Below, in pieces: positions 1 to 64,000 of a stretch of 64,000 bases of DNA. The position numbers and the translations under genes were made by a program. Numbering within the stretch: position 1 is the first letter of the stretch; each line of letters starts with the position of its first letter. Below the pieces are notes generated by a model. It had not been told where the DNA came from, searched no databases, and worked only from the letters and a program-made list of their open reading frames with translations. This stretch comes from Prosthecobacter dejongeii (GTDB lineage Bacteria > Verrucomicrobiota > Verrucomicrobiia > Verrucomicrobiales > Verrucomicrobiaceae), in the NCBI RefSeq assembly GCF_014203045.1, contig NZ_JACHIF010000001.1, positions 930,001 through 994,000 of the forward strand, given 5' to 3'.

Positions 1-243
1 AAGATCGGCCACCTTTACCAACTCTGCGTGGCCCGCACTCCCACTGACCACGAACGGGCCACCCTGCAAAAGCTGCATGACGAGGCGCTGACCGACTACC
101 GCGCGCAGCCGCAAGAAGCTGTAAAAATGGCGACTGATCCCCTAGGCCCAGCGCCCAAAGACGCAGACATCGCTGAACTAGCCGCCTGGACCACTGTGGC
201 CAACGTGGTGATGAACCTGGATGAATTTGTGATGCGGAGATAA
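1..243 (+). CDS. C-terminal end of a DUF1549/DUF1553 (PSD1-type) protein, partial
   Basis: The reading frame is open from the first base, so the start lies outside the window; 80 residues are visible. The tail, with the motif VANVVMNLDEFVMRR at the very end, matches the usual C-terminus of DUF1553 proteins, which in Planctomycetes and Verrucomicrobia are long secreted proteins also carrying DUF1549 and often a cytochrome-like domain. It is followed after 19 bases by a DUF1501 gene, the standard partner of this family and normally in one operon. The biochemical role of the pair is not established; a link to breakdown of sulfated or complex polysaccharides is often suggested. The family call rests on the tail and the neighbour only. 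Confidence 0.8.
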   Translation, partial: KIGHLYQLCVARTPTDHERATLQKLHDEALTDYRAQPQEAVKMATDPLGPAPKDADIAELAAWTTVANVVMNLDEFVMRR

Positions 244-262
244 CTTTGCCCTGACTGTGCCC

Positions 263-1714
263 ATGAACCCCGTCCGCCACGACAGCCTCGAATTCACCAC
301 ACGCCGCACCTTCCTGAGTGGGGCGGGCCAGTTTAGCCTGGGGGCCATCGCTCTTCAGGCCCTGCAAGGCCAAGGTAAAGCCATGCCTGGAACAGAGAAC
401 CCCATGGCCCCGAGGGTGACGCACCACGCGGCCAAAGCCAAGCGGGTGATCTACCTGCACATGTCTGGCGCGCCCCCGCACCTGGACCTTTTCGATTACA
501 AACCGGAGCTGGTGAAACACGATGGGCAGAACTGCCCAGACTCCATCCTCAAAGGTCGTACCTTTGCCTTCACCACCGGCGTGCCAAAGCTGATGGGCAC
601 ACCTCGAACCTTTAAACAGTATGGCAAAGCAGGCATGTGGATGAGCGATGCCTGCCCGAACTTCCACACCATCGCCGATGAGATTACCATGGTGCGGTCC
701 ATGCACACGGACCAGTTTAATCATGCCCCTGCGGAGCTTCTGTTATTCACCGGGCATACCCGTCAGGGACGGCCTTCTCTGGGCTCCTGGGCCACTTACG
801 GACTGGGCACGGAAAACCAGGATCTACCCGGCTTCGTCACCCTCATCTCCAGCGGCACTCAGCCCAGTGGCGGCCAGGGCCTGTGGGGCAGTGGCTTCAT
901 CCCTTCCGTCTTTCAAGGGGTGCAATGCCGCAGCAAAGGTGATCCTGTCTTGTATGCCTCTGACCCAGCGGGCATGAACCGGAACCTGCGCCGCCGCACG
1001 CTGGATGCTCTGAAGGATCTGAATGAACAGCAGGCCGCAGAACTGGGCCATGCAGAGACGGTGACGCGCATCGCCCAATACGAGCTGGCTTACCGCATGC
1101 AGATGAGTGTGCCGGAGGTGATGGATATCTCCAAAGAGCCTGCCAAAGTCATCGAGGACTATGGGGCCAAGCCCGGGGAAGCCAGCTTTGCGAATAACTG
1201 CCTGCTCGCCCGCCGCTTGGTGGAAAAAGGCGTGCGCTTTGTACAGCTCTTTGACTGGGGCTGGGACTTTCATGGCACCTCAGAGGCCTCTGGCATCACC
1301 GATGGTCTAACGAAAAAAATGGCCGAGACGGACAAGCCCGTGGCCGCACTGATCAAAGACCTGAAACAACGGGGGCTGCTGGAGGATACCCTCATCATCT
1401 GGGGCGGTGAATTTGGCCGCACCCCTTTCCGCGAGGGCCGCACCGCTGCTAGCAAGGTGCTAGGGAGGGATCATTACCCCGATTGTTTTACCCTTTTCAT
1501 GGCAGGTGGTGGAGTAAAGTCCGGCTTTGACTATGGCAGTACGGATGAACTGGGCTTCAGCGTGGCGGAGAAAAAAGTCCACGTTCATGACTTCCAGGCC
1601 ACGGTGATGCACCTGCTGGGCTTTGACCATGAGCGCTTCACTTATCGTTTCCAGGGGCGTAACTACCGCCTTACCGATGTACACGGTCATGTGGTGAAAG
1701 ATCTCCTGGCTTAA
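263..1714 (+). CDS. DUF1501 family secreted protein with Tat-type signal
   Basis: This is a full-length DUF1501 protein of about 483 residues, related to the sulfatase/alkaline phosphatase fold. The N-terminus has a twin-arginine motif (RRTFLSG, residues 14-20) followed by a hydrophobic stretch, so export folded through Tat is likely. Family features include HMSGAPPHLDLFDYKP near residue 70, the RDHYPDCFTLFMAGGGVK stretch near the C-terminus, and the ending HDFQATVMHLLGFDHERFTY. It lies just downstream of the PSD1 gene and probably shares its transcript. A GTG six bases upstream (257) is an alternative start; no clear ribosome binding site separates them. A decayed paralogous pair is present at 52708-53126. 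Confidence 0.92.
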   Translation: MNPVRHDSLEFTTRRTFLSGAGQFSLGAIALQALQGQGKAMPGTENPMAPRVTHHAAKAKRVIYLHMSGAPPHLDLFDYKPELVKHDGQNCPDSILKGRTFAFTTGVPKLMGTPRTFKQYGKAGMWMSDACPNFHTIADEITMVRSMHTDQFNHAPAELLLFTGHTRQGRPSLGSWATYGLGTENQDLPGFVTLISSGTQPSGGQGLWGSGFIPSVFQGVQCRSKGDPVLYASDPAGMNRNLRRRTLDALKDLNEQQAAELGHAETVTRIAQYELAYRMQMSVPEVMDISKEPAKVIEDYGAKPGEASFANNCLLARRLVEKGVRFVQLFDWGWDFHGTSEASGITDGLTKKMAETDKPVAALIKDLKQRGLLEDTLIIWGGEFGRTPFREGRTAASKVLGRDHYPDCFTLFMAGGGVKSGFDYGSTDELGFSVAEKKVHVHDFQATVMHLLGFDHERFTYRFQGRNYRLTDVHGHVVKDLLA

Positions 1715-1860
1715 TGGAAGATCTCTCACTCCTGCGAATCTACCACGCAGAACATTGCGATTTGGCCCGTTGCAAATACTGGAATTGTCGTTAGCCTCGC
1801 CACGCTCAGTCTCACTTGTGGATGCTGTAGCATTCAAACAAACACGTTACATAACACACT

Positions 1861-1974
1861 ATGAAATACGCCCTCCTCGCTCTCGCAGCATCGGTCATCG
1901 CCGGTGGTCTCGTCTCCTGCGCCTCCAAGGCTCCCCCACCGCCACCACCAGCACCGGTGCAGATGAGCAAGTAA
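1861..1974 (+). CDS. Small putative lipoprotein, 37 residues
   Basis: The short frame encodes a positively charged start, a hydrophobic segment and a lipobox-like LVSC at residues 17-20, followed by a proline run (six prolines) and a short hydrophilic end. This is the architecture of very small bacterial lipoproteins: signal peptidase II would cut before Cys20, leaving about 18 residues. It is isolated between the DUF1501 gene and another small lipoprotein gene on the same strand. No function can be assigned. It could be a chance frame, but the complete lipoprotein signal and its repetition in the next gene argue for a real gene. Confidence 0.6.
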   Translation: MKYALLALAASVIAGGLVSCASKAPPPPPPAPVQMSK

Positions 1975-2031
1975 TTTGAATGGTTTCGAGGTCGTCTCAT
2001 AGACTACCTGTTTCCAACCGACACTCTCTCT

Positions 2032-2205
2032 ATGATCCGTCTTCTCTCCATTGGCCTCGCTTCTGCCTCCTTGCTCCTCGCTTCTTGCGCTAGCAAAAAG
2101 GCGGATTGTTCCTCCTGCACGGCACCTAGCGGCAAAGCTGCTGCGGCCTGCTGCTCAAAGGAAAAGAGCGCCTGCTGCGACTCCAAAAAGGGTCACAAGC
2201 ACTAA
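2032..2205 (+). CDS. Small cysteine-rich putative lipoprotein, 57 residues
   Basis: A lipoprotein signal (hydrophobic residues 4-18, lipobox LASC ending at Cys19) is followed by a lysine-rich, cysteine-rich mature part containing CSSC, two CC pairs and a final HKH. Six cysteines besides the lipid-anchored one, spaced as CxxC...CC...CC, suggest metal or redox chemistry in the envelope, but this is inference. The gene sits 57 bases after the preceding small lipoprotein gene, on the same strand, and ends 84 bases before the convergent kinase-receiver gene. I do not recognise a named family. Confidence 0.6.
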   Translation: MIRLLSIGLASASLLLASCASKKADCSSCTAPSGKAAAACCSKEKSACCDSKKGHKH

Positions 2206-2288
2206 GACTTCAACTCGTGGTTTAGCCACTCACGTCGCACCGCACGCTGGTCACCTGGCGGGCGGTGCTTCATGTACAGGACCTGCAC

Positions 2289-3680
2289 TCAGAGGCCCAG
2301 CCGCCGCTGACGCCGCTGGAGGACCTGACGGACGATGCGCGTGAGTTCCGCACTGTCATAGGGCTTGGGCAAAACATCGGCAAAGCCATAGGCGGCTGGA
2401 TGCAGCATGGCGGGATCACTGCGGTAGCCGCTGGAGACGATGGCATCCACCTGGGGATCAATCTGCAAAAGCAGCTCCATGGCCCGGGCCCCGCCCATCC
2501 CCATGGGAATGGTGAGATCAATGAGGACCATATCAAAAGGCTGACCCGCCAACATGGCCTCGCTATAGCGGCGCACAGTATCGGCACCATCGCCTGTCTC
2601 GACGATCTCAAAACCTTCCTGCTTCAGATTCCTCACGATGAGCTGGCGCAGCAGCAGGTCATCCTCCAGCACTAGCACCCGCCCCTGAAGCGGGCGGGAG
2701 GAGGGAGCTGGCGTGGTCACCTGGATGGGTGCCTGGGCAGACTCCATGGGCACTGTGAGACTAGCCAGCAGGGCCTGCTTAAACTCTGCAGCCGAGTTGT
2801 AGCGCTGATTTCGGTCTGGCAGCAGCGCACGTACGATGACCATGTCCAGACATGGGTCTGTGCCCACCAGGGCAGACGGCGGCTGCCACGCGCCACGCGG
2901 GACGGTGCCGGTGAGCATCTGGTAAAACACCACGCCCAGGGCATAGATATCCGCCCGATGATCAATCACAGCCTGCGGGTCATACTGCTCAGGCGCAGCA
3001 TAGTCAGGCGTGCCCATGGCCATGTTACTATGGGTGAGTAGGGTGCTGGGTTTATCGAAACGTTTGGCGAGGCCAAAATCCGCCAACTTGACGCGACCAT
3101 CATGGGCGATGAGCACATTCGCCGGCTTGATGTCACGGTGGACGAGGCCTTTAGAATGCGCATAAAAGAGCGCATCGCAGAGAGCGGGAAGGATTTCCAC
3201 CGCTCTGGCGGGCGTGATTTGCCGGGTGCTGAGGAGGTGGTGCAGATCCGTTCCCTCGATGTGCTCCATGACGTAGTAAAGGTAGTCCCCCACTACCCCG
3301 AAATCATAGACGCTGACGATGTTGGGGTGGCTCATTTGAGCCAAGGACTGGGCCTCCCTTCGGAACCTTTCTGCGTAAGAGTAATCCGTGCCGTGCTGGC
3401 GATGCAGGATCTTGATGGCGACGGACCGGTCCAGCTTCAACTGACGCCCGCGATACACAGCTCCCATCCCGCCTTGGCCGATGAGGGCATCAAAGACATA
3501 CTCACCCGCAGGCATCATCCCTGTGAGCTCAGAAGGGGAGGGATAAATCTGCATGGGGGCCCAGCCCGCCACACCTTCAGACACCGAAGGCGCCGCCTGA
3601 GGAGGCGGCGTGCGTTTGCCGAAGGAGAAAAAACGTTTCATGAGACCCGAAATCTTTGGGTGGGCCGATAGTCGAAACAT
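2289..3680 (-). CDS. Hanks-type Ser/Thr protein kinase fused to a C-terminal response-regulator receiver domain
   Basis: The 463-residue protein begins with a kinase domain: glycine loop GQGGMG (69-74), catalytic Lys90, HRDIKPAN (181-188), DFG (201-203), GTPDYAAPEQY (223-233). A linker of proline/alanine residues leads to a CheY-like receiver domain (about 334-455) with acidic residues after VLVLED (339-341), phospho-acceptor Asp388 in LIDLT, and the conserved Lys439 in LPKPY. No membrane segment is visible, so it should be cytoplasmic. Placing the receiver at the C-terminus of the kinase suggests that a histidine kinase tunes the Ser/Thr kinase, which is inference. A GGAGAGGG stretch 4-5 bases upstream supports the start. 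It diverges from the GAF-subtilase pair over 59 bases. Confidence 0.9.
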   Translation of the reverse strand: MFRLSAHPKISGLMKRFFSFGKRTPPPQAAPSVSEGVAGWAPMQIYPSPSELTGMMPAGEYVFDALIGQGGMGAVYRGRQLKLDRSVAIKILHRQHGTDYSYAERFRREAQSLAQMSHPNIVSVYDFGVVGDYLYYVMEHIEGTDLHHLLSTRQITPARAVEILPALCDALFYAHSKGLVHRDIKPANVLIAHDGRVKLADFGLAKRFDKPSTLLTHSNMAMGTPDYAAPEQYDPQAVIDHRADIYALGVVFYQMLTGTVPRGAWQPPSALVGTDPCLDMVIVRALLPDRNQRYNSAAEFKQALLASLTVPMESAQAPIQVTTPAPSSRPLQGRVLVLEDDLLLRQLIVRNLKQEGFEIVETGDGADTVRRYSEAMLAGQPFDMVLIDLTIPMGMGGARAMELLLQIDPQVDAIVSSGYRSDPAMLHPAAYGFADVLPKPYDSAELTRIVRQVLQRRQRRLGL

Positions 3681-3739
3681 TGTCCCTCTCCCGCAAGCGT
3701 TCTCTTCTCAAACCCGCGTCTTCATGCTATGCCTAAAGA

Positions 3740-4387
3740 ATGGCCGCGCCGTTTTCCAGCTTTCCAGACCCCGAATTAAGCTCGCTGGAGGAGAAACTGG
3801 CGCTGAGGCGCGAGCACTTTACCCAGCATGCCCTCCAGCAAAACCCCGCAGCCCTGGTGGAAGGCCTGCCCGCAAGGCTGATCCAGCAGACGCTGGCCAG
3901 CATCCAGGCGGATGAAGGTAGCCTATGGCTTGCCCTGGAAAACTCCCAAATCCTATTGCCTGTCTGGAACAATGGGCCCGATGCAGCGCGTTTTGTGGGC
4001 AGCTTTCGCCTACCTGCCACCCAGGGCATCACCGGCCTGGTCTTTACCAGTGGCCTGGCCGCCAGTGAGAGCGAGGTGTGTTTTCACCAGCGGCAAAATC
4101 AGGAGTTGGATCACAGCCTGGGCGTGCTCACCTGGGCCATGCTGGCCGTGCCTCTAAAATTCGCCGGTGAATTGCGCGGGGTGATTACCGCCGTGCGGCT
4201 CATCCGTCTCCAGGATTTGCCAGAACTGACCCGTGTGCCGGAATCCACTGCAGACTTCCCCTCCCACTATGCTCCGCCAGCCGCCTTCACCCCGGGGGAT
4301 CTAAGCGCGATGGAGACGACCGCAGCGGCAGTGGGAAAATTGACTGAACACCGCCTGACGGCCTGGGTGCTGGGCACGGAGGAATGA
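3740..4387 (+). CDS. GAF domain-containing protein
   Basis: The protein has 215 residues with no signal or membrane segment. After a short helical N-terminus, residues about 45-200 read as a GAF domain: a helix LIQQTLASIQADEGSLWLA, the LLPVWNNG strand, the region GITGLVFTSG typical of the GAF loop, and the strand MLAVPLKFAGELRGVITAV. GAF domains bind small ligands or mediate dimerisation in signalling proteins; here no output domain is attached. Its stop codon overlaps the start of the downstream subtilase by four bases (ATGA), so the two are almost certainly translated together, and the GAF protein is a plausible sensor for the protease. Confidence 0.8.
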   Translation: MAAPFSSFPDPELSSLEEKLALRREHFTQHALQQNPAALVEGLPARLIQQTLASIQADEGSLWLALENSQILLPVWNNGPDAARFVGSFRLPATQGITGLVFTSGLAASESEVCFHQRQNQELDHSLGVLTWAMLAVPLKFAGELRGVITAVRLIRLQDLPELTRVPESTADFPSHYAPPAAFTPGDLSAMETTAAAVGKLTEHRLTAWVLGTEE

Positions 4388-5118
4388 CCATGACGCACGA
4401 GGACCTCCAAAACGCCACGGGCCAGGGCGTGCGCATCGCCATTCTCGATTCGGGGATCGAGACGGCACACCCTGCCCTAGCGGGGCTGACACTCCGGGAC
4501 GATGTCACCTTTGCCCGAGAAGGGCCTTTTCTCAAAGTCACCGAAAGTGGCGGCGATGCCATGGGCCACGGTACGGCCATTGCCTGGATCATCCGCAGCC
4601 TCGCGCCGGAGGCAGAGCTAGGCAGCTTCCGCGTGCTGGATGGGGACCTGCGCAGCCGCACCACCATCATCTGGGAGGCCGCCCGCCTGGCCATGCAGCG
4701 CGGGTACCACATCCTGAATTGCAGCTTCGGCAGCCCAGGCGAGGCCCGTTTTGTCATGCCCTACAAGGAATGGACGGACGAAGCCTACCTGCGCCGCACC
4801 CACATCGTAGCGGCATGCAGTAATGAAGACGCCAACCTACGCGAGTGGCCAGGCTGGTTCCCCACCGTGATCACGGTGAATCTGGCAGATCTGCCGGATC
4901 ACCCCTGGGCCCACCGCCCAGGCAGCATGGTGGAATTTTTAGCGCATGGGCACCAAGTACGCGTGCCCTGGCAGGGCGGGTGGAAGGTGGTGACGGGCAG
5001 CAGCTTTGCTGCACCTCGGGTCACGGGTTGGCTGGCTCGCCTATTGTCTCTGCGCCCGGATCTGAGTGTGGAAAGCGCGAAGGAGATGATGCGAACGCTG
5101 GCCATCCCCATGCCCTAA
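4384..5118 (+). CDS. Compact intracellular subtilase (S8 family serine peptidase)
   Basis: The 244-residue protein consists of little more than a subtilisin catalytic core. The triad is visible: Asp22 in AILDSGIETAHP, His62 in MGHGTA, and Ser207 in GSSFAAPRVTG. There is no signal peptide and no obvious propeptide, in contrast to secreted subtilisins of 350 residues or more, so it probably acts in the cytoplasm. It is translationally coupled to the GAF protein upstream. The substrate is unknown; possible targets include the neighbouring kinase-receiver or the small protein encoded next to the sigma factor, but this is inference from proximity. Confidence 0.88.
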   Translation: MTMTHEDLQNATGQGVRIAILDSGIETAHPALAGLTLRDDVTFAREGPFLKVTESGGDAMGHGTAIAWIIRSLAPEAELGSFRVLDGDLRSRTTIIWEAARLAMQRGYHILNCSFGSPGEARFVMPYKEWTDEAYLRRTHIVAACSNEDANLREWPGWFPTVITVNLADLPDHPWAHRPGSMVEFLAHGHQVRVPWQGGWKVVTGSSFAAPRVTGWLARLLSLRPDLSVESAKEMMRTLAIPMP

Positions 5119-5130
5119 AGAAGAGTATGC

Positions 5131-5361
5131 TCAAGCTGCGCGGCTGCGAATGGCCCTGCCCAGGTAACGCAGGTATTCGGGATGTTCTTTGAGCAGCAGA
5201 GCCAGGGCGGAGCGCTCTTTGGCGTCGGCCTTACCCGCAGCGAAGGCATCCAATCTCGGGATCAATTCCGCTGGCGGGTCGCCCATGTCGTGGCCTTCCA
5301 CGTCAGGCACCATGCGGCGGAGGAAATTGGCGAGGATGGAGAGATCGTGTTCGGCATTCAT
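5131..5361 (-). CDS. Small protein downstream of the ECF-like sigma gene; possible sigma partner
   Basis: The 76-residue protein is predicted to be helical and soluble. It has the pattern LIPRLDAFAAGKADAKER followed by ALALLLKEHPEYLRYLG, which resembles the N-terminal helices of anti-sigma-like proteins that follow ECF sigma genes, although no zinc-binding His/Cys cluster or membrane segment is present. It begins 59 bases after the sigma gene on the same strand, so co-transcription is likely. A role in controlling that sigma factor is inferred from position and helical pattern only. Confidence 0.6.
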   Translation of the reverse strand: MNAEHDLSILANFLRRMVPDVEGHDMGDPPAELIPRLDAFAAGKADAKERSALALLLKEHPEYLRYLGRAIRSRAA

Positions 5362-5420
5362 GGCGGGGTATCTATGGGTGGATGCAGGGCCGGTGGGGAA
5401 CTTGCACAGAAAGTAGCTTT

Positions 5421-6137
5421 TTATTCCGAAGGGCCTAAAATGGCCTCGGCCCCTTCGCCACAGGCTTCGAGGAGATCCTGCCAGGAAATCTGCAAAGTCG
5501 GCTCCTTTTCCGCTAGGTAGGCTAGCGTGGCATCGCGGATCTGCTCCATGGCCTCCATCTTTTTCCGGGAGATGGTGCCCTCATGGCAGCCTCCCCACAC
5601 GGCGCAGAGATCCCGCTGTTTCACCTCCTGGAGGAGGGAAAGCCGCAGCACCAGCAGAGCCTCAGCATCCGTCTGGGCCAGGGCATGCAGCAGGGCATCT
5701 CGCAGCAGTTGGGCCAGCGGTGTTTCCTGGGGCGCGGCCTTGGCCTCTTTGGATAAGGAGTCCAGCGGGTCGGCATCGTTATCCTCGTGGGTCAGATTCG
5801 TGGCAGGGACCATGCGGCGGTGCTTGCGCAGGTATTCCAGCCAGACATTGGCTGCCATGGTGCGGACGAATCCCACCAGAGGGCCTGAGCCGGAGTAAGC
5901 CTCCAACTTTCTCTGCGCCCAGAGCTTTTCCGTGACGATCCCGATCACTTCCTGGGCATCGGCATGGGTGGCACCCGCAGCCGCCAGTTTGGCCAGCATG
6001 GAAGGTTTCAATTCCTGATCAAAACGTGCCCAGGCCGCCTTGTCACCATCCAACAGATCTTGGGCAAATTCGTAATCCGCCGCATGAAAAGTACTGGGCA
6101 AGGCAGACGTGGCATGGGCGGCGGGCTCAGAGCTCAT
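5421..6137 (-). CDS. RNA polymerase sigma-70 family factor, ECF-like
   Basis: From ATG 6137 the protein has 238 residues. Region 2 is seen in FAQDLLDGDKAAWARF through YSGSGPLVGFVRTMAANVW and EYLRKHRR; region 4 in ALLVLRLSLLQEVKQRD and the helix-turn-helix-like HEGTISRKKMEAMEQI. The C-terminus runs about 40 residues past region 4. The frame is open upstream to another ATG at 6206, but the extra 23 residues (rich in Ser, Pro, Arg) do not look like sigma region 2, so I prefer the internal start. The gene diverges from a secreted-protein gene at 6286 and is followed by a small possible partner. The target promoters are unknown. Confidence 0.8.
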   Translation of the reverse strand: MSSEPAAHATSALPSTFHAADYEFAQDLLDGDKAAWARFDQELKPSMLAKLAAAGATHADAQEVIGIVTEKLWAQRKLEAYSGSGPLVGFVRTMAANVWLEYLRKHRRMVPATNLTHEDNDADPLDSLSKEAKAAPQETPLAQLLRDALLHALAQTDAEALLVLRLSLLQEVKQRDLCAVWGGCHEGTISRKKMEAMEQIRDATLAYLAEKEPTLQISWQDLLEACGEGAEAILGPSE

Positions 6138-6285
6138 GGGGCTTTTTACTCGGAAACTCTCCCTGCCGCCACCTGAAAGCCGGGGAGAAAACGGGTCTAA
6201 AGACATTTCAAATGAACAGTGTCTTTTAAGATTGCCTTACTCCGGGTCTGTCGGTTACATTTGCCGTCCGTCTCTTGAAGAAAGC

Positions 6286-7179
6286 ATGATCGCCGCCCCC
6301 CCACGATGCTCTCTCCTCTTTCTGTTGTTGTTCTCAGCAGCAGCCGGATCGCTCATGGGGCAGTCCTTGCCTAAAGTGAGCGCCACAGGCAGTGCCGTGG
6401 CTAACCCGCCTGCTCCCCTGGCTGTCCCGCGTGTGAACTCCCCCACCATGCCACGGCTGGGCTACTCCAAGTATCCCTGGAAGACGGACATCATGGCCAC
6501 GGTTTTTTGGGTGGGTGAACAACCGACCGAAAACAACCCCACGCCTAACAACAAGAGTTCTTGGGACACGGAATGGGAAAAGAACTTCGGCGGCTACGAT
6601 GACCCGGATCCCTTGAAACGTGGCAACAACTTCTGCCCGCTCAATTTTACCCCTGGGCTGAATCCCTTCTACATCGCGCTGCCATACAATGACTGTCAGG
6701 ACTACTCCACGCACAAGCCTGAGGCCTCACGCGTGATCCCATGGTTTAAGCAGCGTTTCACCAAACCTGGTAAGACCGTGCTGCGCGGCACCTGGGTGGC
6801 GATCCGTTATGGCAACCGCGTTTGCTACGCCCAGTGGGAAGACTGTGGCCCATTCGTCACGGATGATCATGAGTATGTCTTTGGCAATGCCAAGCCCAAG
6901 AACACGAGCAATCGCGGAGCCGGCATTGATGTCAGCCCGGCGGTGCGAGATTACCTGGGCATGAACAGCAATGGCAAATGCGACTGGCGCTTTGTGGACG
7001 TTCACGAAGTCCCTGTTGGCCCCTGGCGCACTCTGGGGAATAACAATCATTTCGTCAAAGCCCAGGTGCAACAGCAGACCCAGCGTAAAGCCGATGTGGC
7101 CTCCCGGTTGGAAGAACTGCGCAAGGCCCGCGATGCTTACTTCAAGCAGAATGGCAATGGCGAGCAGCGGCTGCGCTAG
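6286..7179 (+). CDS. Secreted protein with a probable RlpA/expansin-like double-psi beta-barrel
   Basis: The likely start at 6286 gives a clear signal peptide (CSLLFLLLFSAAAGSLMGQS); frames further upstream lack one. The mature protein of about 275 residues contains the core pattern GTWVAIRYGNR...YAQWEDCGPF...YVFG...AGIDVSPAVRDYLG, which resembles the double-psi beta-barrel of RlpA-like proteins (GPF...IDLS..A...LG) that bind or cut peptidoglycan glycan strands. Two cysteine pairs may form disulfides. The C-terminal 35 residues form a charged helix. The fold call is inferred from motif spacing; enzymatic activity is not shown. It ends with a four-base overlap against the convergent fluoride transporter gene. 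Confidence 0.7.
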   Translation: MIAAPPRCSLLFLLLFSAAAGSLMGQSLPKVSATGSAVANPPAPLAVPRVNSPTMPRLGYSKYPWKTDIMATVFWVGEQPTENNPTPNNKSSWDTEWEKNFGGYDDPDPLKRGNNFCPLNFTPGLNPFYIALPYNDCQDYSTHKPEASRVIPWFKQRFTKPGKTVLRGTWVAIRYGNRVCYAQWEDCGPFVTDDHEYVFGNAKPKNTSNRGAGIDVSPAVRDYLGMNSNGKCDWRFVDVHEVPVGPWRTLGNNNHFVKAQVQQQTQRKADVASRLEELRKARDAYFKQNGNGEQRLR

Positions 7180-8453
7180 TGTTCTGGCGGTCGTTTAGGC
7201 ACGCCGATTTTCTGGGCGCTGTAAATGCCGGAGTGACCGCTGAAAAAATACGCCACGAAGCAGGCCACGCCGAAGTAAACCGAGTAGTGAGCCCCAAAGA
7301 GCTCAATGCCCATGATTGTGCAAGCCAGGGGCGTATTCGCTGCGCCTGCAAAAACAGCGATGAACCCCAAAGCGGCAAAGAGCGCCACCGGCTCCTGGAA
7401 AAGCAGACCGAGCTGATGGCCCAGCGTAGAACCGATGAAGAACAAAGGAGTGACCTCGCCGCCTTTGAATCCGCTACCCAAGGTCACCAAAGTGAACAAC
7501 GTCTTCCACAGCCAGCTCCAGGGTGTGACACCTCCAGTCTCAAACGAAGACACAATGCTCACCCCACCGGCACGATTCGCCTCGACCCCCAAGCCCAAGT
7601 AGTCGCGTGTCCCGAGAAGATACACCAGCCCAATGACAACGAGCCCACCAACCGCCGGGCGCAAGGGAGGGTAACTCACTAGCTGGGCCATCCCCCGCTG
7701 GAGAGAATGGGTCAACGCGGCGAAAAAGCGCGCCATAAGACCAAAAGCGATGGCGGCCAGCCCCACCTTTGCCAAAAGCAGCCACTCTAAAGGAGCACGC
7801 AAACCCGCCTCGGGTGAAACTTCCAGATGATACAGGGTGTGATGGATGCCCCAAGCCGTGCAGGTGACATCCCCCACCAGGCTGGCCACCAAAACGGGAA
7901 TCAAGGCCTCGTAATTCAACCGCCCCATCACCAGCACCTCCATGGCAAAGATGGCCCCTGTCAGAGGCGTGCCAAACACCGCCCCAAAGCCTGCGGCAAT
8001 GCCACTCATGAGCATGAGCCGTTGATTTTCTGGACGCACCCGAAACCACCGCGCCAGCAGTCCCGCCAAGCTACCGCCCATCTGCACCGCCGTGCCCTCA
8101 CGCCCAGCCGAGCCACCCAACAGATGCGTGACCAATGTACCCAGCAAAACCAGCGGGGCCATGCGAGCAGGCACCCCTCCACCCGGTTGATGGATTTCAT
8201 CCATGAGCAGGTTGTTCCCACGCTCACTCCCTTTGCCAAACCGATGGTATAACCACCCGACCCAAACACCCCCGACGGGCAGGCCCCAAATCAGCTCTGG
8301 ATGCGTGGCATGCGTGCGCGTCACCCAGTCCAGCGCCCATAGAAACAGAGCGCTGGCAGAGCCTCCCACCAGGCCCACAGGCACCGCCAGCAGTGCCCAG
8401 CGCAGCAGCAGGGCCACATCAGTCAGAGGGGAGGGCAAAAGACGCTTGATCAC
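7176..8453 (-). CDS. CLC-F type fluoride/proton antiporter (chloride channel family)
   Basis: The protein has 425 residues with about ten hydrophobic segments and the CLC fold signatures. Residues that set the fluoride-specific CLC-F branch apart are visible: GNNLL (80-84) where chloride members have GSGIP, GREGT (118-122) where they have GREGP, and GGEVTPLFF (331-339). The expected role is export of toxic fluoride in exchange for protons across the inner membrane. The start is a GTG. It lies downstream of recA on the same strand, separated by 262 bases holding two stable hairpins; I could not find a convincing fluoride riboswitch there. Confidence 0.88.
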   Translation of the reverse strand: MIKRLLPSPLTDVALLLRWALLAVPVGLVGGSASALFLWALDWVTRTHATHPELIWGLPVGGVWVGWLYHRFGKGSERGNNLLMDEIHQPGGGVPARMAPLVLLGTLVTHLLGGSAGREGTAVQMGGSLAGLLARWFRVRPENQRLMLMSGIAAGFGAVFGTPLTGAIFAMEVLVMGRLNYEALIPVLVASLVGDVTCTAWGIHHTLYHLEVSPEAGLRAPLEWLLLAKVGLAAIAFGLMARFFAALTHSLQRGMAQLVSYPPLRPAVGGLVVIGLVYLLGTRDYLGLGVEANRAGGVSIVSSFETGGVTPWSWLWKTLFTLVTLGSGFKGGEVTPLFFIGSTLGHQLGLLFQEPVALFAALGFIAVFAGAANTPLACTIMGIELFGAHYSVYFGVACFVAYFFSGHSGIYSAQKIGVPKRPPEH

Positions 8454-8585
8454 AGAGCCTGCACTTTTCCCCGGGCAGGACCAGGCGTCCAGTGGGGATC
8501 TTGGCTAGGCGCGCTGTCCCAGATACCGTTTGGTCATCATGCTAAACCAACCAGCACGTTTGAGCATACAGCTCATAATCGACTC

Positions 8586-8630
8586 CTCAAGCTCTCAGCG
8601 CCACCTGCTGTGCAGGTGGTTCACCTTGAG
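8586..8630. other. Nested stem-loop between recA and the fluoride antiporter gene
   Basis: CTCAAG (8586-8591) pairs with CTTGAG (8625-8630), and inside it CCACCTGC (8601-8608) pairs perfectly with GCAGGTGG (8612-8619) around a three-base loop. There is no T-run on either side, so a simple intrinsic terminator is not supported; transcript processing or attenuation between recA and the next gene is possible. Confidence 0.55.
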
Positions 8631-8675
8631 CTCAGGAGCTTCCCACCCAGTGAAGACTGTGCGGAGTCCATTCTT

Positions 8676-8708
8676 GGAGGACGATCTCAGCTTTGAGATC
8701 GTTCTCCT
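8676..8708. terminator. Strong hairpin just downstream of recA, candidate terminator without T-tract
   Basis: ACGATCTCA (8681-8689) pairs with TGAGATCGT (8694-8702), extended by GGAG on the left and CTCC on the right, giving a long GC-containing stem with a tiny loop immediately after the recA stop codon at 8716. On the recA strand the stem is followed by CAAGAATGG rather than a T-run, so termination would be weak or factor-assisted. Confidence 0.45.
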
Positions 8709-8715
8709 CTTCAAA

Positions 8716-9819
8716 TTACTCGGTGATAGGCGCGGACGCAGCAGGCGCTGGAGTAGCACCGCCCCCAGTAGAGCCGCCTTTTTCATTCAGCTTCGCCTTC
8801 ACCGCAGCTTCGATCTCGTTGTAGAGAGCGGCATCTGCCTTCAGGGCTTCCTTGGCCGCATCACGACCCTGGGCGAGTTGTGTGCCTTTGTAGCTGATCC
8901 AGGAACCGCGCTTCTGCAGGATGTCATTTTCCATGGCTAGGTCCAGCATGGAACCCACATTGGAAATGCCTTCATTGTACATGATGTCGAACTCGGCCTC
9001 GGTGTAAGGAGGGGCGAGCTTGTTTTTGACGACCTTCAGCTTCGTACGGTTACCGGTAACAGTACCGTCGCTGCTTTTGATGGCACCGATGCGGCGGATG
9101 TCCACACGCACACTGGAGTAGAATTTCAGAGCCTTACCGCCAGGAGTGGTTTCAGGATTACCAAACATAACGCCGATCTTTTCACGAATCTGGTTGGTGA
9201 AAATGCAGCAGGTGCGGGCTTTCGAAATGATGGCCGTGAGCTTTCGGAGGGCGGCGCTCATGAGACGGGCCTGAGCGCCCACGGTGGAGTCGCCAATGTC
9301 ACCTTCGAGCTCCTGGCGTGTGACCAGAGCCGCTACGGAGTCAATGACGATGACGTCGAGTGCATTGGACCGAACGAGGGTTTCACAAATGCGCAGAGCT
9401 TCTTCACCTGAACTTGGCTGAGAGACGAGGAGTTCATCCATCTTCACCCCAAGGCGGCGTGCGTAATTGGGATCGAGCGCGTGCTCCACGTCAATAAAGG
9501 CTGCCAGACCACCTGCCTTTTGGGCTTGAGCGATCACGGTAAGCGTAAGCGTGGTTTTACCCGAGGATTCAGGGCCATACACTTCCACCACACGACCGCG
9601 GGCAAAACCGCCGACGCCAAGAGCCTGATCAATCAAGACATTCCCTGTCGGGATGACGGCCACATCCACTTTTTCATTACCAGCCATGCGCAGGATGGAA
9701 CCTTCGCCAAAGTCTTTCTGAATCTGCTGAATAGCGAGATCCAGGTTGCGGGAGCGTGCCTCAGCAATCTTGTTGGCATTGGGCTCAGCGGAGGTTTCTT
9801 TAGCAGGGGACTTGGCCAT
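8716..9819 (-). CDS. recA: Recombinase RecA
   Basis: The 367-residue protein has the P-loop GPESSGKTT (82-90), the [18 protein letters not shown] segment, the VIDSVAAL Walker B region, and the DNA-binding loops ([18 protein letters not shown]). It forms filaments on single-stranded DNA, drives homologous recombination and stimulates LexA self-cleavage. The C-terminal tail is unusually rich in Gly, Ala, Ser and Pro. The start at 9819 (MAKSPAKE) is chosen because the upstream extension is not RecA-like and would read through the operator. A LexA-type palindrome lies 22 bases upstream, so it is expected to be SOS-regulated. Confidence 0.98.
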
Positions 9820-9841
9820 GGTGATAGAGCGTAAAATTAAA

Positions 9842-9855
9842 TGTTCGAGCGAACA
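9842..9855. promoter_or_regulatory. LexA box upstream of recA
   Basis: TGTTC-GAGC-GAACA is a perfect palindrome apart from its two central bases, 22 bases upstream of the recA start codon. It matches the TGTTC-N4-GAACA operator reported for verrucomicrobial LexA and differs from the gammaproteobacterial CTGT-N8-ACAG and Gram-positive GAAC-N4-GTTC forms. A partial repeat (TGTGTTCG, 9870-9877) lies further upstream. The match is seen directly; binding is inferred. Confidence 0.8.
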
Positions 9856-9889
9856 GTTGACGCACAAGCGTGTGTTCGTAAAGCAGTTT

Positions 9890-10020
9890 TAGACCCGTTT
9901 CCAAAAATCTTGCCTTTCTGAAAGGAAATGAAAAGACGGTGAGCCCGCCTCCTAGATTGAAATCGCCCAGGGTGAATTCGTCTTTTCAGCAGACAGTCCG
10001 TTTGAAAAACAGTCAGTGGA
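9890..10020. repeat. Palindromic intergenic element, diverged relative of the one at 16663-16830
   Basis: The left end (9890-9914) matches 22 of 25 positions of the right end of the element at 16663-16830, read from the TAGACC terminus: TAGACC, two variable bases, TTTCCAAAAA, two variable bases, TTG. Inside, TGAAAAGACG (9929-9938) is perfectly complementary to CGTCTTTTCA (9979-9988). The right end (about 9995-10020) is only loosely related to the left in inverted orientation. The element lies between the recA operator and the divergent ligase-like gene, so it probably shares space with the recA promoter. Confidence 0.6.
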
Positions 10021-10121
10021 CTTAAAGCAGGGCGCAGTCGGGGAAGCAAGCACGCAGAGTGCTGTTTGCAGGAAGACCTTGGCTAAAACCTAAACTGTGC
10101 TTAAGGTTGGTCTCCTTTCTA

Positions 10122-11540
10122 ATGCCTGAACGCCCGCCATTCTCCGCCGTCGGCGCTACCACTTGGCGACTGGACGATGCGCCTATCCCCTTGTCAGGCG
10201 AGCAGGCCTTCTCCTGGCGGCAGTCTTTACTGCTGGCCAATATGGCAGGCTTTCTGGGCGGCTATTTCGTGATGTATAACCAGTGGCTACAACTGGCCTG
10301 GGGACTCATTTTGGCCACGTTGTGGCTGCTGGCTGGCGGCCATGAAAACCTGGCAGAGGCACTGCGGCGTGACCGCTGGATGCAGGCAGCGTCCGTACTC
10401 TGGGCGGCACTGCTGCTGCGCAGCTCCCTCTTTGAATCTCCAGGGGCCACGCTGACGACTTTATGGCTGGGCTGGGGAAACAGTGTCTTACTTCTCGGCT
10501 TTCTCCTGACACTTTGGCAGGCAGCTAAGCGACCCGACATCGTCTCGGCGATTGGCAAACCACTGGTGGCCATGGCTGCTGTAGCGGCCTGCGTGAGTCT
10601 AGGTGTGTTCTACACCGTGCATCCAGAAGCCGTCTTTGGCGCACGCCTGCGCAATTGGTTCGTCTATGGCGGCTGGAATTCCGTCAATTCCGGCCTCACC
10701 TTTGGCTTTGCCGCCTGCTGGGCTGCCGCAGGCTGGATGGAAGCCACGAGCACCCGCAATCGCCGGCGTTGGCTGCTCGCCCTGGTTTTACTGGATGCCG
10801 CCACGGTGCTCACTCTGAGTCGCGGAGCCCTCCTGGCCCTGCTGGCCGGGCATTTCATCCTCCTTTTAGCCTCGGGCTGGCGGCGCACTTGGCGGCCTCT
10901 CGCCACCCTGGCGTCCATCTTGGTTCTGTTTCAACTTTCCGCCCCCCTGATTTCTCACCTCGCAGCCCAAGATGCCTCCAAACGGCGCGGGATTTCCAAC
11001 GAAGCGGCCATGCAGCAAATCGGCGATGCCGTGGTTTCATCCAATCCGATGCAGACCGCGATGGCTCGTTCTGATAACGGGCGCTTTTTGATCTATGGAG
11101 CCGCCTTGGGCAGCATGACTACCTGGCAGGACTGGCTCCTGGGCAAGGGCATGTGGGCGGATGATGACTGCTGGTCCTGCTCTCTCCATTGGTACCCTGA
11201 GCATCTGCATGGTGTGTTTTGGGATACCTTTGTGCATGGTGGCCTTCCTGGTATTCTTGGACTCGGAACCCTCGTTTTTTGGGGCCTGAGCCGTGCCTAC
11301 GTCTTGGCAAAACGCGGGGAGGTGATCTGGCTGATGCTCAGTGGTTACGGCATCACAGGTTTGCTTTTTGATGGTGACAGCGTCTGGGCACTAGTCACGG
11401 TGGCCAGATATGAACCGCTGCTTTTTTGGACCCCTTTGGTGATCGCTACGGCCCGTTTCACCCAGCTCACTTTGCCGACGAGCGCAGGGTCCAGCGCACG
11501 AACCAGCATGCCACTAGGGCCCCTGTGGCGGCCCCGGTGA
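10122..11540 (+). CDS. O-antigen ligase / Wzy-like polytopic membrane protein
   Basis: From ATG 10122 the protein has 472 residues with about ten hydrophobic segments. The SRGALLALLAGHFILLL segment and the large non-membrane loop after it, including YPEHLHGVFWDTFVHGG with conserved-type histidines before a further membrane segment, match the Wzy_C (O-antigen ligase/polymerase) family. It would act at the periplasmic face of the inner membrane, joining or polymerising surface glycans. The last 25 codons overlap the convergent VanZ-like gene by 74 bases and read as low-complexity Ser/Thr/Pro/Arg, suggesting that the original stop was lost or that the tail is not constrained. Confidence 0.8.
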   Translation: MPERPPFSAVGATTWRLDDAPIPLSGEQAFSWRQSLLLANMAGFLGGYFVMYNQWLQLAWGLILATLWLLAGGHENLAEALRRDRWMQAASVLWAALLLRSSLFESPGATLTTLWLGWGNSVLLLGFLLTLWQAAKRPDIVSAIGKPLVAMAAVAACVSLGVFYTVHPEAVFGARLRNWFVYGGWNSVNSGLTFGFAACWAAAGWMEATSTRNRRRWLLALVLLDAATVLTLSRGALLALLAGHFILLLASGWRRTWRPLATLASILVLFQLSAPLISHLAAQDASKRRGISNEAAMQQIGDAVVSSNPMQTAMARSDNGRFLIYGAALGSMTTWQDWLLGKGMWADDDCWSCSLHWYPEHLHGVFWDTFVHGGLPGILGLGTLVFWGLSRAYVLAKRGEVIWLMLSGYGITGLLFDGDSVWALVTVARYEPLLFWTPLVIATARFTQLTLPTSAGSSARTSMPLGPLWRPR

Positions 11541-11889
11541 AGTCCGCTAGCCAATCACCCACATCATTGCCACTGCGGCCAGGGGTGAAGGTTTGATGGA
11601 ACTCATCTAAAGCTCCGATAAGGCCCCCAAAAATGGCTCCAGCGAGAGCCCAAAGCCCAAGTTTCAGTGGGGCACCCCGCCCCTGTAAGTAAGCGAGCAC
11701 GAAACAAAAACCGCCTCCACTGAAGTAGAGGAAATGGATGATCTTATCCTGAAAAGGAATCTCCGGCCCTGGTGGGAGCGTGCTCTGCGAGGAAAGGGTG
11801 AAAAGAACCACGCCCCACACGCCTACGCCCAGCCACCACAGCCAGCGCTGGACGATCAAGCGAACCAATAGGGGCGACATAGAATCCAT
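11467..11889 (-). CDS. VanZ-like family membrane protein
   Basis: The 140-residue protein has four hydrophobic segments and the family features DKIIHFLYFSGGGF (about 47-60), DEFHQTFTPGRSGNDVGDWLAD and a C-terminal helix with GAATGALV. VanZ-like proteins are small inner-membrane proteins of uncertain function, named after the teicoplanin-resistance protein VanZ; there is no van cluster here. A second ATG at 11880 is an equally possible start. Its 3-prime end overlaps the ligase-like gene on the other strand. Confidence 0.85.
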   Translation of the reverse strand: MDSMSPLLVRLIVQRWLWWLGVGVWGVVLFTLSSQSTLPPGPEIPFQDKIIHFLYFSGGGFCFVLAYLQGRGAPLKLGLWALAGAIFGGLIGALDEFHQTFTPGRSGNDVGDWLADFTGAATGALVACWFVRWTLRSSAK

Positions 11890-11923
11890 GAAGATGCCTC
11901 AGGCAGCAGGCTCAATGGTGACG

Positions 11924-12250
11924 TTACTCCCGCATTTCCTGCTCCATGCGCTCGCTCAACCACTGCTTGATCATGCTCTGATAGTTCAGATAACGGCGGC
12001 GGGCGATGCGCTTGATGCGGCTCAGCATCCGGGGATCAAACCGGAGGGTGATGGTGGTGGATTCACGGACATCCGACCGGTGAATGGACATCTGCATTAG
12101 GCGGGGATCCACCTGATGCTGTGCCCAAAACTGCCCTTCGGCCTCGGCCGTATCAAAGGAGGGCACTTCTTTCCACGTCTGGATGCACGGCAATTCATCG
12201 CTGAATCGCGGGATCTGGGTGGTCTCAACTTTGCGTCGTGGTGCTTCCAT
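11924..12250 (-). CDS. BrnA/CopG-like antitoxin of a BrnT-BrnA-type module
   Basis: The 108-residue protein has an N-terminal acidic/aromatic part and a C-terminal ribbon-helix-helix candidate: TITLRFDPRMLSRIKRIA followed by YLNYQSMIKQWLSERM. The sequence FWAQHQVDPRLM before it is like the CopG-type antitoxin family. It starts two bases after the stop of the BrnT-like gene, the usual toxin-first order of brnTA operons. The protein would neutralise the toxin and repress the operon. Confidence 0.75.
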   Translation of the reverse strand: MEAPRRKVETTQIPRFSDELPCIQTWKEVPSFDTAEAEGQFWAQHQVDPRLMQMSIHRSDVRESTTITLRFDPRMLSRIKRIARRRYLNYQSMIKQWLSERMEQEMRE

Positions 12251-12252
12251 GG

Positions 12253-12531
12253 TTACATGTCCTCAGCTTTCTTGCGCTCGAAAAAATCTGCCTCTGTATG
12301 GGTCATGTCGCGGGCGAAAATGACGCGGTAACGTTTACCGTCGGTCCAAAAGGCACTGAAAACTGCGCGGCCACTGAGGGCTTTGCCCAGGTTGTAATAA
12401 CGGGCGCTGGTGCCATCGCCATTGTCATCCGGCAGCAGTTTCAGGGAAAAAGGATCCTCGAATGACTCCTCAATGTCCTTGGGAGGCAATTTCGTGAGAT
12501 CAAATGCAACGCCTAGCCAGTCGAAGTCCAT
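12253..12531 (-). CDS. BrnT-like toxin (RelE-fold ribonuclease family)
   Basis: The 92-residue protein follows the BrnT layout: MDFDWLGVAFDLTK at the start, FEDPFSLKLLPD in the first third, then GRAVFSAFWTDGKRYRVIFARDMTHTEADFFERKK, where family members have an R-I-I-S-A-R core and a terminal charged helix. BrnT proteins cleave mRNA and are neutralised by BrnA. The key basic residues (Arg and Lys of the RYRVIFAR strand) are present. It is the first gene of a two-gene unit with the antitoxin. Confidence 0.7.
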   Translation of the reverse strand: MDFDWLGVAFDLTKLPPKDIEESFEDPFSLKLLPDDNGDGTSARYYNLGKALSGRAVFSAFWTDGKRYRVIFARDMTHTEADFFERKKAEDM

Positions 12532-12580
12532 AATGTGTTATCTATTGAGCATCAACGTCACTCGATCATCCACTTTCGCG

Positions 12581-12958
12581 CTATTTCCGATACTGAATGA
12601 GTTCAATTTCGTAACCTTCAGGTGCATCTATGAATGCAAACGTGCCACTGGAGCTTTCCGTAGGCCCATCTGAAAAAGGGTAACCTTTTTCTGCCGCATG
12701 TTTCGCGAAGGTCTCCAGATCTTCCACTTCAAAGGCTAAATGCGTGACATCGGGCCCCAGAGTGACGGGGCCGCTGGCTGGGAAGGAGCAGATTTCGATG
12801 AGTTCATCGCTATTCGGTGTCCTCAAGAAAACCAATTCCGAACCGCGCGGAGACTTGTGCCGTTTGACCTCTTCCAGCCCCAGAACGTCTTTGTAAAAAG
12901 AGACTGTCTTGTCCAGATCGTTCACGCGATAACGGGTATGAAGAAGTTTGGTGACCAT
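12581..12958 (-). CDS. gloA: Glyoxalase I (lactoylglutathione lyase)
   Basis: The protein has 125 residues from the ATG at 12958, the usual length for a bacterial glyoxalase I. Metal ligands appear in the expected order: His7 (LLHTRYRV), Glu55 (ELIEI), His73 (VTHLAFEV) and Glu119 (YEIELIQ). It converts the hemithioacetal of methylglyoxal and glutathione, or a similar thiol, into S-lactoylglutathione in the cytoplasm. The frame is open further upstream, but the extension has no similarity to the family. No glyoxalase II gene is nearby. Confidence 0.92.
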   Translation of the reverse strand: MVTKLLHTRYRVNDLDKTVSFYKDVLGLEEVKRHKSPRGSELVFLRTPNSDELIEICSFPASGPVTLGPDVTHLAFEVEDLETFAKHAAEKGYPFSDGPTESSSGTFAFIDAPEGYEIELIQYRK

Positions 12959-13125
12959 AAGTGCAATAGGGTGCCTTATGCCACAGGCCGCACCACCTCG
13001 CAACTGACCATGTCCCGCATTCCCCATCCCCTACATTTGGTTTAAGGCATCTCGGACAGAGAATTGGATTGCTGCGGGGAAGTGCCGCTGCCAAAAGTGG
13101 CCCGTTCCTCAACCCACCCAGCACC

Positions 13126-14625
13126 ATGTATTTCCTCGGCATTGATAGCGGCACCCAGAGCACGAAGGCCATCGTTCTCGATCTCGACACGGGCAAGATT
13201 CTCGCCTCTGGCCACAGCAGCTATGAGCTGATCGAAGGCCTGCCCCCTGGCCACTTGGAGCAGAATCCTCAAGACTGGCTGGATGCGGTGGAGAGCAGTG
13301 TGAAACAGTGCCTGGAAACACTGGGGGCCGATAAGGCCAAAGTCGCCGGCATCGGCGTCAGTGGCCAGCAGCACGGCCTTGTCGCCCTCGGGGCGGATGA
13401 CCAGCCCGTTCGCCCGGCCAAGCTGTGGTGCGACACCTCCACCCAGCCCCAATGCGCAGAGCTGGCCCATGAGTTCGGCGGTCAGCCCGGCATCATTGCC
13501 CTAGCAGGCAATGCCATGCTACCCGGCTACACTATCCCAAAACTGCTGTGGATGAAGCAGAATGAGCCGGAGAACTTTGCCAAAACCACCTCCATCCTGC
13601 TGCCGCATGATTACATCAACTTCTGGCTCAGTGGCGTGAAGCGCATGGAATACGGCGATGCCTCGGGCATGGGCATCCTGAACGTGAACACCCGTGAATG
13701 GTGCTACGAACTCTGCGATTACATCGACCCACGTGTTCGCTCCATGCTGCCGGAACTGGGCTCCAGCCGCAGCGTGCATGGTCGTCTGCGTCCCGCACTG
13801 GCCCAGGCCTGGGGCCTGAGTGAAAACGTCATCATCAGCGCGGGTGGTGGCGATAACATGATGGGAGCCATCGGCACAGGCAACATCAAGCCCGGTGTGG
13901 TCACCGCTAGCTTCGGCACCAGCGGCACGCTGTATGGTGTGGCCGCCTCCCCCGTGGTGGATGGCCAGGGCGAAGTGGCCGCCTTTTGCGATAGCACGGA
14001 CCAGTGGCTGCCGCTCGTCTGCACCATGAACGTCACGGTGGTCACCGAGCAAGTACGCGACATGTATGGCTGGGATTTGACCCAATTGGAAGACGCTGTG
14101 AAAGCCGCACCTGCCGGGGCGGAAGGGGTGATGTTCCTGCCTTACCTGAATGGTGAACGCACGCCGAACCTGCCGAATGGCAGCGGCGTGATCCACGGCC
14201 TGCGCCCCACCAACATGACGCCGCAAAACATCGCCCGTGCAGCGGTGGAGGGCGCCACCCTGGGACTGGCCTATGGCCTGAAACGCTTCCGCGATCTGGG
14301 GCTGAACCCGACCGAGATCCGCCTCACCGGCGGCGGCAGCAAAAGCAGCACCTGGAGACAAATCGCCGCTGATTGTTTCAATGCCGAAGTCGTGACCCTC
14401 AACACCAGTGAAGGTGCCGCCCTGGGTGCAGCCATCCAGGCGGCCTATGCCCAAGCCCATGAGAAAGGTGAGACGGTGAGCTATGACAGTCTCTGCGCTA
14501 AACTAGTGACGCTGGATGAAAGCACACGCTGCAAGCCCAATCCGGAAAATGCCGCGCTTTATGCCAGCCAACTGGAACGCCAGATGGAGCTGACCGGGCG
14601 GCTGAACCAGACCGGCTGGCTTTGA
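13126..14625 (+). CDS. xylB: Xylulokinase (FGGY family)
   Basis: The protein has 499 residues. Family signatures include the N-terminal phosphate loop GIDSGTQSTKAIVLD, GIGVSGQQHGLVALG, the central GGGDNMMGAIGTG block, ASFGTSGTLYG, LPYLNGERTPNLP, and the C-terminal RLTGGGSKSSTWRQIAADCF. It phosphorylates D-xylulose to xylulose 5-phosphate for the pentose phosphate pathway. No xylose isomerase or transporter is adjacent, so the gene stands alone here. ATG 13126 is chosen because the family N-terminus MYFLGIDSGT begins exactly there. Confidence 0.95.
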   Translation: MYFLGIDSGTQSTKAIVLDLDTGKILASGHSSYELIEGLPPGHLEQNPQDWLDAVESSVKQCLETLGADKAKVAGIGVSGQQHGLVALGADDQPVRPAKLWCDTSTQPQCAELAHEFGGQPGIIALAGNAMLPGYTIPKLLWMKQNEPENFAKTTSILLPHDYINFWLSGVKRMEYGDASGMGILNVNTREWCYELCDYIDPRVRSMLPELGSSRSVHGRLRPALAQAWGLSENVIISAGGGDNMMGAIGTGNIKPGVVTASFGTSGTLYGVAASPVVDGQGEVAAFCDSTDQWLPLVCTMNVTVVTEQVRDMYGWDLTQLEDAVKAAPAGAEGVMFLPYLNGERTPNLPNGSGVIHGLRPTNMTPQNIARAAVEGATLGLAYGLKRFRDLGLNPTEIRLTGGGSKSSTWRQIAADCFNAEVVTLNTSEGAALGAAIQAAYAQAHEKGETVSYDSLCAKLVTLDESTRCKPNPENAALYASQLERQMELTGRLNQTGWL

Positions 14626-14686
14626 TGCCGAGTGCTGCGAAACCTGGGTTCGGCCCTCAATGACAACTGGAAGGGGGGCGTTAGAG

Positions 14687-14921
14687 CTGCGACCTCCCCT
14701 CACCCCGAGCCCTTTCGCTTCGCGGCTTTGCAACCCCGCAAGCGGGGCGAGGGAGGACGTATTTTGGCCTTCGTTTGCTGAAGACCAAAGGCACCTTCTT
14801 TACTGTAAATCATCACTCGTTCGCCCTTGCATCTTGAGATTCCACGGCGCTTTCCCTCTCTCCCAAGAATTGGGGGTGCGAAGCCGCGCAGCGAAAGGCC
14901 AAGGTGAGGGGGTGGTCGCAG
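14687..14921. repeat. Imperfect inverted repeat, palindromic intergenic element
   Basis: Arms 14687-14757 and 14851-14921 are inverted copies of each other with scattered mismatches: both begin CTGCGACC, then CCCTCACC, then GCC-TTTCGC, GCGGCTT and CCCC further in. The first 45 or so bases match best. The CCCTCACC...CCCTC style resembles a widespread class of intergenic GC-rich palindromes in bacterial genomes. It fills most of the 406-base gap between xylB and the HNH-like gene; I see no gene in that gap. Confidence 0.65.
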
Positions 14922-15031
14922 CACGCAGAATCCCGTTCGCAAAAGGGTGCCCTTTTCCCAAAAAGGACACCTCTAGAACTCGACATCGAAGACCAGCCCA
15001 CCCCTCCACACTTTTTGTTATTCCATTTCTC

Positions 15032-15367
15032 TCACACAAGCTGCCGTGCATTGCGCAAACCGTCGGCAGTCATCACGGCGGGGTTCCGTGCAGCGACCTG
15101 GAAGTCCACGTGATTTTGCCATTGCATGGGGCGCAGTGAGGCGAGGCCCCCCAGTTGGCGGCGGTAACCGTAGTCGGCGATTTCCCAGCCAAACTCGCTG
15201 TGCCGGTGGCGGTAATCATGACGGTGGATCCAGGCACCGAACTCATCCTTGCGCCAGACGGCGGGATCATTGCCTGGGATCACTTGGGCCAGTCCCCAGA
15301 CACGCTCCACCACCTCGCGGTCGTAGCCGCCGGGGGTCTCAGTATCCGTGGGGTTGGGGGGAAACAT
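15032..15367 (-). CDS. HNH-like protein with a changed catalytic core
   Basis: The 111-residue protein has the layout of small HNH-type proteins common in bacteria: VWGLAQVIPGNDPAVWRKDEFGAWIHR, then HSEFGWEIADYG, then LASLRPMQWQNHVDFQ. In active relatives the segment after GWEI reads DHI; here it is ADYG, so the first His of the HNH triad appears to be missing, while the Asn-like end (QWQNHV) is kept. It may be a non-catalytic DNA- or RNA-binding derivative. It lies alone between a palindromic repeat and the NagA-like gene. The family call is based on recalled motif order. Confidence 0.6.
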   Translation of the reverse strand: MFPPNPTDTETPGGYDREVVERVWGLAQVIPGNDPAVWRKDEFGAWIHRHDYRHRHSEFGWEIADYGYRRQLGGLASLRPMQWQNHVDFQVAARNPAVMTADGLRNARQLV

Positions 15368-15549
15368 CCAGCTTGTACTACGTCGGGCTCACGACGGCTC
15401 AAAGAGTTTCCTTGGGCAACTGAATGGAAGTTTTAGCCACCCGTGACAGATTCCGCACAAGGGCGCTCCCCTTCGGCGAGGCTGAATCACAAAAGCACAG
15501 AACCCGGCGACATCCGAGGTCGCAAAAGGTGTGCGCTTACTGTTAGTCT

Positions 15550-16482
15550 ATGGCTCGTTCCTTAAACTCTCTCATGAAACCGCTCGATCTTCAGGTCAAT
15601 GGCTACGCAGGCACCGACTTTAACCGCGATGACCTCACGGCCGAGGCGCTGCACCACGCCTGCCACTGCCTGCGTGAAGACGGGTGTGACGCTATTTTAG
15701 CCACCTTTATCACGGATGATGTGGCCACGCTGGAACGGCGCATGAGCACCCTGGTCAGGCTGCGTGAAAAGGATCCCCTAGCGCAGGAGGTCATCGCAGG
15801 CATCCACATCGAAGGACCGTTCATCAACCCTGAAAAAGGCTATGTCGGCGCCCACCCCCCCCAATGTGTGAAGCCGGCAAACCTGGAGGATACCAAGCGC
15901 CTGCTGGATGCTGCGGGTGGCCTGACCAAAATCATCACCCTGGCCCCAGAGCATGATGAAAACTTCCACGTCACGGAGTTTCTCTCCAGCAACGGGGTCA
16001 CCGTTTCTGCCGGTCACTGCAATCCTTCTTTGGAGCAACTGCGCGCAGCCACCGAGCACGGTCTCAGCATGTTTACTCATGTGGGCAATGGCTGCCCCAT
16101 GCTGATGCATCGGCATGATAACATCATTCACCGTGCCCTGGCCCTGCGGGATCGGCTCTGGCTCTGCTTCATCCCAGATGGCGTCCACATTGATTTCTTT
16201 GCGCTGATCAACTACCTGCGCAGCGCTGGGCTGGAGAAGACCATCTTTGTCACCGATGCCATCTCGGCCGCCCGTCTCGGCCCTGGCAATTACACCCTCG
16301 CGGGCTGGGACATCAAAATTGGCGAAGACCTCGTGGCCCGTTCTCCAGATGGATCTCACTTTGTCGGCAGCACCGTCACCATCCCGCGCATCCTATCCAA
16401 TGGGCAGCAATCTCTGGGCCTGACGAAAGCCGAACTCGAGCTGCTGCTGGATACAAATCCGCGTAAGGCCGTGGGGTTGTGA
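15550..16482 (+). CDS. nagA: N-acetylglucosamine-6-phosphate deacetylase-like amidohydrolase
   Basis: The 310-residue protein has the NagA order of motifs: DLQVNGYAGTDFN, GIHIEGPFINPEKGYVGAH with the metal ligand Glu88, SAGHCNPS with a metal-binding His, FTHVGNG with another, PDGVHIDF with the substrate His, and VTDAISAARLGPG with the catalytic Asp. It would remove the acetyl group from GlcNAc-6-phosphate in amino-sugar catabolism or wall recycling. It is about 70 residues shorter than typical NagA because it starts directly at the barrel and lacks the N-terminal small beta domain strands. An ATG at 15574 (MKPLDLQVNG) is an equally good start. Confidence 0.85.
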   Translation: MARSLNSLMKPLDLQVNGYAGTDFNRDDLTAEALHHACHCLREDGCDAILATFITDDVATLERRMSTLVRLREKDPLAQEVIAGIHIEGPFINPEKGYVGAHPPQCVKPANLEDTKRLLDAAGGLTKIITLAPEHDENFHVTEFLSSNGVTVSAGHCNPSLEQLRAATEHGLSMFTHVGNGCPMLMHRHDNIIHRALALRDRLWLCFIPDGVHIDFFALINYLRSAGLEKTIFVTDAISAARLGPGNYTLAGWDIKIGEDLVARSPDGSHFVGSTVTIPRILSNGQQSLGLTKAELELLLDTNPRKAVGL

Positions 16483-16503
16483 GCCAAATCTTCCAGGCTC
16501 TTA

Positions 16504-16626
16504 TCAGCCGCCATTCATGGCCTGAAGGAAGAGCCACAAGGCTAGCAGCAGCATGGGCAGCATTTGCAGGGGCGAGGCATCAGAAGAAGGGTCCGCATTC
16601 ATGGCATTCAGAAGGTTTGGGTTCAT
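16504..16626 (-). CDS. Possible small single-pass membrane protein, 40 residues
   Basis: A short frame encodes a polar N-terminus (MNPNLLNAMNADPSSDASP) followed by a continuous hydrophobic stretch LPMLLLALWLFLQA and MNGG. The sharp polar/hydrophobic division is like real small membrane proteins. No ribosome binding site or known family is visible, and it overlaps nothing else. It could be chance; the call is tentative. Confidence 0.3.
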   Translation of the reverse strand: MNPNLLNAMNADPSSDASPLQMLPMLLLALWLFLQAMNGG

Positions 16627-16662
16627 CTTCGGGATGCCTGCTTTCGACGGAACTTGCAGAAA

Positions 16663-16830
16663 TAGACCGATTTCCAAAAAGATTGTCCGGTTGAAAAGGC
16701 AGGCGCGGCGGGATGAGTGGCAAGGCAAGAGCGCAGGCTGCTATCTTGATGATAACAGCCAAGTGAGTAACGCCGCCAATCGTCCCGCCCCGTCGCCGCT
16801 TTTCGGACAAGGTTTTTGGAAACCGGTCTA
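16663..16830. repeat. 168-bp palindromic element with 27-bp terminal inverted repeats (MITE-like)
   Basis: The first 27 bases (16663-16689) and the reverse complement of the last 27 (16804-16830) agree at 24 positions; both read TAGACCG, TTTCCAAAAA, two variable bases, TTGTCCG. Further in, GGCGGGA...TGGC stretches pair, and the centre is a hairpin, GGCTGCTATC (16736-16745) against GATAACAGCC (16751-16760), 9 of 10 paired. The whole element can fold into one long stem. It has no coding capacity and stops four bases before the end of the oxidoreductase gene. A relative lies beside recA (9890-10020). Mobilisation in trans is inferred. Confidence 0.75.
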
Positions 16831-16834
16831 AAAT

Positions 16835-18016
16835 TCAAAGTCTCGTCAGCGGGTGCTGGCGATCCTTCAGCGGCAGTTCCACCCGCTGGCCATGGAGGCG
16901 ATGGGATTCAAAGATACCCATCGTCATCTCCAGGGTCACTCGTGCGTCCTTAGCACTGCACAGAGGCTCACGTCCTTCGGCGATGGCGGCCAGGAGATCA
17001 CGCCCTGGGGCTACATGGCCACCCACCAGCTTGCGCATGTTTTCCAGAGGTTCTGGTTTGCCGATGCCTGCGGTGGAGATGGGCACCCAAGCACGTGGTT
17101 CAGCCACGGGATCAAAGGGGCTACCCGGCAGGAAATGAGCCACCGGCTCTTCATCAATCCGCAGGTCAATGATTCCTTCTGTGCCGATGATCTGCACGCC
17201 AAAGCCCGCTGTCTTGGTCCCGGCGTTTTGCACTGAATCAAAAAAAGCGGGCAGGCCATCGGCCATCTCAAAGCGGGCATGCACCTCATTCCCGGCCAGA
17301 GGGCCGATGCCCTCTGCACCCTCTTTTACATCGGCCTTTGTCACCAGACGGCTGTCTTGGTAAACGGTCGCTAGGCAGGCCCGCGGCTCTCCCGCGAAGT
17401 AGTGGACCAAGTTGAAAAGGTGGGAGCCTAGCACCCACAGGTCCAGGGAGCCGCCCCGGGCATCTTCTTTACCACGCACCCGATACTCCAGCGGACGACC
17501 GATGGTGCCTTCGGCGATGAGCTTTTTCAGCAAAGGCAGCACGGGGTGATAGCGGTTCCGGTGAGCCAGAGCGACCTTGGTGCCATGTTTTTCACAGGCG
17601 GCGATGATTTCATCTGCCTGGGTGAGGGTAGGCACGAAGGGTTTCTCCATGTAGATGCCGCGCACGCCAGCCTCAATGGCGGCCAGGGCCATCTCATGGT
17701 GCTGATCAATGTGCCGGGGGCCGATGGCCACGATGTCTGGGCGAGTCTCCTTCAGCATCTTGCGATAATCCGCAAAACCTTGGTCAAGCTTCAGCTTTTT
17801 CAGCGCTCCGGCCAGGCCCTTCGCATCCGCATCTGCCACGGCTACGATTTCCGTTTCAGGGATGTCCAACCACATGGTATCCAGCCCATGACCGAAATTT
17901 CCCCGTCCCGTGTGGCCGATCACAGCCACTCGGCTTTTCGGCGCCGCCGCACTCCAGAGAGCCGGCGCAGACAGGGAAGAAACGAAGGAGGTAGCGAGGA
18001 AAGCGCGGCGGTTCAT
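16835..18016 (-). CDS. Gfo/Idh/MocA family oxidoreductase with Tat-type signal
   Basis: The 393-residue protein begins MNRRAFLATSFVSSLSAPALW, a twin-arginine signal, followed by a Rossmann domain (SRVAVIGHTGRGNFGHGLD), the MEKPFVP motif typical of the family, and a C-terminal alpha/beta substrate domain. The Lys of the EKP motif is the usual catalytic residue. Such exported Gfo/Idh/MocA proteins are abundant in Planctomycetes and Verrucomicrobia and are thought to act on sugars with bound NAD(P), but the substrate cannot be told here. It stands alone, with a MITE-like element touching its 3-prime end. Confidence 0.9.
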   Translation of the reverse strand: MNRRAFLATSFVSSLSAPALWSAAAPKSRVAVIGHTGRGNFGHGLDTMWLDIPETEIVAVADADAKGLAGALKKLKLDQGFADYRKMLKETRPDIVAIGPRHIDQHHEMALAAIEAGVRGIYMEKPFVPTLTQADEIIAACEKHGTKVALAHRNRYHPVLPLLKKLIAEGTIGRPLEYRVRGKEDARGGSLDLWVLGSHLFNLVHYFAGEPRACLATVYQDSRLVTKADVKEGAEGIGPLAGNEVHARFEMADGLPAFFDSVQNAGTKTAGFGVQIIGTEGIIDLRIDEEPVAHFLPGSPFDPVAEPRAWVPISTAGIGKPEPLENMRKLVGGHVAPGRDLLAAIAEGREPLCSAKDARVTLEMTMGIFESHRLHGQRVELPLKDRQHPLTRL

Positions 18017-18079
18017 GAGGGCAAACTAAGTTGCCCATGAAACGATGACCGACACGCTAAAACTTCACCTCGGCGGCGA

Positions 18080-18682
18080 CTAACCGTCTTTTTTCTCGAT
18101 CTTGATCTTCGGGATGTTGGTCCCCAACCTTTCCGCAAGATCTTCAAAGAAATTGCCCCCTTCGGTTTCCTTATGATGGCGCATGTAAAGACCGGCAAGT
18201 AGAGCGGCGATAAAGAGGCCGATGACGACGATGGCCGTGCCGCAGCCGCCCCCATCACTGTCAGGGTAGCCACCCTTGCGCTTGATCTTCGGGTTCCGCT
18301 TGGGTGGCGGTTGGCGGTAATTGGTCTTCAACACGGGTGGTGGTGCGTCCGCAGCGATGATCTCCGGCGCTGGCACATAGACGGGCGGTGGCACCTCAGC
18401 CGCCGCGAAAACCGCCTGCACGTCTCCAAAAGCGATCCGGTCGCCATCCTGGAGCTGGGCTTCCTCAATCTCCACTCCGTTTACCCGCGTGCCGTTGCTG
18501 GACTTCAGATCACTGACAAAACAGCCCGTTTCGTTCAGCTCAATGACGGCATGATGCCCGGAAACCGAAGCAAATTCCAGCACCACCACGCTGTCTGGGT
18601 GCCTACCGATCGTCGTTGTCCCCTCATCCAACGTATGATTCAGGGTGCTTCCATCCTCCAGGTAAAAAACAAGTGTGGCCAT
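18080..18682 (-). CDS. FHA domain protein with one membrane segment
   Basis: The 200-residue protein begins with an FHA domain (about 1-90): TTIGRHPDSVVVL, SGHHAVIEL, SDLKSSNGTRVNGVEI, where Arg, Ser/His and the SSNGT loop form the phosphothreonine pocket. A Pro/Ala linker and a basic stretch lead to a single hydrophobic segment (AIVVIGLFIAALLAGLYM, about 155-172) and a short charged tail. It probably reads threonine phosphorylation by Hanks-type kinases such as the two in this window. The start at 18682 is chosen because the FHA fold begins there (MATLVFYLEDG). Confidence 0.88.
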   Translation of the reverse strand: MATLVFYLEDGSTLNHTLDEGTTTIGRHPDSVVVLEFASVSGHHAVIELNETGCFVSDLKSSNGTRVNGVEIEEAQLQDGDRIAFGDVQAVFAAAEVPPPVYVPAPEIIAADAPPPVLKTNYRQPPPKRNPKIKRKGGYPDSDGGGCGTAIVVIGLFIAALLAGLYMRHHKETEGGNFFEDLAERLGTNIPKIKIEKKDG

Positions 18683-18714
18683 GATGCGGGATTGGGGGAT
18701 TGCTTTATTTCTTG

Positions 18715-18731
18715 AATGCCAGGCTGGCATT
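18715..18731. promoter_or_regulatory. 17-base palindrome in the divergent FHA / secreted-protein intergenic region
   Basis: AATGCCA-GGC-TGGCATT is a perfect inverted repeat with a three-base centre, 33 bases upstream of the FHA gene start and 84 bases upstream of the gene at 18816. Its position between divergent genes suits an operator; a role as a terminator is unlikely because no gene ends here. Confidence 0.35.
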
Positions 18732-18815
18732 TTAATCTAAGCACACAGAATCTTGGCTTTTTCCTGATGCAATGCCTATGTTGCTCAAAGATCGTCTTTT
18801 GCACACTGTCCTGCC

Positions 18816-19289
18816 ATGACCCCTTCCCTTTTCCCACCCCGCACTGCCAGAGCGGTTTTCTGCTTTCTGGCCCTCCTTTGCCTGTTTTCCCCATTTTCTC
18901 CGCTGAATGCCGGCACCCCCGAGGAGGCGGAAGCCGCTGCTCAGGCCCTGGCCCGCGATCAGGAAAAGGCGGGGTACATCTTCCGGGCGGAGGCCTGGAC
19001 AGGCGCGCTGAATCAAGAAATCGGCAAGGCGGTGAAAATGCAGCTCTTTAAGGGCAATGAATACTGCATCGGCGTGGCGGTGCCGCGTAAGGATGGCGTC
19101 CACATCAGCGGTTCCGTGCTTGATTTCAAAGGCGACCCGGTCGGCGAAATCCAGCCTGTGATGGATGGCTGGGGTTTCCTGCTGTTTTTCAAGCCGAAGA
19201 AGACCGGCGTTTACGTCGTCACCGTTCATCAGACGGAGGCTGGAAAGAAAAAAGACACCTCCTGTGCCATCATCACCGGTTATAAATAA
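18816..19289 (+). CDS. Secreted protein of unknown function, 157 residues
   Basis: A signal peptide (VFCFLALLCLFSPFSPLNA) precedes a mature domain of about 125 residues. It starts with an Ala/Glu-rich helix (EEAEAAAQALARDQEKAG) and continues with beta-rich sequence ending HQTEAGKKKDTSCAIITGYK. The pattern FRAEAWTGALNQEIGKAVKMQLFKGNEYCIGVAVP followed by strands suggests a small beta-sandwich, as in periplasmic domains that bind ligands. I do not recognise a family. It is upstream of another secreted protein on the same strand with a 68-base gap. Confidence 0.7.
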   Translation: MTPSLFPPRTARAVFCFLALLCLFSPFSPLNAGTPEEAEAAAQALARDQEKAGYIFRAEAWTGALNQEIGKAVKMQLFKGNEYCIGVAVPRKDGVHISGSVLDFKGDPVGEIQPVMDGWGFLLFFKPKKTGVYVVTVHQTEAGKKKDTSCAIITGYK

Positions 19290-19357
19290 GGACCTTCACA
19301 CCAGTTGACGCGGCGGCGTTTGAAGGAAATTTGCGTGAGGGTCGTCTCATCACTGTC

Positions 19358-20002
19358 ATGAAAACCTTCGCGCCACTCTTGATCGTGCTCATCGCCGTGG
19401 CCTCGGCCCAGGCAGAGACGCTGGAAAAGATCTCCACCCTGCGGGGGAAGACCTACCGCCAGTGTGAAATCGTCAAGGTGCATCCCGATGGGGTTTCCTT
19501 CACCCATGCCAATGGAGCGGCCAAGATCCTTTTCACGGACCTCTCTCAAGAATGGCGCACCCGCCTGGGGTATGACCCCGCCAAGGCGAAAGCCTACCAG
19601 CGAGACCAAGAAGAACGCCGCCTGGCCCAGGCTGCGCTCCGCCGCCAGCAGGAAGAGGCCCGTGGCGAGGCCTTGCTGATGGCGCAGCAGATCGAGCTCG
19701 CGCGGCTGCGAGGCATTGAGGTCCAGGCCCGTGCCGAGCTGGAGGCGGCCGCCAAAGCCCCACCGCCGAATCCGCCCCTCGTGCCGGAGGTGACGCCTCT
19801 AGGTGCAGTCTTTGACAGCCGGGACTATCGCGGCGTGGGTTATCGCGATCGTTCTCCGGGGTATGGTTATGGCTACGGGTATGGTTACCCGTATTATTCC
19901 GGTTATCTCGGGGGTGGTTATGGCACGCCTTACTGCCCACCGCATGTTCACGGCGGCGTGCGTGGCCGGGTGGGGGGTGTGACCTTCCGCATCAGTCGCT
20001 GA
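19358..20002 (+). CDS. Secreted protein with coiled-coil and Gly/Tyr-rich tail
   Basis: From ATG 19358 the protein has 214 residues: a signal peptide (LLIVLIAVASAQA), a small domain with TLRGKTYRQCEIVKVHPDGVSF and AAKILFTDLSQEWRTRLGYDPAKA, a charged Gln/Arg/Glu-rich helix likely to be a coiled coil (about 75-125), a proline-rich stretch, and a C-terminal tail with a GYGYGYGYGYP repeat (about 175-185). The N-terminal domain resembles a common Verrucomicrobia/Planctomycetes secreted module that reads a residue-by-residue beta pattern; its function is unknown. The Gly/Tyr tail may be adhesive or structural, which is inference. Confidence 0.75.
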   Translation: MKTFAPLLIVLIAVASAQAETLEKISTLRGKTYRQCEIVKVHPDGVSFTHANGAAKILFTDLSQEWRTRLGYDPAKAKAYQRDQEERRLAQAALRRQQEEARGEALLMAQQIELARLRGIEVQARAELEAAAKAPPPNPPLVPEVTPLGAVFDSRDYRGVGYRDRSPGYGYGYGYGYPYYSGYLGGGYGTPYCPPHVHGGVRGRVGGVTFRISR

Positions 20003-20048
20003 GATTCTGATTGGCACAGAGGGCTGGCCTTCGCCATGGTGGCGGCCC

Positions 20049-20942
20049 ATGGCCCTCCTCGAAGTCCGTCACCTCACCAAACGCTGGCCCAATGGCCGTC
20101 TGGCGCTGGATGACGTCAGCTTTGAAATGCGCCAGGGCGAGATCCTGGGCCTGCTGGGCCACAATGGCGCGGGCAAGAGCACCATCCTCGGCATCACGCT
20201 GGGCATGGTGCGTCCCGATGAAGGGGAGGTAAGCATCGCCGGCCACTCCGTGCAGCAGCAGCGTTCCCAGGCCCTCAGCCACGTGGGAGCCATTTATGAG
20301 GCCGCGCATTTTTATGACTACCTCACTGGCTGGCAAAACCTGCGCGTGCTCTGCTCCCTCTCCGGCTGGTGGGATGAGGAAGAAGCCCGCCGCGTACTGA
20401 AGCTGGTGAACCTGGCCGACCGCGCCCATCACAAGACGAAAACCTACAGCCACGGCATGCGCCAGAGGTTGGCCCTGGCTCAGGCACTCTTACCCCGGCC
20501 GAAATGCTTGTTGTTAGACGAGCCTACCGATGGCCTCGACCCCGAAGGCATTCGTGAGTTTCGAGAGTTTGTGCTCAAGCTGCGATCTGACTTCGGCATG
20601 ACCATCCTTTTAAACTCGCATCTCCTGGTGGAGGTGGAGCAGATGTGTGACCGCTGCGTCATCCTCAAACAGGGCCGCAAGATGTATGAAGGGCCCGTGC
20701 CTTCTCGGGAGAAAAAGCAGGGTGTGTATCACCTGGAAACACCGGATCTCGCCAAGGCCCGCGAAGCCATCTCCCAGGCAGGAGCCGTCATGGATCCCGT
20801 CAGCCGCATCGTCACCCTGCCCGATTACCTGAATGGGCCGCAGATGCTGAAGGCTCTGGTGGAAAGCCACGTGCGGGTGGAATCCTGGCAGCCGCACATG
20901 CCCACCCTGGAAGAATTTTACCTTGGGAAAACCAGCGCATGA
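20049..20942 (+). CDS. ABC transporter ATP-binding protein
   Basis: The 297-residue protein has Walker A GHNGAGKST (37-45), a signature motif in YSHGMRQRLALAQALL, Walker B CLLLDEPTDGLDPEG and the switch His in LNSHLL. The C-terminal 80 residues form the extra domain seen in ABC-2 type exporter ATPases. It pairs with the permease whose gene overlaps it by four bases. The substrate is unknown; ABC-2 systems move drugs, lipids, sugars or proteins out of the cell. Confidence 0.95.
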   Translation: MALLEVRHLTKRWPNGRLALDDVSFEMRQGEILGLLGHNGAGKSTILGITLGMVRPDEGEVSIAGHSVQQQRSQALSHVGAIYEAAHFYDYLTGWQNLRVLCSLSGWWDEEEARRVLKLVNLADRAHHKTKTYSHGMRQRLALAQALLPRPKCLLLDEPTDGLDPEGIREFREFVLKLRSDFGMTILLNSHLLVEVEQMCDRCVILKQGRKMYEGPVPSREKKQGVYHLETPDLAKAREAISQAGAVMDPVSRIVTLPDYLNGPQMLKALVESHVRVESWQPHMPTLEEFYLGKTSA

Positions 20943-21787
20943 TTCTCTTTTTTCGTCAGTGGCAGGGTGAACTGCTGAAGCTCTTTGCCAAGCGCCGCAC
21001 CTTCATCGGTTTTGGGGCCTTCCTACTCTTTGAAATCGTGCTGCTCATCGTCTCCCACCTGCAAGGAGTGGAGCGTTTTTTTGACCGCATGATCTCGCGC
21101 CAGGGTCAGTCGTTTGAGCACTATTTCTCAGCGCTCACGCTGGCGCAGATCATCATCGGTTTTTCCGTGGTGCTGCTGGGCTCCATCTTCCTCGCGCTCG
21201 TAGCCGGGGACATCGTGGCCAAGGAAAATGAGGATGGTCACTATCGGCTCATGCTCGTCCGCCCCATCAGCCGGGTGCGCCTGCTATTCATCAAGTACCT
21301 CACCTGCATCGGCTACACCTTTGCGCTGGTGCAGTTCATCACGTGGTCATCCTTCCTGTTAGGCCTGTCTCTCAAAGGCTGGGGCGGCGGCTTCTTTGTC
21401 ATGATACCCGATGTGGGCGTGCTGGAGTTTTATGACTGGCTGCCGGGGCTAAAGCGTTTCGCTCTCGCCTCGCTATTCTTGGCCTTCAGCATGAGCACGG
21501 TCAGCAGCATCGCCTTTTTCCTTTCCTGCCTGCCCATCAAGCCCGCCGCAGCCACCATCACCGCCCTGTCCTACTTTCTCATTGATCGCATCCTGCGGGA
21601 GACCAGCTTCATGGAAAGCTACGATCAACTCCTGCTCACCAAACACATCAGCAGTTGGGCGCGTATCCTGGCCCAGGACATCGCCTGGCCCCAGGTCATC
21701 CGCGCCTTCACTGTCCTCGCTGCCGTCAATGCCTCGCTCTTCATCGCAGGCGCTGCCATATTTGAATCCAGAGACCTGAAATCATGA
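20939..21787 (+). CDS. ABC-2 type transporter permease
   Basis: The 282-residue protein has six hydrophobic segments, the first after a basic N-terminus (MILFFRQWQGELLKLFAKRRT), and the short motif VAGDIVAKENEDGHYRLMLVRPISR that lies between segments in ABC-2 permeases and contacts the ATPase. It overlaps the ATPase gene by four bases upstream and panC by four bases downstream, so all three are translationally coupled. Confidence 0.88.
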   Translation: MILFFRQWQGELLKLFAKRRTFIGFGAFLLFEIVLLIVSHLQGVERFFDRMISRQGQSFEHYFSALTLAQIIIGFSVVLLGSIFLALVAGDIVAKENEDGHYRLMLVRPISRVRLLFIKYLTCIGYTFALVQFITWSSFLLGLSLKGWGGGFFVMIPDVGVLEFYDWLPGLKRFALASLFLAFSMSTVSSIAFFLSCLPIKPAAATITALSYFLIDRILRETSFMESYDQLLLTKHISSWARILAQDIAWPQVIRAFTVLAAVNASLFIAGAAIFESRDLKS

Positions 21788-22629
21788 CCTTGATTGAGAC
21801 TGTCAAAGACCTGCGCGCCTGGAGAAAGGCCGCCGGCCACGTGTACTTTGTGCCCACCATGGGGGCCCTGCATGAAGGCCATGCCACCCTCGTGCGCGAG
21901 GCCCGGAAGCTGGCAGGCACGGACGCGAAAGTCGCGGCCAGCATCTTTGTAAACCCACTGCAATTTGGGCCTAACGAAGACTTCGACCGCTACCCTCGCA
22001 CCCTCGAAACCGACCTCGCCATGTGCCAGGCCGCCGGCGCCGACATGGTCTTTGCCCCCAGCGTCAAAGAGGTCTATCACACCGACCGCAGCATTCAGAT
22101 CCAGGAAAGCAGCCTCTCCAAAGTCCTCTGCGGGGCCAGCCGCCCTGGTCACTTTGACGGGGTCTGCACCGTCGTGGCCAAGCTCTTCAACCTCGTCCAG
22201 CCTGATAACGCGGTCTTTGGTAAAAAGGACTACCAGCAGCTCGCCATCATCCGCCGCCTCGTCCGCGATCTCGACTTCCCGGTCGAGATCCACGGCATCG
22301 AAACCGTGCGCGAAGACGACGGCCTGGCCATGAGCTCCCGCAATCGTTATCTCAGCCCTGCCGAACGTGCCCAAGCACCAGCCCTGCGCGCCGCCTTGGT
22401 CAAAGCCCGCGAGGCTTGGCTAGGTGGCGAAAGCGAAAGCGCCCGCCTGTTAGACATCATCCACCAGCACCTCGCCCAGCACGCCGCCCTGGGCCGCAAA
22501 GACTACATCGCCCTCGTGGATCGCCACACCCTGCAACCCCTGCCCACCCTCGAAAACGACGGCCTCATCGCCCTCGCCGTGTTCTTTGATAAAGCGCGGC
22601 TGATTGATAACATTGAGATGGTGAGGTGA
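21784..22629 (+). CDS. panC: Pantothenate synthetase
   Basis: The 281-residue protein is normal length for PanC. The ATP-binding signature MGALHEGHATLV (26-37), the FVNPLQFGPNEDFDRYPR block, KVLCGASRPGHFDGVCTVVAKLFN and the KMSKS-like AMSSRNRYL are all present. It joins D-pantoate and beta-alanine with ATP to give pantothenate for coenzyme A. It is the third gene of an operon with an ABC exporter. That coupling is unusual for panC, but no functional link is evident. Confidence 0.97.
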   Translation: MTLIETVKDLRAWRKAAGHVYFVPTMGALHEGHATLVREARKLAGTDAKVAASIFVNPLQFGPNEDFDRYPRTLETDLAMCQAAGADMVFAPSVKEVYHTDRSIQIQESSLSKVLCGASRPGHFDGVCTVVAKLFNLVQPDNAVFGKKDYQQLAIIRRLVRDLDFPVEIHGIETVREDDGLAMSSRNRYLSPAERAQAPALRAALVKAREAWLGGESESARLLDIIHQHLAQHAALGRKDYIALVDRHTLQPLPTLENDGLIALAVFFDKARLIDNIEMVR

Positions 22630-22656
22630 CAGTGCCGTTCCACTTTGTGTAACACT

Positions 22657-23410
22657 ATGAGTGAGCAGTGGCAATTTTACCCATGTTCGATGGGGGATAA
22701 CCAAGCGTTTATTTTCTTTGATGAAGGCATTGAGAAAATCATTGACCAACAGGCACCTTCAAAGCTTGTTCGAATTGCTCTTACCTATCAGGATCCTTAT
22801 CCTACGGGTCTTCCAAAGAAGATAGAATTCGAAGCCGTTTCTTCTATCGAAGATTGTTTGACCCAGTTTGTAGGTCTAGTAAACGATTGGTTTGTGGGGA
22901 GAGTAACCGTTTCAGGATATCGTTACTTTTACATTTACACATCACGCTCGGAGTCAGATTGGGCTGACTTCAGCGCATTGGTGACCGAGCAAACGGGCTA
23001 TGAATTTGTGCCGTCGTTTCGAAGTGACCCAACACATGAAGGTTACTGGCAGGAACTATACCCGACAGAGGATGATCGGCAGGTAATCAAGGACCTCCAG
23101 GTCATCGAAGTTTTAGAAAAACATGGCGATGATGGATCTGTGCCTCGAAAAGTGGATCATTGGATTTATTTCACCGATCCCTGTGCCGCCGCGTTATTTA
23201 AAACATGGTTAGAAACCAGCCGCTTTAAGTCTGAGCCGGATCTCTCAACGATGGATGATGAGGGGGGGCTCGTGTGTCAGAGTCTCTCATCATGGCACGA
23301 TTAAAATCGGCGACATTAGCAGTCACTCCATCGAATTGGGACGGCAGGCTAAGAAACTCGGCGGCAGTTATGATGGGTGGGAAGCACCCATCATCAAAAA
23401 AAACGACTGA
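22657..23410 (+). pseudogene. Frameshifted DUF695-RraB fusion gene
   Basis: The frame from ATG 22657 gives a DUF695 domain (WQFYPCSMGDNQAFIFFDEGI onward) and then the start of an RraB domain (VDHWIYFTDPCAAALFKTWL), but breaks soon after a run of seven G (23262-23268) and stops at 23304. Removing one G restores DEGGSCVRVSHHGTIKIGD and continues to GGSYDGWEAPIIKKND with a stop at 23408-23410, matching the normal RraB end. So the gene is split by one extra base in the homopolymer. This may be a true mutation, slippage-based switching, or a sequencing error. DUF695-RraB fusions occur in many bacteria; RraB proteins inhibit RNase E in enteric bacteria. Confidence 0.8.
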
Positions 23411-23460
23411 CGTTGAGCGAATGGCAATTCCATTTATTGTCATTATCCCCTTCACCGACC

Positions 23461-23847
23461 ATGTCTAAGCCTAAAACCCGCCAGCCTAAAACCATCACGC
23501 TCGAAATGCTTCAAAAGATGTTCGTCAACATCTTTGAAAAGACCGATTGGAACATGGCGGGCGACATGTTGTGGGGTTACTTTTTCACCCATCATGAGCC
23601 GGAAGCCTTGGCGAAAGCAAAGGACCTCCTGGTGGCTCAGGGTTATTGTTTCGTGGACATCTACCAGCTCGATGAAGCTGACGCCCAAGGCAATCGCCCC
23701 TGGTGGCTGCATGTGGAAAAAGAAGAAACCCACACCCCCGCCACCCTGGATGCCCGAAACGACGAGCTCTACCAGTTCGCCCACGATCAAGGCCTGGACT
23801 GCTACGACGGCATGGACATCGGCCCGATTGAGAGTGAGGAGCAGTAA
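23461..23847 (+). CDS. RraB family protein (ribonuclease E regulator-like)
   Basis: The 128-residue protein has a helix-rich N-terminus (LEMLQKMFVNIFEKTDW), then the RraB fold: FFTHHEPEALAKAKDLLVAQGYCFVDIYQLDE, WWLHVEKEETHTP, and the ending LDARNDELYQFAHDQGLDCYDGMDIGP. In E. coli, RraB binds RNase E and changes mRNA decay; in other phyla the role is untested. It lies 50 bases after the frameshifted DUF695-RraB gene, so two RraB domains are encoded in tandem. The chosen start is ATG 23461 because the frame upstream is not family-like. Confidence 0.8.
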   Translation: MSKPKTRQPKTITLEMLQKMFVNIFEKTDWNMAGDMLWGYFFTHHEPEALAKAKDLLVAQGYCFVDIYQLDEADAQGNRPWWLHVEKEETHTPATLDARNDELYQFAHDQGLDCYDGMDIGPIESEEQ

Positions 23848-23933
23848 GCCAAGAGCAAGACGGGTTAAAATTCGGGTTTGAGGGCAGGCTAACCATTAAG
23901 GCTTGTTTCCAGTAGACATGTAAGGTCCACTGG

Positions 23934-26900
23934 ATGCAGTTTTTCCTGATCATGCGCCCGCGCTTCTTTATCCTCGCTCTTTTCTTTTGTTTCGCCGTTT
24001 TTTTCGGTAGCAGGCTCCTTATTAAAAACAGCCTGTTCCGGTCGCTCGCAGGCTCTTATGAAGAGGAGGCGGAGGTGAAAGCTCTTAGGGCAGAGTTAAA
24101 GAATTATACCGCCCGTGCATCAAAGCTGTCGGCAGAAGAAGCTGCTGCCCAATGGCTGGTTTTGTTTGAGGCGTGGACTCACGTGGACCAGGACATTAAC
24201 TTTGAGGAACTGGCGGAGGTTTTACCACCTGCACAGACCTGGGATGCCCTGGCGGTGGCGATCGAAAAACGCCCCAAAGATAAAGAGCCGCTGCAGAGGC
24301 AGTGCCTCATCCTGATGAGTGCAGTGCTACGGGATGATTCCCAGGCTCGGCAGCAAGCCATGGCCGGACTTCGCGACCTGATCGCCAAAGACCCCAAGAT
24401 TGCCAAACGGGGCGTGCCTTACTTCCAGCAGTCTGTGGACCGCCTTGGACGCGTGCTGGATACTTTGGCAGGGAGCACTAAGGAGCAAGTGGAAGCCCTC
24501 ACAGCGACTTTAGACGCCTATGAAAAAGATGAAGGCATGACGGAGGAGATCCTGATTCCTGATCTGCTCCAGGAGGCCGATGAGGCCACGGTGGCTCCTC
24601 TCATCGCGCGTGCTTTGCGACTGAAAGCTGGCATCCGTGTCAGTGGCAAACAAACACGCCGCCTCACGTCCAAGCTGGCCCTGGAGAATTTGCCGACTCT
24701 GAAAAGACCCGTCTGGGGATTCGTCGAGACGGAGGCAGACCTGCCCCTTTATGAAGGGCTGGTGAAGAAATTCCCCGATGACGACTCGTCCGACCGGAGC
24801 GATGCGGAAAGACTCTATCTGCTGCACCTGATTGCCGCAGGCCGGACGGAAGAGGCGATGGCTTTCACCCTGAACCGCCTTTCGAATGAGCGTGGTGCTA
24901 AACTCACCCTTTACTCGACCGATGTCGAGACCCTGCAAAAGCAGGGCTTTGGGCGGCAGATGCGGGATTTTCTGCACGCCATGCTCAGCCAGCAGCCGGC
25001 CTTACCTTTGTGGAAGGTGTATATCGAGATCTCGGCTCATGAAGGCCTATCCAAGGAAGCGCTGCAATCCCTGCGCGAAGCCATGGCCAAGCCCGCTCTG
25101 GTGGGTCAGGCGAGGAGCGAAGTGGAAAGCCACTTTTACCGCGCTCTGCTGGCGGCCGATGAGGTGGATGAAGGGGTGAAAATACTGCGTGAGATGGTAA
25201 AAAGAGAGCCTGCAAAAGGGACGCCACGCTCCGACTCACGTTCGCTCGATGAACTGCCTGAGGGAGTGCGAAACAAACTGTCCCCACAAGCGCAGCGCAA
25301 TCTCCAGCTTATCTCCAGCCAGAGACAAAACTCGCCTGAAAGAGAGCGGATCAATCTCGCTGAAGGGCTCCTCAGCCTGGGGCTTTTACTGAAGAGGCCC
25401 GAGCTTGTGGATGAAGCCGTCGCTGGGGCTCTGGCCGCCTATGCCCAGATTCCCGAAGATGAAACGTCAATGGAAAGCGAGCTGTGGACGGTGACGAAGC
25501 TACTGGTCAAGGCAGGCCGCAGCAGCGCTGCGGAAACCTTTTTGAAGGAGCAGCTAGTCCGCTCTTCCGATTCGGGATCGCAGGAGCGTTCCATGCGCGA
25601 GACGCGGGACATCTTGGAGTCGCTTGTCGGGGTATATCATCAGGCAGGTCGGTACGCGGAGATCGTTCAGCTTCTCGATACTTCTCCCGGCTGGCGTGCA
25701 ACGGATCTGGCTGATCTGACACTGACCTCATTCGACAATTCCCTTCTCGTGATGGCGGCCAAGGCCTTGGCGGAGACGGGCAAAAACGACGTCGCACGAC
25801 GCATCGCCCAGCGAGCCGTACAGCTTCATCCAGACGAGGACTCCATTTATGCCCTTCTTCTCAGCCTGGGAGGAGACGACTTAGAAACCCGCCTGGATGC
25901 CCTCCAGGCTGCCCATCGTTTTCAAGAGAGACCGCTCATCTGGAAATCCCAATTGCAGCTCAATGAAGGGCGGCTAGAGGAAGCCGAAAAGTCTGTACGT
26001 GCCGCCATCGCTATTGATCCCAGCGATGGCGAACAGGGCAAGGGCGACCGCATGCGCGCCTATGCCGTCCTCGCAGACATTCTGGACAAGAAGGGTGATG
26101 CTGACCAAGCCAAGGTGATGCGCGGAGCGGTGAAGGCTATCCGCATTTCTGAAAATGCGGATGACTGGTGGGAGGCCGGACTGTTGTCCCGTGCTGTGGC
26201 CATGTATGAGGAGGCCCTCACCCATTTTGCGGATGCTTACTGCATCCAGTCCCGCTTGGCCTTGCGCTACAGTGAGCTGGGGGACTTCGCCAAAGCGGAG
26301 ATGTATTACCGGCGCGCCTTTGAGCTGATGCCAGACAGCTTTGGCCGCGTGGAAAGCCACTGCTTCGGCTGCGAGGGAGCCTTCAAAGGCAAACGTGCTC
26401 AGAACATCGCTGACCAAGTTTTCACCCGTCTGGCCGTGGAAATGCCGAATAAGCCTCAGATATTCTATTTGCTAGGCTACCTGCGTGATCAGCAGGGTAA
26501 CCACGCGGAAGCCGTCAAACATTACCGCCACGCAGTGAAGCTAGATCCGGATTACCTCAATGCGTGGAAAAAGCTCCTCGCCACCACCGATCATGTGCCC
26601 ATGCCACGAGCCGAGCGAGATGAGGCCACACTGGCTCTCTTTCGTCTGGATCCCAACACCCATAACATAGGCCTAAAATCGATGGCCAGTCTGCCGTTGC
26701 TTTGGAAAGCCATTTTAGAGGCCGAATCTGCCCGGTTATTACCTGAAACGGGCCTCCTTTATCCGTTGCCTGCCTCCGCAGCATTTGTGGCCCAAAACCG
26801 CCAAGTGAGACTGGAACTGGAATACTCCCAGCGTCGGGCAGCGGAGAATAACGGCTATCGTAAACACCTGATGGCGAACCGCCTCGTGCAGACTGTGGGT

Positions 26901-26936
26901 CAGATGTTTCAAGCGGTGAACCAAGGACGGTTTTAA
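23934..26936 (+). CDS. Large TPR-repeat protein with N-terminal membrane anchor or signal
   Basis: The 1000-residue protein begins with a hydrophobic segment (FFILALFFCFAVFFGSRLL) and is otherwise alpha-helical with many TPR-like pairs, for example AVAMYEEALTHFADAYCIQSRLALRYSELGDFAKAEMYYRRAFELMP and QGNHAEAVKHYRHAVKLDPDYLNAWKKLL near the C-terminus. TPR arrays bind other proteins; such large anchored TPR proteins in this phylum are likely scaffolds on the periplasmic side. A second ATG at 23952 is an alternative start. No neighbour suggests a partner. Confidence 0.85.
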   Translation: MQFFLIMRPRFFILALFFCFAVFFGSRLLIKNSLFRSLAGSYEEEAEVKALRAELKNYTARASKLSAEEAAAQWLVLFEAWTHVDQDINFEELAEVLPPAQTWDALAVAIEKRPKDKEPLQRQCLILMSAVLRDDSQARQQAMAGLRDLIAKDPKIAKRGVPYFQQSVDRLGRVLDTLAGSTKEQVEALTATLDAYEKDEGMTEEILIPDLLQEADEATVAPLIARALRLKAGIRVSGKQTRRLTSKLALENLPTLKRPVWGFVETEADLPLYEGLVKKFPDDDSSDRSDAERLYLLHLIAAGRTEEAMAFTLNRLSNERGAKLTLYSTDVETLQKQGFGRQMRDFLHAMLSQQPALPLWKVYIEISAHEGLSKEALQSLREAMAKPALVGQARSEVESHFYRALLAADEVDEGVKILREMVKREPAKGTPRSDSRSLDELPEGVRNKLSPQAQRNLQLISSQRQNSPERERINLAEGLLSLGLLLKRPELVDEAVAGALAAYAQIPEDETSMESELWTVTKLLVKAGRSSAAETFLKEQLVRSSDSGSQERSMRETRDILESLVGVYHQAGRYAEIVQLLDTSPGWRATDLADLTLTSFDNSLLVMAAKALAETGKNDVARRIAQRAVQLHPDEDSIYALLLSLGGDDLETRLDALQAAHRFQERPLIWKSQLQLNEGRLEEAEKSVRAAIAIDPSDGEQGKGDRMRAYAVLADILDKKGDADQAKVMRGAVKAIRISENADDWWEAGLLSRAVAMYEEALTHFADAYCIQSRLALRYSELGDFAKAEMYYRRAFELMPDSFGRVESHCFGCEGAFKGKRAQNIADQVFTRLAVEMPNKPQIFYLLGYLRDQQGNHAEAVKHYRHAVKLDPDYLNAWKKLLATTDHVPMPRAERDEATLALFRLDPNTHNIGLKSMASLPLLWKAILEAESARLLPETGLLYPLPASAAFVAQNRQVRLELEYSQRRAAENNGYRKHLMANRLVQTVGQMFQAVNQGRF

Positions 26937-27110
26937 AAGTGCATCGCATTGCCCCCCTTAACAACCCGCTGGCGCGAGCTGTCATTCTCGCCATGTTTAG
27001 CGGCGTCAGGAGCCCTTTCTTGACGAGAGGCAGCGCCGTTCCAACCCGGAAAACTTTGCCGATCTCCAAATCGCGGGCTCGAGGCATGGCTTCAACCCGT
27101 TTATCCCTTT

Positions 27111-28715
27111 GTGATTGATTACGACTTTATCATTGTTGGCAGCGGTGCCGGTGGTCTGAGTGCCGCATTGCATGCCTCTGAGCATGGAAACGTGGCCATC
27201 ATCACGAAGCGAGGCACGCTGGACTCGAACTCTAACTGGGCCCAGGGCGGCATCGCCTGCGTGACCAGTGAGGAAGACAGCATCGAGCAGCATGTCAGCG
27301 ATACCCTCATCGCCGGCGCGGGACTGTGCAATGAGGCGGCGGTGCGCACCATCGTCACCGAAGGGCCGGACCGCATCGGCGAACTGGTAAAATGGGGCGT
27401 GGACTTCGACCAACGCGAGGCCTCCGATGGGCACCTGGAATTTGACCTCACCCGCGAGGGCGGCCACTCGCAGCGCCGGGTCTTGCACGCCGCCGATGCC
27501 ACCGGACGGGAGCTGACGGAGAAGCTGCTGGCGGCGGTGAAGGATCGGCCCAACATCACCATCTACGAAAACCACTTCGCCATTGATCTCATCACCACGG
27601 CGAAGCTGGGTTTTGTCACGGAGGACCGCGTCCTCGGGCTTTACGTGCTGAATGAGTCCACCCATGAGGTGGAGACCTTCCGCTCAGACCGCATCGTGCT
27701 TTCCACCGGCGGTTGCGGGCGTGTGTACCTTTACACCACGAACCCGCGCGTCGCCACGGGCGACGGTGTGGCCATGGCCTGGCGCGCCGGGGCCAGCATC
27801 GCGAACATGGAGTTCATCCAGTTCCACCCCACCTGCCTGTATCACCCACAGAAACGCTCCTTCCTCATCACCGAGGCCATGCGGGGTGAGGGTGCCCGGC
27901 TGATTGACAACAAGGGCAATGAATTCATGCACAAGTATGATCCGCGCGGCTCCCTGGCCCCGCGTGACATCGTCGCCCGCGCTATTGATAGCGAGATCAA
28001 GCGCACCGGCGGCCCCTGCGTGTACCTGGACATCTCCCACCGCCCGGCGGAGTTCATCCTCAGCCACTTCCCGAACATCTACAAAGCCTGCCTGGAGGTG
28101 GACATTGACATCACCAAGCAGTCCATCCCCGTGGTGCCCGCCGCCCACTATCAATGCGGGGGCGTGGTGACAGATGTGAACGGGGCCACCCGCATCCGTG
28201 GCCTCTGCGCCGTGGGTGAGGTAGGCTGCACGGGCCTGCATGGCGCAAACCGTCTGGCCAGCAATTCCCTGCTCGAGTGCCTGGTCATCTCCCACCGCGC
28301 CGTGGACCACATGCTGCGCAAGATGCCCATCGGCAAAGAGGCGGAGCAGACCTACACCCTGCCACCGTGGCAGAGTGGTGAGGCCGTGGACAATGACGAG
28401 CTCGTCGTCATCTACCACAACTGGGACGAGATCCGCCGCCTGATGTGGGACTACGTCTCCATCCTGCGCACCACCAAGCGACTGCAACGCGCCGCCGCCC
28501 GTCTGCGCAACCTGAAGCGCGAGGTGCAGGAGTTTTACTGGAACTTCCGCATCACCAGCGAACTCCTAGAACTGCGCAACCTCGTCGAAACCGCCTCCCT
28601 CATCGTCGAATGCGCCATCCGCCGCCACGAAAGCCGCGGCCTGCATTTCACCCTGGATTATCCCGAGAAGGATCTGGTGCGGGAACCTGCGGATACCGTG
28701 GTGCGGAGGTATTAG
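27111..28715 (+). CDS. nadB: L-aspartate oxidase
   Basis: The 534-residue protein has the FAD-binding motif VGSGAGGLSAAL (9-20), the SNSNWAQGGIACV segment and EFIQFHPTCLY of NadB, the active-site stretch RGEGARLID, and HYQCGGVVTDVNGATRIRGLCAVGEVGCTGLHGANRLASNSLLECLV. It oxidises L-aspartate to iminoaspartate, the first step of NAD synthesis de novo. It starts with GTG. No nadA or nadC is present nearby. A stem-loop from the 28714 repeat begins at its stop codon and may act as a terminator. Confidence 0.96.
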   Translation: MIDYDFIIVGSGAGGLSAALHASEHGNVAIITKRGTLDSNSNWAQGGIACVTSEEDSIEQHVSDTLIAGAGLCNEAAVRTIVTEGPDRIGELVKWGVDFDQREASDGHLEFDLTREGGHSQRRVLHAADATGRELTEKLLAAVKDRPNITIYENHFAIDLITTAKLGFVTEDRVLGLYVLNESTHEVETFRSDRIVLSTGGCGRVYLYTTNPRVATGDGVAMAWRAGASIANMEFIQFHPTCLYHPQKRSFLITEAMRGEGARLIDNKGNEFMHKYDPRGSLAPRDIVARAIDSEIKRTGGPCVYLDISHRPAEFILSHFPNIYKACLEVDIDITKQSIPVVPAAHYQCGGVVTDVNGATRIRGLCAVGEVGCTGLHGANRLASNSLLECLVISHRAVDHMLRKMPIGKEAEQTYTLPPWQSGEAVDNDELVVIYHNWDEIRRLMWDYVSILRTTKRLQRAAARLRNLKREVQEFYWNFRITSELLELRNLVETASLIVECAIRRHESRGLHFTLDYPEKDLVREPADTVVRRY

Positions 28716-28743
28716 TACAGTAGTCATCACTCTCCGAGTGATG
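28714..28743 (+). repeat. Left copy of a 30-bp hairpin repeat, at the nadB stop codon
   Basis: The sequence runs from AGTACAGTAGTCATCA to GAGTGATG and contains the perfect stem CATCACTC (28725-28732) / GAGTGATG (28736-28743) with a three-base loop. An inverted copy at 30049-30078 matches 27 of 30 bases. The two bound the accessory segment holding the PIN toxin pair. The hairpin could also terminate nadB transcription. Confidence 0.75.
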
Positions 28744-28849
28744 TTGTGGGAAAGGCTGATTTCAAAGATCTCGAATAATAACAGTCACTAGCCGCAAAAG
28801 TCTGCCTCTCGGAAGACTTCTTCCTCCGTCGGCTGCCCAGTTTATTCTG

Positions 28850-29167
28850 TTACTTGTCGGACTGACTGCGCTCCTGTCGCATCTCCTTGCGATTCGTTAC
28901 AAATTCACGCAAGTGAATGGATCCCCAATCGAGAACTTTACTCTGACAAAGATCCCCAAGTTTTTTGGCAGCATTCACCGGAGCATCATTTCCATCTGCG
29001 ACGACCTTCACGAGGTCATTCGACGTCTTTCGAAATGATTTGCGGGAACTCCGTTTCTTCAACGGCTTCTTCTTGCGCCAGCTCTTGTTGTTTTCCCCAT
29101 TACGGTTGTAATGATCGCGGTTATAACTGAGCCGCTTCTTTTCTTGGGGATTCCGAATGGAACTCAT
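28850..29167 (-). CDS. Small basic protein of unknown function
   Basis: The 105-residue protein is very rich in Lys, Arg, Asn and Ser, with the start MSSIRNPQEKKRLSYNRDHYNRNGENNKSWRKKKPL, like a scattered family of basic proteins in bacteria that begin RNPKLKKRLSYERD. The charge suggests nucleic-acid or ribosome binding, which is inference. It lies inside the segment bounded by inverted hairpin repeats, next to the toxin-antitoxin pair but not overlapping it. Its lower GC and codon use look unlike the neighbouring nadB and lpxK genes. Confidence 0.6.
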   Translation of the reverse strand: MSSIRNPQEKKRLSYNRDHYNRNGENNKSWRKKKPLKKRSSRKSFRKTSNDLVKVVADGNDAPVNAAKKLGDLCQSKVLDWGSIHLREFVTNRKEMRQERSQSDK

Positions 29168-29270
29168 ATTCTACTTTATCGGGAAGAGACCATCTTTTAA
29201 AATGCAAATGAGAGTTCTTTAGCAGAGGGAATCCAATGCACATCAGTCTTGTTTATAAAGTTCCCCAGCC

Positions 29271-29699
29271 CTAAAAGGCGTGCTTCTTCTCTACCAATCG
29301 GAAGTCACTCCGCCACCAAAGAAGCGGCACTCCATAAGCCGCAAAGTTTCTGTCACAGCTTAGGATAGTCATACCCTCCACCTGAGCCTGCGCGATCAGC
29401 AACCGGTCAAAAGGATCACCATGGTGTTTTGGCATGGCGATCAACGCCTGATAGTGTCCTAAATCCTGGCCTATCATTTGGAATCCATTGGCCTGCACCA
29501 CCTGCGAAAATAGAATGTCATAATCCAGTTTAAGATGGAGTTTCCCAAGGCTCACTTTAATAGCGACTTCCCAGGCTGAGGCATAGCTAACGTAACGCTC
29601 GTTGTTTTCATCTTCCATGGCGGCACGTGCTTTTGCGCTGAGCGAGGAGTGGCCTTCGCAAAACCACAATAAGGCATGAGTATCAATCAGAAGCTTCAT
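29271..29699 (-). CDS. vapC: PIN-domain ribonuclease toxin (VapC-like)
   Basis: The 142-residue protein has the PIN acidic residues in order: Asp6 in LLIDTHALLW, Glu44 in SAWEVAIK, Asp98 in HGDPFDRLLIAQA, and Asp116 in LSCDRNF. These coordinate the metal used to cut RNA. The gene overlaps its antitoxin gene by four bases. The variant with DTHALLWF and HGDPFDRLL belongs to the PIN group that pairs with DUF2281-like or Phd/AbrB-type antitoxins. Confidence 0.9.
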   Translation of the reverse strand: MKLLIDTHALLWFCEGHSSLSAKARAAMEDENNERYVSYASAWEVAIKVSLGKLHLKLDYDILFSQVVQANGFQMIGQDLGHYQALIAMPKHHGDPFDRLLIAQAQVEGMTILSCDRNFAAYGVPLLWWRSDFRLVEKKHAF

Positions 29700-29938
29700 G
29701 CAGAATACTCCTCAAAATCCTCCAGTGGCTCATCAAAATCGGGAGCCATCCATATCAGGCCTCGCAAACAGCCAAATCCCTTCAGGCTCGCAGATTCTTC
29801 CGTCTCTCCCTCATTGTCTTGAACTGGCTCCAAGACAGCTTTGACCCGTACAGCCTGCTGAGGTCGCCATCCTGCCGGCAAGGGCAAATGCAACGTTCCG
29901 TCGGGCGATGGATTGAGTATCGCTGTGAGGGTGCTCAT
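29696..29938 (-). CDS. Antitoxin of the PIN toxin (DUF2281-like)
   Basis: From ATG 29938 the protein has 80 residues. Its N-terminus is a short beta-rich part (TAILNPSPDGTLHLPLPAGWRPQQAVRVKAVLEP) like an AbrB-type swapped hairpin, and the C-terminus has GCLRGLIWMAPDFDEPLEDF, the helix-strand toxin-binding peptide seen in antitoxins of PIN toxins. It precedes the toxin gene and overlaps it by four bases, giving antitoxin-first translation. The DNA-binding half would repress the pair. Confidence 0.8.
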   Translation of the reverse strand: MSTLTAILNPSPDGTLHLPLPAGWRPQQAVRVKAVLEPVQDNEGETEESASLKGFGCLRGLIWMAPDFDEPLEDFEEYSA

Positions 29939-30048
29939 GCCTCCAACATAATTCATCCACCGCACCCGTAAAGACCTGCTTTCCTCCCTTGCTGGTTAGC
30001 CGCAGGTAAGTTCGTCATCCATCTCCTCCAGCAGCGGAATCTAAAACT

Positions 30049-30078
30049 CATCATTCAGAGACTGATGACTACTGTACT
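30049..30078 (-). repeat. Right copy of the 30-bp hairpin repeat, inverted
   Basis: Read on the minus strand it begins AGTACAGTAGTCATCA and ends GAATGATG, agreeing with the copy at 28714-28743 at 27 of 30 positions. The internal stem is kept with one mismatch out of eight pairs. It lies 45 bases before lpxK. With the left copy it encloses a 1,365-base segment holding the basic protein and the PIN toxin pair. Confidence 0.75.
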
Positions 30079-30123
30079 TGAGCATCCGCCCCTCCCGCTC
30101 TACCTGTTCCCCTCGCCCACCGG

Positions 30124-31347
30124 ATGAAGGACACTCTCGAAGATCTCGAACAATTCATCATTGATGTCATCATCCACAATCGTCGTGGCATGAGGGCGAC
30201 TTTTTTGCGGATGGTGTTCTGGTTTCTCTCGGGCATCTACAAGGGGGCGGTGCGGCTGCGGTTGTTTCTTTATCGCGAGCGTTTCATTCACGATCACCAC
30301 CTGGGCGTGCCGGTGATCAGCATTGGCAACATCACGGTGGGCGGCACGGGCAAGACGCCGGTGGTGGAGCTGTTTTCCAAGGCGCTGCTGGCCCAAGGAC
30401 GGCGCGTGGCCATCCTGAGCCGAGGCTACAAGAGCAAACGCCAGCGCAAAATCCCGCTGAGCTGGCGCATCGCCGCGAAGCTGGGCCTGGCCCGCAAACC
30501 GCGCGAGCTGCTGCCGCGTGTGGTCTCCGATGGTGAAAAGGTGCTGCTGGATTCCTACGTGGCGGGGGATGAGCCCTTCATGCTGGCGCAAAACTGCAAG
30601 GGCGTGCCGGTGGTGGTGGACCGCAACCGCGTGAAGGCGGGGGCCCATGCCATCCGCAAATTCGGCGCGGATGTGCTCATCCTGGACGATGGCCTGCAAT
30701 ACCTGAAGCTGAAGCATCGCCATGACATCGTGCTGGTGGATAAGACGGCCCCTTTTGGCACAGGCTACATGCTGCCGCGCGGCACCCTGCGCGAGCCTCC
30801 CTCCAGCCTGCGGCGCGCCAGCTACATCTTCCTGACCAAGTCCGATGGCGACAGTGGCGAAATCATCGAGCAAATCCGCAAGTACAACCCGGTGGCCGAG
30901 ATCATCGAGTGTCGCCACCGGCCCGTGCACTTTGAGCACATCCACACGGGTGAGCGCCTGCCGCTGGACACCTTTCGTGGCAAATACGTGGGCGCGTTGT
31001 CCGGGATCGCGGTGCCGGAGAGTTTTGAAAACGGGCTGCGGAAGCTGGGTGCGAAGGTGCATTGGGTGGCCCGGTTTACGGATCACCATCGCTTCCAGGA
31101 AAAGGACATCACGCAGTTCATCGAACGTTGTGAAAAGGCCGATGCCCATGCCATCCTAACCACTGAGAAGGACTTTGTACGCTTCCCCAAACTGCCGCCT
31201 GGGGACATCCCCATCTACTTCCTGCGGGTGGAGATTGAGATCATCAAAGGCCGCGAGATCTTCGACAAACTGGTGCGCCTGATTGCCGAGCCCCGCCATG
31301 TGACCCAGGGTCTCGTCAGCGCGGATCTGGTGGAAACCACGTCATGA
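30124..31347 (+). CDS. lpxK: Tetraacyldisaccharide 4'-kinase
   Basis: The 407-residue protein carries the LpxK P-loop TVGGTGKTPVVE (71-82), RVAILSRGYK, the VVVDRNRVKAG and ADVLILDDGLQYLKLKHRHDIVLVD blocks, and the C-terminal RFTDHHRF and ILTTEKDFVRF. It adds the 4-prime phosphate to lipid A precursor at the inner membrane, the sixth step of lipid A synthesis, so the organism makes lipid A. It has about 60 residues more at the N-terminus than E. coli LpxK, including a hydrophobic helix. The stop overlaps fdhD by four bases. Confidence 0.95.
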   Translation: MKDTLEDLEQFIIDVIIHNRRGMRATFLRMVFWFLSGIYKGAVRLRLFLYRERFIHDHHLGVPVISIGNITVGGTGKTPVVELFSKALLAQGRRVAILSRGYKSKRQRKIPLSWRIAAKLGLARKPRELLPRVVSDGEKVLLDSYVAGDEPFMLAQNCKGVPVVVDRNRVKAGAHAIRKFGADVLILDDGLQYLKLKHRHDIVLVDKTAPFGTGYMLPRGTLREPPSSLRRASYIFLTKSDGDSGEIIEQIRKYNPVAEIIECRHRPVHFEHIHTGERLPLDTFRGKYVGALSGIAVPESFENGLRKLGAKVHWVARFTDHHRFQEKDITQFIERCEKADAHAILTTEKDFVRFPKLPPGDIPIYFLRVEIEIIKGREIFDKLVRLIAEPRHVTQGLVSADLVETTS

Positions 31348-32252
31348 GTGAGATCGCCACCCTTGAACTGACACACCTCCAGTTAGGCCAGGCGGCGGTG
31401 ACTCGGGAGGATGTGGTGGCGCGGGAAGAACCACTGGAGATCCGCGTGGAGGGCCGCAGCGTGGCCGTGGTGATGCGCACACCAGGGCATGATGAAGAGC
31501 TGGTGGCCGGGTTTCTGGTCACGGAAGGCGTCGTCACCCGAGCCCGCGACATCCTGGAAATCTCCCAGTGCCCGAGCGTGAACAACGAATTCGGTAACAT
31601 CGTGGACGTGCTGCTGGGCGGGGCCGTGGTGAACTGGGAATCGCTGACCCGCCATGTCTTCAGCGCCTCGAGCTGTGGTCTGTGTGGCAAGACGAGCATT
31701 GAGTCCGTGTTTCAGAAATTCACGCCGCTCGCCGGGGACCAGTGTTCAGTGTCCAGTGTTCAGTCTTCAGTCCCCGAAGCAGCGCCTCTGAATACTGAAC
31801 ACTGTAAACAGAACACTGAACACTCCGCTCCACAAGTCAGCCAGGAACTGATCTCCCAACTGCCCGCCAAGCTCCGCGCTGCGCAGGAGACTTTTTCCAA
31901 GACGGGCGGGCTGCATGCGAGTGCGCTTTTTGATCTGGAGGGAAACCTCATCGTGCTGCGGGAGGATGTGGGGCGCCACAATGCCCTGGACAAGGTGCTG
32001 GGCTACGCGCTGCAGCGGAACTTGCTGCCGCTCTCGCAGCACATTTTGTTAGTCAGCGGGCGGGTTTCTTTTGAGATCATGCAAAAGGCCCTCGCTGGCG
32101 GCATCCCCATCCTAGCGGCGATTTCTGCGCCCAGCAGTCTGGCGGTGGACTTTGCGCGCGATTCAGGCCAGACTTTGATCGGCTTTCTCCGGGGGGAGAC
32201 CATGAACGTGTATGCGCACCCCGGACGCCTACTTTCTCCAACTCAGCCCTAA
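31344..32252 (+). CDS. fdhD: Formate dehydrogenase accessory sulfurtransferase FdhD, with an in-frame insertion
   Basis: The 302-residue protein has the catalytic pair SSCGLCGKTS (Cys111, Cys114) that relays sulfur from a desulfurase to the molybdenum cofactor of formate dehydrogenase, along with FLVTEGVV and LREDVGRHNALDKVLG. Residues about 131-162 are a Ser/Gln/Asn/Cys-rich low-complexity insertion absent from normal FdhD; it comes from an inverted CAGTGTTCAGT repeat that stays in frame. The core motifs on both sides are intact. The gene is coupled to lpxK by a four-base overlap, and no formate dehydrogenase gene is visible in the window. Confidence 0.92.
   Translation: MSEIATLELTHLQLGQAAVTREDVVAREEPLEIRVEGRSVAVVMRTPGHDEELVAGFLVTEGVVTRARDILEISQCPSVNNEFGNIVDVLLGGAVVNWESLTRHVFSASSCGLCGKTSIESVFQKFTPLAGDQCSVSSVQSSVPEAAPLNTEHCKQNTEHSAPQVSQELISQLPAKLRAAQETFSKTGGLHASALFDLEGNLIVLREDVGRHNALDKVLGYALQRNLLPLSQHILLVSGRVSFEIMQKALAGGIPILAAISAPSSLAVDFARDSGQTLIGFLRGETMNVYAHPGRLLSPTQP
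31741..31824. repeat. Inverted CAGTGTTCAGT-type repeat inside fdhD
   Basis: The left arm (31741-31770) is built of AGTGTTCAGTGTCC and CAGTGTTCAGTCTTCAG units; the right arm (31788-31824) is their inverse, ending GAACACTGAACACT. Seventeen bases separate the arms. The repeat is in frame and without stops, so it lengthens the FdhD protein rather than destroying it. Similar AGTGTTCAG tracts are scattered in other bacterial genomes. Confidence 0.8.
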
Positions 32253-32258
32253 CCAACT

Positions 32259-32576
32259 ATGTCCAACCCTGTCAAAATCGTCGGCCCCGAGTCCCCTGCC
32301 CCGGCCAAAATCACGCCGCCTGCCGAGGCGGTGTACTCCAATGTGACGCGCCTGTTCGCGACGCCCAATGAGGTCATCTTTGACTTCGGTCTCAACCTGA
32401 ATGCCTTTGGCCCGATGGTGGAAGAAGAGGCCAAGATCGTCAGTCGCGTGGTCACCTCCTACGATGGTGCCAAGCGACTGTGGGCACACCTCACCCAGAC
32501 CCTGCAGGCCTATGAGCAAAAGTACGGCCCCATCGAGCTGGATGTGAGCAAGCGGATGAAGAAAGAGGAGGCCTGA
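32259..32576 (+). CDS. DUF3467 domain protein
   Basis: The 105-residue cytoplasmic protein fits DUF3467: AVYSNVTRLFATPNEVIFDFGLNLN, then EEEAKIVSRVVTSYDGAKRLWAHLTQTLQAYEQKYG. The family is widespread, small and of unknown function. It lies six bases after fdhD on the same strand and could be the last gene of the lpxK-fdhD unit, and it abuts the convergent enolase-superfamily gene with no gap. Confidence 0.8.
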   Translation: MSNPVKIVGPESPAPAKITPPAEAVYSNVTRLFATPNEVIFDFGLNLNAFGPMVEEEAKIVSRVVTSYDGAKRLWAHLTQTLQAYEQKYGPIELDVSKRMKKEEA

Positions 32577-33968
32577 TCAGGCCACCGCCGGAGCGGGGAG
32601 CTGGCGGGCGATCTCCTCCACCCGGTAGCCGAACCCGCTGCCGCTGAGCGTGCTGAAGTCCACCACGCCCCCACGACGACGGTAGAGGCCGGGGTGGATT
32701 TTTTCCTCCACCACGGAGGCATCCGGGTAGAACTGCATGGCATTGCACTCCACGCCCTGGATCGTGCCTGCATGGGCAGCGAGGCGCACGTGCGGGATGA
32801 TGGCCAGCATGGGGTTCGTGAGATCCTGCACCATGAGCGGCATGCCGTGGGCCTTGGCCCAGCAGAGGCTGAGAAGCGCGCCGGTCTGGGTCTTGCAGGT
32901 CTTCAAAGCCACGCCCGACCAGCCTAAACGGCGGCCCAGGCGGACGAATTCCCAGTCATGCGCGCTTTCATCCAGGAACAGCGGTTTGCGGGCGGAGACA
33001 CTGCGCACGTCAATCTGGTGCGCTTCGAGGTCGTAAGGGAAAGGTTGCTCCACATACAGCGTGCGGGCATACAGCTCGGGCTCATCGGCCAGGAGACGGT
33101 CCGTGATGTCATTGACGTAAGCGGGGTCTTTGACGGTGCAGTTGAAGTCCGCGCTCAGCCATTTCACCCCATGGGTCAGGCCGATGCGGCCCACGCGCAC
33201 CATCCGCTCATAGTCCCAGGCGGCATCGGTGCCGCGCAGCTTCACCTTCAGGCATTTCAGGCCATCGCGCTGGATCCAGTCGGCCAGGAGCAGCGGGTGC
33301 TCATCCTTCGGCTCGCTGCCCGTGAGGTCCGCCGTTTCCAGCGCATCCACACCGCCGACGAGGTGCCACACGGGCAAAACTTTCGGGGCTTCTTTGACCA
33401 AGAAATCGGCCGGGTAACGGCCTGCGAAGCTGACGTTGCTATCGGCTTCTGGCTCCAGGAAAGCCGAGAGATCGCGGTTCATGAACTCGGCGTTGTAGGT
33501 CTCGTAAATGTCACGGCCCAGGAGGTTGCCATAGGCATCGTGAGTGGCGATGTCGAAGGCACTGAAGGCCACCAGAGATCCCAGATAGGGCATCTCCGGG
33601 CTCCCGGCGGCGGCATTGGCGGCGGCCAGCGTTTCGGCCAAGGGGCCATGGATGAAATCCTGCCCGATCTCCATCGGGTGCCCCACTAGGCCCGACTGCA
33701 CCAAGCGGCTGGCGAGCTGGATGGAAAAGGCCTCCATGCGGCGGGCGCGCTCTGCCACCGCCAGGGTGCTTGGCCAGACCCACGAAACGCTGAGTGGTGT
33801 CTCTCCCCAACCCGTAGCAGAGCGGCCGTTCCGATCCTCCACAGTGACTTGAGTGCGAAGGCACACGGTGCTGGTGACGGTCTCCGGCCCAAACTTCAGC
33901 GGCACCCGCATGGTGACGGGTAAAAAGTAAACTTGCGCCTGAGTGATCCGAATATCCGTGCTCTTCAT
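32577..33968 (-). CDS. Mandelate racemase/muconate lactonizing enzyme family protein (enolase superfamily)
   Basis: From ATG 33968 the protein has 463 residues: an N-terminal capping domain and a C-terminal barrel. The Lys-x-Lys catalytic strand is CLKVKLRG; the metal-binding acids appear in WLSADFNC, YVEQPF and FLDESAHDW. Active-site identities are not enough to choose among dipeptide epimerase, muconate or sugar-acid functions. The protein is longer than typical members (about 370 residues). The upstream frame extension is not family-like, so 33968 is used. It diverges from the L,D-transpeptidase gene with a 129-base gap. Confidence 0.85.
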   Translation of the reverse strand: MKSTDIRITQAQVYFLPVTMRVPLKFGPETVTSTVCLRTQVTVEDRNGRSATGWGETPLSVSWVWPSTLAVAERARRMEAFSIQLASRLVQSGLVGHPMEIGQDFIHGPLAETLAAANAAAGSPEMPYLGSLVAFSAFDIATHDAYGNLLGRDIYETYNAEFMNRDLSAFLEPEADSNVSFAGRYPADFLVKEAPKVLPVWHLVGGVDALETADLTGSEPKDEHPLLLADWIQRDGLKCLKVKLRGTDAAWDYERMVRVGRIGLTHGVKWLSADFNCTVKDPAYVNDITDRLLADEPELYARTLYVEQPFPYDLEAHQIDVRSVSARKPLFLDESAHDWEFVRLGRRLGWSGVALKTCKTQTGALLSLCWAKAHGMPLMVQDLTNPMLAIIPHVRLAAHAGTIQGVECNAMQFYPDASVVEEKIHPGLYRRRGGVVDFSTLSGSGFGYRVEEIARQLPAPAVA

Positions 33969-34097
33969 AACTGTTAAAATCGAAGCGAGAAATTGAGTAA
34001 CTGTGGAGTCGTTTTTGCGTAGCAGAAATGGCAGCATGTGCACTTCTGTGAAACGTCGTTCGACAGTACGCGACAGGCTGCTAAGCATTGCGCCTCG

Positions 34098-35375
34098 ATG
34101 ATTGGAAAATCCAGTTGGATTCAAAGTCTTTTCGCCTGGGTCCTTCCGGCTTTTGTCGGAACGGCTGTCGGCGGCGGGATGATTGTGATCTTGAGCCAAC
34201 CGGATCTCAAAACTGAGCAGGCGCTAGAGGCTCTGAATCAGACTCCCAGCCCGGAAAAGAAAGTACTGCAAAACAGCTTTCCGACCCCGCAGCCGCCTCC
34301 CCAAAAAACCGCCGCTGCCGTCCCAGTGGCTGCATTGGAACCGGCCGTGGAAAAGCCCGCACCGAAGATTGCCCCGGTCCCTTCCCCAGCTCCAGCTCCA
34401 AAGTCTGCCCTACCTCCCTGGCAATGGCAGCCGCTGGTGGACGATGTGAATGAGCGTCTGCGGACGGAAATCCCTGACCTCGGCGGTCTGCCCCTGCTTC
34501 ACTACGCGGTTTTAAACGATGATGCCGAGTGGATCAGCCAGCTCATCTCCCAGGGAGCCAATGCCAATGAACTCAGTCCGGGCGGTGATACAGCGCTCTG
34601 CGCAGCCATCCGCCACATGTCAGGTAGCAGCGTCCGCGCGCTGCTTTATGGCGGGGCCGATGCCTTGCAGCCCGGGTTTGAAAAGCAGCCGCCCATCGCG
34701 CTCGCGTCCCTACGCCGTGGGGTGGACATCTTGCGCAGCTTAACGGCGGCTGGGGCAGATCCGAACACACGTTTCGCCAGTCCGGTTTCAAAAGCGGTGC
34801 TGGATCGCGTCATGATCAAGGACCTCAAACACTCGCTGGAAAATGACCGAGGGGTGACACCGCTCATCGCCTGTGCCGCCCGAGGGGATGTGGAAGGCGC
34901 GGCGGAACTGCTGCGTGCAGGGGCCAAGACGAGTTACTGCACCACACGGTACAAACGTTACCCCATCAACTTTGCTGCCACTCAGGGTTACCTGTTTCTC
35001 ATGCGCATCATTTTAGGTCGCCAGCCTGAGTCTGAACCGCAGATCTTGGTGACGGTGGACCTGAGCAAACAGCGCGCCTGGGTCACGCAGGAAGGGCAGG
35101 TCATAGATACCTGTCTCGTCTCCACAGGACGCGAGGGTTTCTCCACCCCTGCTGGCCGTTATGTGATCACCGATAAGCACCGGGCCTGGACCTCCACGCT
35201 TTACCATGTCTCCATGCCCTTTTTCATGCGACTGAATTGCAGCGCCATCGGCCTGCACAGCGGCTACGTGACCGGGCGGCCAGCCTCCCACGGCTGCATC
35301 CGCCTGCCGTATGACAAGGCGAAGAAGTTCTTCAGCCTCGTCCGCGTGGGGGATGAAGTGCAGATCATTCACTGA
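34098..35375 (+). CDS. Ankyrin-repeat L,D-transpeptidase (YkuD) with membrane anchor
   Basis: The 425-residue protein starts with a membrane segment (LFAWVLPAFVGTAVGGGMIVIL), then a proline/lysine linker (about 50-125), three or four ankyrin-like repeats (LPLLHYAVLNDDAEWISQLISQGANANE; TPLIACAARGDVEGAAELLRAGAK), and a C-terminal YkuD domain with His387 and Cys400 in the SHGCIRLP motif. L,D-transpeptidases form 3-3 peptidoglycan cross-links or attach proteins to it. Fusion of ankyrin repeats to YkuD is uncommon and suggests the enzyme is guided by a protein partner. Start 34098 precedes the membrane segment closely. Confidence 0.9.
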   Translation: MIGKSSWIQSLFAWVLPAFVGTAVGGGMIVILSQPDLKTEQALEALNQTPSPEKKVLQNSFPTPQPPPQKTAAAVPVAALEPAVEKPAPKIAPVPSPAPAPKSALPPWQWQPLVDDVNERLRTEIPDLGGLPLLHYAVLNDDAEWISQLISQGANANELSPGGDTALCAAIRHMSGSSVRALLYGGADALQPGFEKQPPIALASLRRGVDILRSLTAAGADPNTRFASPVSKAVLDRVMIKDLKHSLENDRGVTPLIACAARGDVEGAAELLRAGAKTSYCTTRYKRYPINFAATQGYLFLMRIILGRQPESEPQILVTVDLSKQRAWVTQEGQVIDTCLVSTGREGFSTPAGRYVITDKHRAWTSTLYHVSMPFFMRLNCSAIGLHSGYVTGRPASHGCIRLPYDKAKKFFSLVRVGDEVQIIH

Positions 35376-35379
35376 TCGC

Positions 35380-36324
35380 TCAGCCAAGCACTTGCTTGGC
35401 CAAGGTGGCAGCGAGAGCTTTAGGATCTGACACGGGGCCGGTGGCCTCCAGTTCCACGGGTGCCACGGATAGATCCGCTTCGTTAAAAACCCGCACCGCC
35501 ATGGTGAGCTGGTCCCCACTGATCCAAGTATGGGCACCGACAGGGGTCTGGCAGCCTGCCCCTAGCAGACGGAGGAACTCGCGCTCCACGGTTACGCGGG
35601 CCTCTGTTTCGGCATGGTTCAGGGCCCGCACGGCCTGGATGGAGGTTTCATCGCCGGCACGGCATTCAATGGCGATGGCCCCCTGCCCTGCAGCGGGTAA
35701 AAAGGTCACGGGATCCAGCGTCAAGGCGCTGAGGGTGTGACCTTCGATCTGAATCTGGCTGCCTTCCATGAGGCCTAGGCGGATCAAACCGGCAGCGGCT
35801 AGCAGCACGGCATCCAGAGGCTGTTCGCCGAGAACTTTTTTAACGCGAGTCGGCACATTGCCGCGAATCTCGACGATCTCCACATCCGGCCGCAGCCACT
35901 TGAGCTGGGCCGCGCGACGCACGCTGCTGGTGCCCACACGGGCCCCCTTGGGCAGTGTTTCCAAAGTGCAGGCCTCCCGAGTGATCAGCACATCCTCAAT
36001 CGGCGCGCGAGGCAGTACAGCGGCGATGACAAAACCCGCCGCCAGATCCGAAGGCACATCCTTCAGGCTGTGCACGGCGGCATCAATCTCGCTGTTCTCC
36101 AGGGCAATCTCGAGTTCCTTGATGAAGATGCCTTTGTCCACATGGGCCACCGCGTTGAATTCAGAAAAACGCAGGTCCTGGCGCTTGTCCCCACTGGTCT
36201 GGATGATCTGGCGCACCACCTGCAGATTCGCATGCGCCGCCTGCAGGTCGTCCGTGACCATGCGGGTCTGCGTGAGTGCCAGTTCGCTGCCGCGAGTGCC
36301 GAGAGTGAGGGTAGGTTGGGACAT
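35380..36324 (-). CDS. hemC: Porphobilinogen deaminase (hydroxymethylbilane synthase)
   Basis: The 314-residue protein has the family N-terminus TLGTRGSELALTQTRMV, the active-site block VHSLKDVP (84-91), the RGNVPTRV segment, GQGAIAIECR, and Cys258 in LLGAGCQTPVGAH, which carries the dipyrromethane cofactor. It joins four porphobilinogen units in heme synthesis. The start at 36324 is at the family N-terminus; the open frame extends 35 codons further but is not family-like. It ends four bases from the convergent YkuD gene. Confidence 0.97.
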   Translation of the reverse strand: MSQPTLTLGTRGSELALTQTRMVTDDLQAAHANLQVVRQIIQTSGDKRQDLRFSEFNAVAHVDKGIFIKELEIALENSEIDAAVHSLKDVPSDLAAGFVIAAVLPRAPIEDVLITREACTLETLPKGARVGTSSVRRAAQLKWLRPDVEIVEIRGNVPTRVKKVLGEQPLDAVLLAAAGLIRLGLMEGSQIQIEGHTLSALTLDPVTFLPAAGQGAIAIECRAGDETSIQAVRALNHAETEARVTVEREFLRLLGAGCQTPVGAHTWISGDQLTMAVRVFNEADLSVAPVELEATGPVSDPKALAATLAKQVLG

Positions 36325-36476
36325 GGTTGAAATAGGGCGCCGACACTCCTGTGCGCCTGGAAGGCGGCGGCAAGGAAAATCCAGCAGAAGAATACGCCCA
36401 TGTTTGCCTGCAAAGCGCGCCGGGTGCAAAGGAATGATGTTTTGACAGCCACAATGCGCCCTTTCATGGTCGCAGG

Positions 36477-37454
36477 ATGATTGTCCCTGAATTCTGGGCC
36501 GAGGGCCGAATCAAAGCACGTCTTGATGACCGTCAGGTCACCGTGCGCCGATTTGGCTGGTCCGACATCAGCCAGGAAGAGGCCCAGGCCCATGCTGATG
36601 AACGGGCCAAGGCGGCCCTGAAGGAAATCGCCGCCGGCGAGATGGTGGAAAAATACGAACCCAAGATGGCCTACAACGGCGCAGAGGGTGTGCCCATCCG
36701 CGAGGAAATCCTGGCCCGTCATGGGGAGGCGGTCATCACCCGGAATCTGTACGGTGCGCGCTGCCTGAATACCCCTGACGTACTCTTTGCCGATGTGGAC
36801 TTTGGCCAGAGTGTACCGCTGAAATTGAGCTGCTCCGTTTATCTTACCCTGGTGGCCGTCGCCACCGCGCTGGGTCTCTGGCAAGGCTCCATCAAAGTGA
36901 CCGTGATCAGCCTGTTGATCGCCTTGGTGGTCGGCTCACCTCTGGCGCTGCTTCTTTTCCGCCTGTATGAAAAAGCCACAGGCGGCCCTCGCGAACGCGC
37001 CCACCAGCGCATCCACCAGTTTTCTCGCCAGCACCCGGACTGGCATCTGAGGGTTTATGAGACCCCCAAAGGACTGCGCGTTCTGGTCATGCACACCACC
37101 TTCGGCGCGCGCGATGAGGTGGTTCAGCACTTCTTTGAAGCGCTGGATGCGGACCCGATCTACGTCCGCATGTGCCGCAATCAGCACTGCTTCCGTGCGC
37201 GCCTCAGCCCCAAACCCTGGCGCATCGGTATCCGCGAGCACATTCGCCCCCGGCCCGGTTACTGGCCGGTGAAGCCTGAGCACCTGCCCGCCCGCCATCG
37301 CTGGATCGCTGCCTATGAAGCCAAGGCCCAGGGGTATGCCGCCTGCCGTTTTCTGGAACGCCTGGGCAGCAGCCATGTCCATCCCACTGCCGATGCCTTG
37401 CGCATCATTCATGATGAACTGTGTCAGGCAAACACGACGCTGAAACTCGCGTGA
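36477..37454 (+). CDS. Membrane protein of unknown function
   Basis: The 325-residue protein has an N-terminal cytoplasmic part (helix EEAQAHADERAKAALKEIA), two hydrophobic segments (VYLTLVAVATALGLW and VTVISLLIALVVGSPLALLLF, about 120-162), and a C-terminal domain with VYETPKGLRVLVMHTTFGARDEVVQHFFEALDADPIYVRMCRNQHCFRARLSPKPWRIG. The C-terminal motifs, including the CRNQHCFRARLSPKPWR block, recur in a conserved family of bacterial membrane proteins of unknown role. It is alone between hemC and the convergent kinase gene. Confidence 0.8.
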   Translation: MIVPEFWAEGRIKARLDDRQVTVRRFGWSDISQEEAQAHADERAKAALKEIAAGEMVEKYEPKMAYNGAEGVPIREEILARHGEAVITRNLYGARCLNTPDVLFADVDFGQSVPLKLSCSVYLTLVAVATALGLWQGSIKVTVISLLIALVVGSPLALLLFRLYEKATGGPRERAHQRIHQFSRQHPDWHLRVYETPKGLRVLVMHTTFGARDEVVQHFFEALDADPIYVRMCRNQHCFRARLSPKPWRIGIREHIRPRPGYWPVKPEHLPARHRWIAAYEAKAQGYAACRFLERLGSSHVHPTADALRIIHDELCQANTTLKLA

Positions 37455-37486
37455 TGCTGCATCCGCCTAACTCATTTTCATTCACA

Positions 37487-39505
37487 TCACTTCACGCCCA
37501 AATCGGCAAAGATGGCTTTCTGCAGTTTCAGGTATTTTTCCGCGTAGTAGCTGGTGAAGGTGGCCAGTTGTTCCCCATCCGTTTGGGCGACTGCCAGCCA
37601 GGACTGGCGTAGATCAGCCCGGTCTTTTTCAGAAGCGATCTTCGCCCCCACGGCATAGGCCCAGGAGCTGATGGCGAGCACGGCGATGCCGTGGCGCTGC
37701 CAGCCACGGGCGGCATTGATGTCGGCGATCGCTTCCTGGATTTCCTCCAGGCTGTGGCTGTGAAGGGCGAGTCGGGTGCGGGCCTCCGCTAGGAGCACCC
37801 GCGCCATGGGCGAATCCCTCATTTGATGAATGGCGTGAGCCATGAACTCGACCCCCTGCTGGCGTTCCTTCGCATCCTCACTGTGGCTGAGAGCGTGACC
37901 GAGAATGAGGTAATCCTCGCGCTCTTTCGGCTTGGCATCCGCCAGCGTGGCCATCACCCGATGGTAGCTGCGGGTGTCATCCGCCAAATCATGCGCGGTG
38001 GCTAGGAGGGCACGCGCAGGGATGCTCTGGGGGGCTTCACGAACAAGGTCCTCAAGCGTATGGATGGCATCCTCCACCCGGCCTTGAATCAAGTGCTGTT
38101 CCCCCTCCAGCAGGCCGATGAAGGCCTGGGGCACACCAGCGGCGGTGCATTCACGGATGGCGGCGGTGATCCACTCATCCTCACCGCTCATGATGGCAAA
38201 CTGGGCTGCCTCCACGGCGCGCTGGGCTTTTTCAACCTTCAGCCTCACATAAAGCGTGGTGGAGATCGCTAGCCCCACGAGTAGAGACAAGGCGACCAAG
38301 GTGACGGTGATGAAGGCCGCCCGGTTTTTCTGCATCAGCTTATGCAGGCGGTAGATCGTGCTTGGTGGACGGGCGAGGACGGGCTCGTGATCGAGATGGC
38401 GCTGGAGATCATCCGCCAAGGCGCTGGCCGTGTCATAACGGCGGCGGCGGTCCTTTTCCATGGCCTTCATGACGATCCAGTCGAGGTCGCCCTTCAGCAG
38501 GCCGATGAGCTTGGGCGCCTCGCTCTGGCGATGGCTGGCCACGGTGCTGACGGTGGCTGCGGCCAGCGTCTTCAAAAGGGTGGAAGGTTTCTTCGGTTCA
38601 CGTTCGCGAATGAGGCGGCGCATTTCATCAAACCCGGCCTTCATCAGTTCGTCCTGGCTGAACGGGGTGTAACCCGTGAGGAGTTCATAGAGCAGCACGC
38701 CGAGCGCGTAGATGTCACAGCGGGTATCAATGTCCAGCCCGCTGAGTTCCGCCTGCTCGGGGGCCATGTAGAGGGGGGTGCCCACCATCTGCTCGAAGTG
38801 CGTGAAGAGCGTCTTGTCCGTGAGGCGCTGCTGCATGGCCTTCGCCACGCCGAAGTCAATGACCTTCGGCACGGGCACGCCGTCATGGAGAGTGACGAGG
38901 ATGTTCGAGGGCTTCAGGTCGCGATGAATGACGCCCTTCATGTGAGCATGCTGCACCGCCCTGCAGACCTGGATGAAGAGAGCAAGCCGCGCCTCTGGGT
39001 TGAGCAGGTGCTCATCACAAAACCTCGTCACGGGCACGCCGCGAACCAATTCCATGACAAAAAAGGGACGCCCGGTTTCAGTCGCACCCGCATCCAGCAC
39101 CCGCGCGATGTTTGGGTGATCCATCAGCGCGAGGGCCTGACGCTCCTGCTCAAAACGGGCGATGACCTCCTTGGTATCCATGCCGGCCTTGATGATCTTC
39201 AGGGCCACACGCCGCTGCACGGGCTGGGTTTGTTCCGCCATCCAGACGGTGCCAAAACCCCCTTCTCCGATCTGCTGGAGTAACTTGTACGGGCCGATGG
39301 ATTGACTCTCCGCCATGGCGTTTTTGACCACCGTTGGCGGCTCCAAATGCACGCGCATGAAGTTCGCTGTCTTCAGCGAATCCAGCAAGGCCTCGACCCG
39401 CCGCCGCAGCAGGGGATCGTGCTGGCAATGTTCCTCAAGCACATGCTGCCTGGCCTCAGGGTCATCCTGAGTGAGCAGGGCATGGAAGATTTCTTCCTCC
39501 GTCAT
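37487..39505 (-). CDS. Transmembrane Ser/Thr protein kinase with TPR-like extracellular region
   Basis: The 672-residue protein starts with a 70-residue helical part, followed by a Hanks kinase: GEGGFG loop (80-85), Lys103, HRDLKPSN (194-201), DFG (217-219), GTPLYMAPEQ (242-251), and a membrane segment at about 396-420 (AFITVTLVALSLLVGLAISTTLYV). The C-terminal 250 residues are outside the membrane with helical TPR-like repeats (ALLATAHDLADDTRSYHRVMATLADAK and similar). It probably signals from a periplasmic helical sensor to cytoplasmic phosphorylation. It is preceded by the PUR-type gene with a 35-base gap on the same strand. Confidence 0.92.
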   Translation of the reverse strand: MTEEEIFHALLTQDDPEARQHVLEEHCQHDPLLRRRVEALLDSLKTANFMRVHLEPPTVVKNAMAESQSIGPYKLLQQIGEGGFGTVWMAEQTQPVQRRVALKIIKAGMDTKEVIARFEQERQALALMDHPNIARVLDAGATETGRPFFVMELVRGVPVTRFCDEHLLNPEARLALFIQVCRAVQHAHMKGVIHRDLKPSNILVTLHDGVPVPKVIDFGVAKAMQQRLTDKTLFTHFEQMVGTPLYMAPEQAELSGLDIDTRCDIYALGVLLYELLTGYTPFSQDELMKAGFDEMRRLIREREPKKPSTLLKTLAAATVSTVASHRQSEAPKLIGLLKGDLDWIVMKAMEKDRRRRYDTASALADDLQRHLDHEPVLARPPSTIYRLHKLMQKNRAAFITVTLVALSLLVGLAISTTLYVRLKVEKAQRAVEAAQFAIMSGEDEWITAAIRECTAAGVPQAFIGLLEGEQHLIQGRVEDAIHTLEDLVREAPQSIPARALLATAHDLADDTRSYHRVMATLADAKPKEREDYLILGHALSHSEDAKERQQGVEFMAHAIHQMRDSPMARVLLAEARTRLALHSHSLEEIQEAIADINAARGWQRHGIAVLAISSWAYAVGAKIASEKDRADLRQSWLAVAQTDGEQLATFTSYYAEKYLKLQKAIFADLGVK

Positions 39506-39540
39506 GAGGTCGCGGGGGAAGGGGACCTGGAGCCGAGGAG

Positions 39541-39780
39541 CTACTGAAGGTCGCGTTCGACTTCGAGGATGCGCTGAAGGGCATCGAGAAATTCATCGGC
39601 AGCCTCCAGGGGCAGCATGATGGTATCCCGACGGCCACGGACGTCTTCGGTGATTTTGATCACGCGACCCCGTTCATTTTCTTTGAGGTCCAGAAAGAAA
39701 ATTTTCCGGTCCGTCATGATCTTTTCGGAGTGCAGCGCTGGGCTGCCGCGCCTCGGCTCTTCAGATTCGTCGTTCCTCAT
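39541..39780 (-). CDS. PUR-type nucleic-acid binding protein (DUF3276-like)
   Basis: The 79-residue protein has KIFFLDLKENERGRVIKITEDVRGRRDTIMLPLEAADEFLDALQRIL, which fits the PUR repeat: a four-stranded sheet and a helix that bind single-stranded nucleic acid, as in Borrelia BpuR. The start at 39780 is supported by a GGAGG with good spacing (11 bases before the ATG); the internal ATG 39717 lacks this. It is the first gene of a likely two-gene unit with the membrane kinase. The kinase may phosphorylate it, which is inference. Confidence 0.75.
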   Translation of the reverse strand: MRNDESEEPRRGSPALHSEKIMTDRKIFFLDLKENERGRVIKITEDVRGRRDTIMLPLEAADEFLDALQRILEVERDLQ

Positions 39781-39827
39781 TGAGTGTAAACCTCCAGGTC
39801 CCGTGTGCAGTTTGAATTACAAAGTCG

Positions 39828-39855
39828 AGTTTAGAAATCAGCCCTGGGTTGTCAA
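39828..39855 (-). promoter_or_regulatory. Sigma-70-like promoter for the PUR protein-kinase unit
   Basis: TTGACA on the minus strand (39855-39850) is followed after 16 bases by TAAACT (39833-39828), four of six matches to the -10 consensus, 48 bases before the PUR gene start. It lies between that start and the end of the heptosyltransferase gene, supporting independent transcription of the PUR-kinase pair. Confidence 0.55.
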
Positions 39856-39858
39856 TGC

Positions 39859-40869
39859 TTACTCGCCGAAGTTCCTGACGAAGGCGGCAATTGGGGGTAC
39901 ATCTGCCAGGGTCACCTGACGACTGGTGGTACATTCCTCTGCGGTTAAGGTGTGACGCCGTGCTACTCGGCCAGCTTTCCACACCCACGCGCGTGGGTTG
40001 TAGGGGCCCACTTGGCGCGGATCGCTCCAGGTATGGATGCCCAGCGTGCGATCATTCACTGCGGCCGCCATGTGCATGGGGCCACTGTCCACACTGATGA
40101 CGCACTGCGCCTGGCGCAGGCTCCAGATGAGCTCTGCTAACGAGGTGCGATTGCTGAAATCCACCACATGAGCACCTCGCGGAATGGCTGCCCCCTGAGA
40201 CATGCCCACCAGCACCACGGGCCGAGGAGCCAAGGCCTCACACAGGGCCTGGACGACCTCTGGTGACAGCGACTTTCCCTCCCCCCGTGACCAGGGGTGT
40301 AGGACGATCAAATCCTCTCGATCTGGCCATCCCACGGGTTTTTGTCCATGGGCCAAGGGGAAAGTCAGGCTCTCAGCCTCCACCGGGATACCAAAGGCGC
40401 GCGGCAGGGTGAGGTAACGATCCACCGCATGGGCCGCTGCATCCACCGGCACTACGTGATCATGAAAAAAACGGGCACCTTCTCGGGAATCCGAGAGGCC
40501 CACGACAGGTCGTGAACCGCGTGAACGTGCGATGTAGCCACTGCGAAAAAGACCCTGAAAATCCAGTACGATCTCCGGCGCTTCCCGAGACAAGGAGCGC
40601 CATTGACGAGTCCAAGCATGGAGTTTGAATAATCCACCGAGCCCACGGAACTGCTTACGCGGGAAGGGGATGACTTCGTCCAACAAGGGGGAGCCTTGGA
40701 GCAGCGGTGTCCATTCCGTATTCGCCAGCCAGCGCATGGACAAATGTGGGTAAGCCTGCCGGATGGCCTGCACGGCGGGGAGCGTGTGGACGATGTCTCC
40801 CAGCGAGCTAGGTTTGACGATCATGACCGACCGAAAACCAGCCAAGGAAGGCAGCCCAGACGCGCTCAT
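39859..40869 (-). CDS. Glycosyltransferase family 9 (heptosyltransferase-like)
   Basis: The 336-residue protein has two Rossmann halves: the N-terminal MIVKPSSLGDIVHTLPAVQAIRQAYPHLSMRWLAN, and the C-terminal donor-binding part DREDLIVLHPWSRGEGKSL and the QCVISVDSGPMHMAAAVNDRTLGIHTWSDPRQVGPYN block typical of heptosyltransferases. It probably adds heptose to the inner LPS core on the cytoplasmic face of the inner membrane. The start codon follows the upstream metallophosphoesterase stop with no intervening base, which implies translational coupling. Confidence 0.92.
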   Translation of the reverse strand: MSASGLPSLAGFRSVMIVKPSSLGDIVHTLPAVQAIRQAYPHLSMRWLANTEWTPLLQGSPLLDEVIPFPRKQFRGLGGLFKLHAWTRQWRSLSREAPEIVLDFQGLFRSGYIARSRGSRPVVGLSDSREGARFFHDHVVPVDAAAHAVDRYLTLPRAFGIPVEAESLTFPLAHGQKPVGWPDREDLIVLHPWSRGEGKSLSPEVVQALCEALAPRPVVLVGMSQGAAIPRGAHVVDFSNRTSLAELIWSLRQAQCVISVDSGPMHMAAAVNDRTLGIHTWSDPRQVGPYNPRAWVWKAGRVARRHTLTAEECTTSRQVTLADVPPIAAFVRNFGE

Positions 40870-41592
40870 TTATTTGCCCAAAGACAGACGCTCAGCCAGC
40901 AGAGAGGGCAACCCGGCGGCACGGATCTTATCCTGCGCGGTCTGGATGTCATACTCCAGGCGGCGGATGGAAATGGTCTGCGCCTGCACATCATAGATGG
41001 CATAGGCGGCACGCCAGTCTCCATCTCGGGGCTGGCCCACACTGCCGACATTGACGAAATACTTCACGCCACGCTGGAGAGTGACATCATTGCCACGGGC
41101 AGCGCGCACGGAATCATCCTTTTCAAAAATGCGCGGCACATGGGTGTGACCGTAAAAGCAGACCTGGGTAAACTGGTAGCTGAAGCTGGCCATCGCATCA
41201 AAACGATTGGTCACGTAGCCCCAGGCTCCCGGAGAATCTAGCGTGGAGTGGACGATGGTGAAATCCCGCACCTGGCGCACCAGTTTCAGCTCACGTAGCC
41301 ATTGACGTTGATCGTCATTCAACTGCTGACGTGTCCACAACAGAGCCGCTTGGGCCAGGGGATTTAGCTCATCCAGGTGGCTTTCACTGGCCGCGCCTTC
41401 GTCATGATTTCCACGCACGACGGGACACCCCATCTGGCGCACCGTTTCCAGACATTCCACAGGATTCGCGGCATAACCGACGATGTCACCGAGGCAGACG
41501 TAGTTGGCACAGCCCTGCTCCTGGGCATCCCACAGAACGGTCTGCAGGGCCTCCAGGTTGGCATGAATGTCTCCGAAAATGGCAAATTTCAT
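40870..41592 (-). CDS. Metallophosphoesterase (YfcE/MJ0936-like)
   Basis: The 240-residue protein has the calcineurin-like metal motifs GDIHANLEAL (8-17), LGDIVGYAANP, RGNHDEGA, and GHTHVP near the end of the core. Such enzymes hydrolyse phosphodiesters, often nucleotides or cyclic nucleotides, in the cytoplasm. It is upstream of and directly adjacent to the heptosyltransferase gene, so the two form a unit. A specific substrate cannot be told. Confidence 0.9.
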   Translation of the reverse strand: MKFAIFGDIHANLEALQTVLWDAQEQGCANYVCLGDIVGYAANPVECLETVRQMGCPVVRGNHDEGAASESHLDELNPLAQAALLWTRQQLNDDQRQWLRELKLVRQVRDFTIVHSTLDSPGAWGYVTNRFDAMASFSYQFTQVCFYGHTHVPRIFEKDDSVRAARGNDVTLQRGVKYFVNVGSVGQPRDGDWRAAYAIYDVQAQTISIRRLEYDIQTAQDKIRAAGLPSLLAERLSLGK

Positions 41593-41708
41593 CGTGGTTG
41601 GGCGATGGGATAAAAGGGTGGCATCATCGGGACGGCAACCGGGAAATCAAGCATTTCGGCACAAGCCCCCCAGGTAATTACCCCAAATTTAATCAATCGT
41701 GACAGTCT

Positions 41709-42341
41709 TTATAAGGGTAAATCTGCTGGCCAGTCCATCTGAGACTCACCATGCATGATCTCCGCAAGGACGGGTACACTTAAGAATTGCGCCAGAACCA
41801 TGCGGTTAGAAATGCTCGCTAGGTCCCTTTCATCGTGGGTATTATTCAGGATGATGCCCGCGCAGGTTAGGCCACGAGCTTGGATATTTTTAACCGTCAA
41901 AATCGTGTGGTTGAGGCAGCCTAATTTATTATTCACCACGACGATGATGGGAATGGACATCTCGCCAGCAAGATCCGCCATGCTCAGTTTCTCTGTCAAT
42001 GGCACTTCCCAGCCCCCAGCCCCCTCCACCAGCACCTGAGAAAACCGGGCGGCTAAGGAGAAAAACCCCTGTTTGGCGGCCTCCACATCCACTTTTTTGT
42101 TTTCCAGCAGTCCAGCGGCAAACGGAGAGGCAGGCACCTTGAGATAGACGGGATTCACTTCCTCCAGAGATAGCACTTCTTCGCTAGCCTGCCGCAGGGC
42201 GTGGGCATCCATGCGGTCACCACAGGCCAGCGGCTTGTAGCCCACGGCGGCATGCCCTTCACGACGCAGAGCCTCAATGAGCAAGCAGGTGACGTAGGTT
42301 TTGCCAGCGTCGGTATCGGTGCCGGTGATAAAGTAGTGCAT
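41709..42341 (-). CDS. bioD: Dethiobiotin synthetase
   Basis: The 210-residue protein has the P-loop GTDTDAGKTYVTCLL, YKPLACG, VLVEGAGGWEVPL and the nucleotide-specificity stretch VNNKLGCLNHTILT. It forms the ureido ring of dethiobiotin from diaminopelargonate, carbon dioxide and ATP, the penultimate step of biotin synthesis. No other bio genes are adjacent. It lies 52 bases after the beta-helix gene on the same strand. Confidence 0.96.
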   Translation of the reverse strand: MHYFITGTDTDAGKTYVTCLLIEALRREGHAAVGYKPLACGDRMDAHALRQASEEVLSLEEVNPVYLKVPASPFAAGLLENKKVDVEAAKQGFFSLAARFSQVLVEGAGGWEVPLTEKLSMADLAGEMSIPIIVVVNNKLGCLNHTILTVKNIQARGLTCAGIILNNTHDERDLASISNRMVLAQFLSVPVLAEIMHGESQMDWPADLPL

Positions 42342-42393
42342 GGGATGCTATGCAGCGCGGGAGATTCTTCGGCAATGACTGTTTGGCTCTTCG

Positions 42394-44952
42394 CTACTCC
42401 TTGCGCACGCCGATCTTTTCCACCGGGATGGCTTTGAAACCGAGCTTGAAGGCAGGGGATTCAGGCTTCAGGCGCCAGTCATCGTTCTTCCAGTCCACAA
42501 ACTGGGGATCAGCCACGAGGCTGTGTTTATCCCACCCCGCAGACTGCCAGGCGGTCCATTCATCCAGCGGTTCTGCCTCGGTGATGCGGATGTCATCCAG
42601 GAAGATCTGGCCTTGAGGTTCATGGCAGTCCACGCGCAGCCAGAAGGCTTTCATCCAGGGTTTCCAGCCAGTTTCATTTTCACGCAGCATGCGACCCGTG
42701 GCCTCCACTTCCTGCCATTCGCTCGTCGCGACGATGCTGGTGCTGCCGGTCTGCCAGTAGCCCTCTCCATTCTTAAACGAAGCCAGGGCGAGGCTCATTT
42801 TGGCACTCGGCTCGGTGGATCTGACACGCAGTTTCACCCGATAGGCAGCTCCGGGTTGGATAGGCACATCTGGGCCATGAAAGACGCTTTTGGGATTCTT
42901 GGGATCTTTCCCCAAAGCGCAGTCCACACGCAGGGCCCCTTCAGCCACGAGGAGTTGTACCTCTGGGTTAGGCCGATGGTTAAAACCCCAGCCTTTCGGA
43001 GTTTTACCCGCTGGAGCTTGATCGAAGTTTTCCACCACCAGCGGCTCGCCCTTGTCTGGGCCTACTTGATTGATGCCTGTGACGATGGGATGCCCGCCAT
43101 TCCAGGCGAGGTTATAATCAATCGAGTTCCACTGGGGGGAGGCATGACGGACATCGCCATACTTCACGCCGGGCGTATCGCCTAACATGATGTTATGCCG
43201 AAACACATTGCCGCTCATCATGGTGCCGTCTTCACGGATGGCATCCTTCGGGTGGAGATCCATGTTGCGCATGTTTTTCCACGCCGGCTGGCCCATGACG
43301 GATTCGTAGCCCTTCACCATGGTGGGGTAGTGACTGTCATAAAACCGCATGGTTTTTGTCCAACCATGGAGATCAAACTGGAACTTACCACCGAGGGCGA
43401 AGACGTTGTTTTCCACCACGCAGTCGCGGGCGTTGTGCATGTGAATGGGGGTGTGGGCCACCCGGAAAACGATGTTGCCGATGATGTCCAGCCCGCCGCT
43501 GTTATCATCGGGATAGAGCCCAAAGGTGAACCAGGGATGTTTCAGACCGCCCGCCTCCTGACCACAACCGACGATGTCATGGATCAAGTTATACCGCCAC
43601 TTGCTACCCCGGCTGCTGATCCAGTCCCGCCCGCCCGTGTAGATGGCACCGCCGTCCTGGGTCTCCAGCACCAGATGATGCAGATGGTTGTACTCCACGA
43701 TGAGATTGTTCCCACTCATCTGCACGCCCATTCGTGGGCCGTCATGGATGTGGTTATGCGCCGCCGTGTGGTCCACACCGTTGAGGGCAATGCCGCAAGC
43801 GTTCTTATTGAACACGCCGATGTGGTGGATGTGATTGTCTTCCGCCACGTGACCGGGACCTGTCAGCGTTTTGCCATCTCCCCCACTGAGGCTGATGCCA
43901 TTGCTACCTGTGTAGCTGATTTCATTGCGAGATAAGCGCACATTCTTACCCGTGCTCACGGTGATGCCGCTACCACTGAAGGCCCCCACCTGGGTAAGGG
44001 TGCAGCGCTCCACGCGGCAATCTTCCGCGCCATCCATCGTGATGGCGGAGCCGTGGCAACCAGTGAGGGTGAGGCCGCTCAAGGTGATGTTTTTAGCGCC
44101 CGTTTTGACCTTGAAAAAACTCTCCAGGAGGGGCAGGCGAACTTCCTGATCTGCTAGGGGCTGAGGAGGCCAAAAGTATAGCGTGCCCGTGTGCTTGTCA
44201 TAAAACCATTCGCCTGGCGCATCCAGTTCCTCCAGGGCATTTTGGAAGTGGTAGCGGTTATGCGGATGCAGGTCATAGCTGCAATCTTTCTTGAGGGTGA
44301 GCAGGCCCGTTTGAGAGTCCACAGACTGGATGGGCTCGATGAAATTCCACCAGCCGTATTGGGCAAAAATATCCAACTCCACATCCTCTGGGTGAGCCCA
44401 TTTTCGGATGTCGGTAGGTTTGACATAAAGATGACGTTTCCACTGATGTCCTTCAGGTGCCCCAGCCTGTGGAAAGTCCGCCACAAAGGCCCAGCCACCG
44501 TAAAGGGGATCCGCCTCCTCAAAGTTCGGGTAACGGGCCAAAATTTGGCGCTGGCCGCCGAAGAGCAGTTGTTTGGGCAAAAAGCCTTTGGGGACCAGCT
44601 TCGAAACATCTGCGCGCAAGATCTGGCCCTCATGGGGCTGCCAATCCGTAACCAGCGGGGCACCGATGAGTGTGGCTTTCGTGCCTGTGATGGTGAGGTG
44701 GGAATGGGGAGCTTCTAAAACGATGGGCTGGGTGAGTTCCGTGATCCCACCGGGCAGGCGCAGCGTGACAGGCTCCTGGTTGCCAGCCAGGCGCATCTCG
44801 CGCACCTGTTGCAAGGCCTGTGGCACAGATAGGACAGGGGAGACCTGGAGCTCCAAAGCCCCAAACAAGGGCGCACAGAAACCAAGGGCCAGTAGAAACA
44901 AGGGACGTTTGCAACACATGAGGCCGCAGAAATACATCATCCCACCTGTCAT
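42394..44952 (-). CDS. Secreted right-handed beta-helix protein, probable carbohydrate-active enzyme
   Basis: The 852-residue protein has a signal peptide (LFLLALGFCAPLFGALEL), then a long parallel beta-helix: repeated short strands such as NITLSGLTLTGCHGSAITMDGAEDCRVERCTLTQ, GSGITVSTGKNVRLSRNEISYTGSNGISLSGG, and HIHHIGVFNKNACGIALNGVDHTAAHNHIHDGPRMG. The C-terminal 250 residues include a carbohydrate-binding-like beta-sandwich with WQEVEATG and FLDDIRITEAEP. Enzymes of this build are polysaccharide lyases or hydrolases. The start may also be at the ATGATG at 44940-44935; the signal is unaffected. Its substrate is unknown. Confidence 0.85.
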   Translation of the reverse strand: MTGGMMYFCGLMCCKRPLFLLALGFCAPLFGALELQVSPVLSVPQALQQVREMRLAGNQEPVTLRLPGGITELTQPIVLEAPHSHLTITGTKATLIGAPLVTDWQPHEGQILRADVSKLVPKGFLPKQLLFGGQRQILARYPNFEEADPLYGGWAFVADFPQAGAPEGHQWKRHLYVKPTDIRKWAHPEDVELDIFAQYGWWNFIEPIQSVDSQTGLLTLKKDCSYDLHPHNRYHFQNALEELDAPGEWFYDKHTGTLYFWPPQPLADQEVRLPLLESFFKVKTGAKNITLSGLTLTGCHGSAITMDGAEDCRVERCTLTQVGAFSGSGITVSTGKNVRLSRNEISYTGSNGISLSGGDGKTLTGPGHVAEDNHIHHIGVFNKNACGIALNGVDHTAAHNHIHDGPRMGVQMSGNNLIVEYNHLHHLVLETQDGGAIYTGGRDWISSRGSKWRYNLIHDIVGCGQEAGGLKHPWFTFGLYPDDNSGGLDIIGNIVFRVAHTPIHMHNARDCVVENNVFALGGKFQFDLHGWTKTMRFYDSHYPTMVKGYESVMGQPAWKNMRNMDLHPKDAIREDGTMMSGNVFRHNIMLGDTPGVKYGDVRHASPQWNSIDYNLAWNGGHPIVTGINQVGPDKGEPLVVENFDQAPAGKTPKGWGFNHRPNPEVQLLVAEGALRVDCALGKDPKNPKSVFHGPDVPIQPGAAYRVKLRVRSTEPSAKMSLALASFKNGEGYWQTGSTSIVATSEWQEVEATGRMLRENETGWKPWMKAFWLRVDCHEPQGQIFLDDIRITEAEPLDEWTAWQSAGWDKHSLVADPQFVDWKNDDWRLKPESPAFKLGFKAIPVEKIGVRKE

Positions 44953-45118
44953 TCCTCTAGAAAACAGCCCTTATTGGAATCTCACGGCCTTGGATGTGGC
45001 TCCTTGATTTCTTGCGTCCAACCCTGTGAAGGTGAAAAGCAGCAACTTCTGCTTTGGGCATTTGTCATTTGCCCGGCATTCGACATGCTGTCACCCCGGC
45101 ATCCTTCCGTTTTCCATC

Positions 45119-46291
45119 ATGCTCTCTGTTCCTGAACAACTCGAAATCCTCAAGCGCGGCACTGTGACGATCCACAGTGAGAAAGAACTCGCGGCGAAAC
45201 TGGCCAAAGGCAAACCCCTGCGCATCAAGCTGGGTGTGGACCCCACGTCTCCAGACATCCACCTGGGGCATGCCGTCGCCTTGAGAAAACTGCGTCAGTT
45301 TCAGGATCTCGGGCATCAGATTGTGCTCATCATCGGCGACTTCACCGCCATGATCGGCGACCCCAGCGGCCGCTCCACCACACGCCCGCCGCTGACTTAC
45401 GACGAAGTTCTGGCGAATGCCAAGACCTACACCGACCAGGCCTTCCTCGTCCTGGACAAGGACAAGACGGAAGTCGTCTTCAACGGCAACTGGTTCAAAG
45501 AGATGCCCTTCATGGAAGTCATCAAACTGAATGCCCGCGTCACCCTGCAACAGATGCTTCAGCGTGAAGATTTCAAAAACCGCGTGGCCAATGGCACCGA
45601 GGTGCGCCTGCACGAAATCCAATACCCCATCATGCAAGGCTGGGACAGCGTGGTGGTGCGGTCCGACGTGGAGATCGGCGGCAGCGACCAGTTGTTTAAC
45701 ATTTTGGTAGGCCGCGACCTGCAAAAGGAAGAAGGCATGGAGCCACAGATCTGCATGACCCTGCCCCTGCTGGAAGGTCTGGATGGCGTGAAAAAGATGT
45801 CCAAGTCCCTGGGCAACTACGTGGGCCTGACGGATGCGCCGAAGGAGATGTTCGGCAAACTCATGAGCATCCCGGACGAGCTCATGGCAAAGTACTACCT
45901 GCTCGTCCTCGGCGAAGAACTGGATGCAACGATGCACCCGATGGAAGCCAAGAAAGCCCTGGCAGGCAAATGCGTGGCCGTTTACCACAGTGCCGCTGCT
46001 GCCCAGGAATGCCGCGACGACTGGGACCTGCGCTTCAGCAAGAAAGATCTCGCCAATGTGGAGCTGCCCCTGCTCACTCTGGCGGATCGCCGCGATGTGC
46101 TGGGCGTGGTTCAGCATGCCTACCTCTCCGTCTTTGAGCAGACCGTCTCAGGTGGTGATGTCCGCCGCCTCGTCCAAGGCGGCAGCATCCAGCTCAACGG
46201 CGAAAAACTCACCGACCCCAAAGCCGAACCCGCCTGGGAAACCGGCGCCGTTCTGAAGCTGGACAAGAAGAGGAGTGTGAGATTGGCGTAA
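45119..46291 (+). CDS. tyrS: Tyrosyl-tRNA synthetase
   Basis: The 390-residue protein has the HIGH motif as HLGH (48-51), the tyrosine-binding IIGDFTAMIGDPSGRS, the GSDQLFNILVGRDLQ block and the KMSKS loop KKMSKSLGN (225-233). A C-terminal S4-like domain (SGGDVRRLVQGGSIQLNGEKL) binds tRNA-Tyr. It belongs to the TyrRS type with a VDPTSPDIHLGH segment. ATG 45119 begins at the family N-terminus; the 31 codons upstream are not family-like. Confidence 0.97.
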   Translation: MLSVPEQLEILKRGTVTIHSEKELAAKLAKGKPLRIKLGVDPTSPDIHLGHAVALRKLRQFQDLGHQIVLIIGDFTAMIGDPSGRSTTRPPLTYDEVLANAKTYTDQAFLVLDKDKTEVVFNGNWFKEMPFMEVIKLNARVTLQQMLQREDFKNRVANGTEVRLHEIQYPIMQGWDSVVVRSDVEIGGSDQLFNILVGRDLQKEEGMEPQICMTLPLLEGLDGVKKMSKSLGNYVGLTDAPKEMFGKLMSIPDELMAKYYLLVLGEELDATMHPMEAKKALAGKCVAVYHSAAAAQECRDDWDLRFSKKDLANVELPLLTLADRRDVLGVVQHAYLSVFEQTVSGGDVRRLVQGGSIQLNGEKLTDPKAEPAWETGAVLKLDKKRSVRLA

Positions 46292-46312
46292 GCGAATTTT
46301 CAGAAACCAGCA

Positions 46313-46357
46313 TGAGACTGATGACGAAACATATCTTGCTTCGATTCAACAGTCTCA
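46313..46357. terminator. Stem-loop between the convergent tyrS and methyltransferase genes
   Basis: TGAGACTG (46313-46320) pairs with CAGTCTCA (46350-46357) around a 29-base loop that contains a smaller CGAA/TTCG pairing. It lies 22 bases after tyrS and 39 bases before the end of the methyltransferase gene. Without a T-run it is only a possible bidirectional terminator. Confidence 0.35.
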
Positions 46358-46395
46358 CGTTGGTGGTCGTCGCTTTCGGTTATAAAGCTACCCCC

Positions 46396-47685
46396 TCAAT
46401 CCATCAATGAAGTTGGCTTGGCGGGCACATGGACGGCACCGAGCAGGTATTCATGAAGTGGGGTGCCGTCGCTATGCTTTTTCAACAGGAGGTAATCGTG
46501 GTCATCCAAATCCAGACGCGAATCTACCTGCCAGAGGTCGGTGGTGTTCCGGTTGATCAGATCCAGAGCCGTGGGCAGGGAAACGAGCACGTGTGCGTCC
46601 GGGTGCCGCTCCAACAAATGACTGAGCGCATTCAGGGAGTCGGCTGGGTGAGTATCATGGCGATCTACAATCTCTGGGTGAAAAGCCTCTTCACCCAAAA
46701 TGAACACATCCCCACCTTTTTGATGAGCGTCTAGCCAGGAGGCCAGTGTTTCCCGATGCGCCTCCTGCAGATTTTGAACCCACCCATAACCTACCCCCAT
46801 GAGCAGTAGAAGGGCAGCCACGCCAAGCCCCACCCACAGGCCGCGCCAGTGAGGATCGTGAGAGGAAAGATCATCGGTTTGACTAACCCACTGCGGCTGA
46901 CGGCGCGCCTGAAGATAAGCTTCCGACCCGAGACTGGGAAATAGACCACCCCAGATTTGGTTGAGCCGAATCCACCAGCGCTGATTCTCCAGCGCATGGC
47001 CAGTGCGCCGCATCAAGTGGCTACCTGTTATGAACTCCACATCCAGCCCAGCATCCTCGGCAAGATGTCGCCAGCGTGTAGGCGAAAGAACGGTGATGTG
47101 CCCCCCGTGGGCGATCTGCCCTTTTTGCAAACGGCGGCGGAAATAACGCTCTCTCCACTGGGCCAACCAGTGTGGCATGGTGGGCGAGCCGCCCAGGAAA
47201 ATCCCACCCGGACGCAGGAGCCGGCTGATCTCCGCTATTGTGCTGCCAGGGCGGGGCAGGTGCTCAAATACATGCAAGCTAACAACGGCGTCTGCCACCT
47301 GGGAAGAGACAGGCAGTGTATCGTCGAAGTTTGCGTGATGCACCTCATCGTAGTTTGCCAGAGTGCGGACCTCCTCGCGCGGGTTCCAATCCAGGCCGAT
47401 CCAGCGATCCACGGTCCCTGCCGGGGTAAAGTGCTTCAGCCAGCCACGTTCACAGCCCAGATCCACAACGGTTAGCGGTCGCCCTAGTCTCTTGGCCTCG
47501 GCTTTCAGCGCCTGCCCCGCCCACCAATAACGAAGAAGGCGAACCGAATAGTCCGCCTTCTGCAAATGACTGAACAAGCGCGTGTGAGCGCTTTGTGGGA
47601 GTTCGGGAACGAGAAAGCGCAGGGGCTGTAAAGAAAAGGATAGGAACGGAAAGCGTTGTTTCATCATGTGCTTGGGAGCATGCAA
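46396..47685 (-). CDS. Class I SAM-dependent methyltransferase with membrane segment and extra C-terminal domain
   Basis: The 429-residue protein has a methyltransferase domain (about 65-250): motif I VVDLGCERGW, the acidic LDWNPREEVRTL, VSLHVFEHLPRPGSTIAEISRLLRPGGIFL, and GHITVLSPTRW. A hydrophobic segment (LWVGLGVAALLLLMGVGYGW, about 285-305) follows, and then about 120 residues outside or beyond the membrane (WLDAHQKGGDVFILGEEAF...). The build suggests a methyltransferase tied to the inner membrane with a periplasmic domain, perhaps for glycan or lipid modification. A second ATG at 47664 is an alternative start. Confidence 0.75.
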   Translation of the reverse strand: MHAPKHMMKQRFPFLSFSLQPLRFLVPELPQSAHTRLFSHLQKADYSVRLLRYWWAGQALKAEAKRLGRPLTVVDLGCERGWLKHFTPAGTVDRWIGLDWNPREEVRTLANYDEVHHANFDDTLPVSSQVADAVVSLHVFEHLPRPGSTIAEISRLLRPGGIFLGGSPTMPHWLAQWRERYFRRRLQKGQIAHGGHITVLSPTRWRHLAEDAGLDVEFITGSHLMRRTGHALENQRWWIRLNQIWGGLFPSLGSEAYLQARRQPQWVSQTDDLSSHDPHWRGLWVGLGVAALLLLMGVGYGWVQNLQEAHRETLASWLDAHQKGGDVFILGEEAFHPEIVDRHDTHPADSLNALSHLLERHPDAHVLVSLPTALDLINRNTTDLWQVDSRLDLDDHDYLLLKKHSDGTPLHEYLLGAVHVPAKPTSLMD

Positions 47686-47849
47686 ACTGCCTTGCGGCAG
47701 AAATCAGAAGCTATGAGATGGAAATGCGCTTTTTTTGTTCAAATCTGGAGATTTTTTCCTGTTTCTAGCCTAGCTAATCCATCGCGGCGGCTGCTTCGCC
47801 AAGTGCATACAAACAAAACGGTCCTATTCCCCTCGGCGTAATTTGAAAC

Positions 47850-49082
47850 TTATTCTTTGGTCAATTCCTCACGCAGGTCCGCGATACTATTACGCAGCCG
47901 AAGGGCACCCTCCCGCCATGTTTCAATAAGCCGCCGATGCGAAGCATAGTCCTCCAAGGCGTGAAGATCCTGGAGAGCGGCGAGGGCTTCGTGAATCCAG
48001 TTCAAACAGCGTTTGGTGATGGCGAGGACGTAACCGCGATCCATCGGGTTTTCCAAGTCACGGCGGGAGTGCAGGGCGGCGGCGAGCTTGCCACTGACCT
48101 GCATCACGTTCGACATGAAACGATCCAGCGGATGATCGGGGTCATCTCCCCGATCTTTATTCAGGCCCGTCGCACGCATGTCGCTCATGAGTCGGACAAG
48201 ATACTGGTGAGACTGGTCTTTGAGAGGATGCGGTTCATCTTTTTCCTCCTGTTTCCAGGATTCGTGCTCCACATCTTCGGCCGCTTGATTCATCAGCTCG
48301 GCCCATTCACGGCGGCGCTTTTTATCGTCGCTATCGTTTTCTGAGGGTTGCACTCCTTCCTGAGCATCGGCCATGTCTTCCAGCAGATGGTCCCAGCCCA
48401 TGACGAAGGCCGTTTTTTCATCGGCATCTTCATCTTCGCCATACTTTTCGTAGGCTTCCATGCTGGCATCAGCGAGCCGATCTGAAGCTTGCAGTTGTTC
48501 TTCCCACTGCTCCTCGGTCAGAGCCAGATCACCCTCGTCATCTTCTGGTTCGTTTTCAGTCTCTTCAGGCCGCTGAATGATGGCCGCGAGGAAATCCCGC
48601 ATGGCCTGCATGTTCGCCAGCTTTTGCGCACCTTCTTCATCCTCATCCATTTCCCAGACATGTTCCGAAATGGTGATCTCTAAATCCGCGCTCTCTACCA
48701 CGCAGCGGCCTTGCTCGGCAGTGAACCATTCCAGATAGAGGCTGTTTCGCCACTCCGTGGGGACGTCTTCGATGCGGTCTTCCCGGTAGGCGGCTTGCCA
48801 TTCTTCTTCCGGCACAGTGAAGACCTTCACCCTGCGCGAAGCCGTGATGTCACCGACCACTCCATGCTGGAGGCGATTCAGCTTCCGCAACTCAGGCTGG
48901 GGCAGGGCAGTGGGATTGACAAAGGAGACACGCGTGCCAGCCACGTCCCGCCAGGCATCACCATCCAGGTCCAGTTCCACGGGCTCCTCACGTCCGATTA
49001 ACCACAAACGACCCCGAACGCGGCCGCGTTCGGTGTTATCAATTTCACCATGGGTGATGGCGGTATGAATGCGTAATGCCAC
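47850..49082 (-). CDS. Acidic protein of unknown function, 410 residues
   Basis: The protein starts MALRIHTAITHGEIDNTERGRVRGRLWLIGREEPVELDLDGDAWRDVAG, continues with a beta-rich half, then a long acidic, Glu/Asp-rich helical middle (about 155-280) and a helical C-terminal part (LHSRRDLENPMDRGYVLAITKRCLNWIHEALAALQDLHALEDYASHRR). It has no signal or membrane segment. I do not recognise a family. The acidic middle suggests a chaperone- or scaffold-like protein, which is weak inference. Confidence 0.7.
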   Translation of the reverse strand: MALRIHTAITHGEIDNTERGRVRGRLWLIGREEPVELDLDGDAWRDVAGTRVSFVNPTALPQPELRKLNRLQHGVVGDITASRRVKVFTVPEEEWQAAYREDRIEDVPTEWRNSLYLEWFTAEQGRCVVESADLEITISEHVWEMDEDEEGAQKLANMQAMRDFLAAIIQRPEETENEPEDDEGDLALTEEQWEEQLQASDRLADASMEAYEKYGEDEDADEKTAFVMGWDHLLEDMADAQEGVQPSENDSDDKKRRREWAELMNQAAEDVEHESWKQEEKDEPHPLKDQSHQYLVRLMSDMRATGLNKDRGDDPDHPLDRFMSNVMQVSGKLAAALHSRRDLENPMDRGYVLAITKRCLNWIHEALAALQDLHALEDYASHRRLIETWREGALRLRNSIADLREELTKE

Positions 49083-49128
49083 GTCAAAGAAAGGGGGGAA
49101 GCAGGTGAGGGAGGCGCGGGGCGAGAGA

Positions 49129-50289
49129 TCAGGCTTTCAAGGCCTGCTCGATGTCTGCCCAGAGATCCTCCACATGCTCAATGCCGACGGAAAAACGCAC
49201 GAGGCCATCGGTGACACCGGCGGCTTCACGGATGTCTTTGGGGATGGAGGCATGGGTCATGGTGGCTGGATGGCACACCAGAGATTCGATGCCGCCGAGG
49301 CTTTCGGCCTGTGTGAAAAGACGCAGCCTGCGGATGAAAGCGAGGGCCTGCTCCTGCGTGTGGCCAAAGTCAGCCAACAGCATGCCCGAGCCCGCGCTCA
49401 TCTGCTTTTTCGCTAGCTCATACTGAGGGTTCGAAGGTAGGAAGGGATAACGCACACTTTTCACGTCGGCCCGGGCCTCCAGGCGGGTGGCCAACTCCAG
49501 GGCATTGGCACTGTGGCGCTCCATGCGAAGGGCCTCCGTCTTCACGCCACGTGAGGTCAGCCAGGAATCAAAAGGGCTGGGCTGCAAACCGAGGGCTTTT
49601 TGGGCAAAGATCATTTTCTCCTGCCACTCGGCGGAATTCGAACAGACCGCGCCACCCAGGGCATCGGAGTGACCATTGGTGTACTTCGTGGTGCTGAGCA
49701 GGGAGAGATCGGCCCCTAGATCCAGAGGACGCTGCAGGAGGCTAGAAGCAAAGGTATTGTCCATCACCACCGTGGCGCCAACGCTGTGGGCCACATCGGC
49801 GATGGCGCTGATGTCCAAAATTTTGAGCAGGGGGTTCGTGGGGGACTCCAGCCATACCAGGGCTGGTTTGATCTCAGCGATGCGGGCGTAGTTCGCGGGA
49901 TTGGCCAGGTCCACGTACTCGATCTCCACATTGAACTTGCGCAGCACGCGCTCAAACAGGCGGTAGGTGCAGCCATAGATGTTTTGTTCGGAGACGATGG
50001 TGTCCCCGGCTTTCAGGCCAAAGGCAATGGCGGTGATGGCGGAGACGCCGCTGGCGAAGACCGTGCAGTGCTGGGCATTTTCTAGGCTGGCCAGGGTGTT
50101 TTGCAAATTGCGATAATTGGGGCTGCCGCTGCGCGTGTAGTCAAAGCCGCCAGGATTCCCCGTCTCGTAGGTCGAGGTCATGTAAATCGGTGGGATGACC
50201 GCACCCGTTTCGCTGCGGTAATCCTGGCCGATGTGGATGGCTCGGGTCTCAAAACGTGCATCACTAGGCACCGTGGGGTCTTCTTTCAT
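49129..50289 (-). CDS. Cys/Met metabolism PLP-dependent enzyme (trans-sulfuration family)
   Basis: From ATG 50289 the protein has 386 residues. The family block FASGVSAITAIAFGLKAGDTIVSEQNIYGCTYRLF, the PLP-binding Lys in LSTTKYTNGHSDALGG, and VWLESPTNPLLKILDI are present. Candidates include cystathionine gamma-synthase, O-acetyl/O-succinylhomoserine sulfhydrylase and methionine gamma-lyase; the sequence does not decide. A start at 50307 adds six codons. It stands alone. Confidence 0.92.
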   Translation of the reverse strand: MKEDPTVPSDARFETRAIHIGQDYRSETGAVIPPIYMTSTYETGNPGGFDYTRSGSPNYRNLQNTLASLENAQHCTVFASGVSAITAIAFGLKAGDTIVSEQNIYGCTYRLFERVLRKFNVEIEYVDLANPANYARIAEIKPALVWLESPTNPLLKILDISAIADVAHSVGATVVMDNTFASSLLQRPLDLGADLSLLSTTKYTNGHSDALGGAVCSNSAEWQEKMIFAQKALGLQPSPFDSWLTSRGVKTEALRMERHSANALELATRLEARADVKSVRYPFLPSNPQYELAKKQMSAGSGMLLADFGHTQEQALAFIRRLRLFTQAESLGGIESLVCHPATMTHASIPKDIREAAGVTDGLVRFSVGIEHVEDLWADIEQALKA

Positions 50290-50452
50290 GGTCGGACGTT
50301 TACCCAATCATGCTGCGGCCAAGTTGCAAGCTTGGTAGCTCTGCGAGCCTCTTGTTTATGAGATTTTGATTTTATCGAAACCACTTCAAGTTCACATCCA
50401 CACAAGGCCCAGGGCAATGGGGTCAAAGTCTCCCTGCTACCGTTGCTGGTCT

Positions 50453-51688
50453 TCACTTCTCAATGGCAGTTTCGACATCCGGCAGAAACGCCGTCAGCAG
50501 TCCCAGCAGAGGGAGATAGGCACAGGCATGGAAGACAAAGTTGATGCCCTGGCTATCGGCCATGGCTCCGAGCACAGCAGAGCCGATACCGGCAATGCCA
50601 AAGGCTAAACCGAAGAACAACCCGGCGATCATGCCCACCTTGCCCGGCATGAGTTCCTGCGCATAAACCAGAATGGCGGAGAAGGCTGAGGCCAGCACCA
50701 GACCGATGATGACGGTCAACACGGCCGTGGTCATCAGGTCAGCATGCGGCAACCAGAGCGCAAAGGGAGCCACTCCCAATATGGAAACCCAGATCACCCG
50801 CTTCCTACCGATGCGATCCCCGACGGGCCCACCGATGATGGTCCCTGCGGCGACAGCAAAGAGGAAGATAAACAAGTAATACTGCGACTGCTGCACCGTA
50901 ACGTGAAAACGATCCATCAAATAGAAGGTGTAGTAATTGGTTAGGCTGGCCAGATACACATACTTGGAGAAGATCAACACCACCAGCACCGCCACGGCAA
51001 AGGCCACGCGCTTGCCTGTCGGCGCATCACTCATCGTGCTTGCAGCCGTGCCCCGCCTTTTGTGAATGCGATGCAGGTTTCGTGCCTGCCATTGCCCCAC
51101 CTGAAAAAGGATCAAGACGCCGACCATGGCGATGATCGAGAACCACGACAGGGCTGCCTGACCATGAGGGACGATGAACCATGCGGCCAGCAAGGGACCG
51201 ATGGAAGTACCTGCATTTCCACCCACCTGAAAGAGGGACTGCGCCAGCCCCCGCCGCCGTCCTGCGGCCATGTGAGCGATGCGTGAAGCCTCTGGATGAA
51301 AGATGGCCGAACCCGCCCCCACCATGCCGGAAGCAATGAGAATCGTCGGGAATGTATGTGCCTGCGAAAGCGCCAGCAGGCCTACTAAGGTCAAGCCCAT
51401 GCCCACAGGCAGGGAGTAGGGCATGGCCTTTTTATCTGTGATGTAGCCGACCAGTGGCTGCAAAAGCGAGGCGGTGACCTGGAAGGTCAGCGTGATGAGT
51501 CCGAGCTGCGTGAAGGTGAGTCCGTAAGACTCCTTGAGCACCGGGTAAATTGCCGGCAGCAAAGCCTGGATCGTGTCATTCAGCAGGTGCGAAAAGCTGA
51601 TGGCAAAAAGCAGGGCAAACACCGTTTCCGTGGCATTCTGCGGAGCCCTCGTCGGCGCGGGTACCCCATCAATCACAGTCTCATTCAT
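50453..51688 (-). CDS. MFS transporter, fosmidomycin-resistance (Fsr)-like
   Basis: The 411-residue protein has twelve hydrophobic segments and the Fsr-like N-terminus: ISFSHLLNDTIQALLPAIYPVLKESYGLTFTQLGLITLTFQVTASLLQPLVGYITDK. An arginine/lysine-rich loop lies after segment six, and GGPVGDRIGRKRV is the MFS signature in the second half. It is probably an exporter of small organic compounds. The AraC regulator gene lies 66 bases upstream on the same strand. The start at 51688 (MNETVIDG) is preferred to one 13 codons upstream, which would overlap the intergenic region. Confidence 0.85.
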   Translation of the reverse strand: MNETVIDGVPAPTRAPQNATETVFALLFAISFSHLLNDTIQALLPAIYPVLKESYGLTFTQLGLITLTFQVTASLLQPLVGYITDKKAMPYSLPVGMGLTLVGLLALSQAHTFPTILIASGMVGAGSAIFHPEASRIAHMAAGRRRGLAQSLFQVGGNAGTSIGPLLAAWFIVPHGQAALSWFSIIAMVGVLILFQVGQWQARNLHRIHKRRGTAASTMSDAPTGKRVAFAVAVLVVLIFSKYVYLASLTNYYTFYLMDRFHVTVQQSQYYLFIFLFAVAAGTIIGGPVGDRIGRKRVIWVSILGVAPFALWLPHADLMTTAVLTVIIGLVLASAFSAILVYAQELMPGKVGMIAGLFFGLAFGIAGIGSAVLGAMADSQGINFVFHACAYLPLLGLLTAFLPDVETAIEK

Positions 51689-51754
51689 AAGGACGAGGAC
51701 TCTTGCCAAGAAGTCGCTCATCCTCAAATGACAGCCCTGGTGCTCTGCCCAGTC

Positions 51755-52660
51755 TCAATGGTATTTTTCTCGGATTGCCTCCCGGAAATCAGCGGGAGTT
51801 GCACCTGCATATCGGCGAAAGAATCGGCTGAAGTAGGAGGGATCCTGAAAACCGATCTGATAACCAATTTCAGAAACACTGAGATCGGAATGCAGCAACA
51901 GCCGCTTTGCATCTAGCAGACGCCGATGACGGATCAACTCCCCTGCCGCATGGCCTGTCTCCTCACGGATGACATCATTGAGATGATTCACCGTGATGCC
52001 CAGTTGTTTCGCATAAGGTGCCAGAGCCTGCCATTCTCGAAAGTGGTGTTCCAGGGCCAACTGAAACTGACGTGCCAAAAGAGCAGCACGGGTGGCTTCC
52101 TTCACGGGCTGTCCCACGGTTTCTATACGGCTAGCCTCAATTAACAGGATGCGCAGAAGCGACCGTAGCACTTCCATCACTCCACGCTGCCCGCCATCAT
52201 ACTCGCGCTGCAAATCTCCAAACAAACCCATGAGGCGCGCGGCCTTTCTTTTCTCCACGGAGAACCAGGGCGGGGCCCCAGAAGCAAAAAAGAAAGGTAA
52301 CTCCACCAGCATGCTGGGCGGCGGCAACTGATGATCAAAGAACGCCTGAGTGAACGAAGCCACTGTTCCGCGCATGGAATTTGACCGTGGATAAATGGTA
52401 TGCACTTGCCCTGGACTCAGGAAGAACAACGTGATGCCCGTGACATCATATTCACGGAAATCATGCATCAGCCGCGCTGGTCCCTGGATGAGGAAGAGCT
52501 GAAAGAAATCATGAAAATGGGGAATCAGCCGCTGCGGTTCTTGACTCATGGAAATCTCCAGCGGCATCACCACCACGCCTTGTTCACGCAGGCCATCCTG
52601 TCCGTAATCACTCATCTGGAGCGAGGGGATGGTGCGGCGATTCATGGTGGCAGCTATCAA
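51755..52660 (-). CDS. AraC family transcriptional regulator
   Basis: The 301-residue protein has an N-terminal cupin-like ligand domain (IPHFHDFFQLFLIQGPARLMHDFREYDVTGITLFFLSPGQVHTIYP) and a C-terminal pair of helix-turn-helices: QLGITVNHLNDVIREETGHAAGELIRHRRLLDAKRLLLHSDLSVSEIGYQIGFQDPSYFSRFFRRYAGATPADFR. It probably activates or represses the downstream MFS gene; the inducer is unknown. ATG 52645 is another possible start. Confidence 0.9.
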   Translation of the reverse strand: MIAATMNRRTIPSLQMSDYGQDGLREQGVVVMPLEISMSQEPQRLIPHFHDFFQLFLIQGPARLMHDFREYDVTGITLFFLSPGQVHTIYPRSNSMRGTVASFTQAFFDHQLPPPSMLVELPFFFASGAPPWFSVEKRKAARLMGLFGDLQREYDGGQRGVMEVLRSLLRILLIEASRIETVGQPVKEATRAALLARQFQLALEHHFREWQALAPYAKQLGITVNHLNDVIREETGHAAGELIRHRRLLDAKRLLLHSDLSVSEIGYQIGFQDPSYFSRFFRRYAGATPADFREAIREKYH

Positions 52661-52707
52661 AGCATGAAACCGCAGAGAAGGCCAGCCTTTGAAAGGGCTG
52701 TCATCCG

Positions 52708-53126
52708 TTAGGCCAAAATAGCCTTTGCCACTTCGCCGTTGAAATCCGTCAGCCGGAAATTCCGCCCCGCATAACGATAGGTTAGGCGCTCATGATTGAT
52801 GCCCAGCAGGTGTAGAACTGTGGCATGCAGATCATCCGTACTCATCACCCCTGTCGCTGCGGTATCTCCCATTTCATTCGTGCTGCCGTGCACATATTCT
52901 CCCTTCACACGACCACCTGCCATCCACATTGCCCGTGTTGCATCCTGAATCGGGCGTAGATTTTTTTCTCCAAACGAGCCAGGATAAAATGGTCCAAATC
53001 ATCTCGTGGCCATGCTTTGCCTTTGACCTCAGACACCTTCGGCTGCTGCATCGGCTTGTAGGGACATGGCATGGGATTCTCATCGTCCGTAGCGAAGCTA
53101 TGGATCTGCGTCAGCAGCAAACTCAA
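52708..53126 (-). pseudogene. Deletion remnant of a DUF1549/DUF1553 + DUF1501 gene pair
   Basis: The first part (53126 to about 52960) reads as the N-terminus of a DUF1549 protein: YKPMQQPKVSEVKGKAWPRD then DLDHFILARLEKK. It then breaks and, in another frame, continues as the last 73 residues of a DUF1501 protein: MWMAGGRVKGEYVHGSTNEMGD then LHATVLHLLGINHERLTYRY to the end. The two reading frames are normally 3-4 kb apart in such pairs. A deletion joined the start of the first gene to the end of the second. An intact homologous pair stands at the left edge of the window (1-1714), ending with the same HERxTYR motif. Confidence 0.8.
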
Positions 53127-53149
53127 GACGACTCAGGTAAGGCAAGCTT

Positions 53150-54676
53150 TCAGGGTTTGCCTCCTTGAGTCTTTAACCAAGCGCTCAACGCGCGGACGTT
53201 TTGGACAAAGGTATCGCTGTAAATCACACCGCCCTTGGGCTGTGTTTTTTTACCGCTGGCATCCCGCATGATGCCCCTCTCATCTTGAGTCTCCGTCCAG
53301 GATCCATCGGGCTTTTGTTCACGCAGGATTTGCGCGATGTCTTGATCTGTCGGCGGTGAAGACCAGCGCTCCTTTTCAGTGCGGGGAAAGGTCACGGGCT
53401 CATTGCGAGCGATCTTGCGTCCGGTAGCCTCAATGGCATCCAGTTCACTGTCCCATACCCAGCCGTAATTTGAAGAGGCTTTTTTATCACTATAGGTAAG
53501 CTCGAAGCCTTTGCCGCCTTCACCTCGTTCGAAGTACAGCGGTTTATTCGTTTGTAGCTCATAGAAGCGCGCAAGCTTATTACCGGGCAGCAACGACTTG
53601 CGGAGATAGCCCAAGGCCCTCGCGACAGGGACTAGGTATTTTTTATCACCGCTGGCTTCACTGAGTTTTAGCAAAGCCCACATGGCTGCCTGAGATTCGC
53701 GTCCACTGACGGAGCTGGGTTCAAACGCACGACTCCATACGGGTTGCATCTCCGCATTGTACTGCTGAGCCCAGGCGGGCTGCGGTTCAGGCATTTGAGC
53801 GGTGACCAGGAAATCCCCACCCCGCTTTGCAGCGGTAAGGTAACGTTCATCTGAGCGCAGCTTCCACGCCAGCAACAGCGTGCTCATCAGGGTAGCATGA
53901 GTGTTGTCATTCAGCACATAACAGCCCGTGAAATCCTTCGGCCATTTGCGCGGCCACGTCGTTGGGTAGTTACCCGACTTAACGGGATATTTGTCCACAG
54001 GCGGGGGCGAGGACGGCCAGGTATCAAAACTAGCCGACCAGCCACCTGCTGGATACTGCGCGTTCATAATCGCATTGAGCGCATAGTCCGCAGCCTCATG
54101 GATTTCCTCATCCTTTCCGGCCAGCGCGTGGTCCACCCGGATGAGCAGGCGCGTGGCGGCCTGCGTCACGTCATCATCCACCGTGGAGTAGTTGGCGTCC
54201 TTGTGTTCACGCTGCCGCCAGATATGCCAGCCCGCCTCACCCTGAGGGATTTTTTTCCGCTCCACCAACTTTCCCTCCACATCCCGACGATACAGATGTT
54301 TCGCTCGGCTGGCGGCATCAAAATGACCGGAATAATCCCACCCGCCCGAGCTCAACTGGGTGCGGCTGACGGCATGCGCGGCTGCCAGCGCCGCCTTTAG
54401 ACAGGTTTCATCTTTCGTGGCTTCATACGCATCTAAAAAAGCCATGCCTACCGCCGGAGTCGCTGGCGGTTGGATCCAAATCGTGTCTGGCCCAGGGATG
54501 CCTTCCGCCTCACGTAGCGTAAAGTCTGCACTGTAACGGTAAACATAGCCGCCATGCGTGGCCGCCTTTGTGTGATAAAAAGCGACAGCTCGGGACAATG
54601 CACGGCTCACATCCACCGGAGTCGCTGCCTGAACCAGGGTGCAGCAGACGAAGAATAAACAGGTGATTCTAAACAT
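53150..54676 (-). CDS. Secreted pectate lyase family 10-like protein
   Basis: From ATG 54676 the protein has 508 residues: a signal peptide (CLFFVCCTLVQAATPVD), then an all-helical barrel of the type seen in pectate lyase family 10: GGYVYRYSADFTLREAEG, WIQPPATPAVGMAFLDAYEATKDETCLKAALAAAHAVSRTQLSSGGWDYSG, DDDVTQAATRLLIRVDHAL, and AQYPAGGWSASF. The Asp/Arg/Lys residues needed for lyase activity in that family are plausible but cannot be confirmed by eye. It probably acts on polysaccharides outside the cell. It lies 23 bases upstream of the decayed PSD1/DUF1501 remnant, so these once formed a catabolic unit. Confidence 0.82.
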   Translation of the reverse strand: MFRITCLFFVCCTLVQAATPVDVSRALSRAVAFYHTKAATHGGYVYRYSADFTLREAEGIPGPDTIWIQPPATPAVGMAFLDAYEATKDETCLKAALAAAHAVSRTQLSSGGWDYSGHFDAASRAKHLYRRDVEGKLVERKKIPQGEAGWHIWRQREHKDANYSTVDDDVTQAATRLLIRVDHALAGKDEEIHEAADYALNAIMNAQYPAGGWSASFDTWPSSPPPVDKYPVKSGNYPTTWPRKWPKDFTGCYVLNDNTHATLMSTLLLAWKLRSDERYLTAAKRGGDFLVTAQMPEPQPAWAQQYNAEMQPVWSRAFEPSSVSGRESQAAMWALLKLSEASGDKKYLVPVARALGYLRKSLLPGNKLARFYELQTNKPLYFERGEGGKGFELTYSDKKASSNYGWVWDSELDAIEATGRKIARNEPVTFPRTEKERWSSPPTDQDIAQILREQKPDGSWTETQDERGIMRDASGKKTQPKGGVIYSDTFVQNVRALSAWLKTQGGKP

Positions 54677-54792
54677 AAGAACTGAAGGATAAATGCAGCA
54701 TCGTTGAACCACTCAGCCGAGGGGCCTCTGCTGCCTAAATTGAAGAATGATCTCCGGCGCAATCGCCTGTCCCAAGGAATCCAACCGCCGAA

Positions 54793-56430
54793 TCAATCAG
54801 CCTGGATTTTGACATTCTTATTCCCATTGTCGCGCACGGCATCCATCGCCTCGGCGAGGGCTTTATAAGGCACGCCAGAATCACCCCTCACGATAACCTG
54901 AGCGCCCGGATGCTCTGGCAAAAAACTTTGCAAATGACCGCGCAACCGATTCATCGCGACTTCTTCCTGGCCGATGATCACACGCTCACCATTTTGGGTG
55001 ACACGGAGGTTCAGGGTTTCGCCAGAGGCGTTTTCAGAATTTCTCACATCGGCATTCTTGCGCCTACCTTCGCGCTCCTCAGAGCCAGATTTTGGATGAT
55101 CCCGCTCACTTGATTTTGGGCGTTCACCATCACGTTCACCACTGTGCGGTTTATCGCCATCGCGTGGTCCAGATTTAGGCCGCTCACCATCTCGCTCAGT
55201 GGTTTTGGGTCGATCCCCATCACGTGGCCCTGTCTTGGTGTCCTCACGGTCGCGCATGTCAGATCTCTTCAGCCCATCGCCCTCGCCCGTCATTTTGCCA
55301 TCGCCTTCGCGGCTGGCTCGGGGAGACTTCTCGGCTTCATGGGAGAGCGCACCACGTTCTCCCTCACGGCTGCGTTCCTTCACAGGCAGGGCCTTCTCCT
55401 CAGCCGCATGCGCCGTAGTGAAAGCATAACAAGTGATCACACCAAATGCGAGGGTGAAGACGGCGTGGAGCCACGGATGGTTGCGGTGAGGTTGGGCGAT
55501 CATGGAGATGCGTTGCAGCAGGCTGGGGTGGTTACGCACGCACGAGGCCACGCCTGCCATGACCGGGGGTGCAAAAAAGGTTTCTTGAATGCGAAGGAGC
55601 GTGTGCCCGTAAGCCCATCGTTCGTTAGGCGAAAGCAGGCGCAGCACAGCGGCATCACAGCGAAGTTCCCGGTCCGCCTGAAAGCGTGAGCCGATGCACC
55701 ACACAAGAGGATTGAACCAATGCAGCGCTTGCACCAGCAGCATGGCCCAGTTCCACCAGAGATCCCGGTGCCGCACATGCAGGAGTTCATGCAAAAGCAC
55801 ATGCCGCAGGCTGGCTGCATCAAAACACATGTCCCAGTCTGCTGGCAGTAAAACCTGAGGCCGCCGCAGGCCTGTGACAGCGGGTGTGCTGCCAGGAGGC
55901 AAAAGCCGCACCTGCACCTCAGCCTTCACACCAGCCAGCCGCTTTACCTCACGCACGACGGAGAGCAACGCTGCATCTTCTCCATGCGGTGCTTGTGCCA
56001 GTTGACGGTCAAAATGACGTTGCCGCCAAAAGGCCCAGCCTAAGATCGAGAAAGCCCCCACCGCCCAAATCACAAATAGCGCATGTGCCCTAGAAAAAGT
56101 AGCTTGGTTACTTGGTGTGACGACCTCTTGAGCGCTCACATTCAGGGCGCTATTTAGATCGTTCATTGGGTCTTCCGTGATTTCGTGCCGGAGGGGCAGT
56201 GAAGCTACCAGGCCGCTCTGCGCCCACCCTCCCAAACCAAACCCTGCAGGGATGCAAGCCGGTAACAACAACTTGGCTCCTACCAGCACCCACAAACCGA
56301 TCCGCCAAGCAGGCTCCAGCCGTGCTCCTAACAATGTCCGCAGACCCAAGACAACCAAGATGAGTACACTGGCCTCCAGCGATGTACGCATGAGCCAGTG
56401 AAGAGCGGAATCCAAAGTGGCAGCATTCAT
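54793..56430 (-). CDS. M56 family (BlaR1-like) membrane peptidase with repetitive linker and ExbD/TolR-like C-terminus
   Basis: The 545-residue protein has four hydrophobic segments in the N-terminal half and the zinc motif HELLH (214-218) in LLHELLHVRHRD, as in BlaR1/MecR1. Residues about 345-468 are a charged linker with repeated RDG(D/E)RPK(S/T) units (about 403-437). The C-terminal 75 residues read as an ExbD/TolR periplasmic domain: LNLRVTQNGERVIIGQEEV, then QVIVRGDSGVPYKALAEAMDAVRDNGNKNVKI. BlaR1 normally ends in a penicillin-binding domain; here it is replaced. It is preceded six bases upstream by a BlaI-like repressor. The ligand is unknown. Confidence 0.88.
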   Translation of the reverse strand: MNAATLDSALHWLMRTSLEASVLILVVLGLRTLLGARLEPAWRIGLWVLVGAKLLLPACIPAGFGLGGWAQSGLVASLPLRHEITEDPMNDLNSALNVSAQEVVTPSNQATFSRAHALFVIWAVGAFSILGWAFWRQRHFDRQLAQAPHGEDAALLSVVREVKRLAGVKAEVQVRLLPPGSTPAVTGLRRPQVLLPADWDMCFDAASLRHVLLHELLHVRHRDLWWNWAMLLVQALHWFNPLVWCIGSRFQADRELRCDAAVLRLLSPNERWAYGHTLLRIQETFFAPPVMAGVASCVRNHPSLLQRISMIAQPHRNHPWLHAVFTLAFGVITCYAFTTAHAAEEKALPVKERSREGERGALSHEAEKSPRASREGDGKMTGEGDGLKRSDMRDREDTKTGPRDGDRPKTTERDGERPKSGPRDGDKPHSGERDGERPKSSERDHPKSGSEEREGRRKNADVRNSENASGETLNLRVTQNGERVIIGQEEVAMNRLRGHLQSFLPEHPGAQVIVRGDSGVPYKALAEAMDAVRDNGNKNVKIQAD

Positions 56431-56436
56431 GGGAGG

Positions 56437-56841
56437 CTACTTTTTGAGTTTTTTCTCCGCCTCACGCAGCACTCGGCGCAGGGCATCTAGATCATCTTTA
56501 GAGACTTCTTCACGGTCCATCAGCGCGCTCACAAAAGGCGTGAGCCGACCATCGAACACACGCTGGAGGAAACTGCGACTTTCCTCATGCTGGCATTCGT
56601 CTTGGGCCACAGCCGGTGCGTAGCGAAATTCACGCCCGACGGTTTCCACCGCGAGAGCCCCCTTGTCCGCCAAGCGGCGCACCAGAGTCTGCACGGTGCG
56701 TGGTTTCCAATGAAGGCGGCCTTCCAACTCTTTTACCACCTCCGCCACGGTGCTCGCCCCACGCTCCCATAAGACCTTCATGACGGTCCATTCGGCATCG
56801 GAGATTTTGGGTGAAAGCGGGGGCTGGGGACGCGCAGGCAT
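56437..56841 (-). CDS. BlaI/MecI/CopY family transcriptional repressor
   Basis: The 134-residue protein has the winged-helix of the family: LSPKISDAEWTVMKVLWERGASTVAEVVKELE, then HWKPRTVQTLVRRLADKGALAVETVGREFRYAPAV, and a C-terminal dimerisation helix. It represses its own operon, including the M56 peptidase gene, until the peptidase signals. Two palindromic operators lie directly upstream (56851-56882). Confidence 0.93.
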   Translation of the reverse strand: MPARPQPPLSPKISDAEWTVMKVLWERGASTVAEVVKELEGRLHWKPRTVQTLVRRLADKGALAVETVGREFRYAPAVAQDECQHEESRSFLQRVFDGRLTPFVSALMDREEVSKDDLDALRRVLREAEKKLKK

Positions 56842-56850
56842 TTTCTTGAA

Positions 56851-56882
56851 TTACAAATGTAATCTCAAGATTACATCTGTAA
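56851..56882. promoter_or_regulatory. Tandem BlaI-type operator
   Basis: Two 12-base palindromes, TTACAAATGTAA (56851-56862) and TTACATCTGTAA (56871-56882), are spaced 20 bases centre to centre, two helical turns. They are close to the TACAAATGTA core of BlaI/MecI sites. The first ends nine bases before the start codon of the repressor gene, so binding would block transcription or initiation of the repressor-peptidase operon. Confidence 0.8.
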
Positions 56883-56944
56883 GCCAAAAGAAGGCAAGAA
56901 CTATTTCTAACTACAAGTTGCGTCAGGCGATGATCCAACCTCCC

Positions 56945-57628
56945 TTACTCAAATCGGTATCCGGCCCCATGCACAGTGCGGATGATCTGCGGATTGGCAG
57001 GATCTTTTTCCACCCGTTTTCTGAGCTGGGAGATGTGCTGGTCCAGCGCACGGCTTTCGGGGAAATAGTCCACGCCCCAAACTTCATCTGCCATGGTGTT
57101 GCGGTCCACCACTTTGCCCCTGCGCTCATAGAGTAAGCTCAGAACCTTCATGTCACGTGGGCTGAGCTGGATCTCGGCCCCATCCCGGTAGGCGCGCAAT
57201 TCCGCCGGCACCACCTTCAGGTCATCCATCAAAAAGTCTTCATTCTGCGGTTTTGTTCCCGCACGGGCTGCGGTGCGCCGCAGGATGGCGCGAATGCGGG
57301 CGATGATCTCTTTGACCCCAAAGGGCTTGGTCATGTAGTCATCTGCCCCCAGTTCCAGCCCCAGCACGGTATCAATCTCCTCCGCTTTGGCGGTGAGAAA
57401 AAGGATGGGCACATTCTCATCCATCTTGCGAATCTGCTTGCAGACCTCATAGCCATTTTGGCCGGGCATCATCACGTCTAGGCAGACAAAGTCAGGCCGC
57501 GTAGCGCGAAAGAAATCCACCGCCTGCAGGCCATCACTCGCTGTCACGAGGTCATAACCTTCCATGCTGAGCACCTCGCGCAGGGCTTCGCGGGTGTGGT
57601 CGTCGTCTTCGGCGATGAGGATCTTCAT
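56945..57628 (-). CDS. OmpR/PhoB-family response regulator
   Basis: The 227-residue protein has a receiver domain with acidic pocket AEDDD (6-10), Asp51 in CLDVMMPG, Thr79 and Lys101 in MTKPF, followed by a winged-helix C-terminal domain (ELRAYRDGAEIQLSPRDMKVLSLLYERRGKVVDRNTMADEVWG). Its start overlaps the sensor kinase stop by four bases, so the two form one coupled pair. The target promoters are unknown; no obvious tandem repeats were found upstream. Confidence 0.95.
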   Translation of the reverse strand: MKILIAEDDDHTREALREVLSMEGYDLVTASDGLQAVDFFRATRPDFVCLDVMMPGQNGYEVCKQIRKMDENVPILFLTAKAEEIDTVLGLELGADDYMTKPFGVKEIIARIRAILRRTAARAGTKPQNEDFLMDDLKVVPAELRAYRDGAEIQLSPRDMKVLSLLYERRGKVVDRNTMADEVWGVDYFPESRALDQHISQLRKRVEKDPANPQIIRTVHGAGYRFE

Positions 57629-59385
57629 AGAGGATGAACGGGCAAGGTGAGAATAAATCTAGCGCCATCTTTGTAGAGGCTGCAAACCTCCAGTGAGCCG
57701 CCGTGCAAATCAGCCAGCTCACGCGAAATCGTCAAACCAATCCCGGTGCCGCTGACGCCTTCATTCAAATCGGACCGCAGGCGCTCAAAGGGCTCAAACA
57801 CCATGCGGCGTTTCCCTGAAGGAATGCCAGAACCCCGATCTTCCACCACGATCCTGACGCTGCTGCCAGCCGTCTCCGTGCGGATAGACACCCATTTTCC
57901 ATGAGCTGCATACTTGTCCACATTGGAGAGAAGGTTTCCCAAAATCTGCTCCAGGGCATCCGCATCGGCCTTCATGAGTGGCGGACCTTGCAGAACGGTG
58001 TGGACCTGGAAGCCTTTGTTTTCTAACAAAGTACGCCAATTTCCCACCGCACGATTCACCACTTCATCCAGCACGATGGGCTTGATTTGGACGCTCAATT
58101 TATCCCGCTGTTGGCGGGCGTAATTCAGCACGTTTTGAATCAGGCGATTCAGCCTGGCCGTTTCTGTCTCTACCACCCGAAGATGGCGCTGCGCGATGGC
58201 GTCACCGCTATCTTCGATCCGATGCGCCGCCATCTCTGTGTAGAGCTGGATATTCGTGAGTGGTGTTTTGAGTTCATGCGAGATCTGATTCACAAAGCTC
58301 ACTCGCTGCTGAGCTAGACGCAGTTCACGCGCATTTTCACGGAAGAATGTCCAGGCCAAAGCTAACACCAACAAACAGCCAGAACTCACGCCCAATAAAA
58401 TGGGAAACAGATAAGGCTTCGGGAACTCCACCGAGGCGGGTGAATACGACAGCACCCATTGACTGAGCGGAGCAGAGCACACGAGACGGGCTGAAGGTGC
58501 CGCACTGGACCCTGACAGCATGCGCCCAGCCGTGTGCAATTGGATACCACTGGCTGTGGCCAGGAGCAATTTGCCGGGATAAGGATCCAACCCAGGGGGA
58601 GGCAGGCGATCATACAGCGCCCGCCGAAGAAGCAGGCTGATCAGCCGGGCACAGACCACCTCTCTAGGCGAAACCTGCCGCCAATAAATAAAATCACCGT
58701 CCGTCACGTGCCAGCCCGAAAGAAATTTGCTCGGTCCTGTTTCCAATTCCAAATTCTGCAGACGGTAGTTATCTGCTCGGGCAAAGGTCATCCACGTCGC
58801 TTGGCGACTGCGGTCTGTCGCCTGAGCAGGAGTGGCATTGACCCAAGCATAAAAGGGCCCTGTCGTGGCGCTCGCTTGGCTGACGGCACTCTTTAAAGTG
58901 TCCAGCAGCACGGACGATCTCAACTGCGCATCAGCACGTTCACCTGGGGTATGGCCCGATTTTTCAAAGACGGGTATCACTGCCCCGCCTTCCTGGGCCA
59001 CCCAGGTCTCCATCATCCATTGATGCGTGCCCAGAGCTGCTGCTACCTCGCGACCTGTCATTCCCTCAGCGTTGGCCATGAGATCCAGTTTATCCGTAAA
59101 TCGGCGAAGATCGTTGACCAATTGCTGGTTAGCCACAGCCAGCCTCTCTGCTAGCACCGCCTGCATGGCAGAGTCCGTGCTGCGTGCAGCATCACGGATG
59201 AGGTATGTGCCCAGCCAAGTCAACAACGCTACGGGCGTGATGACCAGGAGGATGAGCAAGAGATTGGTACGGCGCTGCTGCATGGATTGGCGTGTACGAT
59301 AAGCCCACGCCTTCAACGCAACAGCGAGTTTATGCAGAGAATTTTCGCGCGAGTGAGAATCAAACAAGGGATTCATCCGCTTCAT
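57625..59385 (-). CDS. Membrane sensor histidine kinase
   Basis: The 586-residue protein has a membrane segment at about 41-63, a large periplasmic domain of about 260 residues, a second segment (about 324-348), and a cytoplasmic HisKA domain with His370 in VSFVNQISHELKTPLTN, then an ATP-binding domain with NLLSNVDKYA, DRGSGIP and GTGIGLTIS. The periplasmic domain does not look like a common PAS or Cache fold by eye. Partner: the response regulator overlapping at its 3-prime end. The frame may begin at an ATG 34 codons downstream, which would still keep segment one. Confidence 0.93.
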   Translation of the reverse strand: MKRMNPLFDSHSRENSLHKLAVALKAWAYRTRQSMQQRRTNLLLILLVITPVALLTWLGTYLIRDAARSTDSAMQAVLAERLAVANQQLVNDLRRFTDKLDLMANAEGMTGREVAAALGTHQWMMETWVAQEGGAVIPVFEKSGHTPGERADAQLRSSVLLDTLKSAVSQASATTGPFYAWVNATPAQATDRSRQATWMTFARADNYRLQNLELETGPSKFLSGWHVTDGDFIYWRQVSPREVVCARLISLLLRRALYDRLPPPGLDPYPGKLLLATASGIQLHTAGRMLSGSSAAPSARLVCSAPLSQWVLSYSPASVEFPKPYLFPILLGVSSGCLLVLALAWTFFRENARELRLAQQRVSFVNQISHELKTPLTNIQLYTEMAAHRIEDSGDAIAQRHLRVVETETARLNRLIQNVLNYARQQRDKLSVQIKPIVLDEVVNRAVGNWRTLLENKGFQVHTVLQGPPLMKADADALEQILGNLLSNVDKYAAHGKWVSIRTETAGSSVRIVVEDRGSGIPSGKRRMVFEPFERLRSDLNEGVSGTGIGLTISRELADLHGGSLEVCSLYKDGARFILTLPVHPL

Positions 59386-59424
59386 TCAGCGCCTGCAGGC
59401 TCACTCATGAGTGCCGGAAGCCAC

Positions 59425-61245
59425 TCACTTATCCTGCGAAAGAATAGCCGCAGAGTATCCCCCTAAGGCAAGATGAATGCTGAAAGGATACCCCTCCCAT
59501 TCTCCCTCCGTGGCCTCGGCATCCAGGCAGGGGTGACCTCCCAGATCGTGCCCATAGACCTGGGCGTCACTGTGGAAACGCACCTTCCAGCAGCCTGCGT
59601 TTGGCACGCCCACACGCACATCATCTGCAGCGGTATGACTCAGATTTAAAATGACGAGCACGTCATCTCCCGCCCCTCCCTCGCGCCAGCGACGGAAGCC
59701 CAGAACCTTACGCTCATGCTCCACATGATGCACATGCACGTGCTGACCTGTGAGCCCCGCAGTGTTACCCCCCAGGTTTCTACGCAGACCAGCGAGATCT
59801 CGGTATAGAGCTAGTACGCCTTTGAAATCCTCAGGCCGCGACCAGTCAAGGGGCACATCGTCACGGAACCATTCATCTGTGAGGAACTCCTGCCCCTGAA
59901 AAATCATGGGGATGCCTGGCGCGGTATAGACCAAAGCCGCAGCGAGGTTTGACCGCTGTCTTGCAGGCAGCGCACCCGCATCATCCGGGGAGATTTCCGT
60001 GGGCAGGCGCGCTTTTCCATTGGCCACCTCATCATGTGACTCGCTGTAAATCACACGCTTGAAGACATCGCCATCAAAGCAGCAGGTCAGAGCTGTTTGA
60101 ATGGCTTCCAACCGCCGATGTTCATCAGCTGTCTGGATCATCACATCGCGCACAGGATGTACAAAAGCCGCATTCCACTGTGAGCGAAAGCCTGCCCCCC
60201 CTGCGCCTGTGCCTTTGACTAGCCATTCGCTGTCACGCAGATCTTCCGCGATGGTGATGGCATCTGGATACTGCGCGTGGATCTCGTCATTCACCCACTG
60301 CATCAGGCCCCATCCCTCAGAAAGATCATCGTCTGGGTGACCAGGATTGCCTTGGCAACTGCGGATGAAAACCGTCATGTCCCAGCGCAGGCCGTCCACA
60401 CCGTATTCTTCAAACCACATCAGCGCATTGTCGCGAATGTAGGTGCGCACCTCACCCCGCCCGTAATCAGGCCGGGTGTCTCCCCATGGCGTGCTGGAGC
60501 GGTGGTCGTTGTAAAAGTAGATACCGCCTTTGTCGTTTTCAGACCAGCCATCGAACTGCCAGAGGCCGAGATCTGAGGGCCCAAAGTGATTGTACACCAC
60601 ATCCATGATGACCGCGATGCCATGAGCGTGTGCGGCTTTGACGAAAGCGAGCAATCCTTGAGGTCCCCCGTAGGCAGACTCCACAGCAAAGGGACTGGCG
60701 GGATTGTATCCCCAAGAAAGATCTCCCGCAAACTCTGCTACAGGCATCACCTCGATCGCATTGATGCCCAAGCTTTTCAAATAAGGCATCTTCTCCACCG
60801 CGCTCGCAAAGGTACCATGATTGGCACCTTCAGGCACATTGAATGACCCCACATGCATTTCATAAATGACCAAGTCATTCATGTTGGGCGCGGTAAAGGC
60901 AGGACCTGCCTCTTCCGGTTTAGGCTTCCACACCAGGGTATTGCCCACCGAGTTTTCCATAGCTCGCCCGCGTGGATCTGGCCGGGTAAATTCCTGCTCA
61001 CCATTCCGGATGTGGTAGAGGTAACCTTGGCCCTCCTCAGCCACATCCACCATGGTGAACCATGTGTCCCCATCCTCACGCTGCATGGGGTGTGCCGCAG
61101 GGTCCCAATTATTAAAAAGCCCCACCACTGAAACACTTTCTGCATGGGGTGCCCACACACGAAAAGCCACGCCTTTAGGCTGCACCATGCAGCCCATACC
61201 AGGGATGACGTGAATTTTTTCCAAGGCTTTTTTGCGATCGCTCAT
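59425..61245 (-). CDS. glgB: GH13 1,4-alpha-glucan branching enzyme-like protein
   Basis: The 606-residue protein has an N-terminal CBM48-like domain (VAFRVWAPHAESVSVVGLFNNWDPAAHPM) and a GH13 barrel: DVVYNHFG, the nucleophile in GVDGLRWDMT, acid/base in AITIAEDL, and the Asp in YSESHDEV. A C-terminal beta domain follows. The closest function is glycogen branching; the AEDL context differs slightly from classical GlgB (AEES), so a related trehalose/alpha-glucan activity is possible. From ATG 61245; a 25-codon upstream extension is not family-like. Confidence 0.85.
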   Translation of the reverse strand: MSDRKKALEKIHVIPGMGCMVQPKGVAFRVWAPHAESVSVVGLFNNWDPAAHPMQREDGDTWFTMVDVAEEGQGYLYHIRNGEQEFTRPDPRGRAMENSVGNTLVWKPKPEEAGPAFTAPNMNDLVIYEMHVGSFNVPEGANHGTFASAVEKMPYLKSLGINAIEVMPVAEFAGDLSWGYNPASPFAVESAYGGPQGLLAFVKAAHAHGIAVIMDVVYNHFGPSDLGLWQFDGWSENDKGGIYFYNDHRSSTPWGDTRPDYGRGEVRTYIRDNALMWFEEYGVDGLRWDMTVFIRSCQGNPGHPDDDLSEGWGLMQWVNDEIHAQYPDAITIAEDLRDSEWLVKGTGAGGAGFRSQWNAAFVHPVRDVMIQTADEHRRLEAIQTALTCCFDGDVFKRVIYSESHDEVANGKARLPTEISPDDAGALPARQRSNLAAALVYTAPGIPMIFQGQEFLTDEWFRDDVPLDWSRPEDFKGVLALYRDLAGLRRNLGGNTAGLTGQHVHVHHVEHERKVLGFRRWREGGAGDDVLVILNLSHTAADDVRVGVPNAGCWKVRFHSDAQVYGHDLGGHPCLDAEATEGEWEGYPFSIHLALGGYSAAILSQDK

Positions 61246-61303
61246 GAGGATTGGATTAGGCGGGAATGAATCAATGATTGTGAACTGCGGCGACTCAAGG
61301 GGG

Positions 61304-61558
61304 TTACTTCCGTCCGGCAATGACGCGATAAATCATCAGCAGAACCAGAGAGCCAAGAATGGCAATGCCTAGCCCTCGCAGATCAAACTGTTCCACCGAG
61401 CCAAAGCCTAGCTGGGTGCCGATCCAGCCGCCCACGGAGGCCCCGACCACGCCCAGAATGATGGTGAGAAAACAGCCGCCAGGGTCTTTGCCTGGCATGA
61501 GAAACTTAGCGATACCGCCCGCAAGCAGGCCGAGGATGATCCAAGAAATGAAGCCCAT
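61304..61558 (-). CDS. GlsB/YeaQ/YmgE-family membrane protein
   Basis: The 84-residue protein has three hydrophobic segments with the family pattern GFISWIILGLLAGGIAKFLMPGKDPGGCFLTIILGVVGASVGGWIGTQLG. These small inner-membrane proteins are induced in stress in several bacteria, with unknown mechanism. It stands alone, upstream of the GH13 gene on the same strand with a 58-base gap. Confidence 0.88.
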   Translation of the reverse strand: MGFISWIILGLLAGGIAKFLMPGKDPGGCFLTIILGVVGASVGGWIGTQLGFGSVEQFDLRGLGIAILGSLVLLMIYRVIAGRK

Positions 61559-61595
61559 AATATGATGTATATAAGTTTGTTAGACTGAAAAACAA

Positions 61596-61639
61596 AACAG
61601 GCTGGCTGAGCCGTGGAGGAAGGAGCTAGCCAGCCTGTT
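61596..61639 (-). terminator. Intrinsic terminator of the small lipoprotein gene
   Basis: AACAGGCTGGCT (61596-61607) pairs perfectly with AGCCAGCCTGTT (61628-61639). On the minus strand the stem is followed by TTGTTTTT (61595-61588), so it has the form of an intrinsic terminator for transcription coming from the lipoprotein gene 21 bases upstream of it. Confidence 0.75.
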
Positions 61640-61660
61640 GTCGGGGGGAAAGACTGCGAA

Positions 61661-61837
61661 TTATTCCGTCACTTTTTCCACAGCGTCACGGATGCCTTCC
61701 GCAGGACGTGCGTCGAGAGCATCGTCAATTTTGTCGCCCACTTTAGCAGCTGGGCCTTTTTCTTCTTTGCAGCTCACTGCGATCATGGTGAGGGCGGAGG
61801 CAGCAACGGTGAGTGTCAGGATGCGAATGAGTTTCAT
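61661..61837 (-). CDS. Small lipoprotein, 58 residues
   Basis: From ATG 61837 the protein has a hydrophobic signal (MKLIRILTLTVAASALTMIAVSC) with a lipobox ending at Cys23, followed by a charged helix of 35 residues (KVGDKIDDALDARPAEGIRDAVEKVTE). This resembles small lipid-anchored periplasmic proteins. A strong intrinsic terminator follows the gene. The function is unknown. Confidence 0.75.
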   Translation of the reverse strand: MKLIRILTLTVAASALTMIAVSCKEEKGPAAKVGDKIDDALDARPAEGIRDAVEKVTE

Positions 61838-62102
61838 GGTAGTCGTTGAGTTGATGTTAAACAAAAGGTGTTAAAGCACCGTGATTCAGATCTAGTGCAC
61901 TGGCCATGCCACGATTTTTAGCACTCTCCAAAAGTGTTCATTTTCAATGCATTAGCATAGTATATCCCACGTATAATCAGCATGCATCAGGCGTTCTGCC
62001 CGTCTGTCAAAATGCATTTTCTTGCCGATTGCATGGTGTTTAGCCAAAAGAATTTCAACATCCATGCTTTACATAGTGTAGTTTTCACACTTTCATAGAG
62101 CC

Positions 62103-62792
62103 ATGAAACACACGTATGAATACCCACGCGCTGCTCTTACCGTGGACTGTGTTGTTTTCGGCTTTGATGCTGCAGAACTCCAAGTGCTGCTCATTGAACG
62201 TGGGATCTCTCCTTTCAAAGGCCAGTGGGCCCTGCCTGGTGGCTTTGTGCGTGTGGATGAAACCCTCGATGAAGCCGCACGTCGGGAGCTCCTGGAAGAG
62301 ACGGGCTTAGAAAAACTCTTTCTCGAACAACTCTACACTTTTAGTTCGGTGAACCGCGACCCTCGCGAGCGAGTCATCAGCGTGGCCTATTATGCCCTGA
62401 CCAAGCCTACCTACCACCGTACTCAGGCCACCACCGATGCCGCCGATGCCCAGTGGTTCTCCGTCCGTCACATCCCTGCCCTCGCCTTTGACCATGCCGA
62501 TATCCTAGCCACAGCCCTGCAACGACTGCGCGGCAAGCTCCGCTACGAGCCCATCGGCTTTGAACTGCTGCCCCCCAAGTTCACCCTCAGCCACCTCCAA
62601 CAGCTCTACGAGGCCGTGCTCGGCACTGAATTGGACAAGCGCAACTTTCGCAAAAAAGTCCTCAGCTACGACCTCCTCCTCCCCCTGGACGAAACCCACC
62701 GCGAAGGCGCCCACCGCCCCGCTCAACTCTTCCGCTTCGATCCCGTGCGTTACGAGAAACTCAAGAAAAAGGGATTCCACTTTGAATTATGA
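62103..62792 (+). CDS. NrtR-like transcriptional regulator with an intact Nudix domain
   Basis: The 229-residue protein has an N-terminal Nudix domain with the complete box [23 protein letters not shown] (47-69): Gly47, Glu53, Arg61-Glu62, Glu65-Glu66, Gly68. A C-terminal winged helix-turn-helix follows ([29 protein letters not shown]). NrtR proteins bind ADP-ribose and repress NAD genes, and those with an intact Nudix box can also hydrolyse it. It precedes a phosphatase-like gene and an ADP-ribosylglycohydrolase on the same strand. Regulator or pure hydrolase is undecided. Confidence 0.85.
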
Positions 62793-62928
62793 ATTCCTCT
62801 CCAAATGGCAGTCCCGACGTTAGCAGCTTCCAAACATTGAGCTGAACGGAAAGGCCTCAATCTCCTTGGCCTCGCCCTCATGGAAGTCCGGGAATATCTA
62901 AATCAAAAATTAACCCCCCGAGCCCTTT

Positions 62929-63480
62929 ATGAACACCCGCCTTCTCCGCCAACTCCCCTTCACCCGCAGCTACTGGGTTGTCCCAGGCAAACTCCTGGCC
63001 GGTTTCTATCCCGGTGACCGCGACCCTTACGTGGCCAATTCGAAACTGACTTCGCTATTCGATTTCGGGGTTTCGCACATCATCAATCTCATGCAGGAGG
63101 ACGAGTGCGACCACACCCGCCAGCGGACCTTTGTGGACTACAGCCCAGCCTGGTACGCGCTCGGCCGCACCCGCAGCCAGCCGGTCACTTGGGAGAATCA
63201 GCCCATCCGCGATCTTGGCATCCCCACCGTCACGCAGATGATTGAGACTCTGGATTCCATTGATGCCGTGCTTGCTGAAGGACGCACCGCCTATGTTCAC
63301 TGCTGGGGTGGGAAAGGACGCACAGGCACCGTCATAGGCTGTTGGCTAGCCCGCCACGGAGAGCCTGATCCCCTCCAAAAGCTGCATCAACTCACCGCTC
63401 ATGCCCGTGCCTATTTCCCCGTCATACCGGAAACCGCCCGGCAGCAAACTTTCGTCACGGATTGGAAACGCCATCAATGA
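62929..63480 (+). CDS. Dual-specificity/protein-tyrosine phosphatase-like protein
   Basis: The 183-residue protein has the catalytic HCxxGxxR pattern as VHCWGGKGRTGTVIGC: Cys125 and Arg131 with the phosphate loop between them. Asp95 in RDLGIPTV is a candidate general acid. Such small cytoplasmic phosphatases act on phosphotyrosine, phosphoinositides or nucleotide-sugar phosphates. It overlaps the ADP-ribosylglycohydrolase gene by four bases, so a shared role in ADP-ribose or ADP-ribosyl-phosphate turnover is plausible, although inferred. Confidence 0.85.
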   Translation: MNTRLLRQLPFTRSYWVVPGKLLAGFYPGDRDPYVANSKLTSLFDFGVSHIINLMQEDECDHTRQRTFVDYSPAWYALGRTRSQPVTWENQPIRDLGIPTVTQMIETLDSIDAVLAEGRTAYVHCWGGKGRTGTVIGCWLARHGEPDPLQKLHQLTAHARAYFPVIPETARQQTFVTDWKRHQ

Positions 63481-64000
63481 ACGCCCAAACTAACCAACAA
63501 CGCTTTCTCGGCGGCCTTTACGGATCGCTCGTCGGCGATGCCCTCGGAGTGCCCGTGGAATTCAAACCGCGAGCCGACCGTGTGGCAGATCCTGTGACGG
63601 GCATGCGAGACTATGGCACCCACGGCCAGCCTGCAGGCACGTGGTCGGATGATGGAGCCCTGCTCCTCTGCTCCGTCGAAAGCTTGGTGGAAAAAGGTTT
63701 CGATACCGAGGACATGGGGGCTCGTTTTGTGCGCTGGTGCAACCTCGGGCACTGGACCGCTCATGGAACCGTTTTTGATATCGGCATCGCCACTCGAAAG
63801 GCCTTGCTACTCATTGAGCAAGGTTGCCCCGCTGAGCTGGCAGGTGGCCAGGATCAGTATGACAATGGCAACGGTTCCCTCATGCGCATTCTGCCCGTGG
63901 CCCTGGCTTTTCACCTCAAGGACGAAACTCTCTTTTGCAGCCATTTGGATAGAGCCTCTGCCATCACACACGGTCATCAACGCTCCCAAATGGCCTGTGT
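63477..64000 (+). CDS. ADP-ribosylglycohydrolase family protein, partial at window end
   Basis: The frame is open to the last base; 174 residues are visible. The DraG/ADPRH core is seen: FLGGLYGSLVGDALGVPVEF (10-29), the metal-binding GTWSDDGALLLCS (54-66), RFVRWCNLGHWTAHGTVFDIG, and NGNGSLMRILPVAL. Such enzymes remove ADP-ribose from proteins or other acceptors. It is translationally coupled to the phosphatase gene. The metal-binding residues at the C-terminus lie beyond the window. Confidence 0.92.
   Translation, partial: MNAQTNQQRFLGGLYGSLVGDALGVPVEFKPRADRVADPVTGMRDYGTHGQPAGTWSDDGALLLCSVESLVEKGFDTEDMGARFVRWCNLGHWTAHGTVFDIGIATRKALLLIEQGCPAELAGGQDQYDNGNGSLMRILPVALAFHLKDETLFCSHLDRASAITHGHQRSQMAC

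Follow-up and report, generated by a model that had tools for sequence, protein, structure and literature searches.

A Dispersed Palindromic Element With IS630-Type Ends in Prosthecobacter and Related Verrucomicrobiaceae

The Element and Its Locus

The window analyzed is a stretch of 64 kb (G000:C1:930001-994000), and G000, its own genome, is represented by a 96%-complete assembly. At positions 16663–16830 of the window, the spacer of two convergent genes contains an imperfect palindrome of 168 bp, to which no strand is assigned. The left neighbor, on the plus strand (15550–16482), is an N-acetylglucosamine-6-phosphate deacetylase-like (nagA-like) gene, with a match to TIGR00221 (E = 1e-46) that lies below the curated cut-off, and it points toward the element. 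The right neighbor is a Gfo/Idh/MocA-type dehydrogenase-like gene on the minus strand (16835–18016). Its end at 16835 agrees with the initial annotation, in which the element stopped four bases from a gene end.

The 168 bp include a TA at each end (16663–16664 and 16829–16830, neither with a strand). These outermost TAs are part of a target-site duplication, and the mobile unit proper consists of 164 bp (16665–16828) plus TA. The left terminal inverted repeat (TIR; TAGACCGATTTCCAAAAAGATTGTCCG, 16663–16689, plus strand) and the right one (TAGACCGGTTTCCAAAAACCTTGTCCG, 16804–16830, minus strand) match at 24 of 27 positions, exactly as had been claimed, and the right one also matches IS630 ends. 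The paired inner stretches and the central hairpin described earlier are both present on the plus strand: the left arm CGGGATGAGTGGC (16709–16721) pairs with the right arm GCCAATCGTCCCG (16775–16787), and between them lies the hairpin GGCTGCTATC-loop-GATAACAGCC (16736–16760). A 24/27 end match at a spacing of 60–260 bp occurs at one other place in the window (14711), and the palindrome is the longest imperfect inverted repeat listed for the window by the repeat finder, with arms at most 250 bp apart. Folded as single-stranded DNA with 20 bp on each side, the element reaches −54.3 kcal/mol versus −29.2 ± 3.2 kcal/mol in dinucleotide shuffles (z = −7.9), and none of the 200 shuffles folded equally well.

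The absence of coding capacity, also proposed initially, holds in that the element has no gene of its own, whereas three of the six reading frames are open throughout its length. Open frames running through the element are reported for other bacterial MITEs. Its G+C content is 54.8% (57.7% in the window), so it lacks the A+T richness that is usual in bacterial MITEs without being a defining trait. YPAL is likewise not A+T-rich (PMC2229807). A known structured RNA family was rejected as the identity of the element, as no Rfam family matched anywhere in the window at the gathering threshold. A RAYT-associated REP/BIME sequence was also rejected, since these are palindromes of 20–40 bp with a GTAG/CGTC tag and the unit here has 168 bp, 27-bp TIRs, and a TA duplication.

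Several other features of the window were recorded. Adjoining the element, on the minus strand at 16501–16624, there is an open frame of 40 codons (MNPNLLNAMNADPSSDASPLQMLPMLLLALWLFLQAMNGG) with a hydrophobic stretch, which possibly encodes a small membrane protein; the stretch around it is 87% kept in the related genome G033. A second long imperfect palindrome at 14690–14920 (arms 14697–14737 and 14872–14912) belongs to another dispersed repeat family. At E ≤ 1e-4 the own genome gives 40 matches to it, which are 70–92% identical (itself excluded) and often partial. Upstream of recA, a lone MITE-like end (TAGACCCGTTTCCAAAAATCTTGCC, 9890–9914) differs from the end pattern by one mismatch; a second end to match it is absent, the 160 bp around it occur only once, and it is probably the relic of an old MITE copy in the recA promoter region. 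Finally, short repeats of the CAGTGTTCAGTGT type are found in direct and inverted order at 31740–31824.

Dispersed Copies and Empty Sites

The element is not single copy. The genome search proposed in the initial annotation revealed dispersed copies, namely 17 long ones plus fragments in the own genome (E from 8e-93 to 3e-26, 75–100% identity). The long copies are spread over nine different contigs in both orientations, and the ten best preserved have a mean pairwise identity of 93%. Both terminal repeats are present in most copies, and two core variants exist, with ~162–168 or ~173–175 bp between the outer TAs.

For the detection of empty sites, the joined flanks of copies were aligned to G033, the closest relative compared. 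G033 lacks the element at the window locus, so that neither of the findings named in the initial annotation as refuting a MITE, a single copy or identical placement in relatives, was obtained. The junctions, ACTTGCAGAAA[TA]AAATTCAAAG in the own genome and ACTTGCCGAAA[TA]GAATTCAAAG in G033, align continuously with a single TA. One TA in the empty site versus two in the filled site indicates that the insertion duplicated TA, which is the target-site duplication that was sought. Copies L007 and L004 likewise gave clean single-TA empty sites, which makes three in all. For five others (L064, L077, L005, L006, and L002), homologous flanks were found with junctions too diverged to place the empty site. 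One copy of the own genome (L003) and one of G033 (L085) are flanked by the same genes, mirrored in their order. They represent one insertion that predates the split of the two genomes, and it is the only insertion of the own genome seen in common with G033.

The palindrome could in principle be a chance or single-locus structure, such as an old inverted duplication or an attenuator. Nothing beyond its appearance in a single window favors such an origin, and it is refuted by the dispersed copies and the empty site, so that its probability is negligible.

Placement Relative to Genes

Placement was determined for 63 elements located outside genes, with both neighbors called by a simple hexamer model. 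Of these, 38 lie between convergent genes and only 2 between divergent ones. Convergent spacers hold 24% of the intergenic TA sites in the window (binomial p = 7e-10 for 38/63), a baseline that derives from one 64-kb window. Some copies of different genomes may share a common origin, as L003 and L085 certainly do. Relative to co-directional genes, the orientation of the elements shows no bias (12 sense vs. 11 antisense). The convergent bias appears to be caused by purifying selection. The RUP, BOX, SPRITE, and IS elements of pneumococcus are biased in the same way, which has been interpreted to mean that insertions are tolerated when they lie downstream of genes (PMC3049150).

A stop codon is the exact site of about 15 insertions, which is a slight excess only (15/62 vs. 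14%, p = 0.03). Because the element starts with TA-G, a TAA stop whose TA serves as the target becomes TAG. For instance, the stop codon at L004 is TAA in the relative without the element and TAG at the filled site.

Distribution and Subfamilies

Of 56 related genomes covered by a DNA search, 14 contain the family, and these all belong to the same genus; another search added further genomes. The end pattern matched 18 of 68 Verrucomicrobiaceae genomes from four genera, and a reversed control pattern gave no hits. When 84,980 named GTDB genomes were scanned, Verrucomicrobia records accounted for 31 of the 33 hits, including Brevifollis gellanilyticus and Prosthecobacter MAGs. The remaining two, in Clostridia, are probably due to chance, with about two random matches expected by a rough count.

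The family is composed of distinct host-specific subfamilies: copies of the own genome are 72% identical to those of G022 and 69% to those of G016. The 14 copies of G016 (L270–L283) have a mean identity of 98.2%, with seven identical pairs. Such near-identical copies point to recent spread.

Other elements were observed during these searches. G034 contains several copies of a different element of ~94 bp with related ends TAGACCAATTTCCAAAATGAATGTC (L286, 95–189; L287, 134–228), which could be a second MITE family using the same transposase group. In G076, an element of 525 bp (G076:C3:305127-305651; L288, 128–652) has ends TATACCGATTTCCAAAAAG and no evident transposase, and similar ends recur elsewhere in that genome. 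At L258 (G022:C8:147045), another MITE copy has a MITE-like end a short way upstream of it, which may be due to insertion of one element beside or into another.

The Partner IS630 Element

A transposase encoded elsewhere in the genome had been suggested as the possible mover of the element. A transposase with matching ends does exist in the same genus, though none was found in the window's own genome. The GTDB scan yielded one record (L093) in which two ends oppose each other over a distance of 1129 bp and enclose a transposase gene of 344 aa. The same 1129-bp IS is intact in G022 (L124), a genome that also has at least 14 MITE copies. The L093 and L124 elements have TIRs of type TAGACCGGTTCTCAAAAAGAATGTC, matching at 26 of 30 positions, with TA on both sides. 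A further IS with both ends is present in genus g23 (L140), G069 has an intact transposase gene (L139), and broken copies are located in G010 and G064. The transposase belongs to the IS630 family (NF033545, 202 bits against a cut-off of 100; DDE_3, 98 bits), and the partner IS has the attributes of this family: a DDE transposase, TA as target, and terminal repeats.

The MITE ends are ~76–96% identical over 25–30 bp to the ends of intact IS630 elements of the genus; in the window copy, the first 25 bp of the left end are 84% identical to them. The motif TAGACy..TT..CAAAA is kept even in more distant IS630 elements of the order. Similarity between MITE and IS is confined to the terminal 25–30 bp and is nowhere else convincing. 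As it stops there, a derivation of the MITE from the IS by simple internal deletion was rejected.

When an intact transposase with matching ends was looked for in the own genome, none was found. The IS630 relics there are ~48% identical and have different ends, and the intact IS630 element (L061) has other ends too, so that these elements were rejected as the partner. The own subfamily has TTTCC ends, whereas the known partner IS has TTCTC ends. With only relics or other-ended IS630 elements at hand, the TTTCC subfamily is without a visible partner in the 96%-complete assembly, and the family looks orphaned there. In the nearly complete G016 (six contigs), no matching intact transposase was found either, despite the near-identical MITE copies. 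Such a pattern would fit a recent burst by a transposase that has since gone or was foreign.

Because neither genome has a matching intact transposase, one may ask whether a different, non-IS630 transposase moved the element and the resemblance of the ends arose by chance or convergence. This is very improbable, given the identity of the ends to intact IS630 elements within the same genus, the recurrence of their motif in the more distant relatives of the order, and the TA target common to MITE and IS, whose copies are TA-flanked.

Maintenance of the Palindrome

Covariation was studied in 31 elements from at least 16 genomes with a structure of 43 pairs, in which 92.7% of the cells are paired. 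Compensatory changes are evident, as 18 of the 43 pairs are altered on both sides. Double-change cells number 99 versus 34.7 in shuffles (about 3-fold) and at most 23 when slid. Recognition of both ends by a transposase is expected to produce covariation in the terminal repeats. Such recognition gives no explanation for the inner helix, which alone has 35 double changes versus 8.4 in shuffles, with 7 of its 12 pairs altered on both sides. The palindrome is thus kept across species by compensatory changes, which could result from selection for structure or from a mutational repair of the arms.

With regard to selection, and in line with the RNA/DNA structure offered as an alternative in the initial annotation, the element may have been domesticated, its hairpin being kept as an RNA or DNA structure of the host (for instance, a bidirectional terminator or an RNase III/E processing site between convergent genes) and its mobility being history. 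The compensatory changes in 18 of 43 pairs and in the inner helix agree with this, as do the 38 of 63 copies between convergent genes against 2 between divergent ones. On internal branches, moreover, G-T exceed A-C mismatches by ~12:1, as expected of a single-stranded RNA structure. On terminal branches the two are equal (28:25; Fisher p = 0.006 for internal vs. terminal branches), which indicates neutral decay; these mismatch counts, like those of the double changes, are small and stem from parsimony on a tree of short sequences. Domestication is also contradicted by the placement of the copies, since the element is absent from the window locus in G033 and a single own insertion was seen in common with that genome. 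Folding energy favors no strand consistently, the plus strand being better in only 38 of 63 copies, and a search of the element for a terminator pattern called none, by which a bidirectional terminator was rejected. In addition, RUP and plain IS elements are likewise biased toward convergent spacers, with no host function involved (PMC3049150). Overall, domestication is unlikely.

Alternatively, template switching between the arms during replication would re-copy one arm from the other, and the palindrome would be kept without structural selection. This process has been established in microbes, where it is able to maintain the pairing of stems (PMC8794818; for the quasipalindromes of E. coli, PMC7202029). 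It also suits the terminal branches, which carry 9 matched double changes versus 1.6 expected though their decay looks neutral; the counts are small, however, and unsampled intermediates would mimic double changes. The G-T/A-C asymmetry of the internal branches is left unexplained by it. Template switching has a little less than an even chance of being the cause. It concerns only the persistence of the palindrome and is compatible with the MITE explanation.

The asymmetry would be accounted for if the hairpin of one element strand were needed for the element's own propagation, a proposal that we hold to be improbable. Multiplying lineages would then keep G-T and avoid A-C in the stem, and inserted copies would decay without bias. 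If true, it would imply a transcript or a single-strand intermediate in the life cycle of IS630-type MITEs, which lies outside the accepted cut-and-paste model.

Discussion

The feature is almost certainly a copy of a non-autonomous MITE family of the IS630/Tc1-mariner type, found in Prosthecobacter and related Verrucomicrobiaceae and probably served by a transposase in trans. All the checks proposed in the initial annotation came out in favor of its MITE reading, which has direct support in the dispersed copies, the TA duplication with its empty sites, the ends in common with intact IS630 elements and their transposase in the same genus, and the placement bias. The element has the properties by which bacterial MITEs are recognized: less than 300 bp, no transposase gene, TIRs, dispersed copies, a TA duplication, and ends shared with IS630 elements (in relatives).

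Most likely, the family spread by borrowing an IS630 transposase. A full-length IS630-family element would supply the transposase in trans, which would bind the ~25-bp terminal repeats (TAGACCnnTTyyCAAAAAnnnTGTC), cut the MITE out, and insert it at a TA, which would thereby be duplicated. The interior, unrelated to the IS, would be inherited as a MITE lineage, giving rise to host-specific subfamilies and preserving the long near-palindrome. Surviving insertions would mostly be those downstream of genes and between convergent genes, where they do the least harm. We infer that mobilization takes place in trans and that the window's genome has lost the partner.

These results add a MITE family from Verrucomicrobiota, none such having been found in the literature searched. 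Copies, TA duplication, empty sites, and partner IS are all documented for it, a completeness of evidence that other bacterial MITEs often lack. The results also suggest that, in several hosts, a MITE lineage can persist after its partner transposase is gone or make use of a borrowed one. The many diverged yet alignable subfamilies are a natural experiment on the upkeep of a near-palindrome, in which structural selection may be weighed against template-switch repair.

Among known systems, RUP of pneumococcus, whose partner is IS630-Spn1, resembles the window element in its size class (~100–200 bp), the terminal repeats in common with an IS630-family element, the TA target, the extensive base pairing, and the enrichment between convergent genes (PMC2229807, PMC3049150). 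The window element differs in sequence, host phylum, and size (168 vs. 107 bp), its G+C content is near the genome average, its partner is absent from the own genome, and its family is spread over many species of one genus plus related genera. The Correia elements (NEMIS/CREE) of Neisseria, likened here by description alone, also have TA at their termini and terminal repeats of ~24–26 bp, with a length of ~105–155 bp, a hairpin-forming transcript, and length variants of the core (PMC2229807, PMC2649163). The core variants of the window family differ by ~6–7 bp and not by 50 bp, and no counterpart is claimed for the IHF site and the RNase III cleavage of Correia elements. ERIC/IRU of enterobacteria (127 bp) is similarly intergenic, with TA termini and a long stem-loop, whereas its terminal repeats are shorter, its sequence is other, and its partner transposase is not known (PMC2229807). 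With the IS630 family itself (NF033545), the window MITE matches in ends and TA target within the same genus; it has no transposase gene, however, and its interior does not derive from the IS. By its size, TA termini, repeats, IS630 partner, folding, and placement, the element is a MITE of the RUP/Correia/ERIC kind (PMC2229807, PMC3049150, PMC10969869), and, with good support, it represents a new family within a known class of bacterial elements.
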